From Halobacteriales archaeon QS_4_70_19 (lineage in GTDB: Archaea > Halobacteriota > Halobacteria > Halobacteriales > Haloarculaceae), in the NCBI GenBank assembly GCA_003020985.1, contig PXRM01000034.1, positions 1 through 38,625 on the forward strand: DNA of 38,625 nt, read 5' to 3'. The translations under genes were made by a program, and so were the position numbers. Below are positions 1-38,625 of this stretch, in pieces. The notes under the pieces were generated by a model, which ran no database searches, was not told the origin of the DNA, and worked only from the letters and a program-made list of their open reading frames with translations. Within the stretch, counting starts at the first letter, position 1. Every line of letters starts with the position of its first letter.

Positions 1-26
1 AGGTCGGCGACGATGGATCGAGGAGT

Positions 27-155
27 GCCCGGGGCGGGCTCCGAACCCGCGATCTCCGCATGTCTCAGGTGGAGGCCGGCGGGCCTCCGACACGCGGGGG
101 ACGCCGTGGTGTTACCCTATGAGTGCGGCGCTATGTCCAACTAAGCCACCCGGGC
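27..155 (-). tRNA. elongator tRNA-Met (CAT) with intron
   Basis: Read on the minus strand, the acceptor arm GCCCGGG (149-155) pairs with CCCGGGC (27-33). The T arm is GCGGG/CCCGC around a TTCGGAG loop, and the anticodon stem is CCGCA/TGCGG. The loop begins CTCATA, giving anticodon CAT. An intron of about 56 nt (62-117) interrupts the gene after position 37, the usual archaeal site. The exon bases CTCA can pair with TGAG near the intron 3' end, as expected for a bulge-helix-bulge recognised by the splicing endonuclease. Introns in elongator tRNA-Met and tRNA-Trp are typical of haloarchaea. CCA is not encoded. The intron borders are inferred from pairing. Confidence 0.93.
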
Positions 156-272
156 GCACTCTCGGGTAACCGGGTCGGCCTCTTGAACGTTCCTTTTCGT
201 CGTCCGGGAGGGCAGCCGTCCGTGACGCCGGGCCCGTCCGGCCGTTCACGCCGGCGCGCCAGGAGGGGGAGC

Positions 273-311
273 GGGGGTGGGTCACCCCCGGATTTATGCC
301 GAATCCGGGGG
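273..311. promoter_or_regulatory. overlapping inverted repeats around a promoter
   Basis: Two perfect inverted repeats share the block CCCCC at 285-289. One is GGGGGTG (273-279) with CACCCCC (283-289) and a 3-nt loop. The other is CCCCCGGATT (285-294) with AATCCGGGGG (302-311), a 10-bp arm and 7-nt spacer. The second spans an ATTTATG TATA-like box and ends 10 nt before the ATG at 322. Position suggests an operator over the promoter of the next gene; this is inference. Confidence 0.5.
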
Positions 312-321
312 AGTCTGAGAC

Positions 322-1344
322 ATGGACGTACCGGACCTCGTGGAGGGGGAGCTGGGCGGGGAGTCGGTACTCGTGTCGGTGGGTATCGGCGGCGACGACG
401 GCGTCTTCCTCACGCCCGAGCGGACGCTCGTCTACCGGGGGGAGGGGCTGCTCAGCGACGAATCCGTGTCGGCCCACGAACACGGCTTCGACCGACTCGA
501 ACTCTCCGAGGGGCGCCGCCGCACCTCGTTCACACTGCACTACTACGACCGGGAGGAGTCGTTCGCCGTCGGGTCGAGCCACGCACAGGACGTGCTCCGG
601 GCGCTGCTGGCCGCGCATCTCCGCTCGACCGGCGCGCTCGAGGAGGACGAACAGGCCCGCGGGGTCTACCGGTTCGACGAACTCACGCTCGTCGTCGGGA
701 CCGAGCGCCTCCTCAAGCACGTGGGCGGCGCGGTCTGGTCCGCCGAGTACGAGAGCTTCCCGTACGCCGGCCTGACCCGTCTCGAGTTCGAGGAGGGGAA
801 CCACGCGCTGCAGGTCGTCATCGCAGTGGAGCAACGACCCGAGCGGATCAAGGTGCACAACGACCGGGCGCCGGAGGTCCGGCGAACCGTCGAACAGGCC
901 ATCTTCGCCTTCCACGAGGTGGACTCGCTCCCGGCGCTCAACGAGACCGTCGCGCCCGAGGAGCCAGACGAGGAGTCCGCGCCCGCCGAGAACGACTACG
1001 CCGACAGCGGCATCGACTCGCTCCTCGACGACGAGCCGGCGGAATCGACGGGCTCGACGGCGGCCGGCGATACCACGACGGCCGCGACCACGACCGACAC
1101 AGCGTCGGGGACGGCCGACGCCGACGCGACCACCGCCACCGACGACGCGGCGACCGACACGGCCGGCGCGGACGCTGCCACGACGGCCGATTCCGACACG
1201 GACGGGTTCGTCTCGGCGACGGACAAGGCAGTCCTCACCCGGCTGGAGACCCTGGAGGAGAAGGTGGACGAGCAGACGACCCTCATCGAGCGTCAGCAGG
1301 AGACCATCGAGCAACTGGTCGACGAGCTCCGGCGCGGCCGGTAG
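322..1344 (+). CDS. haloarchaeal conserved protein with C-terminal coiled coil
   Basis: This 340-residue acidic soluble protein has no signal peptide or membrane segment. Residues 1 to about 205 form a compact domain of beta-rich segments that appears to hold two related halves (compare GGDDGVFLTPERTLVYRGEG with DELTLVVGTERLLKHVGG), which suggests a PH-like fold. Residues 210-295 are a low-complexity Ala/Thr/Asp linker, and the last 45 residues (LETLEEKVDEQTTLIERQQE) form a coiled coil likely used for oligomerisation. I recognise it as a haloarchaea-restricted family of unknown function, possibly DUF7115, but am not sure of the number. The ATG lies about 25 nt after a TATA-like box, so the mRNA is probably leaderless. 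Confidence 0.85.
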   Translation: MDVPDLVEGELGGESVLVSVGIGGDDGVFLTPERTLVYRGEGLLSDESVSAHEHGFDRLELSEGRRRTSFTLHYYDREESFAVGSSHAQDVLRALLAAHLRSTGALEEDEQARGVYRFDELTLVVGTERLLKHVGGAVWSAEYESFPYAGLTRLEFEEGNHALQVVIAVEQRPERIKVHNDRAPEVRRTVEQAIFAFHEVDSLPALNETVAPEEPDEESAPAENDYADSGIDSLLDDEPAESTGSTAAGDTTTAATTTDTASGTADADATTATDDAATDTAGADAATTADSDTDGFVSATDKAVLTRLETLEEKVDEQTTLIERQQETIEQLVDELRRGR

Positions 1345-1361
1345 CCGTCATCCGGCGTCGG

Positions 1362-1748
1362 TCAGTCGCGGCGTCCGGTGACCTTCTCGATGCACGAGGA
1401 CCCGAAGGGGCCCAGTTCGCCGGCCTCCAGCCGGACGAAGTGGCCGACTGAGAGCGACTTCCCGCAGCGCTCGCACTCGTAGTCGCCGGCCCGCTCGACC
1501 ACCTCGCTCTCGAACGTGAGGAAGCGTCCGCTCGTCGGCTTCACCGCGTCGCCGTCGCGCTGGATGACGCCCCGCTTCTCCGCCTCCTCGATGATGGCCC
1601 GCGTCGTCGCGGGGTGGGTCGTGACCGTCTCGATGCGGTCGACCAGCTCGGCCAGCGACAGCTCGGCGTGCTCCAGGCGCTCCAGCAACTGGACGCCCAG
1701 CTCCACCGGGTCGGTCTCGTCCGCGCCGCCGCCCCGCCCGTCGGACAT
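1362..1748 (-). CDS. haloarchaeal winged-helix/zinc protein (DUF5830-like)
   Basis: The 128-residue protein has an N-terminal helical winged-helix-like part (LSLAELVDRIETVTTHP to AEKRGVIQRDGDAVKP) and a C-terminal treble of cysteines: CERCG near residue 95 and a later SSC, with a conserved GPFGSSCIEKVTGR end. It matches what I know as the DUF5830 family, haloarchaeal proteins of unknown role. The architecture suggests a DNA- or RNA-binding regulator. It converges with the preceding gene (17 nt between stops) and diverges from the molybdoenzyme gene. Function is inference only. Confidence 0.8.
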   Translation of the reverse strand: MSDGRGGGADETDPVELGVQLLERLEHAELSLAELVDRIETVTTHPATTRAIIEEAEKRGVIQRDGDAVKPTSGRFLTFESEVVERAGDYECERCGKSLSVGHFVRLEAGELGPFGSSCIEKVTGRRD

Positions 1749-1915
1749 GGCGGAACGGCGGGCGGGCGCGGACGAAAAGCTATCGCCACACCGGGCGCGG
1801 CGGGACTGGCTCGACGTGTCGCCGGCCGATTCTAGATGGATTCTAGACGAACCTCACCTCAAGCACGACCGGAACCTGAAGAACCGGTTCCCGTGTCCGG
1901 CTCGCGTTCACGTCC

Positions 1916-3424
1916 ATGCAACGAGCCGACCTCGCGGCCACGGTCCGCGCTCACCTGCCGGCCGTCGTCGTGGCCCTGTCGGCCGGTGCCGCGGCCGTCG
2001 CCGGGTCGTACGCCGCCGCCGGCTTCACCCCCGCCTACGTGGTGGCTCCGGTGGATAGCGTCGTCACACGGTACGTCCCGGGGGCGTTCGTCACCGTCGC
2101 CGTCCTGTTGCTGGGAGACCTCGGCGAGCAACTGAGCCTCCTCTCCGCGACCGCGCTGGCGGTAGTCCTGCTGGGGTCCCTGGCGGGGCTCGGGCGTGCC
2201 ATCGCCCGGGAGGCCGGCGTGGGACCGCTCGCCGGGCCGTTCGCCGGCGTCCCGGTCTGGGCCGCGGCGACCGTCCTGACCGGCCGGCCGGTGCTCGCGC
2301 TGGGTGCGGGGCTGGCCGCGCTGTTCGTCGTCAGCATCGCGAGCATCGCGGGGCGGGTCGGCACCGACGACGTCGGTGCCGCCGACCGGCGACGTGTCGT
2401 GGGGAGCGCCGCGAGCCTGGCCGGCCTCGGTATCGCGGGCTGGCTGCTCGGGAGCCGGCGGGGGACGCTGGACGCGTCGGGAGCCGCCGCCGAGCCCGCT
2501 GGCGCCGGGGAGGTCTCCGTGGCCACCCAGCAGGCCCTCGCCGAGGCGTCCGAGAAGAGCTTCGACGTCGACGGGCTGGAGCCGCTCGTCGGCGAGGAGT
2601 TCTACGTGGTCGACGTCAGCTCCGTCCACCCGCAGACCGCGACCGACGAGTGGTCCCTGTCGATCACGGGTGCCGTCGGCGACGAGACGACGTTCGACTA
2701 CGAGGACGTCACGCGCCGGGAGCCGGTCCGGGAGTTCTCCACGCTGCGCTGCGTGGGCGAGCAACTCAACGGGAAGAAGACCGACACGGCGCTCTGGACC
2801 GGCGTCCGCGTCGGCGACCTGCTCGCGGCGGCGGACGTGCCGGACCGCTGTTGCGTGATGGCCCACGGCGAGGACGGCTTCTTCGAGGAGTTCCCCGTCG
2901 CGGCGCTCCGGGAAGCACTGCTGGTCTACCGGACGAACGGGAAACCGCTCCCCCGGGACCACGGCGCCCCCGCCCGGCTGATCGTCCCCGGGCACTGGGG
3001 GGAGATCCACGTCAAGTGGGTGACCGAACTGGAGATCCTCGACGAACCCGCGGAAGGCTACTGGGAGCAGAAGGGCTGGCACGGCACCGGTCCCGCCAAC
3101 ACCGTCGCGAAGCTGTACGTCAACAGCGACCTCGACGACGGTCGCAAGCGGGTCGCCGGCCACGCCTACGCCGGGACGCGGGGCATTTCGCGGGTCGAGG
3201 TGTCGACGGACGGGGGGGGGGCGACCTGGAACGGGGTCGACCTGAGCGAGCCCCTGCCGGGGCGGTCGGTCTGGCGCCAGTGGAAGTACGAGTACGATCC
3301 CCCGGGGGGCACCCACGAAGTCGTCGTCCGGGCGACCGACGGGGAGGGGCAGCTCCAGCCGCGGGAGGCGTCCGGCCCCTATCCGAGTGGTGCAAGTGGC
3401 TGGGTCTCGAAGGAGGTGTCGTGA
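1916..3424 (+). CDS. membrane-anchored sulfite oxidase-family molybdoenzyme
   Basis: In this 502-residue protein the first 190 residues contain four or five hydrophobic segments (for example residues 11-32 and 60-115), so it is anchored in the membrane. From about residue 225 it has the sulfite oxidase/nitrate reductase catalytic fold. The motif STLRCVGEQLNG places the conserved molybdenum-ligand Cys at about residue 279, followed by LWTGVRVGDLL and a DHGAPARLIVPGHWG stretch typical of the molybdopterin domain. A C-terminal Ig-like dimerisation domain (ISRVEVSTDGG, WRQWKYEYDPPGG) completes the family architecture. The substrate cannot be read; haloarchaeal members are annotated only as molybdopterin-dependent oxidoreductases. 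Its stop overlaps the next start (ATGA), so it heads a three-gene unit with a small regulator and a small membrane protein. Confidence 0.88.
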   Translation: MQRADLAATVRAHLPAVVVALSAGAAAVAGSYAAAGFTPAYVVAPVDSVVTRYVPGAFVTVAVLLLGDLGEQLSLLSATALAVVLLGSLAGLGRAIAREAGVGPLAGPFAGVPVWAAATVLTGRPVLALGAGLAALFVVSIASIAGRVGTDDVGAADRRRVVGSAASLAGLGIAGWLLGSRRGTLDASGAAAEPAGAGEVSVATQQALAEASEKSFDVDGLEPLVGEEFYVVDVSSVHPQTATDEWSLSITGAVGDETTFDYEDVTRREPVREFSTLRCVGEQLNGKKTDTALWTGVRVGDLLAAADVPDRCCVMAHGEDGFFEEFPVAALREALLVYRTNGKPLPRDHGAPARLIVPGHWGEIHVKWVTELEILDEPAEGYWEQKGWHGTGPANTVAKLYVNSDLDDGRKRVAGHAYAGTRGISRVEVSTDGGGATWNGVDLSEPLPGRSVWRQWKYEYDPPGGTHEVVVRATDGEGQLQPREASGPYPSGASGWVSKEVS

Positions 3425-3741
3425 TGGAGGAGTCCCTCTGGTACCTGCTCGCCGGGACGCGGGGCAGCGAGAACCGGGCGAGCATCGTGCGGGCGCTCGA
3501 CGAGCAGCCCCGCAACGCCAACCGCCTGGCCGAGGCGGTCGACCTGGGGTACAACACCGTCCGCCACCACCTGGACACCCTCCGTGACCACGACGTCGTC
3601 GTCCGGAACGGCGACGGCTACGGCGCCGTCTACCGCCTCTCCGACCAGTTCGAGGAGCACCGGGAGGTCTACGAGCGCGTCGTCGAGGCCGCCGACCACC
3701 CCCTCCCGGACGGCAGCAACGCAGCGGAGGGTGCCGAGTGA
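3424..3741 (+). CDS. small winged-helix transcriptional regulator
   Basis: The 105-residue protein starts at the ATG that overlaps the upstream stop. It has an ArsR/MarR-type winged helix: SENRASIVRALDEQPRNANR, then LAEAVDLGYNTVRHHLDTLR as the recognition helix, then a DHDVVVRNGDGYGAVYRLS wing. No ligand cysteines are visible. Small wHTH proteins of this type are usually paired in haloarchaea with a short membrane protein, which is the case here, so both are probably cotranscribed with the molybdoenzyme. Target genes are unknown; autoregulation is plausible. Confidence 0.85.
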   Translation: MEESLWYLLAGTRGSENRASIVRALDEQPRNANRLAEAVDLGYNTVRHHLDTLRDHDVVVRNGDGYGAVYRLSDQFEEHREVYERVVEAADHPLPDGSNAAEGAE

Positions 3742-4055
3742 TTCCGCTCGCCTCGATGCCGTCGATGGCGCTGTGGCTCCTCGCGGCGACCGGCATCTCC
3801 GTGCCGAACGCACTCATGCTGGCCGCGCTCACGGCGGTCTGGGTCCGGAACTACCGGATCTTCGGCACACCGATGACCGCCGGGCTCGCCGCCTTCGGCG
3901 CCCTCCTCCTCGCGGAGAACCTCGTCGCCGTCTACTTCTACCTCTCCACCCGGATGCTCTACTCCGGCGACCCCATCGCCCAGCGGACGGTCGTCGTTCT
4001 CCGGGTGCTGGAGCTGCTGGCCGTCGGGTTCCTCACCTACGTGACCATGCAGTAG
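3738..4055 (+). CDS. small membrane protein (DUF7521-like)
   Basis: The 105-residue protein starts at GTG, overlapping the upstream stop by 4 nt (GTGA), which supports translational coupling. Three hydrophobic helices are visible: roughly residues 18-35, 45-68 and 85-103. It resembles the short haloarchaeal membrane proteins found next to wHTH regulators (I believe DUF7521). It may sense or anchor a signal for the upstream regulator, but the sequence gives no direct evidence of that. It is the last gene of the molybdoenzyme unit. Confidence 0.75.
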   Translation: MIPLASMPSMALWLLAATGISVPNALMLAALTAVWVRNYRIFGTPMTAGLAAFGALLLAENLVAVYFYLSTRMLYSGDPIAQRTVVVLRVLELLAVGFLTYVTMQ

Positions 4056-4109
4056 CGCTCGGAGGGATCGGTCAGAAGACGTATATCGGCCCTTCCACAC
4101 ACCCCCCAC

Positions 4110-4766
4110 GTGCAGCGCGCGACGCGACGGCAACTGTTCGGGGTGGCCCTCTTCGGCGGGGTCGTGCTCGCGGCGGCGCTCCTCGCGTCGCCGAACACGG
4201 CCCTCGCCCGCCTCCACGCGCTGGCGGCCCGGCCGCTCCTGTTCGCGCCCGCGCTCCTCGCCGCGTACCTCTGCCGGCCGCTGGTCGCGTGGCCCATCAG
4301 CGCGCTCTCTGTCCTGCTGGGGTTCCTCTACGGGCCCGTCGCCATCCCCGTCGCGCTCGCCGGCGCGGTCGTCACGTGCACGCCCGCCTACCTGCTCGCA
4401 CGCCGGACCGGCGACCGCGGGCTGTTCGGCCGGGCCGGCGACTCCGGCCGCCAGTTCTTCGCCGCCACCGGCGACGTCCGCGGCCTGGTCGGCCTCCGGC
4501 TCATGCCGCTGCCGCCGGACCCCGTCTCCTACGGCGCCGGTCTCTCCGGGCTCTCGCCCGGGCGATTCGCCCTCGGGACCGCGCTCGGCGAGCTGCCGTG
4601 GGCCGTCACGGCCGTCCTGCTGGGGGCCTCGCTGGAGACGCTCACCGTCGATGGGGTCGGGGCCGGCCTCCCGCTCGTCGTGGGACTCGCGGCGCTCGCC
4701 GTGCTGGTACTGGGGGGACCGCTCTACCGGCGGTGGCGCGAACGGCGTGGCTCGCCGGTCGAATAG
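4110..4766 (+). CDS. TVP38/TMEM64 (DedA-like) membrane protein
   Basis: This 218-residue polytopic protein has about five to six hydrophobic segments. The central part carries VTT-domain features: a FLYGPVAIPVALAGAV segment, the re-entrant region with GLVGLRLMPLPPDPVSYGAG, and GLSPGRFALGTALGELPWA. The family (VTT domain, SNARE-associated in eukaryotes) is linked to lipid scrambling or transport, and the archaeal role is unknown. GTG is the start, about 27 nt after GTATATC, which fits a leaderless transcript. It is a separate unit from the preceding cluster, with a 54-nt gap containing its promoter. Confidence 0.85.
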   Translation: MQRATRRQLFGVALFGGVVLAAALLASPNTALARLHALAARPLLFAPALLAAYLCRPLVAWPISALSVLLGFLYGPVAIPVALAGAVVTCTPAYLLARRTGDRGLFGRAGDSGRQFFAATGDVRGLVGLRLMPLPPDPVSYGAGLSGLSPGRFALGTALGELPWAVTAVLLGASLETLTVDGVGAGLPLVVGLAALAVLVLGGPLYRRWRERRGSPVE

Positions 4767-5065
4767 CCGGGACAGTCCCGTCGGAACCTTGCCACCGACG
4801 AGACGCTCCAGCAGCCGTGCTGGATGCAGGGCGCGAGTCGGTCAGAAACAACCCCATCATCCCTGAAAGATCGATTTCACAGTCGGGGTTCCGGTGTCGG
4901 TGTGGTCCCCCCACCACGTCGATCAATCCTCCAGTGTCTCGGAGTCGGCCCTACTACTCTCGGGGCGGGATGCTCGGAGAGACGAGCAGGTACTGGAACG
5001 CCGGAAGTATGTCGAAGATATCCGCTGTCTCTCGCACCGACCCTGTCTGAGGACGGCGCCCACCC
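4767..5065. other. intergenic region, nothing recognised
   Basis: This is a 299-bp spacer between a plus-strand and a minus-strand gene. Only short ORFs with no recognisable product are present, and no tRNA-like fold was found. It contains the transcription ends of both neighbours. Confidence 0.5.
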
Positions 5066-5182
5066 TCAGGCCCAGAAGGTGTCCGCGCAGTCCATGACGG
5101 TCCCGTGTTGCGGGCAGACGTACTTGCAGTGGCGCTTGTAGAGGTCCTCGCCACAGGTCGGACAGGTCGGCGGCCCGCTCAT
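5066..5182 (-). CDS. 38-residue CPxCG zinc-finger micro-protein
   Basis: A 39-codon ORF begins MSGPPTCPTCGEDLYKRHCK and ends DCADTFWA. Cysteines are arranged CPTCG, then HCKYVC, then a final DC, enough for one or two zinc sites. It matches the haloarchaeal class of CPxCG micro-proteins, most like what is annotated as the HVO_2523 family, though I am working from memory on that name. Such proteins are intact genes with regulatory or metabolic phenotypes in Haloferax, and the molecular role is mostly unknown. It lies 159 bp downstream of the nrdJ stop on the same strand and is too short for most gene finders. Confidence 0.8.
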   Translation of the reverse strand: MSGPPTCPTCGEDLYKRHCKYVCPQHGTVMDCADTFWA

Positions 5183-5341
5183 ACGGTCACCTCGGCCGCC
5201 CGGTACCTCAATCCGGCGACCCACGACACGCCCGCCGGACGGAGATATCTGCGTGTTGTGCCTTATTTCCGAACGAACTTCACTGTTCGTGAGAAATTCG
5301 AACGGTAGAATACGAATCGGGAGAGTACGTCGGCTACGCCC

Positions 5342-8300
5342 TCAGCACTCCGACCAGCCGCAGGCCTCGCACGTCTTGCAGCCCTCGGAGAAGTAGAGGT
5401 TCATCCCGCCGCAGTCGGGGCACTCGGGGCTCTCGCCGGCCTCGATGAGCGACCGGGTGTCGGCGTCCGAACCGCCCTGCTGGGTCGCGGCGCCGGCGCC
5501 GCCGTCCGTCTCCGTCTCCGGCTCCGGCGTCGGCGGCTCGCTCTCGGGTTCGGCGCTGGTCGCGGCCTCGTCGCCCTCGACGGCCTCGTCGAGGCTGGTC
5601 TGCTTGGGGTACGGCTTGTCGATCTCGTCCTCGATGTAGCGGTCGAGCGCCGTCCCGATGGCGTCCGGGATGGAGTTGATCTGCTCGCCCTTGTCCCAGG
5701 CGACCTTCGGGCTCCGGGTGCCCCGGAGCTCGTCGACGATCTCCTCGGGGTCGACGCCCGCACGGAGCGCCGTGGAGATGACCTTCCCCAGCGCCTCCGT
5801 GAAGGAGTTCGTGTAGCCGCCGGAGTGGCCGATGTTGGCGAAGACCTCGAACGGCTGGCCCGTCTCGGGGTCCTCGTTGATGGTGACGTACAGCTTCCCG
5901 TAGCCGGTCTTCACGCGCTGGCTGACGCCGTGGAGCGTGTCCGGGCGGGGCTGCAGGTCGCCGAGCTCCGACTCGCTCGACTCCAGCAGGCTCGCGATGT
6001 CGGCCTCGGCCCGGGCGCGGACCTCCTCGTTCTCGAGGAAGGCCTCCAGCCCGCCGAACGCCTCGTCGACCTGCTCTATGATGGCGGCGGCGGCCTCGGA
6101 CTCGTCCATGTCCGAGAACTCCGCGTTCTGCGAGCGCGTCGTGAGGACCTGCTTCGAGCGGGTGCCGTCACGGTAGACCGTGACGCCCTTGCCGCCGTTC
6201 GCGTAGATGTAGCGGTACACCTCGTCCATGTCCTCCTTCGTCGAATTGTTTGGGAAATTACATGTCTTGCTGATGGCCGAATCCACCCCGTCCTGGCAGG
6301 CACACTGCACGCCGGCGTGCTCCTTGCCGGTCAGGTCCGAGGTGACGACGAACAGCTCGCCGATGGCCGTCGGGACGGTCTCCAGCCCCTCCACCCCGTC
6401 GAACTCGTTGTTCGCCATCTGCTCTTTGGCCTCCTCCTTCACGGCCTCGACGTCGATGTCGTTGGCCTCCAGGGTACGGAGGAAGTAGTCGTCGAACTCG
6501 ACGAGCATCTCGTCGCCCTGCACGTCGTCGGAGACGTTCTTGTAGTAGGCGACGTTGTAGATGGGCTCGGTTGTGCGTGACGAACCCGTCCGCCACGTAG
6601 GTGTTGTTCGACGGAACGGAGATGTCCTTGGTATAGGCCTTCTCCTCCGTCACGGTAGTGACCGTCGCGGCGTAGATGTCCGTCAGTCGACGCCCGTCAA
6701 GTTCGACTGTCTCACCTGTCTCAGCCTCGACATCACGGACGAGTTTCCGGGAGACGGCCCCGTTGATTAGTGACTGGTTGACGCGCTTCTTGATCGACTT
6801 GCTCACCTCGTCATAGCCGTCGAGTCCGCGGAGCACCTCGACGACGGCTGGTGGGTACGTGTCATTCTTGTACGACTGTGGTGTGAGTTCGATTTCCGTC
6901 GACTTCGTGATGAATCCGATCTGATCGAGGTATCGCTTGTCCTCGCGTTTGTTCGCCCCCCGAACGGCGTGTCGAGGACGGTCCCCGTAGTGATTCTCCA
7001 TGTCGGCGGTTTCCAGCGTATCGCGGACGAACACACAGCCTAGGGACAGCAGGAGCGTCTGCACCTGATCGGCGAGCGTCGAGGAGACCGTCGAGAGTTC
7101 CACCTTTCGTGAGGCCGTCCCATCAGCTTCGAACAGTCCCCGAAGGAATGCCTTCGCGACGGCCGTGTCACCGCGGAGGACCGCCTCGGGAACGAACGCA
7201 CTGGCGGCTCCTTCTCCCTCGTTGCCGGACGCTTTCGTCCAGCCGTTGTCTTCGAAGTACCGGGACAGATGGCGGCCGCCGAACGTGAGCATACGGCGAC
7301 TGTCACGGTCTTCGACCGTTGGGGTAACGCCGAACAGCGACTCACCAAGTTCCCGGAGGTGCTCGTCGAGTTCGGTCGCTTCCGACTCGACGACGAGTTT
7401 GACACCGACCTCTTCGTGAACGTATCCGTCCCCCGTGAAGTAGCCGAGGAACTCGGCCAGTTCCGGCGTCATCCGCTCGGGGAGCCGGAGCCGCTTGTCC
7501 GTGTTGTGGTAGTAGTTCTCCCGCTCGGTCGTATCGAGTCGGAGCCGTTCCCCGGACCCGAACGTGTTCCGCTGCATGACGATGCGGTCACCGGGCTCGA
7601 ACTCGTCGGCCTCCTTCCAGGCGTATTCGCCGTCCTCGGTGATCGTTCGGAAGCGGTGATCCGGCGTGGCGGCGACGCTGAACCCGCCCTCGGTTTCGAC
7701 CCGCCGAACGTCAGCGAACCCGTTGTCGTAGACCGCTGTGGCAGCCTTGGTTCCGCCGTCCGTCGAGACGCCGACATCGATCTCGGACCACTGTTCGAAC
7801 TCCGCAGTCGTGTCGTCCAGGTCCTTGATCGGCCGGAGCCCCTCGTCGGTCGAAACCAGCGAGTTCTCTTCGACACAGCCGGTGGGCGCGATCGTCGTCG
7901 TGTTGTGGTTCCGGATGGGGAACCCGTCCGCCCACTCGTCGGCGTCGAGCCCGGTATGGTGCTCGAACCAGTCGCGGTACTCCGTGGGGTCCGCGTACTT
8001 CGATCTCTCCCACTCGTCGAAGCTGCCCCGCTCCTGGGCGAGCTCGTGGCTGGCCCACTTCGAGTCGTGGTTGATCTTCATCATCACCTGCCGGGCGATC
8101 TCGTTGGCCTCCTCGCTCCCGTAGCGCACCCCGAGCTGGACGTACAGCTGCGCGAGGCCCATGATGCCCAGCCCGATCTTCCGCATCTCGCGGACCTTCT
8201 CCTCGATCTCCGGGACCGGGAAGTCCGACATCGTGACGACGTTCTCGAGGAAGCGCGTGCCGAGTTCGATGCGGCGCTCGAACTCGCCGATGTCGAGCGA

Positions 8301-11300
8301 CTCCGCGAGGAACGCCTCGACGCTGTCCTCGAGGGACTCGTCGTCCGGCCGGTCGTCCTTGAAGACGCGCCAGTCCGGCGCCTCCTTCGCGGCCAGCGTG
8401 GAGAGGTTGATGTGCCCGAGGTTGCAGGCCTCGTACTCCTCGAGCGGCTGTTCACCACAGTTATGTACCACTACTCCGTTCCCAACGAAAGAATGGGTAT
8501 CTGGCTCGTTCAAATCATACACTTGTTCATTACTACTGTACTCGACCGACTCAACTGTCGCCGTGAACTCCTCCGAGTACGGCCCGCGTGTGTACGAATC
8601 GATATGCGATTCGAGCTGCCGCTGCTTGTCCTCTCGGAGGAACCCGATTTCGTCGCGGAACCTGATCAGGTTATCCTTCGATATCACTAAATCGTGGAAA
8701 CCCTTGGTTTCGTACGTTTTCGTTCCCCCGTTGCCGTCGGATAATTCTCTTTCGCCCGGAGGCTTCCGGTTCTCGTAGATTTGGCTGGCGATCCCGAAAT
8801 TGAGCAGGAGCTGCTGTGTCTGCTCGAGTAGTTCGAGTTCGGAACTCGCGAGCCGTACCGTTCGACCGTTATCCTTGTTCCCCTGCACGCTCCCGTCGGC
8901 GGTGAAGAGTGCCTGCAGGAAGCCCCGAGCCATCTCCTCGCTCCCGCGCATGACGGCGTCGGGAACCTGATGCTTCTGCTCCGTGAGTCCGAACTGCTCG
9001 GCCATCTCGTAGAGGCGTGCCGAACGGACGCGCTGCTCGGTAGCCTGGGCGCCGCAGTAGTCGTCGTCGCGCGAGATATCGCTGACGCCGACCTCGTAAC
9101 CGGCGTTCCCGACCGGCTCGCGGACGACCTCGTTCAGGTCGTTCGCGAGCGACTGTGAGATATCCGCATCCTCGTCGTAGAAGTTGAGGACGGCACGTTC
9201 CTCGCCGTGCTTGAGATGCCCATCGCCGACGGTCCACCCGAGGACGCGGCCCTCGGCGGCGGAACCGTGCTGGCCGAATCCACCCTTCCGATTCTGGATG
9301 TGAACGGCGTCACCGGCGTCGAGGTTCCGGGCCTCAACCCAGCCGTTGACGGTCATGACGCGGTGGTCGGCGGTGAGACGGAGGCTGTACCCCTCCTCCG
9401 TCGTCAGTTCGTATACGTCCTTCTCGCCCGTTTTGTAGACGCTACTGGCCTCTTTGATGCGGTCGTCGTGGAGCCGTCCGTCGACGACCACGTCCCGAGC
9501 GATACCCTGCTCGTACAGTTCCTCGGCGGGAACGAGCCCGTTCCCGGTGCTGATGAGTGTCTCCCCCGTGACACAGGGGTTCGTCGCGAGGATGCGGTGG
9601 TCCGGGTGCTCCTCGACGTCGAACGAGTGCTGCTTGTTCACCCGCTCGAGGTAGATGACGCCCGGCTCGCCGTTCTCGTGGGCGCCGTCGACGATGCGGT
9701 CCCAGATGAGTTCGGGGTCGATGGTGAGCTCCTCGCCGGGCTCGACGTGCTCGCCCAGCCCGTAGCGGGAGTACATCTCCTTCGTCTCCTCGGTGGCGAT
9801 GTGGGGCTCGCCCGTCCGCGGGCTGGTGAAGGTGAACGCCTCGTCGTTCTCTAGGGCCTCCATGAAGTCGTCCGTGACGCCGACCGAGATGTTGAAGTTC
9901 GAGAGGTGGCCCTCGACGGCGTTCCGGAGGTGCTTGGGGACCTTCCCGTTCTCGTCGATGAGTTCGCGGGCCTCCTCCAGCGCCTCGGAGAAGGAGGTGT
10001 ATGTGAAGTCGTCGGGGTCGTTGAGGCGCAGGGTGTGGGCCAGCGAGACGTCCTTGTTCTTCGCGTGGATGAACTCGATGACGTCCGGGTGGGAGACGCG
10101 CATCACGCCCATCTGGGCGCCCCGCCGGGCGCCGCCCTGGGCGATGGTCTCGCAGTTGTGGACCACGACGTCCTCTGCGACGTAGGTGTGCGTGCCGGCG
10201 ACTTCGGCGTTGTACACCGGTCCCTCGTATGAGATGCGTTCGATCTCGTCGATCGGGACGACCTCGTGTCCGTGCGCCTGCTTCGTTCGATCGACTGCGC
10301 GGAAGTCGTCCGGGACCTCGTCGAACAGCCGCTCCAGCGGTGTCCCGAGCGCGGTACTGACGCTGGCGCTCACCCGGTACGTGGGCTGTCGATCGTCGGG
10401 TGTCCGGCTGTGTCGAGAGAACTGGACTCCACAGCGGAGCCCGGCCTGGAACACCCAGTCGATGATCTCCTCACAGACCAGCTGTAGCCGGACGCGCTGG
10501 CTCTCGCCGCGGGTCTGGAGCGTGCCGTCACCGTCGAACAGCGCCTCGATGACGCGTGCCTGCGTCTCGACCGGGGCGTCCCAGAGGAACTCCGGAACGT
10601 GCTTTTGGCTCGCGCCGGTCCCGAACAGCCCTTCGACGAGCTGTGCGAAGCTCGCGCTTTCAGCGTGGACGACCCGGGTGTTCCGGTCCTCGACGACCTC
10701 GACGCGCGAGGGAACGTCGAAGGCACCCAGCGCATCCCGAATCTCGGCCGCCGCAGCGGTCTCGTCAGCGTGAAGCGTGAACGTCACCTCGTCCGGAATC
10801 CCGCGACGGTAGACCACACATCCCTCGGCGAGATACCAGCCCGCGACGGTGGCGAACGCCTCCATCGAGACCTCCGTCGATATCGGTGCCGGACGCGGTC
10901 CCTCGTCTGCGCCGTAGTGCTCGCGGTTGATCACCGTCCCGCCATCGGTGAACGCCAGTGGGCCGGACGCGACCGTCGAGAGGTCGAGCGTGTCGTCGAG
11001 CGTGAGGCCGTTCTCCGTCGCTGAACTTCCGAGGACGAGCAGATCGTTCTCCGTCAGGTCGGCGGCATCGACCCACTCGAACCCGTCGTCACGCGCGACC
11101 TTGAACGGGTGTTCGGCCGTGGCCCGAATCGGCTCGTCGAGACGTTCCGGGACGACCTCGACGAGTTCCTCGTCGACTTGCCGTTCCATCGTCTCGACGA
11201 CCTGTTGTTCGTGGCCCTCCTCGTCGATCACGAGATCACCCTCCCGAACCGTCTCGATGGGACGCTGCCCGCCGGGAGTGAGAACGTCCGTCCCCGGCGG

Positions 11301-13441
11301 GAAGCACATCTGGTCGAACGTCTCCATGAACGTCATCGGGCCGCTGGCGATTCCCCCCGTGGAGCCGACCGGGTCGCCGAACGGACGGAGCTGCCAGAAG
11401 GCGTAGCCCATCCCGCCGCCGCTGTTGTGTGAGACGAGCCCGTTCGCGACGTACTCCGGGTCGTCGGCGACCGTCACGTCGTAGACGGTGTCCTCGCCCG
11501 CATCTTCGATAGCGACGACGGACTGCTCCCAGGTGGTACCGTCGACGCGACCGACGTTCGCGGAGCGGGTCTCGCTCTCGGCGAGCGCGGTACGGAGCGT
11601 CTCGGTCCGGTCATCGAGGAAGCCGACACGCTCGGCGAACGGCGCCAACCCCTCGCGACCGACGGGGGCGACGGAGGCGTAGTCCCGGTCCTCGTTCGCC
11701 CAGTCCCACCGGTTCGCGGGGATGCCCACACCGAGCATGAGCTGGACGACATCGTCGATCAGTTCGTCGGAGGCGCTGTAGAGTCGGGGATACTTCCCCT
11801 TGATCAGGGTGCCGTCGGCAGTGAACAGCCCACGGAGGAAGCCGGCGGCGACGGAGCGGTCACCCCGCTCGATGGGCGCTGGAACCCGCGCCCCGGTCGA
11901 GGACGGCCTGGCGTCGCCGAAGTTGGCGAGCCACCAGCGCTTGATCTCGTGACTGTGGACGACGGCCTCGTAGCAGCCGTCCGCCCAGGTCCAGTCGACC
12001 CCGGTGTCGAACAGGTCACGGACCCGGCGGTCGAGCGTCTCGAGAACCGACTCCCGCGAGACGTGGAAGCGGATGCCGTCCTGATGAACGGAGCCGTCAC
12101 CGATCCAGAGCCCGACCAGCTCGGCCAGATCATCGCTCAGCGTCTCGGGCTGGCTCACTGTCTTGACCGGGCGGCCGTTCGTCTCCATATCGCGGGCGCG
12201 GCGGAGACTTCCGACCGTCGCGGCGGCCACACCGAGTTCCTCGGCGATCTCGTTATCCGTGCGACCCGCGTCGTGAAGCGATTCGAACGCGTCCTCGTCG
12301 AAGGTCCGGCCCTTCGAGCGACCGCCCTGGCCGTTCGGCGAGAGCCCGAGTTCGTCGGCTCGTCGGCGCTGAACGGTCGACGGGGAGGCATCCAGGCGCT
12401 CGGCGATCTCGTAGTCCGAGAGTCCCTCGGCGTGAAGGCTCTCGATGGCCTCGTTCGAGACGGTCCGGGCGTCCGCCCAGCCGGCACCGCTCGGCACCGT
12501 CTCCAGCGACACCGTCCGGTCCGCCTCGGCCAGCCAGCCCAGACGAACCGAGACGGTGTCGCCTTCGGACACGTCGTCCAGTTCCGTCCACTCACCGTTC
12601 ACCAGCAAGCGGTGGTTCGGCGTCCCAGCGAGTTCGATGCCGCTCTCGGTTTCGAGCCGCCGCGTCGGGGCATCGTCGTACGCGTGGACCTCCTCGACGC
12701 GTTTCGTCCGATAGCCCTCGCTATCACGCTGGACGATTTCGTCACCCGGCTCCACGTCCGCGATGGAGACGGTCCCAACATCTGCGACACGAACCGTGGC
12801 GTCGGCGGTCAGGCACTGGAACACCTCGGCGGCCTCCTTCGCGGTCTGGTGGATGTCCGTGAGGTCGTCACCGGGCGAGTCGACGAAGCAGGCCGAGAGC
12901 TGCTGGAGCTCGTCGCCGGCGTTCATCAGCGTCGGCGAGTTCGGGATGAACGAGAGCTGCTCCATCAGGTCCTGGAACTCGCCGGCCGTCGCCTCGACGT
13001 GGTCGCGGATCCCGTCGGGGAGTTCGGGAACGAGCGTCTCGTACGCGAACTTGTTGACGTTGTGGACGTCGAGGGTCGTCTCCGCGTCGTCCGCGGCGGT
13101 CGTGCCGGCACCGTCTCGCGGGCTCTGCCCGAGACCTCCTCGGCGAGTTCGTCGCGGCGCGGGTGGTCCGGCTTCAGCAGGTCCGGCGTGACCGTCACCT
13201 CCACGTCGCGGCGCTCGGCCTCGAAGACGGCCTCGGCGAGTGCGATGTTGCGCGCGACCCGCTGGAAGAGGTCCTCCTGCTCCTCGACGAAGTTCCCGTC
13301 GGCGTCCTTCTTGAGGTAGCGCGCCGGTAGGATGTTGTGGTAGGCGTTGCCCGTGAGTCGCTCCTCCATCGTGTCGCCCTCCGTCCGCTTGACCGGCAGG
13401 ACGACCTCGTCGGCGTCGACCTCTGGTGTCTCCGAGCTCAT
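5342..13441 (-). CDS. nrdJ: class II (B12-dependent) ribonucleotide reductase, four inteins, two frame breaks
   Basis: The encoded enzyme reduces ribonucleotides to deoxyribonucleotides using adenosylcobalamin. Extein landmarks in order: start [30 protein letters not shown] (redox Cys); [41 protein letters not shown] (radical Cys in the N-x-C-x-E loop and second redox Cys); [24 protein letters not shown]-terminal CPDCGG and CEACGWSEC cysteines. Exteins total about 1,040 residues, a normal size for haloarchaeal NrdJ. Inteins interrupt at VFQ/S, DQM/C, TNP/C and after APTG. The reading frame breaks near 13113-13135 (2 extra nt within a hairpin) and at 6569, where intein 4 meets the C-extein and about 12 codons (TTSM to TGG region) plus frame are missing. 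As written it cannot yield full-length enzyme; either a pseudogene or sequence errors. Confidence 0.9.
6570..7877 (-). mobile_element. nrdJ intein 4 (436 residues), C-terminal junction lost
   Basis: The intein is inserted after NTTTIAPTG. It begins [18 protein letters not shown], has ATPDHRFRT (block B), endonuclease blocks [13 protein letters not shown] and [14 protein letters not shown], and ends [12 protein letters not shown]. The next base begins an out-of-frame CGAGCCC, in which GAG CCC ATC resumes the host at EPIYN. The expected +1 Thr/Ser/Cys and about 12 host codons between APTG and CEPIYN are absent. Without the +1 nucleophile in frame the intein should not splice normally. Confidence 0.9.
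8460..9575 (-). mobile_element. nrdJ intein 3 (372 residues) at the radical cysteine
   Basis: The intein is inserted between RILATNP and [10 protein letters not shown]. It begins [18 protein letters not shown], has [13 protein letters not shown] (block B), endonuclease blocks [13 protein letters not shown] and [14 protein letters not shown], and ends [10 protein letters not shown] followed by Cys. The +1 Cys that it needs for splicing is the thiyl-radical Cys of the host active site (NPCGE). Composition is somewhat less GC-rich than the host exteins. Confidence 0.93.
10155..11306 (-). mobile_element. nrdJ intein 2 (384 residues)
   Basis: The intein is inserted between TFMETFDQM and CETIAQGG. 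It begins [18 protein letters not shown], has ATAEHPFKV (block B), endonuclease blocks [13 protein letters not shown] and [12 protein letters not shown], and ends [10 protein letters not shown] followed by Cys. The splice residues Cys1, the penultimate His, Asn and Cys+1 are intact. The second motif keeps an acidic pair (DGDG), so homing activity may persist. Confidence 0.93.
11424..12815 (-). mobile_element. nrdJ intein 1 (464 residues, LAGLIDADG plus HTH repeats)
   Basis: The intein is inserted between VFQ and SGGGMGYAF. It begins [14 protein letters not shown] (block A), has GTPNHRLL (block B His), endonuclease blocks [13 protein letters not shown] and [14 protein letters not shown], and ends VANGLVSHN followed by Ser. 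All splicing residues are present, so it should splice. Intein residues about 119-215 add two helix-turn-helix-like repeats ([20 protein letters not shown] and [20 protein letters not shown]) between the Hint and endonuclease domains, probably extra DNA-recognition modules for homing. Confidence 0.93.
13113..13135. repeat. palindromic core inside nrdJ at frameshift 1
   Basis: On the plus strand GTCTCG-CG-GGC, loop TCT, GCCCGAGAC. Removing the two extra bases CG (13119-13120) gives a perfect 9-bp hairpin with a 3-nt loop and also restores the frame from LAEEV to AGTTAADD. The core is shared with elements in and around leuD, leuC and the small gene before leuC. Confidence 0.7.
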
Positions 13442-13789
13442 CGCTATCGCCCCCCTTCTCCGAGAGTGAGATCCGAATGCTGTATCATGATGGTGTGTTG
13501 TCGCTCCCTACCGAATAACCCTCGGTAGCACGGGCGTCTGTCGGACGTCTGACGTTCCACTGTCGGCACTGTCCCGACGGACTGTGATGGATTCGCGCGG
13601 GTGTCCGCGCGACACGACCTGTGCTGACTCCCCCTGAACTAATAACCGTAGGCATACCGGAGTGGAAGTGAAACTCGAACCGCGAGAATCGCCCGACGAG
13701 AGCGTGATTTCGACTGGAAGTGACGGGGGGTTGGAGAGCGTACCGGTTCGGCCGACACGTTTACCTCGACAGGCCATCTGGTGGCTCGT
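13442..13789. promoter_or_regulatory. divergent promoter region between nrdJ and small membrane gene
   Basis: About 350 bp between divergent genes. On the minus strand an in-frame micro-ORF ([14 protein letters not shown]) ends 2 nt before the nrdJ ATG. The AT-richer stretch around 13636-13650 (TGAACTAATAACC) is a candidate promoter element. I see no RNA gene here. Confidence 0.4.
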
Positions 13790-14029
13790 ATGCTCCCCGG
13801 CCTCACGCCGCTGCAACTCGGGCCACTCGCGTCCCCGGTGGGACTTATCGGTGCACTGATAGTCGTGCTACTCGCCATCGTGGTCGTCCGGTTCGTCCTC
13901 AAACTGGCCGTCCGCATCGCCATCATCGCCGGCGTCGTCGTGGCCGTCCTCTGGTTCCTCGGCCTGGCCGGCCCGCTCCGGAGCCTCGTGGGCACGGTGG
14001 GGGTGACCCCCGGGCTCCTGGGCGTCTGA
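13790..14029 (+). CDS. small haloarchaeal membrane protein
   Basis: About 79 residues starting at ATG (MLPGLTPLQLGPLASPVG); an in-frame GTG lies three codons upstream. Two hydrophobic helices are packed closely (VGLIGALIVVLLAIVVVRFV and IAIIAGVVVAVLWFLGLAG), with a basic residue pair between them. No domain is recognisable. It lies 53 bp ahead of phoU on the same strand and may share a transcript, but the ATACATATC sequence before phoU offers that gene its own promoter. Confidence 0.7.
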   Translation: MLPGLTPLQLGPLASPVGLIGALIVVLLAIVVVRFVLKLAVRIAIIAGVVVAVLWFLGLAGPLRSLVGTVGVTPGLLGV

Positions 14030-14082
14030 CGGCCGACCGACGGTACCCAATACATATCAGTGGAGGTGGCCTGCTACCGGGC

Positions 14083-14760
14083 ATGCCCCGGGAGAGCTAC
14101 CAATCGCAGCTGGAACAGCTCCGCGAGGACGTCCTCTACATGAGCGAGATCGTGACGGAGCGGTTCCGGAGTGCGCTGTCGGCGCTCGAACGGCGCGACG
14201 AGGAGACCGCCTGGGAGGTCATCGAGGGCGACGACGAGATCAACCAGCTCTACCTCGAACTCGAACAGGACTGCATCGACCTGCTCGCCCTCCAGCAGCC
14301 GGTCGCCAGCGACCTCCGCTTCATTGCCGCCTCGTTCAAGATCATCACGGACCTCGAACGGATCGCCGACCTCGCGACCAACATCGGCGACTACACCCTC
14401 GAGGCCGGCGAGGAGCGCTACCCCGACGTCGACGTCCAGGGGGTCGGGGACGACGTGCTCGAGATGGTCAAGGAGGCAATGGCCGCCTACGCCGAGGAGG
14501 ACCCCGCCCTCTGCCGGGCGGTCGCGGCCCGCGACGACGAGGTGGACGCCCAGTGCGAACGCGCGTCCGACGAGATCGTCCGCAGCCTCATCGAGACGGA
14601 GCTCGACGACCCCGAACACACCGACGCCGAGGCGCTCATGGACGACGTCTCCCGCCTCCTGCTCACCATCCGCGACCTGGAACGCGTCGGCGACCACGCC
14701 GTCAACATCGCCGCCCGTGCGCTGTACATGATCGAGAACGACGACGAACTCATCTACTAG
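14083..14760 (+). CDS. phoU: PhoU family phosphate-signalling protein
   Basis: The 225-residue all-helical protein consists of two PhoU three-helix repeats. Each carries the metal-binding signature: DLRFIAASFKIITDLERIAD with LATNIGDY in the first, and LLLTIRDLERVGDHAVNIAA in the second (E/DxxxD pattern). Length is typical for single PhoU proteins. PhoU modulates phosphate uptake, usually with Pst or PiT transporters. No pst genes are adjacent; a PiT-type permease lies about 19 kb away. Start is the ATG after a TATA-like ATACATATC, consistent with leaderless translation. Confidence 0.92.
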   Translation: MPRESYQSQLEQLREDVLYMSEIVTERFRSALSALERRDEETAWEVIEGDDEINQLYLELEQDCIDLLALQQPVASDLRFIAASFKIITDLERIADLATNIGDYTLEAGEERYPDVDVQGVGDDVLEMVKEAMAAYAEEDPALCRAVAARDDEVDAQCERASDEIVRSLIETELDDPEHTDAEALMDDVSRLLLTIRDLERVGDHAVNIAARALYMIENDDELIY

Positions 14761-14930
14761 AGCCTCTTTCGCGCTCGGGTGTCCCCGGCGCGCCCTTCGA
14801 GCGCGCTTGCGGGCACCGACTGGCCGGTATTGCCGGCCAGCTGTTCGTTCGTCGGCTCCGCCGACGTACCACCCGCGGTCATGGAATCGCGGAGCGGTTC
14901 CACGGGCAATCAAAACGCGCCGCGTTCTGA
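14761..14930. repeat. hairpin mosaic downstream of phoU
   Basis: The spacer is a run of GC-rich inverted repeats: CTGGCCGG/CCGGCCAG, GTCGGC-TCC-GCCGAC, GGAATCGC-GGA-GCGGTTCC (one G.U pair) and AACGCG-C-CGCGTT. The 3-nt loops match the hairpins seen around leuD. It may terminate phoU transcripts or be a degenerate array of the same element. Confidence 0.5.
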
Positions 14931-15196
14931 TGACGCAAGAAACGTTCAGAGAAAGGGCTGCTGGCTCGCTGCGCTCGCGCGTATGCAGAACGCCTATAGA
15001 ATAGATAACACCCACATATACTATAAATAGCGGATAATCATCAAATGTCCGCCCCTATATCAGAATAATGTGGGAACAGTGAGCTTATTCGAGGTTCAAC
15101 CGCGGTAGAACCTCGCCTGCTCCCTGGCGCCCTGCAACGGTCCAATATGGGGGTTGTGGGACAACGCTGATTTAGCGGCCGTTCCTACGGCGTCGC
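14931..15196. other. AT-rich intergenic region with TATA boxes
   Basis: A sharp drop in G+C covers about 14995-15070, including ACTATAAATAGC (15020-15031) and CCTATATCAG. Downstream, GAGGTTC (about 15091) pairs with GAACCTC over a 10-nt loop. This could be an old insertion, a strong promoter, or a small RNA gene of about 100 nt. No coding sequence or tRNA fold is seen. Confidence 0.4.
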
Positions 15197-15673
15197 ATGA
15201 CGGACGACGACCCCGACGGCACGCCCTGGTCCGACCGCATCGTCGGGGCACGGATGGCCGTCGACAGCGAGTTCTCCGACGAGGTCGACCGGTCCGTGTT
15301 CTCCCGGCAGGAGTGGGGACTGGTGATGACCGCCGTCGAGTTCGACATCGAGAACGCAGCCGACGATGGGGCGGCCGAGCTGGTGGCGAACACCGACAAA
15401 CTGCGCGACGTTCTGCCCGAGCTGGAGCGCGCCCGCGAGGCCCAGGCAGCGATGGCTGCCGGCCGGAAACCCGACGACGGGGGCGGCGGCCTGCTCGACA
15501 ACGTGAAAGACGCCCTCGGGTTCGGCGGCAACAGCGCCGAGGAGATCGACGAGGAGCAGCTCCGGGAAGCCAGGCGACTGGCCGACGCCTACGCGCAGGA
15601 ACTCCAGGCTTACCTCGAGTCGAACGGTCGCTGGGCGGAGCTCCGTGCGGCCTACGTCGAACAACACCGGTAA
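15197..15673 (+). CDS. haloarchaeal conserved protein (DUF5799-like)
   Basis: This 158-residue acidic, mostly helical protein has no membrane segment or cysteines. The N-terminal part (WSDRIVGARMAVDSEFSDEV, SRQEWGLVMTAVEFDIEN) is well conserved in haloarchaea as a family I know as DUF5799. A Gly-rich linker (residues about 97-115) leads to a C-terminal helical hairpin. Function is unknown. It converges with leuB across a 150-bp repeat-rich spacer. Confidence 0.8.
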   Translation: MTDDDPDGTPWSDRIVGARMAVDSEFSDEVDRSVFSRQEWGLVMTAVEFDIENAADDGAAELVANTDKLRDVLPELERAREAQAAMAAGRKPDDGGGGLLDNVKDALGFGGNSAEEIDEEQLREARRLADAYAQELQAYLESNGRWAELRAAYVEQHR

Positions 15674-15826
15674 CAACGGCGGTCGCCGGCCACGCTTCTG
15701 ACGCTCCGCATACGCGCGAGCGAAGCGGGTGCGCTTCACCGCCGACGGCCGGAGTCCTCGCGAGCGCAGCGAGCGAGGACCGAAGGCGCTGGTGAGCGAG
15801 GAAACCCGAGGCGTCAGAAAGCTTGT
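15674..15826. repeat. inverted-repeat spacer between convergent genes
   Basis: The spacer carries nested inverted repeats: GTCCTCGC with GCGAGGAC around a GAGCGCAGCGA loop, and GAAGCG with CGCTTC. GCTTCTGACGC at the left end is matched by GCGTCAGAAAGC at the right end. It separates the stops of the DUF5799-like gene and leuB and probably serves as a two-way terminator. Confidence 0.5.
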
Positions 15827-16743
15827 CTAGAGCCGTTCCAGCACCGCCGCCGTCACGTCCTCGGTGGAGGCGTCGCCGCCGAGGTCCGGCGTTCGGGGGC
15901 CGTCGGCCAGCACGTCCTCGACGGCCGCGTGGACCGCGGCGCCCGCGTCGTCGTAGCCGAGGTGCTCCAGCAGCATCGCCGCCGAGACGATGGTCGCGGC
16001 CGGGTTGGCGACGCCCTGGCCGGCGATGTCGGGGGCGGTGCCGTGGACCGGCTCGAACAGCGCGTTCTCCGGGCCGACGTTCGCGCTGGGGAGCAGGCCC
16101 AGGCCGCCGACCAGCCCCGCCGACAGGGCAGCCGGGTCGCGAACGCGTCCATCAGCACCTCCTCCGTCTCGACGCCGCGGTCGTCGGCGACCCGGACGAC
16201 CGCGTCCCGGAAGCGGCCGTCCGTCTCGCGCATCACGTTCGCCTTGTGGGCGACGTGGAAACCGTCAACGTCCCGCTCGGCGGTGTAGTCGCAGGCGAAG
16301 CGGGCGAGCCGCTCCGAGGCGGAGGTGGTCGTCACGCGCGTCAGCGTCGAGAGATCGTCGGAGAGCCGGTCCTCGTGGCCGGCGTAGACGCCCTCCGTGT
16401 TCTCGCGGAGGAAGACCACGTCCGTCTCCGGGCGGAGCGCGTCCACGCCCGGGTACGCCCGGGCGGGCCGGACGTTGACGGACGAGTCGACCGCCTCCCG
16501 AAGCGGGAGGATGACGTCGGCCGCCGTCTCGCCGGCCGCGCCGAACAGCGTCGCGTCGGCGGCCGCCACCGCGTCGTACGTCTCCCCCGGGAGCGCCTCG
16601 CCGGTCTCGGCGAGCACGTCGTCGCCGGCGTCCGCGCGCGTGAACGTGAAGTCGGCGCCGACGGCCTCCAGCACCTCGACTGCGGCCGGCACGACCTCCT
16701 GTCCGATGCCGTCACCCTCGATGACGACGATCTCGTCTGTCAT
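15827..16743 (-). pseudogene. leuB: 3-isopropylmalate dehydrogenase, internal deletion and frameshift
   Basis: LeuB oxidatively decarboxylates 3-isopropylmalate with NAD in leucine synthesis. The N part runs from [17 protein letters not shown] through [13 protein letters not shown] and [15 protein letters not shown] to [10 protein letters not shown]. At 16124-16131 the frame changes and the protein resumes as [35 protein letters not shown] and [21 protein letters not shown]. Compared with the family, about 20-22 residues are missing, including the PNLAGDVLSD motif that supplies the Mg-binding aspartates. The product as written would be inactive. Either the gene is dead (unless another copy exists) or a repeat-mediated assembly error has occurred. 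It is the last leucine gene on this strand. Confidence 0.88.
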
Positions 16744-16861
16744 GCCCCGGGATGGGCGGGGCCGGCGAAAGAGGGTGTCGGTCCGCGTGAGCGGCAGTCT
16801 GACCCCAGTCGATGCCAGGCTCCCGGAGACATACACCTCCCTCGAAGACGTGGTGGGCGAG

Positions 16862-17299
16862 ATGATTGCACCCCCCGTCAGTGGAATCACCGTGCTCCAC
16901 GGCGAGGACGACGCGGCGTTCGCCGACCTGGCCGGCGACGTGCTCGACCTCGTCGCCGACGACATGACGGTCACGACCGCCCCCGATGCGGACGCGGCAC
17001 TGGAGCGATTCGGCGAAGACGGGCGACGCCGCTACGCCGACGACGCCGCCGTCGAGTTCCTGAAGACGGACGGGGTGATCGACCTGGTCGACGAGCCGAT
17101 GACCGAATTCCTCCACCCGGACGATCAGGAACGAGCCGTGGAACGGTTCGAAAGCCCCATCAGGGAGGTCGAATCCGCTCCGGAGATCGAGTACCGAATC
17201 CGGAAGTCGAGGGCACGACGAAGCGGGTGACCCTCGTCCGTGCCAGGCCACCACCGGGGCGAGACGGTCGCACAGGTCGTCGTCCGGACGAGCGAGTAG
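16862..17299 (+). pseudogene. remnant of receiver/PAS signalling protein
   Basis: The reading frame starts [20 protein letters not shown], the first strand and acidic pocket of a response-regulator receiver domain, and continues to DADAALERF. It then jumps directly into a PAS-domain piece (YADDAAVEFLKTDGVIDL, DEPMTEFLHPDDQERAVERF, EIEYRIRKS). After a stop at 17228-17230, another frame continues the PAS end (HHRGETVAQVVVRTSE). The phosphoacceptor half of the receiver and everything after PAS are missing, so this is the wreck of a hybrid histidine kinase or HTH sensor. It lies between leuB and leuD and interrupts the leucine block. Confidence 0.75.
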
Positions 17300-17303
17300 G
17301 CCG

Positions 17304-17753
17304 TCAACTGCCCGCTCGTCGCGTCACGACGCCCCGCCCCCACCGGACCGCGACACCGCCACCGAACGCAAGCGCGCCGAGCAGCACCGCGAACGGCATC
17401 CAGAACTCCCATGAGCCACTACCGCCGAACGAGAGGATCAGCGCGACGGGCGCGCCGCGCTCCTCGTAGGCGAACAGCCACGCGTAGTAGGTAAGCCGCC
17501 CCAGCACCGGCCCGAGCACGAGCGCGGCGCTCACGACGAGCCCGCTGTTCCGGTAGGCCCACCACCCCGCCAGCGTGACCCCGGCGAGCACCCCACCCGG
17601 TTCGAGGACGGCCCCCAGCCCCGGCATCGCGGGGAGTTCCCCCAGGAACGAGCCGCCCAGCACGAGGGCGTACAGCCCCGTCGCGACCGTGGCGCCCTCG
17701 AGCGACCGGACGCGGTCGACGCCGACGATCGCGGCACGGAGGTCGACCTCCAT
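17304..17753 (-). CDS. hypothetical four-helix membrane protein
   Basis: The 149-residue protein begins MEVDLRAAIVGVDRVRSLEG. It has four hydrophobic segments, about residues 20-40, 48-68, 72-95 and 112-135, and an Arg-rich C-terminus on the presumed cytoplasmic side. I do not recognise a family. It points the same way as leuD and leuB but has its own AT-rich upstream region (17754-17900) and is probably not part of leucine synthesis. Confidence 0.65.
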   Translation of the reverse strand: MEVDLRAAIVGVDRVRSLEGATVATGLYALVLGGSFLGELPAMPGLGAVLEPGGVLAGVTLAGWWAYRNSGLVVSAALVLGPVLGRLTYYAWLFAYEERGAPVALILSFGGSGSWEFWMPFAVLLGALAFGGGVAVRWGRGVVTRRAGS

Positions 17754-17916
17754 GCAGGGGACCGCTCCCGCCGGCAGAATAATCCTGACGGTAGTTCAAA
17801 CAACCGTCGTGCGAGGCGCATAACGGATATAAGTGCCAGGCAAATATTTTGTATCGACTACTGGACGCAGAACCAGGCAGTTCGAGGAGAGCTAGCGCGG
17901 AAACGGGGAACGAGCC

Positions 17917-18639
17917 TCAGTCGCTCCCGACGTACGGCAGGTCCGCGGCCGTCTCGGCGATGGCCTGCTCGTTGGCCTTCATCAGCGCGGTCGTGTCCCA
18001 GATGCCGTCGACCAGCGCCTTCCGCTGGGCGTCGTCGACGGAGACGCCGATCTCCTGGCCGCCGTAGGCGACCGTCTCGGCGGCCACGTCGACCTCGATC
18101 TCCCCGTCGGGGTTGTCGTCGACCCACTGCTGCAGGTCGTCGATCGTCTCGTGATCCGCCGTGACTGTGGGGATGCCGAGCGCGAGGCAGTTGCCCGCGA
18201 AGATCTCGGCGAAGCCCTCGCCGATGAGCGCGTCGATGCCCCAGCGCATCAGCGCCTGCGGGGCGTGCTCCCGGGAGGAACCACAGCCGAAGTTGTTGTT
18301 GACCACCATGACGTTCGCGTCCTGGAACCGCTCCTCGTTCATGGGGTGGTCCTTCTCGTTGTCGGCGTCTACGACGGCTTCGCCGTCTTCTCGTGGGCTT
18401 TGCCCGCTCGAACGGTCCGAGGCGCTTCGCGCCTCGCTATCTTCTCTCTGCGACTCCTCCGGAGTCGCGCTGTCGAACCGCTGGTCGAAGAAGGAAAACT
18501 GGCCCAGGCCGTCGAACGTGACGACCTTCATGAACCGCGCGGGGATGATCTGGTCGGTGTCGATGTCGTTCCCGCGGATGGGGATGCCGGTCCCCTCGAC
18601 GTGGTCGACCTCGGGGATCTCCTCGGTGGGGTCGCTCAT
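17917..18639 (-). CDS. leuD: 3-isopropylmalate dehydratase small subunit with palindromic insert
   Basis: LeuD is the swivel-domain subunit that, with LeuC, isomerises 2- to 3-isopropylmalate. Hallmarks are GNDIDTDQIIPARFMK, NNNFGCGSSREHAPQALMRW, FAEIFAGNCLALGIPTV and a C-terminal GIWDTTALMKAN. At 240 residues it is about 35-40 longer than typical. Between FDQRFD and NEKDHPMNEERF, where relatives have a few residues, it carries a Ser/Arg/Glu-rich stretch (SQREDSEARSASDRSSGQSP and on). That stretch is encoded by four back-to-back hairpins (18373-18468) and is in frame. It lies in a surface loop before the conserved domain, so activity may be kept. The start overlaps the end of the leuC-leuD linker ORF (ATGA). 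Confidence 0.92.
   Translation of the reverse strand: MSDPTEEIPEVDHVEGTGIPIRGNDIDTDQIIPARFMKVVTFDGLGQFSFFDQRFDSATPEESQREDSEARSASDRSSGQSPREDGEAVVDADNEKDHPMNEERFQDANVMVVNNNFGCGSSREHAPQALMRWGIDALIGEGFAEIFAGNCLALGIPTVTADHETIDDLQQWVDDNPDGEIEVDVAAETVAYGGQEIGVSVDDAQRKALVDGIWDTTALMKANEQAIAETAADLPYVGSD
18366..18475. repeat. array of four 3-nt-loop hairpins inside leuD
   Basis: Plus-strand hairpins are GACGGC-TTC-GCCGTC (18373-18387), GTGGGC-TTT-GCCCGC (18393-18407, one mismatch), GAGGCGC-TTC-GCGCCTC (18419-18435, 8 bp with flanks) and GCGACTCC-TCC-GGAGTCGC (18450-18468). Total insertion length is compatible with a multiple of three, because the LeuD frame stays open on both sides. Confidence 0.8.
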
Positions 18640-18803
18640 GCGACCACCTCCAGCGCGTCGCGCTGTCGGGGTCGCATGGGGCGCTCACGGGTCGCTCCGC
18701 TCCCCGTCTGCTCGCGGGCCATCGGCCCGCTCGCGTGGTCCGAGGGACGCATCGCGTCCGTCGCTATTCGCCTGTCCGAGACGCGTAGCGTCTCGCTTCT
18801 CAT
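18636..18803 (-). CDS. 55-codon hairpin-encoded ORF bridging leuC and leuD
   Basis: The ORF starts at an ATG overlapping the leuC stop (ATGA) and stops with TGA overlapping the leuD ATG, so all three frames are chained. The product ([20 protein letters not shown] and on, ending LEVVA) is Arg/Ser/Ala-rich and resembles no fold. It is encoded almost entirely by hairpins: GAGACGC/GCGTCTC (18778-18794), GGACGC/GCGTCC (18745-18759), GCGGGCC/GGCCCGC (18714-18730) and CAGCGC/GCGCTG (18651-18665), all with 3-nt loops. It may be a real translated linker that keeps leuC and leuD coupled, or simply an inserted element that stays open. Confidence 0.5.
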
Positions 18804-20221
18804 GCCGGCTGCACCTCTTTCAGGTCGCGCACGTCGGTCACCTCGCCCGTGATGGCCGCGGCGGCCACCATCCGGGGGTTCATCAGGACGGTCCGTCCGT
18901 CCTTGCTGCCCTGCCGGCCGACGAAGTTGCGGTTGGAGGAGGAGGCACACGCCTCGTCACCCTCGAGCTGGTCCTCGTTCATGCCGAGACACATCGAGCA
19001 GCCCGCGTTCCGCCAGTCGAAGCCGGCCTCGCGGAAGATATCCGCGAGCCCCTCCTCCTCGGCGGCGCGCTGGACGCGCTGGCTGCCGGGGACGACGAAC
19101 GCGCGGACGTCGTCGGCGACCTGTCGGTCCTTCACGATGCGGGCAGCCCGGCGCAGGTCCGGGAGCCGCGCGTTCGTACAGGAGCCCAGAAAGGCGACGT
19201 CGACGTCGTACCCCTCCATCGTCTCGCCGGGCTCGACGCGCATGTGCTTCTGGGCGCGCCGGGCCGTGTCCTGCTTGTCCCCGGGCAGGTCCTCCGGCGC
19301 CGGGATGGGGTCGTGGATGCCGACGCCCTGTCCGGGGGTGGTCCCCCAGGTGACGACGGGGTCCAGCTCCGAGGCGTCGATGGTGACGACGTCGTCGTAC
19401 TCCGCATCGTCGTCGCTCCGGATGGACTCCCAGTACGGCTTCAGCTCGTCGAACTCCCCGGGGTTCGCCCGGAAGTAGTCCGTCCCCTCCAGCCACTCGT
19501 AGGTGGTCTCGTCCGGGTTGACGTAGCCCGCGCGGGCGCCACCCTCGATGGACATGTTGCAGATGGACATTCGGCCCTCCATGTCCAGGTTCTCGATGGC
19601 CTCGCCGGCGTACTCGTAGACGTAGCCGACGCCGCCCTCCGTCCCGAGCCGGCGGATGATCTCCAGGACGATGTCCTTGGCCTCGACGCCCTCGCCGAGT
19701 TCGCCGTCGACCTGGATCTTGCGGACCTTCTGCTTCTCCATCGCGACCGTCTGGGTCGCGAGCACGTCTCGAATCTGCGAGGTCCCGATGCCGAACGCCA
19801 GTGCGCCGAACGCGCCGTGCGTCGAGGTGTGGGAGTCCCCACAGACGATGGTCCTGCCGGGCTGGGTGATGCCCTGCTCCGGCCCGATGACGTGGACGAT
19901 GCCCTGGTTGCCCGTCGTGGGGTCGTCGAACTGGATGCCCGCATCGCGGACGTTCTCCTCCCGTTCGGCCATCATCTCCTCGGCGGCGTCGTCGCTGTAC
20001 GGGCGCGACTGGTCCGCCGTCGGGACGATGTGGTCGACCGTGGCGTGGGTCAGGTCCGGCCGCGCGACCTCCAGGTCCCGCTCCCGGAGCATGCCGAACG
20101 CCTGCGGGCTCGTCACCTCGTGGATGAGGTGGAGACCGACGAACAGCTGGTCCTGCCCGTTCGGCAGGGTCGTGACCCTGTGGCGGTCCCAGACCTTGTC
20201 GTAGAGCGTCCCCTGGCTCAT
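18800..20221 (-). CDS. leuC: 3-isopropylmalate dehydratase large subunit
   Basis: This 473-residue, full-length bacterial-type LeuC begins [20 protein letters not shown] and continues [17 protein letters not shown]. Aconitase-family 4Fe-4S ligands are visible in [13 protein letters not shown] and [11 protein letters not shown], and the substrate motif in [23 protein letters not shown]. It forms the heterodimer with LeuD. The start overlaps the preceding gene's stop (ATGA), and its stop overlaps the linker ORF before leuD, indicating one translationally coupled operon. Confidence 0.97.
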
Positions 20222-20592
20222 CTATTCTCCTCGCGGCCCTCGTGGCCGCGCTCGTACACCGCGTTGGTTCCCTCGGTGTCGCCGGGCGGCGTGTGCGCCA
20301 CGTCCTTCAGTTCCTCGGGCTCGGCCTCGCCGCCGTCGGTGGCGGGCTCGCCATCGGCGGTCGCGTCGGCGTTGGCCTCGCGTTCGGGGTCGCTGCCCCC
20401 GTCCGCGGCGATGGTGCGGCCACGGTCGTACGTCTGCGTGGCACCGAACGCCTCGTTCGTGAAGGGGTTCGTGTGGCTCAGCTCGCCCAGCGTCTTCGGT
20501 GCGGTTTCGTCCTCGCGGGCGTGGCCCGCTGCGGTTTCGTCCTCGCGGGCGTGGCCCGCTGTGGTCTCGTCGGTGGGTGTGTCCTCTGTCAT
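20218..20592 (-). CDS. small acidic protein conserved between ilvC and leuC
   Basis: The 124-residue acidic, disordered-looking protein carries the short motifs [20 protein letters not shown] and [20 protein letters not shown]. In other haloarchaea, as I recall, a protein with these paired motifs occupies the same place in the ilv-leu cluster; its function is unknown, and it could be a small adaptor or regulator. The N-terminus contains a duplicated decapeptide ([10 protein letters not shown] twice) produced by a perfect 30-bp tandem repeat with a hairpin in each copy. It overlaps the leuC start by 4 nt and begins 6 nt after the ilvC stop. Confidence 0.8.
20501..20560. repeat. perfect 30-bp tandem duplication with hairpin cores
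   Basis: Two identical copies (20501-20530 and 20531-20560) each contain GCGGGC-GTG-GCCCGC. The unit adds 10 in-frame codons to the small gene before leuC. The core is the one shared with the nrdJ, leuD and leuC-leuD elements. Confidence 0.9.
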
Positions 20593-20598
20593 TGGTGT

Positions 20599-21660
20599 CT
20601 AGTCGTCCGCGGGTGTCTCGGCTGTCTCCTCCTCGGTGTCCTCGCTCCACGCGAACAGCGCGCGGAGGTTCTCGCCGACCTCCTCGATCTCGTGGGTCTT
20701 CTCGGCGTGTCGGAGCTGCGTGTAGGAGGGGCGGTTCGCCTGGTTCTCGTTGATCCACTCGCGAGCGAAGGTGCCGTCCTGGACCGCCTCCAGGACCGCC
20801 TCCATGTTCTCGCGGGCGTGCTCGTCGACGACCACGTCGCCGCGCGTGAGGCCGCCGTACTCGGCGGTGTCGGAGACCGAATCCCACATCCCGCCGAGCC
20901 CGTCCTCGTACAGCAGGTCGACGATGAGCTTCAGCTCGTTCAGGCACTCGAAGTAGGCCATCTCCGGCGAGTAGCCGTCGTCGACGAGCGTCTCGTACCC
21001 CTGCTTGACCAGGGAGGTGACGCCGCCACAGAGGACGGCCTGCTCGCCGAACAGGTCGGTCTCCGTCTCCTCGCGAAACGAGGTCTCGACGACACCCGCG
21101 CGGGTGCAGCCGATGGCCTTCGCGTACGCGAGCCCCAGGTCGTGGGCGTCCCCGGTCGCGTCCCGGTAGACGGCCAGCAGCCCGGGGGTCCCCTCGTCGT
21201 TCTCGTAGTTCCGCCGGACGAGGTGCCCCGGGGACTTCGGGGCGACCATCGTCACGTTGACCTCCTCCTTGGGCTCGATCTGGCCGTAGTGGACGTTGAA
21301 CCCGTGGGCGAACTGGAGGGTGTCACCCGGCTCCAGCTCGTCCTCGATCTCCGCGTAGACGGCGGGCTGGACCGTGTCCGGGACCAGCACGCTCACCACC
21401 TGGGCCTCGCTGGCGGCGTTCTTCGGCGTCATCACGCGCAGCCCCTCGGCCTCGGCGGCCCCGCGGGAACTGGACGATTTCCGCAGCCCGACCATCACGT
21501 CGATACCCGACTCGTGCAGGTTGAGCGCGTGGGCGTGGCCCTGGCTCCCGTAGCCCAGCACGGCGACCGTCTTCTCGGCCAGCACGCCGAGGTCGGCGTC
21601 GTCGTCGTCGTAGACCGTCGTCGTGAACTCCTCGTCGTCCGGGGTCTCGTCGGTGCTCAT
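20599..21660 (-). CDS. ilvC: ketol-acid reductoisomerase
   Basis: The enzyme converts acetolactate or acetohydroxybutyrate to the dihydroxy acids of the valine and isoleucine pathways. At 353 residues it is class I (short) with a Rossmann motif [16 protein letters not shown] and a Ser-rich cofactor loop ([11 protein letters not shown]) typical of NADPH enzymes. The knotted C-terminal domain has [10 protein letters not shown] and [15 protein letters not shown], with the Mg-binding acidic residues. Haloarchaeal acidic tails are present at both ends. The start overlaps the ilvN stop (ATGA). Confidence 0.97.
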
Positions 21661-22604
21661 TCGTCTCCCTCCTCGGGACCGGTCCCTTCGGTGCTCGCGG
21701 TCCCGTCAGTATTCGCCTCCGTCGACGCCGCGTCGCGCTCGTTCGCGGGCGCCGAGACGGGCGAGGAGCGGTTGGCCGGCGCGTCCACGGCGGCCTCCCG
21801 GTTGGCCGGCGCCGTGACGGCGGGCCGGTCGTACTCCGGGTCCGGGGCGTCGGCGTCGTTCGCCGGCGCGGTCACCGCGGGCTCGTCGGCGTCCGTGCCG
21901 GACGAGGGCCGGGCGGTGTGCCCGTCGCCACTCCCGTCCGTGACGGCGATGGCGTCGTTGGGGGCGGTGGCCGTCTCGCCGCGGGCGAGCGCGGCCTGCC
22001 CCGTCCGGGCGATCTCCCGGATGCCGAACTGCTCGTAGGCGTCGATGGCGTCGTCGATCTTCCCCTCGTCGCCGGTGATCTGGACCGTGATGGTCCGGGG
22101 ACCGGCGTCGAGCGTAGTGCCGTCGTACATCCCCGTGATGGCGTGGACCTTGTCCGGCTCCTCGCCGTTCACCTTCAGCAGCACCAGCTCGCGGGTGACC
22201 GGCTGGCCGTCCAGTTCCCGGGCGCTCACGACCGGGACGAGCTTGCTCAGCTGCTTCTCGATCTGGTCGACGTTCGGGTCCGGCTCCTCGACGACGATGG
22301 TGATGCGGGAGTAGTCGTCCTCCTGCGTGGGGCCGACCGTCAGCGACTCGATGTTGAACTGACGCCGGCTGAACAGGCCCGACACCCGCGACAGCACGCC
22401 GGGCTCGTTCTCCACCAGCGCCGTGATGACGGTCCGCCGGGGGTCGTGCTCGGCCTCCGCCTCGGGGTCGATGCGGATACCCTGGGCGTTCCGTCGGCCG
22501 GTCGGCCGCATCCGCTCCTCCGGCTCCGGGCCGCGCAGGCCGCCCTTCCGGTCCTCGGCCTCGCGCTCCGCGCGGGCCCGGGACTCGATCTCCTCGCCGC
22601 TCAT
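21657..22604 (-). CDS. ilvN: acetolactate synthase small (regulatory) subunit with repeat tail
   Basis: The 315-residue protein has a charged N-terminal extension (residues 1-55), then ACT domain [31 protein letters not shown], and the ALS_ss C-terminal domain ([11 protein letters not shown] to [16 protein letters not shown]). This subunit binds IlvB and confers valine feedback. About 100 extra residues at the C-terminus are low complexity with five APAN units (TAPAND, TAPANR, DAPANR, SAPANE and similar) and DNA-level GCCGGCG repeats; relatives typically end soon after the ALS_ss domain. Start ATG overlaps the ilvB stop, and its stop overlaps the ilvC start, so the three are translationally coupled. 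Confidence 0.93.
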
Positions 22605-24382
22605 AGCTGGTCCTCCGACAGCGCGAACTGTCCGTTGTCGCCGCCGCTCGGGACCATCGGGTAGACGTTCTCCTCGGGGTCGATGTGGACGTCGACGACG
22701 CTCGGGCCGTCGTACGCCAGCGAGTCCTCGACCACGTCGGGGAGTTCCTCGTACGTGTCCACGCGGAACCCCTTCGCGCCGAACGCCTCGGCCAGGGTGT
22801 CGAACTCCGGCACCCACGGGTACTCCGAGGCCATCCGGCGGTGCTCGAAGAACGCGTCCTGCCACTGCCGGACCATCCCGACCGCGGCGTTGTTCAGGAC
22901 GACGACCGTGATGTCGAGGTCCTCGCGCACCGCGACGGACAGCGCCTGCAGCGTCATCAGGAAGGAGCCGTCGCCGTCGAAGCAGACCACGTCCTGCCCC
23001 TCGGCGGCGGCCAGGCGAGCGCCGATGGCCGACGGGAGCCCGTAGCCCATCGTCCCCAGCCCGTGACTGGAGACCCAGGTCCGGGGCTCCGTGAACGTCC
23101 AGTACTGGCAGGCCCACATCTGGTGCTGGCCGACGCCCGTCGTGACGATCGTGTCGTCGTCCGTCGCGGTGTCGTAGGCCTCGACGACGAACTGCGGCTT
23201 GACCGGCTCGTCCTCCGGCGCCGAGTAGTCCATCGGGTACTCCGTCTTCCACTGCTTGCAGGTGTCGCGCCACGCCGCGCAGTCGGGCACGGTCGGCATC
23301 GCCCCGTGCATCTGGGTGATGACCTCGGCGGCGTCACCCAGCAGCGCGCGGTCGGCCTCGACGTTCTTGCTGATCTCCGCGGGGTCGATGTCCGCGTGGA
23401 TGATCTCCGCGTCGGGCGCGAACGTCTCGACGCCGCCGGTCAGGCGGTCGTCGAACCGGGTCCCGACCGCGAACATGCAGTCCGTGTTCGTGATGGCCAT
23501 GTTCGCGTAGCCCGTGCCGTGCATCCCGGCCCACTCCAGCGACAGGTCGTGGTCCTCCGGGAACGCGCCGATGGCCGGCATCGTCGTGATGACCGGGATC
23601 TCGTGCTCCATGGCGAACTCCCGGAGCTCCTCGCTGGCGTCGGCCTTGATGACGCCGCCGCCCGCCAGGACGACGGGTCGGTCCGCGCTCGCGAGCGCGT
23701 CCGCCGCGTCGCGCACGGACTCGGGGTCGGCGCGCTCCGGCGGGTCGTACGTCTGCGGCGTCTGCGGGGCGCCCGGCCGGCGCTCCGTCTCCCCCTTGGT
23801 GACGTCCTTCGGCAGGTCGACCAGCGTCGGGCCCTGGCGGCCCTCCGCGGCCAGCGCGAACGCCTCGCTCACGTCGTCGCCCACCTCGTCCGGGCTGGAC
23901 GCGAACGTGTTCTCCTTCGTGATGGGACGGGTGACGCCGATGGTGTCGGTCTCCTGGAAGGCGTCGCTCCCGACGAAGTCGGTGGGGACCTGGCCCGTCA
24001 GCGCGACGACGGGGTCAGAGTCCATGTTCGAGTCCGCGAGGCCGGTGACGAGGTTGGTCGCCCCCGGCCCGGAGGTAGCCATGCAGACGCCGGGCTCGCC
24101 CGACACGATACCGTACGCGTCGGCCGCGTGTGCGGCACCCTGCTCGTGGGCCATCGTGATGTGGGTCATCTCCGAGTCGTACAGCGCGTCGTAGACCGGC
24201 ATGATGGCCCCGCCCTGCACGCCGAACAGATACTCGACGCCGGCGTTCTCCATCGCCCGGACGACCGTCTCGGCGCCGGTTACGGCGCCGCGCTCGTCGG
24301 CCGTCGTGTCGGTCTCCGCCTCGTCGGGCGTCGCCTCCGTCTCCGTCGTCGGCGACACGGGCTTCGGCTGCTCCTTGCTCAT
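22601..24382 (-). CDS. ilvB: acetolactate synthase large (catalytic) subunit
   Basis: The 593-residue thiamine-diphosphate enzyme is the first common step of valine, leucine and isoleucine synthesis. After an acidic leader of 30 residues it has GAETVVRAMENAGVEYLFGV with catalytic Glu in MAHEQGAAHAADAY, the FAD/central domain, and the ThDP motif GDGSFLMTLQAL with NNAAVGMVRQWQD. Length and motifs are complete. Upstream lie a small ORF overlapping its start (ATGA), a palindrome, and a candidate attenuator leader peptide, so the gene may be regulated after initiation. Confidence 0.97.
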   Translation of the reverse strand: MSKEQPKPVSPTTETEATPDEAETDTTADERGAVTGAETVVRAMENAGVEYLFGVQGGAIMPVYDALYDSEMTHITMAHEQGAAHAADAYGIVSGEPGVCMATSGPGATNLVTGLADSNMDSDPVVALTGQVPTDFVGSDAFQETDTIGVTRPITKENTFASSPDEVGDDVSEAFALAAEGRQGPTLVDLPKDVTKGETERRPGAPQTPQTYDPPERADPESVRDAADALASADRPVVLAGGGVIKADASEELREFAMEHEIPVITTMPAIGAFPEDHDLSLEWAGMHGTGYANMAITNTDCMFAVGTRFDDRLTGGVETFAPDAEIIHADIDPAEISKNVEADRALLGDAAEVITQMHGAMPTVPDCAAWRDTCKQWKTEYPMDYSAPEDEPVKPQFVVEAYDTATDDDTIVTTGVGQHQMWACQYWTFTEPRTWVSSHGLGTMGYGLPSAIGARLAAAEGQDVVCFDGDGSFLMTLQALSVAVREDLDITVVVLNNAAVGMVRQWQDAFFEHRRMASEYPWVPEFDTLAEAFGAKGFRVDTYEELPDVVEDSLAYDGPSVVDVHIDPEENVYPMVPSGGDNGQFALSEDQL

Positions 24383-24435
24383 GGTCGATACCTCCGTCGG
24401 TCGGGTGTATGCGGACGGTCGTTTTCGTCGTACAT
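24379..24435 (-). CDS. 18-codon ORF overlapping the ilvB start
   Basis: MYDENDRPHTPDRRRYRP ends in TGA that overlaps the ilvB ATG. An in-frame upstream ATG at 24462 would add nine residues (MREITEKHT). The ATGA overlap is the same style as every other junction in this operon, so it may be translated and couple leader to ilvB. No homology is recognised. Confidence 0.4.
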   Translation of the reverse strand: MYDENDRPHTPDRRRYRP

Positions 24436-24462
24436 GGTGTGTTTCTCCGTTATTTCTCGCAT

Positions 24463-24480
24463 AACACGCGAACGCGTGTT
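24463..24480. promoter_or_regulatory. perfect palindrome in the ilvB leader
   Basis: AACACGCG-AA-CGCGTGTT is an 8-bp inverted repeat about 80 bp ahead of the ilvB start. In RNA it forms a stable hairpin between the leader ORF and ilvB; in DNA it could be an operator. Minus-strand bases after it are only mildly A-rich, with no U tract. Confidence 0.5.
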
Positions 24481-24527
24481 ACTGGTCGTGAACTGTGGCG
24501 GCGTCGTGGAAACGTGTGGTGTCGGGG

Positions 24528-24623
24528 CTAGGCAGCCCCTACGATACCGAGAAGCGCGAGAAGGCGGCGCACGGCCGCGTCGCTGGTGCGGGGGCGACCG
24601 CCCAGTGCGACGCGCCGTGTCAT
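24528..24623 (-). CDS. candidate ilv leader peptide (attenuator)
   Basis: The 31-codon ORF begins MTRRVALGGRPRTSD and ends LLALLGIVGAA. Seven of its last 11 residues are Leu, Ile, Val or Ala precursors or products of the downstream pathway's substrates, and it uses CTT and GTA codons that are scarce in neighbouring genes. The stop codon lies inside the hairpin GGGGCT-GCCT-AGCCCC (24524-24539). A TTTTA box (24651-24655) sits 32 nt ahead of the ATG, so translation would start at or very near the mRNA 5' end. The layout matches bacterial ilv leader peptides, but the mechanism in an archaeon is inference. Confidence 0.55.
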   Translation of the reverse strand: MTRRVALGGRPRTSDAAVRRLLALLGIVGAA

Positions 24624-24650
24624 CACGTCGTGGGTACTGCGCCGCTCCGG

Positions 24651-24655
24651 TAAAA
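24651..24655 (-). promoter_or_regulatory. TATA-like box of ilvB leader transcript
   Basis: TTTTA on the minus strand within CGTTTTACC, 32 nt before the leader ATG. Spacing suits an archaeal promoter with a nearly leaderless transcript. Confidence 0.45.
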
Positions 24656-24737
24656 CGCTGTCGTGTCGAGCGTCGAGCGGCCGTCACGGGGGGAACCCCG
24701 ACGAGCCCGAGCGTGGCACACTGTCGACGTGCGGCTC

Positions 24738-24785
24738 GGCGGCTCGTGGGCCGGCAACCGGCAGCCCACCGACTCGCGAGCCGCC
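24738..24785. terminator. long hairpin between leuA and the ilvB leader
   Basis: GGCGGCTCG (24738-24746) pairs with CGAGCCGCC (24777-24785), GTGGGC with GCCCAC and GCCGG with CCGGC, giving one long stem-loop with small bulges. It lies about 65 bp after the leuA stop and before the ilvB leader promoter, so it probably ends leuA transcription. No U tract is evident. Confidence 0.45.
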
Positions 24786-24850
24786 GGCTCGCGGACCGCC
24801 GTTCAGGTACCGCTACCTCGCTTCGAGCGACCGGACGGGAGGGCATGGGC

Positions 24851-26102
24851 CTAGACCCGGACCTCCTCGCGGGTGACGCCGACCTCGCGGGCGAACTCCT
24901 TGAGGTGGGCCATCGTGACCCGACCCTTCTCCGCGCCGTGGTCCTTGACGCGGCGGGTGACCTCGGCGACCTCGTCGTCGGTCGGGGCGAAGCCCTCCTC
25001 CTCGAGGCGCTCGCGCACCGAGTGCTGCCCGGTGTGCTTGCCCAGGACGAGTTCGCGCTTCGCGCCGACCATCTCCGGCGTCATCACGCCGGGCTCGAAG
25101 GTGTCGGAGTTCTCGATGACACCGGCGGCGTGGATGCCGGACTCGTGGCTGAACGCGTTCGCGCCGACGACGGGTTTGTTGGCCGGCACGTCGATGCCGG
25201 ACGTCTCCTCCACCAGCCGCGACAGCTCCACGATGCGGGTGGTGTCGATGCCCGTGTCCACGTCGTACAGCGACTCCAGGCTCATCACGACCTCCTCGTA
25301 GGCCGCGTTGCCCGCGCGCTCGCCGATGCCGTTGACCGACACCTGCGACTGGGTCGCGCCGGCCTCGTAGCCGGAGATGGCGTTGGCCGCGGCCAGCCCG
25401 AAGTCGTCGTGGGTGTGGACGTCCACGTACACCTCGTCCTGACCGACCGCGGTCGCCGCCTCGTTGGCGGTGTCCACGACGCCCTCGACCATGTCGTAGA
25501 AGCGCCGCGGCGTCGCGACGCCACAGGTGTCGGGGATGTTGATCCAGTCGGTACCCGCCTTCGAGACGGCGGCGACGACCTCCTCCAGGAACGCCTCGTC
25601 CGTCCGCGTGGCGTCCATCGGGGAGAACATGCAGGTCGCGCCGGCCTCCTTGACCCGCTCGACCGCGTCCACGGAGCGCTCGACGGCCTCTTCCCGGGAG
25701 GCATGCATCGAGTCCTCTAGCTGGACATCGCTGGTCGAACAGAAGACGTGGACCATGCCCACGCCGGAGTCCAGCGCCGCCTCGATGTCCTCGTCGACGA
25801 CCCGCGCCAGCCCGCATACGGTGGAGTTGCGGGTGCTCTCGGCGATGTCGCTGACGGCGTCGAACTCCGCGTCGGAGTTCACGGGGAACCCGGCCTCGAT
25901 GACGTGGGTGCCCATCTCGTCGAGGACGGCGGCGATCTCCCGCTTGTCCTCGTACGAGAACGACGTGCGTGGCGACTGCTCGCCGTCGCGCAGCGTGGTG
26001 TCGAAAATCCGTGCCTCGTCTATCTCTCCAGTGGAATCAAGCGTGCCCTGGAAGAACTCGACCCGCCGACTCAGTCGACGAACCCTCGGTGTTGCCTGTC
26101 AT
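24851..26102 (-). CDS. leuA: 2-isopropylmalate synthase family, start frame unresolved
   Basis: LeuA condenses 2-ketoisovalerate with acetyl-CoA; citramalate synthase is the alternative product within this family. HMGL-like TIM-barrel motifs are ARIFDTTLRDGEQSP, HVIEAGFPVNSD, DVHTHDDFGLAAANAI, GIGERAGNAAYEE and the zinc-site HESGIHAAG. About 400 residues, lacking the C-terminal leucine-binding dimer domain, as common in haloarchaea. The conserved N-terminus VEFFQGTLDSTGEIDEARIF has no ATG/GTG in its frame. The well-placed ATG at 26102, right after the TATA box, reads MTGNTEGSSTESAGR and then leaves the frame near 26062. A short deletion at the repeat-like GTCGAG there would explain it. Otherwise initiation is at the internal MGTHVIEAG, which would lose catalytic residues. 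Confidence 0.85.
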
Positions 26103-26419
26103 GGCTACCCGACACTGGATGCTCCCGGCTATTTAATACTGTCGTCGCGGCAGCGACTGCGACCCGCCGACGGCCCCGCGCCGCTCCCGGTACGGCCGTT
26201 CGTGTCACCCATCCGTGTACGTTCCACCACTTCCATTCCGGAAGAAACGCTCGCGGGCTCACGCGCGGTCGTCGACTGGACGACCGTCCGGTCCGACCCA
26301 CTACGTCGGTCCGGTCCAGCAACGTCGCGACGACTGACCGCGAGCGCCGTCCGGGACGAGATGACTGGTACGTCCGCCCGGGATACACACTAAGTCGGCA
26401 GCGAGCGAAGGACGGCCGC
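26103..26419. other. divergent intergenic region, no gene seen
   Basis: About 317 bp between leuA and the ferritin-like gene. Apart from the leuA TATA box there is only GC-rich sequence with shadow ORFs. The stretch GGGATACACACTAAG about 30 nt before 26420 may be the plus-strand promoter. Confidence 0.45.
26130..26138 (-). promoter_or_regulatory. TATA box of leuA
   Basis: TATTAAATA on the minus strand, 28 nt ahead of the ATG at 26102. It is a good archaeal TATA match in a GC-rich surrounding and implies a leaderless leuA transcript beginning around 26105. Confidence 0.65.
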
Positions 26420-26875
26420 ATGAGCGACGAGGAAGTCACACGGCTGCTCCAGAAGGCGTACCAGGACGAGATCGAGACGGTGATGAACTACCTGTCGAAC
26501 AGCATCGTGCTCGACGGGGTCCGGGCCGAGGAGATCAAGGAGTCGCTGAACGTCGACATCGACGAGGAGCTCCAGCACGCCCGGATGCTGGGCGAGCGGC
26601 TCAAGCAGCTCGACGAGAACGTCCCCGGCAGCGAGGCGTTCGTCGCCAACCAGCACTCCCTCCAGCCCCCCGAGAACACGACCGACGTCCAGGCGGTCAT
26701 CCAGGGCGTCCTCGACGCCGAGGAGGACGCCATCTCCACCTACCGGGCGCTCGTCGACGCGGCCGAGACGGCCGACGACCCCGTCACCGAGGACCTCGCG
26801 GTCACCATCCTCGCCGACGAGGAGGCCCACCGCACGGAGTTCCACGGCTTCCGCAAGGAGTACGTGGAGGACTGA
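26420..26875 (+). CDS. ferritin-like di-iron four-helix protein
   Basis: The 151-residue acidic protein begins MSDEEVTRLLQKAYQDEIET. Four helices carry the ferritin-like ligand pattern: Glu in helix A (YQDEIETVMNYL), DEELQHARML in helix B, DAEEDAISTYR in helix C and DEEAHRTEF in helix D. This is the E, ExxH, E, ExxH arrangement of bacterioferritin- and rubrerythrin-type di-iron sites. It lacks a rubredoxin tail. Likely role is iron or peroxide handling; I cannot tell storage from oxidoreductase use. Confidence 0.8.
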   Translation: MSDEEVTRLLQKAYQDEIETVMNYLSNSIVLDGVRAEEIKESLNVDIDEELQHARMLGERLKQLDENVPGSEAFVANQHSLQPPENTTDVQAVIQGVLDAEEDAISTYRALVDAAETADDPVTEDLAVTILADEEAHRTEFHGFRKEYVED

Positions 26876-26998
26876 CCGCCCGGCTGCCGCTCGGTCACCA
26901 CGGAGTGCCGCCGATCGCGCCCGGCGCCGACGACGGTGCCCGCCCGGCAACAGCGTCCTGCCGCGACCTTTTTCCCGTACCCCCGCCACCCCATCCAC

Positions 26999-27325
26999 AT
27001 GAGCGACGACGACGAGGCCGCGGGCGCGGGCGGACCGCTGAGCGACCTCGACCTGCAGGCCGCCGAGGGGGAGATGGACGAGCCGACCCCGACAGCGTTC
27101 GACCGGGTCGAACTCGGCGTCCTCGACGGCACCGTCGACCCCGAGGAGTGGATCGCCGCCGTCAACGACGGTGCCGTGCTCGTGCTGGACGTGGAGGGCG
27201 ACCTCAACGAGCTGGCGGCCGGGTTCGCCCGCGACGTCCGCGAACTGGGCGGCGAGCTGATGCACTTCCGGGGGTTCCTGGTCGTCGCACCGCCCGACGT
27301 CGACATCGACACGGACCGGCTCTGA
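26999..27325 (+). CDS. haloarchaeal conserved protein (DUF5779-like)
   Basis: The 108-residue protein begins MSDDDEAAGAGGPLSDLDLQ. A disordered acidic start of about 30 residues leads to an alpha/beta domain with TAFDRVELGVLDGTVDPEEW, VLVLDVEGDLNELAAGFARD and HFRGFLVVAPPDVDIDTDRL. I know it as a haloarchaea-specific family (I believe DUF5779) of unknown function. ATG chosen because it follows a T-rich promoter-like segment (CCTTTTTCCCGTAC). Separate from both neighbours. Confidence 0.8.
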   Translation: MSDDDEAAGAGGPLSDLDLQAAEGEMDEPTPTAFDRVELGVLDGTVDPEEWIAAVNDGAVLVLDVEGDLNELAAGFARDVRELGGELMHFRGFLVVAPPDVDIDTDRL

Positions 27326-27542
27326 CACCCGACGGTCCCACCGCAGACGCCCCGGGGCCGTCCGCCACCCTCGTCCTGCGCCCGTCCGGGCTGGACGGAC
27401 GTGTCTCCGGCGGCGCGCGGGCGGACGGGCGTCGCCGGAGGCACCGGGGCCCGGCCGCCAGCCTGAATCCCCCGCTCCGCGGTTCCAGCACGGGTTCCAG
27501 GGGTTCCGACACGGTTTAGTCCCGTGGTAGCCACGCCCGGAT

Positions 27543-28262
27543 ATGAGCGGCGCACCGTGGACGGACTGGACCCACATCACCAAGATCGACCCGGACAAGG
27601 AACTGGTCCCGGGCGAGACGTTCGGTGACGTCTGCGAGACCGGCACGGACGCCATCGAGATCGGCGGCACCACCGGGATGACCGAGGAGAAGATGGAGCG
27701 GGTGGTCGAGGCCTGCGTCAGCCACGACGTCCCGGTGTACATCGAGCCGTCCCACTCCGGGACGGTCGTCCACGACGAGGGGCTCGACGGCTACCTCATC
27801 CCGATCGTCTTCAACGCCGGCGACATCGCGTGGGTGACCGGCGCCCACAAGGAGTGGGTCCGCTCCGACCCCGACATCGACTGGGAGCGGACCGCGACGG
27901 AGGCGTACATCGTCCTCAACCCCGACTCGTCGGTAGCCGAGTACACCCAGGCCGACTGCGACCTGGACGCGGAGGAGGTCGCGGCCTACGCGACTGCGGC
28001 CGAGCGGATGTTCGGCCAGGAGATCATCTACGTCGAGTACTCCGGCACGCTCGGCGACACCGGGAAGGTCGCGGCGGCCCGCGACGCACTCGACGAGGCG
28101 ACGCTGTTCTACGGCGGCGGCATCCACGACTACGACTCCGCCCGGACGATGGGCGAGCACGCGGACACGGTCATCGTCGGCGACCTCGTCCACGACGAGG
28201 GGGTCGACGCGGTCCGGGAAACCGTCGAGGGCGCCCGGGACGGGCAGACGGCGGCCCGATAG
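27543..28262 (+). CDS. geranylgeranylglyceryl phosphate synthase
   Basis: The enzyme makes the first ether bond of archaeal membrane lipids by joining geranylgeranyl-PP to sn-glycerol-1-phosphate. The 239-residue PcrB-family TIM barrel shows [11 protein letters not shown] (glycerophosphate and Mg site), [56 protein letters not shown] and the phosphate-binding [13 protein letters not shown] with [12 protein letters not shown]. This is the haloarchaeal (group I) form. Start ATG lies 30 nt after GGTTTAGTC, consistent with a leaderless essential gene. Confidence 0.95.
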
Positions 28263-28379
28263 CGGCACTCGCCCGCCGGCGGCTCCGGTCGTCGACAACG
28301 CCCAGCACCACCGACAGGCGTTTACGTGTCGCATCGAACCCCCGGACATGCGGACGCTCGCCTGGGACGGAGGGCTGCC

Positions 28380-29015
28380 GTGAGCATCATCGCGGAGTAC
28401 CGGCTCTCGGCCGGGCGACTCGTCCTGGGGCCGACGTTCGAGGCCGTTCCGGACATCGAACTGGAGCTGGAGCGCTCGTTCGCGACGGACCCGGAGCGGC
28501 CCGTCCTGTTCGCCTGGGCCCGTGGGCCGCTGGACGCGTTCGAGACCGCCGCGAAGGAGGACGCGACCGTCGCGGACCTGCAGATACTCGACACGGTCGG
28601 CGAGAAGCGGCTCTACCGGATCTCCGCGGGGGAGGCCACGGAGGTCGTCCTCTACCCGCGCTGGGTCGAGATCGGTGCCGAACGGCTCGAGGCCAGCTAC
28701 GCCGATGGCTGGTGGCACTCCCGAACCCGGTTCCCGGACCGCAACGCGCTCGCCGACTACCGGACGTTCCTCGGGGAACACGACGTCGAGTTCCGGCTGA
28801 AGCGGCTCTACGACGCCGGGGAGGCCTCCGGCAACCAACTCGGGCTGACGGCGGAGCAGCGCGAGACGCTGGTGCTGGCCTGCGAGATGGGCTACTTCGA
28901 CATCCCCCGCGGGACCACGACGAGCGGGCTGGCCGAGGAGCTCGACATCTCCAACCAGGCGGTCTCCGAGCGCCTGCGGCGTGGCTACCGGCGGCTGGTC
29001 GAACAGCTCCTGTAG
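28380..29015 (+). CDS. Bat-type HTH_10 transcriptional regulator
   Basis: The 211-residue protein starts at GTG (VSIIAEYRLSAGRLVLGPTF). Residues 1-145 are the bacterio-opsin-activator N-terminal sensor-like domain (typical FEAVPDIELELERSF start). The C-terminal 60 residues are HTH_10: LTAEQRETLVLACEMGYFDI, PRGTTTSGLAEELDISNQAV and SERLRRGYRRLV. Regulators of this class are abundant in haloarchaea and their ligands are mostly unknown. No GAF or PAS domain is fused. The gene ends 22 nt from topA's stop (convergent). Confidence 0.88.
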   Translation: MSIIAEYRLSAGRLVLGPTFEAVPDIELELERSFATDPERPVLFAWARGPLDAFETAAKEDATVADLQILDTVGEKRLYRISAGEATEVVLYPRWVEIGAERLEASYADGWWHSRTRFPDRNALADYRTFLGEHDVEFRLKRLYDAGEASGNQLGLTAEQRETLVLACEMGYFDIPRGTTTSGLAEELDISNQAVSERLRRGYRRLVEQLL

Positions 29016-29037
29016 GCGTCGGACGGGGGGTGGCCGC

Positions 29038-31536
29038 TCAGCTCGCGCTCTCGACCTGGTCCTGCCAGTCCCGGACCCGGTCGGCGCTCACGCCGGAGAC
29101 CTCGTTGGCCACGTCGTCCGGGTCGGCGGCCTGCAGGTCCGCCAGCGACTCGATGTCCGCGTCGGCCAGCTTCGCGGCGATCTTCTCGCCCACGCCGTCG
29201 AGGTCGTCGAGGTCGCGGGTCGCGCGCCGCTCCTGGAACTCCTCGAAGTTGCAGATGGGACAGCCCAGCTCCCACGGCTCGTCGTCGCCGTCGTGGACGA
29301 CGAGTTCGGGCAGGTCGTGCTCCTCGCAGCGGGCGTCGGTCACCTCGATCTCGCCGCGCCGGGGGAGCGGCAACGAGTAGTCACAGTCGGGGTAGCGCGT
29401 ACACCCCACGAGCCGGCTCCCGCTCTGGAGGTGCTTGATGGCGAGTTCGCCGCCGTGGTTCTCGCCGCAGTCCGGGCAGACGCCGATGACCTCGTCCTCC
29501 CGTGCGTCGGCCTCCTCGGCCTTGCAGATGGGGCAGCCGTGGACGAACGTCGACCGCCCGGCCAGCATCTTCACGTGCCGGAGGTCGTGTTCGTCGCACG
29601 ACGCCTCCATCACCGTCGGCTCGCCCGACGAGGGGAGCTGGTAGGTGTTCTCGCAGTCGGGGTAGCCCTCGCAGCCGACGAAGTACGACCCGCGCCGGGA
29701 GCGCCGGACGATGAGCGTCTCCCCGCACGCCGGACAGGGACCGAGCCGCTTGTCGTCCTTGAGCGCCTCGCGCAGGTGCTCGCCGATCGCCTCGCGGGAC
29801 TCGTGGAGCTCATCGAACACCCGCTCCAGCATCTCGCGGGACTCGTCGGTCACCTCGTCGAGCGTCGCCTCCCCGTTCGCGATGGCCGTCATGTCCTGCT
29901 CCAGCTGCCGGGTCATCGCCTCGTCGACGACGTTGTCGGCGAACTCCTCGGCGGCCTCGACGACCGCCATCGCCAGCCGCGTCGGTCGCGGCGGGTCGTT
30001 CTCGATGTAGCCGCGGTCGTACAGTTTCTCGATGGTGTTGTGGCGGGTCGACTTCGTTCCTACCCCCCTGGCCTCCAGCTCCTCGATGAGCCGGGACTGT
30101 CCCCGGCGGCGCGGCGGCTGGGTCTGTTTCGCTTCGAGCCGCGCGTCCGTCAGATCCAGCTCCTCGCCCTCCTCCACGTCGGGGACGAGGCTCTCGTCGG
30201 AGGAGGCGTACGGGTAGACGTCGAGATAGCCCGGCTCCAGGAGGCGCTTCCCGTTGGCCTTCAGCCGGCACTCGTTCGCCTCGGCCGTCACCCGGAGGTG
30301 CTCCCACTCCGCGGGGTCCGCGCAGGTCGCGAGGAACCGCCGGACGACGAGTTCGTACACCTCCCACTCGTCGTCGCTCAGGTCCGCCCTGCCCGGGGCC
30401 TCCCCGGTGGGGTGGATCGGCGGGTGGTCGGTCGTCTCCGTGTCGCCGCGGGTGGGCTCGACCTCGCCGTCCTCGAGCAGCGAGGCCGCGTCCTCGCCGA
30501 ACGCGCCCGTGTCCGCGAGCGTCGCCAGCAGCTCCTCGGGGTCGAGGTCCTCCGGGTAGACGGTGTTGTCCGTCCGCGGGTAGGTGATGTAGCCGGCCGT
30601 GTACAGCTCCTCGGCGATGCTCATCGCGCGGCCGGCGCCGTAGCCCAGCGAACCCGCCGCGCGGATGAACTGGGTCGTGTTGAACGGCGCCGGCGGGTCG
30701 TCGGTGCGGGTGCGCCGGCGGACGCCAGTGACGGTCGCGCTCGCGGCCGTCGAGAGCCGGGCGTCGGCGTCCTCGGCGTCGTCCTCGTTCCAGACGCGCT
30801 CCTGCTCGGTGCCGTCCTCGCCCTCGAAGAAGTACTGGGCCTCGAACTCCACCGCGTCCTTGTGGAGGTCGGCGAACAGCTCCCAGTAGTCGTCGGGCTC
30901 GAACGCCCGGATCTCACGCTCCCGGTCGACGATGAGCTTCAGTGTCGGGCTCTGCACCCGGCCGACGGAGATGAAGTCCTCGCCGAGTTGCCCGGCCGAC
31001 AGCGAGAGGAACCGGGTCAGGGCGGCCCCCCACAGCAGGTCGATGATCTGCCGGGCCTCGCCCGCGGCCGCGAGGTCGAAGTCCAGCTCGTCCGGATTCT
31101 CGAAGGCCTCGGTCACCTCCCGATCCGTGATGGAGGAGAATCGGACGCGCTCGATGGGGACGTCGGCGACCTCCACGACGAGTTCGTACGCTTCCTTCCC
31201 GATGAGCTCGCCCTCGCGGTCGTAGTCGGTCGCGATGACGGCGCTGTCGGCCTCGCGGGCGAGCTCCTGGAGCGTCCGGACGATGTTCTCCTGGGTCGCG
31301 CGCTTCTCGACGTCGGCCGAGAGGAGTTCGACCGGCCGGACGTCGCGCCAGTCGTCGTACTCCGGCGGGAAGTCGACGGCGACGACGTGGCCCGACAGCC
31401 CCACACAGACCGTCTCGCCGCCGTCCCACTGGTAGACGTTGACGCCGTTGCGGCGGTCGGTCCCCGCCGAGCCGTCGCTGCGAATCTCGGCGATGCGGCG
31501 CGCGGCGTTGTCCTTCTCCGTGACGATCAGCTCCAC
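29038..31536 (-). CDS. topA: DNA topoisomerase I (type IA)
   Basis: The 832-residue enzyme relaxes negative supercoils through a 5'-phosphotyrosine intermediate. The TOPRIM domain begins MELIVTEKDNAARRIAEI and has ATDYDREGELIG (acidic Mg triad). The active-site motif GYITYPRTDN places catalytic Tyr at about residue 319. Then come the RSRLIEELEARGVGTKSTR region and three zinc-ribbon modules (CPACGETLIV, HGCPIC, CPDCGENHGG and others). A helix-hairpin-helix end (LDGVGEKIAAKLADADIESL) is typical of archaeal TopA. No frame problem is visible over 2.5 kb, a useful contrast to nrdJ and leuB. Confidence 0.97.
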   Translation of the reverse strand: MELIVTEKDNAARRIAEIRSDGSAGTDRRNGVNVYQWDGGETVCVGLSGHVVAVDFPPEYDDWRDVRPVELLSADVEKRATQENIVRTLQELAREADSAVIATDYDREGELIGKEAYELVVEVADVPIERVRFSSITDREVTEAFENPDELDFDLAAAGEARQIIDLLWGAALTRFLSLSAGQLGEDFISVGRVQSPTLKLIVDREREIRAFEPDDYWELFADLHKDAVEFEAQYFFEGEDGTEQERVWNEDDAEDADARLSTAASATVTGVRRRTRTDDPPAPFNTTQFIRAAGSLGYGAGRAMSIAEELYTAGYITYPRTDNTVYPEDLDPEELLATLADTGAFGEDAASLLEDGEVEPTRGDTETTDHPPIHPTGEAPGRADLSDDEWEVYELVVRRFLATCADPAEWEHLRVTAEANECRLKANGKRLLEPGYLDVYPYASSDESLVPDVEEGEELDLTDARLEAKQTQPPRRRGQSRLIEELEARGVGTKSTRHNTIEKLYDRGYIENDPPRPTRLAMAVVEAAEEFADNVVDEAMTRQLEQDMTAIANGEATLDEVTDESREMLERVFDELHESREAIGEHLREALKDDKRLGPCPACGETLIVRRSRRGSYFVGCEGYPDCENTYQLPSSGEPTVMEASCDEHDLRHVKMLAGRSTFVHGCPICKAEEADAREDEVIGVCPDCGENHGGELAIKHLQSGSRLVGCTRYPDCDYSLPLPRRGEIEVTDARCEEHDLPELVVHDGDDEPWELGCPICNFEEFQERRATRDLDDLDGVGEKIAAKLADADIESLADLQAADPDDVANEVSGVSADRVRDWQDQVESAS

Positions 31537-31850
31537 GCGCGCTCACCCCCCGGGCCGGGCAACCAGGTCACGAGTTCGGTCATCACCGCCCCGTAACCGC
31601 CACCGGTTGCTAAACGTTTCGGGCGGAATCGCCGGACAGCGCGGGCGTGCGCTCGGACACGGGTGGGGGAGCGGGCGGCCGGGTGCGCGGGTGGGGGAGC
31701 GGGCGGCCGAGTGCGCGCACCCTTCGCGGGCACGTGCGCGGAGAATCAAAGACGGTCACCCGCGGCTGGTCACGTCGAGGGACAGGCCGGGATGGCGAAC
31801 GCTCCCGGCGACGTCAGGGTCACGTGGCGGCGGACAGCGGCCGCCGGGAG
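31537..31850. other. intergenic region with 28-bp tandem repeat
   Basis: The region is GC-rich with no gene recognised. A tandem repeat of 28 bp occurs at 31661-31688 and 31689-31716 with one mismatch (unit starts GGGTGGGGGAGCGGGCGG). The rest contains the topA promoter region near 31590-31615 (GGTTGCTAAACG). Confidence 0.6.
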
Positions 31851-32126
31851 CTACGCCTGCTCGGCGAACAGCTCGTCGACGGCGGCCTGGGCCGCGAGCG
31901 CGGCGTCGTCGGCGACCTGCTCCGGGTCGCGTTCCGAATCTGCGTCCGGCGCGTTGAGGTAGACGTCCACCTCCAGCACGCCGTCCTCGAAGGTGACGGT
32001 GACGTCCAGGTCGCGGACGTCGGACTGCTTGAACCGCGAGAGGACGATCCCCTCGGCGGCCTCCGAGGCGGTGTTGACGACGGCCTCGTCGCTGGGGCCG
32101 TCACGGTCGGGCGAGGAATCGGTCAC
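31851..32126 (-). CDS. DUF3194 family protein
   Basis: The 91-residue acidic alpha/beta protein starts at GTG (VTDSSPDRDGPSDEAVVNTA) and contains LSRFKQSDVRDLDVTVTFED and VDVYLNAPDAD. It matches the archaeal DUF3194 family, which is typically encoded next to prefoldin beta, as here (10-nt gap). Function is unknown; the conserved linkage with prefoldin suggests a role around protein folding or translation. Last gene of the ribosomal/KEOPS cluster. Confidence 0.8.
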   Translation of the reverse strand: MTDSSPDRDGPSDEAVVNTASEAAEGIVLSRFKQSDVRDLDVTVTFEDGVLEVDVYLNAPDADSERDPEQVADDAALAAQAAVDELFAEQA

Positions 32127-32136
32127 GGTCGGAGGC

Positions 32137-32544
32137 TCAGTCGCCGCCGGCGCCCGGGCCGCCCGGTCCCATCGGGCCGCCACCGCCGCCGGGGCCGCCG
32201 GCCCCCTGGAGCAGCTGCTGGAGCTCCTCCTGGAGGTCCTCGAACTGGTCGCGGACGCGCTCCTCCTGCTTCTCGAGGGTCTCGACGCGGATCTCCAGCG
32301 AGTCGACCTTCTCCTCCAGCTCGTCGTAGGCATCGTCGTACCCGCTCTTCACGAGGAGTTCGCCGACCTCGCGGTAGATCTCCGTGTCCTCGTCCACGTC
32401 GTCGAGCGCCTCGAGGGCGTTCTCGGACTCCCGGAGCGTGGTCTCGGCCTGCTGCTTCTGTGCGGCGACCTGCTGTGCGGTCTCCTGGAGGTCCTGTAGC
32501 TCCTCCAGCTTCTCCTGGGCCTCCGGCGGAAGGTTACCCTGCAT
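32137..32544 (-). CDS. pfdB: prefoldin beta subunit
   Basis: The 135-residue chaperone subunit begins [20 protein letters not shown]. Long N- and C-terminal coiled-coil helices flank a short beta hairpin ([20 protein letters not shown]), the standard beta-class layout. It forms the jellyfish-shaped hexamer with alpha subunits that hands unfolded proteins to the thermosome. A Gly/Pro-rich tail ([20 protein letters not shown]) is an expanded C-terminus. A 219-bp spacer separates it from pcc1 and may contain its own promoter. Confidence 0.95.
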
Positions 32545-32763
32545 ACCTGTCGGCTCGGGTTCGCCCGTGAAAAACCCCCGCTTCTCCGTTCCACGAAGCC
32601 GTCCCCGGTCGGGTCCGGTCCACGCCCCCCACGCGGACCCAGTCACCGGCAGGAGCGGTCTGCGGGCCACAGCCACCGTCGTTGCCGGTCCTTCGGAGGG
32701 ATGTCGCTACCCGGGACCGGTCTCGAACCGGGGGTGTTCACGCGCCCCTGGCCGCATCCGGGC

Positions 32764-33075
32764 TCAGTCCAGCGCCGCGCGGCGCGTCCGGTCGGCCACG
32801 TCGACCAGCGAGGTCCACGTGTTCAGGCCGGCCCGGAGCGCGGTCAGGTCCGCCGCCCGGATGGTGACCTGGACCGTGGTCCCCTCGCGGGCGACGGCCG
32901 CGGTGCTCCGGCCGCCGTCGATGCGGCTCACGTCCTGTCGGAGGCTGGTCGCGACCAGCGCGGCCGCTTCGGGGTCGTCGCAGGAGAGGTCGAGAACGGT
33001 CTCGTGCGGGAACCGGTCGGCCGGGGCCGCGACGCCGGCGTCGGCGTCGGCGTCACCGTGGCCGTCGGGCGACAT
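32764..33075 (-). CDS. pcc1: KEOPS complex subunit Pcc1
   Basis: The 103-residue protein begins MSPDGHGDADADAG with a variable acidic start, followed by HETVLDLSCDDPEAAALVAT, a basic STAAVAREGTTVQVTIRAAD core and LTALRAGLNTWTSLVDVADR. This is the Pcc1 fold that dimerises and binds Kae1 in the tRNA t6A-modifying complex. Location after rpoP and rpl37ae is the usual archaeal order and supports the assignment. Confidence 0.88.
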   Translation of the reverse strand: MSPDGHGDADADAGVAAPADRFPHETVLDLSCDDPEAAALVATSLRQDVSRIDGGRSTAAVAREGTTVQVTIRAADLTALRAGLNTWTSLVDVADRTRRAALD

Positions 33076-33078
33076 CCG

Positions 33079-33213
33079 TCAGTGAACGTCGATCTCCTTG
33101 ACGTCGCGGCTGCGCTCCTTCAGCAGGACGCGGTGCCCGCAGTACGGACAGCGGACGCCGCCGTACTCGTCGAGCTTGACGTCGCGCTTGCAGCGAGAGC
33201 ACTTGTAGCTCAT
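33079..33213 (-). CDS. rpoP: RNA polymerase subunit P (Rpo12)
   Basis: The 44-residue zinc protein begins [20 protein letters not shown] and continues [20 protein letters not shown]. CxxC and CPYC ligands form one zinc ribbon, equivalent to eukaryotic Rpb12, which helps assemble the polymerase. It is short but unmistakable and lies 3 nt from rpl37ae on the same operon. Confidence 0.97.
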
Positions 33214-33216
33214 TCG

Positions 33217-33495
33217 TTACTCGTCGTCCTCGGCCGCTTCCTCGCCGCTGGCGAGGGCCGCCCGGATGGAGCGGCGGACCGTCTTGCCCGCGGGAGTCCG
33301 GGCGCGGTAGGCGCCGCCGGTGAACTTCTCGCCGGTCTCCTCGTCGACCCAGACGCCGGTACCGACGCGCTTCACGTCGTTGCCGTCGCGCGTCGCGTTG
33401 CGCATCTCCGACTCGATCTGGGCGACGCGTCGGCGCGAGACGCGCCCGTAGCGGGCGCCGAACCGACCTGCGCTGCCGGTCTTGCTCTTGGCCAT
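33217..33495 (-). CDS. rpl37ae: ribosomal protein L37Ae (eL43), zinc ligands absent
   Basis: The 92-residue large-subunit protein begins [20 protein letters not shown] and contains [34 protein letters not shown] and [15 protein letters not shown]. The family normally has a C-x2-C to C-x2-C zinc ribbon around the GTGIW segment; here all four cysteines are missing and replaced by charged residues (RDGNDVKRV and VDEETGEKF). The remaining fold signature is clear. It heads the rpoP-pcc1-pfdB operon from a TATA box 26-33 nt upstream. Confidence 0.92.
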
Positions 33496-33520
33496 AGTAC
33501 CCGTCCGTGCGTCCCTCGCC

Positions 33521-33528
33521 CGTATAAG
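33521..33528 (-). promoter_or_regulatory. TATA box of rpl37ae operon
   Basis: CTTATACG on the minus strand, about 26-33 nt before the ATG. It implies leaderless initiation of the ribosomal protein operon. Confidence 0.6.
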
Positions 33529-33866
33529 CCCTGCGAGTTCCGGGCTTCGGGGGCACGGTCGGGACGAGCGGGGGGCTCTCGGGGCGGCGCCCGGGCCGGG
33601 AGCGATGACCGATGCCGCGGATGTGACCGTCGGCGGCGGCGGCCGGTGGTCGTGGTCGCGGGAGTGCTGGCGACCGCACTACTCGTCGGTCGAGCACCCG
33701 CGATATTACTCACTTCATCGAGATGTATGCACATTGTTCCGAGAATTTCCGACTTGTACGGAGTATTATCGTCCTGTACCGCGACAGCTCCGATACGGGC
33801 CACCGTCCCCCCGTCTGTCGGCCGCGAGGAGTACCGCTTAACTGGCATCGTATCCAACGGTAGCTC
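33529..33866. other. divergent intergenic region
   Basis: About 340 bp between rpl37ae and the PiT-type gene. The part 33700-33790 is AT-richer (GCGATATTACTCACTTCATC) and CGCTTAACTGG (33836-33846) is a candidate promoter 25-30 nt ahead of the GTG start. No gene is recognised. Confidence 0.45.
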
Positions 33867-35072
33867 GTGATCGAGCCGCTCCTCGCTGTCGGGCTGCTGG
33901 TGGCGGTCTTCGTCGGTTTCAACATCGGGGGCTCGTCGACCGGGGTCGCCTTCGGCCCGGCCGTCGGGAGCGGGACCGTCTCGAAACTGGCCGCCGCGGG
34001 GCTGATGACCGGGTTCGCCCTCCTCGGCGGGTACACCGTCGGCAAGAACGTCATCCGGACGATGGGCGGAGAGATCGTCCCCTCCTCGGAGTTCACGCTG
34101 GCGGCCTCCGTCGCCGTCCTGTTCTTCGTCGGGCTGGCACTGCTCATCTCGAACCTCTTCGGCGTACCGGCCTCCACCTCGATGACCGCGGTCGGCGCCA
34201 TCGCCGGACTGGGCGTCGCCACCGACACCATCGTCTGGGAGGTGATGGGCCGCATCGTCTCCTGGTGGCTGGTCGCCCCCATCGCGGCGTTCTGGGTCTG
34301 TGCGGTCATCGGGCGCTACCTCTACCCCTACCTGGACGCGAAGGTGCCGCTGGACTCGGCGGGCGGCGTCATCGAGCGCCGCTCCCTCGGGCCGGTTCCG
34401 TACCCGGCACCCGCTCCCGAGGCCGCACCGCGGGACGTCGTCGGTGTCGTGCTGGTCGTCGTCATCGCCTGCTACATGGCGTTCTCCGCGGGCGCCTCGA
34501 ACGTCGCGAACGCGGTCGCGCCGCTGGTCGGGAGCGGCGCCATCGAGCCGAACGCGGGCGTGTTCCTCGCCGGCGGTGCCATCGGGGTCGGCGCGTTCAC
34601 CATCGCACGCCGGACCCTCGACACGGTCGGCAACGACCTGACCGACCTGCCGCTGCTGGCCGCGCTCATCGTCGAGGTCGTGGCGGCGTCGCTCATCACC
34701 TTCCTCTCGGTCATCGGCATCCCCGCCTCGCTGGCGGTCTCGGCGACGATGTCCATCGTCGGTCTGGGCTGGGGGCGCGCGACCCGGACCACGACGCTCT
34801 CGCAGGCCGCAGGCGCGGCGATGGTCGGCGACGAGCCCACCGCCGAGGCCCGCGTGAACGCACTGGCCGCCGATGGCCAGGGCGACGGGAGCGACCCGAC
34901 AGCCGGGGAGCGAACGGTCCCCCGCATCGGTGAGGAGACTCCCGACCGGCTGGCCGCCACGGAGCTGTTCGACCCCGCCACCACCGGCCGGGTCATCGTC
35001 CTCTGGATCATGACCCCCTCCATCTCCGCGGCCGCCTCCTTCCTCCTGTTCCGGTACGCGCCCGTCTTCTGA
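33867..35072 (+). CDS. PiT-family inorganic phosphate transporter
   Basis: The 401-residue membrane protein has about ten hydrophobic helices in two homologous halves. The first-half signature is GFNIGGSSTGVAFGPAVGSG and the second is AFSAGASNVANAVAPLVGSG, the PiT GANDxxNA-type motifs, with FGVPASTSMTAVGAIAG and IGIPASLAVSATMSIVG repeats. A loop of about 70 acidic residues near the C-terminus precedes the last helix. It probably imports phosphate with Na+ or H+; the altered first motif (NIGGSSTG rather than NDxAN) is characteristic of a haloarchaeal subgroup. GTG start. It may be served by the PhoU encoded at 14083. Confidence 0.9.
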   Translation: MIEPLLAVGLLVAVFVGFNIGGSSTGVAFGPAVGSGTVSKLAAAGLMTGFALLGGYTVGKNVIRTMGGEIVPSSEFTLAASVAVLFFVGLALLISNLFGVPASTSMTAVGAIAGLGVATDTIVWEVMGRIVSWWLVAPIAAFWVCAVIGRYLYPYLDAKVPLDSAGGVIERRSLGPVPYPAPAPEAAPRDVVGVVLVVVIACYMAFSAGASNVANAVAPLVGSGAIEPNAGVFLAGGAIGVGAFTIARRTLDTVGNDLTDLPLLAALIVEVVAASLITFLSVIGIPASLAVSATMSIVGLGWGRATRTTTLSQAAGAAMVGDEPTAEARVNALAADGQGDGSDPTAGERTVPRIGEETPDRLAATELFDPATTGRVIVLWIMTPSISAAASFLLFRYAPVF

Positions 35073-35121
35073 GATGCAGCGTCGAGCGCCGCGACAGTCG
35101 ACGTGTGTCCAGAAAATTGGT

Positions 35122-35135
35122 TTAGGCCCGCCTAA
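35122..35135. promoter_or_regulatory. DtxR/IdeR-like palindrome before ferredoxin
   Basis: TTAGGC-CC-GCCTAA is a perfect inverted repeat beginning 53 nt before the ferredoxin ATG, over the likely TATA region (ATTGGTTTAGG). Half-sites TTAGG/CCTAA match the core of DtxR-family iron-repressor boxes. Iron-dependent control of an Fe-S protein gene is plausible; this is inference. Confidence 0.5.
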
Positions 35136-35174
35136 CAGCAGGTTTGAAGGCGGGGGAGGGCGTACCAGCGGGCG

Positions 35175-35564
35175 ATGCCTACAGTAGAATACCTCAACTA
35201 CGAGGTTGTCGAGGACGAGGGCTGGGACATGTACGACGACCCCGTCTTCGACGAGGCGGCGGACATGGGCCTCGACGATGAGGACTACGGCACGCTCGAC
35301 GTGAACGAGGGCGAGTACATCCTCGAGGCCGCCGAGGCCCAGGGCTACGACTGGCCGTTCTCCTGCCGGGCCGGTGCGTGTGCGAACTGCGCCGCCATCG
35401 TCCTCGAGGGCGAGATCGACATGGACATGCAGCAGATCCTCTCCGACGAGGAGGTCGAGGAGAAGAACGTCCGCCTGACCTGCATCGGGTCGGCCGCGGA
35501 GGACACGGTCAGGATCGTCTACAACGCGAAACACCTGGATTACCTCCAGAACCGCGTCATCTGA
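35175..35564 (+). CDS. halophilic 2Fe-2S ferredoxin
   Basis: The 129-residue plant-type ferredoxin has the haloarchaeal acidic insertion near its N-terminus ([14 protein letters not shown]). Cluster ligands are in [18 protein letters not shown] (Cys-x4-Cys-x2-Cys) and the later [12 protein letters not shown]. It is the main electron carrier for 2-oxoacid:ferredoxin oxidoreductases in haloarchaea. Single-gene unit with a palindromic operator candidate upstream and a hairpin plus T run downstream. Confidence 0.96.
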
Positions 35565-35573
35565 GCAGGCAGC

Positions 35574-35621
35574 GTGCGTACAACGTTAGTACACGTAGAA
35601 CGCACATCAAATCTCATTTTT
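35574..35621 (+). terminator. terminator of ferredoxin gene
   Basis: GTGCGT (35574-35579) pairs with ACGCAC (35600-35605), followed by a T5 run in TCATTTTTGC (35617-35621). The T run is the more convincing archaeal signal. Confidence 0.5.
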
Positions 35622-35900
35622 GCTCGTTAGTCTCACCAACCCAGCAATCAGCAACATCCATCCTTACCATCGTCTACATCAATATCCTCTAAGCCCAGGG
35701 ATTCTCACCAGTAAATCGCTGTAAAGCTGACTTCTAGATACCATTCTTCATTAGCAGAACCCTGAGACACCTGGTCGAAATCTTCTGTCAGCATCTCATC
35801 CAATAACAGGAGATGGAGTACAGCTTCCTCATTCGGAAACCAAGCCAGTCAGTGGATGAGGCAAACGCTTATGATTTCGAGTTTCGTAACTCTATACAAG
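35622..35900. other. low-G+C island border with operator candidate
   Basis: G+C falls sharply after the ferredoxin gene, marking foreign DNA. No gene is recognised. GAGTT-TCGT-AACTC (35879-35892) is an inverted repeat between a TTATGA TATA-like box (about 35869) and the ATG at 35901, a position suited to autorepression by the next gene product. Confidence 0.5.
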
Positions 35901-36521
35901 ATGAGCTACGACACGGAACACGTACGGAATGCCGGTGACATCCCGGGGACGATTACCGGTATCCCCACGTTCACCGAATTGCTCACCAACACCGCCCTCG
36001 CATCCCTCTACACGACCATCCGTCATTCCTCAACTGCAACCGCCCCCGAACTCGTCGAAACTGCTGACGTATCGAAAAAGACGGTGTACGAGTACCTCCG
36101 CAAGTTAGAGCAGGCCGGCCTCATCACTGAAACCGGGCATGACGACGGAACGAGCGTGTACGAGGCAGAAGACTTTGAGCTGACGCTCACGGTCCGCGAT
36201 GTCGAAGTGTCGATCACACCCGAACTCGTTGAGGTCGTCGCACACGAAGACGAATATCCCGTCATCAACAGAGTTCTCGACGACCATGGACTCGTGACCT
36301 TTGCACTTGCACACGACCTTGTCAACGCCCACGCCGATGGTGACATCACCATCCGCCAACTTGCTAGCCTCACCGACTTATCGTCTGGAACAGCGTACGA
36401 TCTCGTCGAAGCACTCTACGACATCCACGATTTCGGCAGCGACTCGACCCCAACGACATACACCCCGGACGACGTCGTCGACGAGGACAGAAACCTGCGC
36501 GACGAGTTATTCGATGAGTGA
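35901..36521 (+). CDS. HTH regulator, probable antitoxin
   Basis: The 206-residue protein begins MSYDTEHVRNAGDIPGTITG. A winged-helix domain (STATAPELVETADVSKKTVY, EYLRKLEQAGLITETGHDDG) is followed by a second helical region (DITIRQLASLTDLSSGTAYD) that looks like another HTH. In haloarchaea such proteins (I believe annotated DUF7437) commonly precede a PIN-domain gene, as here with a 15-nt gap. Likely DNA-binding antitoxin and autorepressor. ATG 35901 is preferred over an upstream in-frame ATG because the promoter lies between them. Codon use is less GC-rich than flanking genes, indicating transfer. Confidence 0.75.
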   Translation: MSYDTEHVRNAGDIPGTITGIPTFTELLTNTALASLYTTIRHSSTATAPELVETADVSKKTVYEYLRKLEQAGLITETGHDDGTSVYEAEDFELTLTVRDVEVSITPELVEVVAHEDEYPVINRVLDDHGLVTFALAHDLVNAHADGDITIRQLASLTDLSSGTAYDLVEALYDIHDFGSDSTPTTYTPDDVVDEDRNLRDELFDE

Positions 36522-36536
36522 TCGCGCGGGCGACGA

Positions 36537-37094
36537 ATGTACATAGCGAATATCGTAGATACGGTGATGTTTCGGAGTTTGGGGAAGCAGCCAAACACCC
36601 ACTTGCAGTCCCTCAAACGTGCCGTGAAAGCGGCTGAGACAGAACTATGGGTGCCAGCGACCATCTACCGCGAACTTGCGGACTACGGGGAGGGATCGCC
36701 AGTGAATCCATACCTTGATCATGCAATCGGGGAGGGGTGGGTGCGGGTTGCGACGCCACTCCCCGGTGATCGCAGTGACGATTTTGATGCTGTCGATGAT
36801 CCGGTTGCGAAGGCGCGACATCTTACAGACGCCTCCCTGAATCAGCAGAGCAAGTATCCGGAAACGAACAACTGGCGGGATGTATCGCTGGTGGCGTTGA
36901 CCGTCCGGTTGTTCGAACGCAACGCTCGAATTCGCGTCATCACGCATACGGCGGACGAGGGCTTGGCGAAGGCCTGTGCCCGTATACCGCCTGAATTCGG
37001 ATACCATGAGATCAGATCTCGATACTACAATCCGCCACAGACAGCAAAACACGACTTCCCGACCGCCGATTCCCTTACGTGGGACGGTCCATAG
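36537..37094 (+). CDS. PIN-like domain protein, probable toxin
   Basis: The 185-residue protein begins MYIANIVDTVMFRSLGKQPN. Sequence order fits a PIN nuclease-like fold: an early strand with an acidic residue (VDTVMF), ELWVPATIYRELADYGEG (conserved Glu in helix), a central acidic stretch (DDFDAVDDPVAKARHL), NNWRDVSLVALTVRLFER and RIRVITHTADEGLAKAC (final strand with acidic residues). It is shorter on Asp residues than VapC, so the call is moderate. Adjacent regulator and island location support a toxin-antitoxin role in RNA cleavage. Confidence 0.6.
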   Translation: MYIANIVDTVMFRSLGKQPNTHLQSLKRAVKAAETELWVPATIYRELADYGEGSPVNPYLDHAIGEGWVRVATPLPGDRSDDFDAVDDPVAKARHLTDASLNQQSKYPETNNWRDVSLVALTVRLFERNARIRVITHTADEGLAKACARIPPEFGYHEIRSRYYNPPQTAKHDFPTADSLTWDGP

Positions 37095-37222
37095 CAAGTT
37101 ATTCCACATTTGATTGACTACTAGACAACGGTCGTCACACGGACGAATCTGGATCTCAAATCGCGTTACCAGCTACTGATTGGGGAATCGTCCCACCGTC
37201 ATCTTCCCCGTACTGAATTCCT

Positions 37223-37657
37223 TCAGGTGTCGCCACCGTCAGGCGAAGCCTGTTTGACAACAGTCGCGTCTTCAATGGCCTCAAGTTGTCGGCTCACCTC
37301 ACCTTCAGGCGTGCTGTGGAGGTCGAGTTCCGACTTAACTTGCTTGGGCTCGTCGGTGGACACCTTATCGAATAGTTCGTCCGGGAGTTTTTCTTCACCA
37401 CGTAGCTGATTGGCGTACTTCTCCCTGGCAATTTTATTGGTAATGATGGCGTCCGAGATCTCCCCCTGAAACTCTTTTAACTGCTCAACCACTCTCGACA
37501 CCCATTCCCCGGATAAGCCGTCGTCACGACGTACCCGATCTGAATCGTTGGCAATGGAGCCTACAATCTTGAGAGCGGTCTCATTATCGTAATCTGACGC
37601 GGGCAGCGGTACCTTCTGCGATCGTCCACGAGGCCATAGCGGCGGTCCCGTCTCCAT
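37223..37657 (-). CDS. hypothetical protein, probably truncated at 5' end
   Basis: The 144-residue ORF begins METGPPLWPRGRSQKVPLPA; the body is helical and charged (GLSGEWVSRVVEQLKEFQGE, KVSTDEPKQVKSELDLHSTP). Body codons are low in G+C, while the first dozen codons are in GC-rich host-like DNA, so the start looks created by recombination at the island edge. I recognise no family. No neighbour explains it. It may be the C-terminal piece of a larger island protein. Confidence 0.5.
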   Translation of the reverse strand: METGPPLWPRGRSQKVPLPASDYDNETALKIVGSIANDSDRVRRDDGLSGEWVSRVVEQLKEFQGEISDAIITNKIAREKYANQLRGEEKLPDELFDKVSTDEPKQVKSELDLHSTPEGEVSRQLEAIEDATVVKQASPDGGDT

Positions 37658-37744
37658 CTCCGGTGGGTCGTGTCCCGACCCCGACCTGAACCGACCCTCC
37701 CCACAGCGGTGGCCGTTCGTTCCCGCCGGTCGAGGCTGCCGTCG

Positions 37745-38110
37745 TCAGTCGGCGTGAACGTCGGCGCTCGCGGGTGAATCGGCCCGCACGTCCGTTCCGC
37801 TCGTCGTGTCGGTGTCGTCGGCAGCCTGTGCCCCGGTGAAGGCCGGCTCGGGGATTCCGAACCGCCCGCGGAACCGATGCGGGGAGCGGAGCACGGCGAT
37901 CAGGCTCCAGAGCGACCCCGTGAGCAGCGCCCCGGCCGCGGAGAAGTACATTCCCATCGTCATCCACGTCACCCCGTAGATGATGCCGATGACGGCCGAG
38001 GGCAGGGCGGTACCCAGGGGGACGTTGGCCATCGAATCCCGCAGCGTCGGTGCGAGGACGAAGATGGAGAAGGCGCTCCCCGCCACGAAAACGAATTCCT
38101 GCCAGATCAT
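37745..38110 (-). CDS. haloarchaeal three-helix membrane protein
   Basis: The 121-residue protein begins MIWQEFVFVAGSAFSIFVLA, followed by PTLRDSMANVPLGTALPSAV, a second helix (IGIIYGVTWMTMGMYFSAAG) and a third (LLTGSLWSLIAVLRSPHRFR). The acidic cytoplasmic tail ends SPASADVHAD. Similar small proteins with the PTLRD motif are frequent in haloarchaea; function unknown. An in-frame extension upstream is possible but has no promoter support. It marks return to host-type G+C after the island. Confidence 0.7.
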   Translation of the reverse strand: MIWQEFVFVAGSAFSIFVLAPTLRDSMANVPLGTALPSAVIGIIYGVTWMTMGMYFSAAGALLTGSLWSLIAVLRSPHRFRGRFGIPEPAFTGAQAADDTDTTSGTDVRADSPASADVHAD

Positions 38111-38341
38111 CCGGTACCACTCCACCGCGTGGAGGACGTTCCGTTCACGCTCGGACGGAGCGGACAGAGATACATAAGCAGGCTCGAACGTCCCGGTAAC
38201 TGAAGGCACCAATCGGTCGGTAAGCGGCCGCTCCGGCCCGCTCCGTCCGTTCATCCGGGATGTAGACGCGTGACGGCGAACGAGCGACCGACCGGCAGGG
38301 CTCCCGGACCCTTTATTCCTCCCCCGGCCGACCCGACGACC

Positions 38342-38443
38342 ATGGACTGGGGTGAACTGTTCGACCGCGCCGACGGCTACGACGTGACGGTCCCGGCGGT
38401 CCGCGAGGCGCTCGCGACCCGCCGGGAGGGGACCGACCAGTGA
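38342..38443 (+). CDS. 33-residue small protein preceding PIN-like gene
   Basis: The ORF begins MDWGELFDRADGYDVTVPAV and ends EALATRREGTDQ; ATG lies about 30 nt after CTTTATTCC, a good leaderless promoter. Its stop overlaps the next start (GTGA). Haloarchaea commonly carry this tiny gene upstream of the PIN-like gene that follows, which supports it being real. Function is unknown; antitoxin-like partnership is possible. Confidence 0.7.
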   Translation: MDWGELFDRADGYDVTVPAVREALATRREGTDQ

Positions 38444-38625
38444 GCGGGCGTCCGGACCCCACCAGGGTCGTGGCCGACGCGGACGTGCTCGCGGCGGATC
38501 TGCTCTGTGGCGGCCCCGCGGACGCCACGGACCCGACGACCCTCGACGACGAGAGCGGCGGCGCCGCGGCACGGGCCGCGCTCGATGCACTCCGCACGCA
38601 CTCGTGGACGATGCTCGTCGCGACC
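38440..38625 (+). CDS. PIN-like domain protein, partial at window end
   Basis: The first 62 codons are visible, starting at GTG (VSGRPDPTRVVADADVLAAD). The VVADADVLAADLLCGG strand with two Asp residues is the first catalytic strand of a PIN-like fold, and ALDALRTHSWTMLVAT continues it. A 15-residue acidic loop (ADATDPTTLDDESGG) is longer than I expect. I believe haloarchaeal relatives are listed as DUF7384. Coupled to the 33-residue gene by a 4-nt overlap. Confidence 0.7.
   Translation, partial: MSGRPDPTRVVADADVLAADLLCGGPADATDPTTLDDESGGAAARAALDALRTHSWTMLVAT

Follow-up and report, generated by a model that had tools for sequence, protein, structure and literature searches.

Short palindromic elements of the class Halobacteria, very probably mobile and tolerated in frame within genes

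Introduction

The window analysed here is a stretch of 38,625 nucleotides of contig PXRM01000034.1 from Halobacteriales archaeon QS_4_70_19 (GCA_003020985.1), and it carries nearly the same hairpin core at five places of the minus strand: in nrdJ, in leuD, in the linker between leuC and leuD, and twice in a small gene before leuC. An earlier note on this DNA took the five places for one family of protein-coding palindromic elements and named the Rickettsia palindromic elements as the nearest analogue. The locus therefore raises the question of what the repeated unit is, whether it has been inserted into its host genes, and how a palindrome can be kept within proteins.

Results

All five places with the shared core were present in the sequence where the note had put them. 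When the window was searched for GCGGGCnnnGCCCGCGAG with at most two mismatches, 10 matches were obtained (the nrdJ place was counted on both strands) versus 1.46 +/- 1.20 in 100 dinucleotide-preserving shuffles, none of which reached 10; the core is thus commoner than GC-rich composition predicts, and chance GC-rich palindromes were rejected as an explanation. The nrdJ, LeuD and both leuC places are among these ten matches, and the linker, with its longer stem, is absent from them.

The five places are only in part one family: the LeuD insert and the linker are full members, and the nrdJ place and the pair before leuC share just one hairpin with them (Table 1). The single hairpin had been taken for the unit, which is instead a 54-nt core with two hairpins. 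Read on the minus strand, LeuD and the linker have in common hairpin 1, a spacer ending with ..TAGCGA, hairpin 2, TCGGACCnnnCGAGC and then hairpin 3, which is followed by a GAG-containing tail ending with AGA and by hairpin 4; the stems of the two differ in sequence, with pairing kept and one mismatch in each. In the full family the layout is TAGCG-[hairpin]-TCGGACCrTTCGAGC-[hairpin]-GCGAGAAGA, as a rule 54 nt in length, with mostly three-base loops, a nearly fixed spacer between the two hairpins, and TAGCG and GAGAAGA as bounds, which are not complementary to each other.

Model R1 was built on ten seeds (alignment A1) with the exact spacer pattern, picked by eye from their sequence contexts. 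The window supplied two of them, the remaining contigs of its genome another two, and different genomes the last six. Four of the 11 matches of the first spacer-pattern search became seeds, and the rest, namely L005, a member whose hairpin is opened, and six matches that look like chance, were left out; in the second search L018 and L020 were omitted from the eight matches outside the own genome. Both LeuD (86 bits) and the linker (59 bits) are themselves seeds of R1, and the low scores of the copies before leuC and of the nrdJ place (8.9 bits) are due to their having a single hairpin only. Compared with shuffled sequences, the folds gave z values of -3.8 for LeuD, -4.3 for the linker, -3.2 for the leuC pair and -0.7 for nrdJ, and those of LeuD and the linker surpassed 200 of 200 shuffles.

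Alignment A3 comprised 107 matches at 100 loci, mostly from the top of the score-ranked list. Among its 104 distinct copies 99.1% of the stem cells were standard pairs versus 24-55% in slid controls, the alignment being fitted to the model; both sides had changed in 149 cells versus 51.4 in shuffles, and 6 of the 14 pairs were changed on both sides. In the seed alignment, for which MAFFT was run without use of the model but the structure was read off the same sequences, 97.6% were paired, with 9 two-sided cells versus 2.3. Since the stems are mainly of four types, this covariation represents few independent events. An Rfam 15 scan of the window, L002, L005 and L011 yielded four matches, all below gathering scores; none of them overlapped the units of leuD, the linker, L002 or L011, and a known structured RNA family at the units was rejected on this ground.

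The pair before leuC is, to judge from its sequence, a separate tandem one-hairpin repeat with a related hairpin, not the full unit. The small gene that carries it is 63 nt longer, in frame, than in Haloglomus halophilum (L191), and the 30-nt tandem repeat is also absent from H. irregulare (L193). An open frame of 341 codons at another locus of the same genome (L048) contains a like one-hairpin repeat three times. At the nrdJ site the window is 17 nt longer than L387 and L389, by which the frame is lost; another congener (L388) reads through without insert, and an intact 54-nt unit occupies the same site in L076 and L155. Most likely the nrdJ place is a decayed copy, a frame-breaking remnant of the unit; possibly the additional 17 nt are an assembly error instead. 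The frame is kept by the LeuD insert and the leuC pair and lost in nrdJ; the linker copy is non-coding and belongs to neither gene. The four-hairpin array of the linker was absent from the four other Haloglomus loci read, among which L164 and L191 are identical in sequence.

Table 1. Features of the window that belong to, contain or resemble the palindromic unit (R1, covariance model)
Feature	Position	Strand	Evidence
leuD with insert	17917..18639	-	Pfam Aconitase_C; PDB chains of 3-isopropylmalate dehydratase small subunit
Whole in-frame leuD insert, 102 nt (34 aa): outer hairpin module plus 54-nt core	18370..18471	-	Alignment with congener G033; 87/89 LeuD loci without insert
leuD 54-nt core, TAGCGA...GAGAAGA, read DSEARSASDRSSGQSPRED	18386..18439	-	R1 E 1.5e-27 (seed)
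Non-coding array of four hairpins in the leuC-leuD linker	18688..18795	-	Fold z -4.34; orthologous array in G033
Linker 60-nt core unit	18707..18766	-	R1 E 2.9e-18 (seed); linker of Halapricum hydrolyticum (L207) alike without core
Tandem pair of 30-nt one-hairpin units (AGHAREDET), small gene before leuC	20501..20560	-	Sequence; 11 bits each; absent from L191 and L193
Remnant of hairpin 3 in nrdJ, 29 nt (12 nt in two congeners)	13104..13132	-	Comparison with L387 and L389

LeuD of the window is 96% identical to that of H. halophilum and 92% to that of H. irregulare; the genus is Haloglomus. The script yielded a reading for 89 of the 90 LeuD loci (seven locus pairs, the same genome in two collections, were identical over the compared stretch, which leaves about 82 distinct loci), and the 87 without insert all had the same 32-residue spacing, so that the segment is no ordinary conserved part of the orthologues. 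The other two had an insert at the site: the window with 34 additional residues, and G049, a genome of another genus (locus L162), with 15, which correspond to the outer module without the core. The single locus that the script could not read had no insert on translation.

The covariance search across haloarchaea that the note had proposed gave matches throughout the class that lie within conserved proteins as interruptions whose length is a multiple of three. The numbers of filled versus empty loci were 4/17 for GatE, 2/16 for NrdJ, 1/8 for CarB, 1/11 for endonuclease III, 2/2 for SufD (plus one other insert), 2/8 for TopA (plus two other), 3/12 for IleRS (plus two partial) and 2/9 for TrpB (plus three other); the empty state was commoner for LeuD, GatE, NrdJ and CarB. 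Every length difference in these eight genes was a multiple of 3, and a clean 54-nt step was seen in five of them, namely GatE (three of four loci), NrdJ, SufD, CarB and IleRS (L058 versus L254). The step between matched pairs corresponded to the unit TAGCG...AGA (ACA in CarB), and in TrpB it was 54 or 57 nt depending on the relative used. No target-site duplication was detected in the matched filled and empty pairs, and the ends of the unit are not copies of the flank. In TopA (L052 versus L322) the unit sits in an older hairpin, within its GAA loop, and composites of core and outer module measure 99-114 nt; in Halapricum hydrolyticum a like leuC-leuD linker exists without the unit. By these comparisons of filled and empty loci the unit is judged to be an insertion. 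Because sites recur (GatE, NrdJ, SufD, LeuD), part of the distribution may be due to inheritance or gene transfer. The host genes have unrelated functions, with IleRS, ValRS, GatE, TopA, CarB, TrpB, SufD and LeuD among the enzymes; gene names were checked with NCBIfam, where endonuclease III, CarB, ValRS and CobN stayed below the curated cut-offs, the last three as fragments.

Three genes of the window served to train the codon-usage score by which coding was called around the 107 copies of A3. Both sides were called for 41 copies: in 35 the two calls agreed in strand and frame, and all 35 use a single reading, ..SEAQSASDHSSGQSPRE.., and in the remaining six the frames differed up- and downstream on the same strand (four copies), likewise on the reverse strand (one), or the calls were on opposite strands (one). 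With one-sided calls included, 66 of these score-ranked copies supported the used reading only, 15 another reading, and 26 had no call. The 66 copies belong to 51 gene clusters and have cores of 54 nt (63 copies), 51 nt (two) and 60 nt (one); the core length was divisible by three in all 66 and in 32 of the 41 others (Fisher p 1e-4, with copies that are not independent). Of 94 cores of 54 nt, 69 contained a stop in one forward reading, one did in the used reading, and 0-4 did in the other four. The peptide of the used reading, 18 codons long, is hydrophilic and Ser/Glu/Asp-rich, with a mean charge of +0.14 and 11% hydrophobic residues versus +1.0 to +4.0 and 26-46% in the other five. The choice of frame looks like the result of selection on the peptide, more than on the lack of stops alone. 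The AlphaFold model of LeuD had a mean pLDDT of 58.9, with residues 28-99, including the insert, below 50, hence no claim on a loop position is made from it; the insert peptide was not found in solved structures.

With the covariance model, matches were obtained in 267 of 292 genomes and 71 of 78 genera of the class (E <= 0.01, at most 16 candidates scored per genome), and the 25 genomes without match provide a background of like composition. The own genome (82% complete, 46 contigs) gave 36 matches with R1 at E <= 1 and 18 with the later model R2 at E <= 0.01, with 150 candidates scored in each search. In a phylum-wide draw of 294 genomes, searched with R2 (E <= 0.001), 53 genomes belong to the same order, and 50 of these matched; outside it six of 241 did, all weakly, the best E value being 4.4e-5 versus 2.2e-28 inside; six are more than the E-values, which are rough, predict for 241 genomes. 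A viral source was rejected: viral contigs contained seven stretches with the exact pattern and none matching the model at E <= 0.001. Among 94 copies from 67 genomes those within a genome were more alike (88.6%, 45 pairs, some of them from the same locus) than those between genomes (82.7%), a difference reached by none of 301 label shuffles, and this fits with spread within lineages.

Discussion

It is very probable that the family consists of mobile palindromes, short and usually 54 nt long, which belong to the class Halobacteria and are tolerated in frame in genes. Comparison of loci shows the unit to be present or absent at a site by a clean step with no duplication of the target, either alone or nested in a two-hairpin module of older date; within genes it occurs where one frame yields a hydrophilic peptide of about 18 residues. 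The one-frame bias may be attributed to purifying selection, since the used reading is almost free of stops, the least hydrophobic and the least positively charged. The moving form would be the folded single strand, with the enzyme supplied in trans; such a single-strand mechanism is suggested by the lack of target duplication, by the hairpins near both ends and by the insertion into a hairpin loop.

A special case of this explanation, possible and yet not favoured by us, is that the units are REP-like or PATE-like and depend for their movement on a Y1 (HUH) transposase, of the IS200/IS605 or RAYT type, which acts in trans. The same features speak for it, together with the TAG at the 5' end; the PATEs and SMRs of Haloquadratum are alike in some of these respects according to the available part of PMC3119063, and nine of the 12 genomes tested have a Y1 gene. 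However, the other three, all of them element-rich, gave no Y1_Tnp match, and an element-free genome has ten, mostly broken. Furthermore, no strong unit lies near the 30 Y1 loci (four weak model matches, best E 0.0014), and the two bases next to the unit on its left are just purines instead of a fixed tetranucleotide. As a required resident partner the Y1 transposase was rejected, on account of the three genomes without it and the weakness of the matches at Y1 loci. Copying by a reverse transcriptase (retron, DGR or group II related) might account for structured copies without target duplication as well, but RVT_1 was found in none of the 12 genomes, and in the control search it was detected in 3 of 14 known genomes; a reverse transcriptase of the RVT_1 kind was rejected, and we regard this origin as scarcely credible.

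The other two alternatives seek the reason for the unit in its products. It is unlikely that an RNA-level element (a regulatory RNA or processing site) was copied for its function in the mRNA: the covariation on the sense strand and the gene-wise orientation of all 35 copies flanked on both sides by calls for one gene would agree with it, but the host functions are unrelated, Rfam has no match at the leuD or linker units, and the orientation is explained by frame tolerance. A conserved peptide motif under selection, with the palindrome as a by-product of codon usage, would explain that the peptide is recognisable in many proteins; it is made very improbable by amino acids that change jointly through compensating stem changes, with the stems still paired (SEAQSASD, SAERSSAD, SEGRSPSD), by the non-coding linker copy, which retains the structure, and by the lack of the unit from most orthologues.

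Among known systems, the mobile unit is best read as working in a way similar to the Rickettsia palindromic elements or to intragenic REPs. The available parts of PMC10969869 and PMC3733652 describe the former as palindromes which, within one lineage, are scattered in frame over unrelated genes, and the proposed analogy stands with regard to the palindromic fold and the in-frame position in unrelated genes. It does not extend to length, about 150 bp versus the 54-nt core and its composites. Additionally, the haloarchaeal unit is archaeal, class-wide, built of two tandem hairpins with a fixed spacer, and sometimes nested in an older module. The GTAG/CGTC REPs (Di Nocera 2013, PMC3733652) resemble it as short palindromes, some inside genes, with TAG at one end; as far as that source was available, they measure 20-40 bp, are mostly located between genes and are discussed with a RAYT partner, and its main text contains no word starting with 'halo'. 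REP/RAYT systems are mostly extragenic and have a Y1 tyrosine transposase as partner, unlike our unit, of which 66 of 107 high-scoring copies (a score-ranked sample) have coding calls in one reading and which shows no such association in 12 genomes and 30 loci.

In the available parts of PMC10969869, PMC3733652, PMC3119063 and PMC12306157, the haloarchaeal elements that come closest are the PATEs and SMRs of Haloquadratum walsbyi. As PMC3119063 describes them in its available text, they are haloarchaeal, transposase-free and without target duplication, and SMR-A inserts into the palindromes of other elements as our unit does into the TopA hairpin loop. Unlike our unit, SMR-A is about 110 bp long with terminal inverted repeats and PATEs are tied to IS605 ends, and no in-frame protein insertion is described for either in that text. 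Derivatives of PATE or IS200/IS605 share the absence of target-site duplication and the subterminal palindromes. REPINs, in the available part of PMC3116915, are likewise a miniature mobile DNA family evolving within genomes, described however for bacteria, and terminal inverted repeats and target duplication, by which MITEs are defined, are both lacking here. Since the unit departs from the Rickettsia elements in length and from the REPs in being neither extragenic nor partnered with Y1, it is placed in none of these classes. The note had known of no named haloarchaeal equivalent, and our search of open-access papers likewise found no earlier description among them.

A wider reading, which we put forward tentatively and with somewhat less than even confidence, is that these are class-wide protein-coding mobile palindromes, one reading of which has evolved as a harmless, halophile-compatible peptide, and which are moved by an undescribed single-strand machinery that builds nested arrays. 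If this were true, they would be a steady source of new loops in haloarchaeal housekeeping enzymes. According to the available parts of the sources, protein-coding palindromic elements are known mainly from Rickettsia, to which some other bacteria add intragenic REPs, and here they would be found in another domain. In annotation such inserts are easily mistaken for ordinary conserved protein. The question of how selfish DNA becomes protein becomes testable in culturable and genetically tractable haloarchaea. Among 72,556 plasmid records nine matched the LeuD unit, eight of them under an annotated gene (merA in four) and one without annotation. In cultured haloarchaea plasmid-borne units lie in annotated genes for CobN (Natronococcus occultus SP4) and for a mismatch repair protein (Halorussus aquaticus), in both of which the used frame is open over about 100 codons.

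Further inserts and the surroundings of the unit

In five further loci of the window's own genome (L045, L040, L038, L374 and L375), additional in-frame inserts of a looser type, GGARSAP..SSGE..PR, were recognized in the translations of other open readings; their sequence suggests that related families of units may exist besides the 54-nt one. The own genome also contains an array (L005/L027, around position 1500) where hairpin 3, the second hairpin of the core unit, is split open by two additional hairpins, and this arrangement suggests a nested insertion.

The LeuD of Haloarcula pellucida (locus L199, 6001-6663) is also interrupted, but by an unlike segment of roughly 18 residues close to the C-terminus, the DNA of which contains two hairpin-like repeats: it is another insert type at another site. 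Among the plasmid records matching the LeuD unit, the match lies in merA in four plasmids from three haloarchaeal genera (H1, H2, H4 and H6), and these units might perhaps represent a single insertion which was carried along with the gene. In locus L055 (about 1501-1573) a unit is located at the end of a tnpB-like reading and is enclosed by a hairpin that resembles the one expected at the right end of an IS605-type element.

Inteins of nrdJ

Four intein splicing domains were detected by Pfam within the nrdJ of the window, and downstream of the last intein the reading, as judged by eye, has an apparent frame shift.

Intein-related feature of the window
Feature	Position	Strand	Pfam content
nrdJ intein region	6258-12965	-	Intein_splicing, 4 stretches; LAGLIDADG_3, 3 stretches
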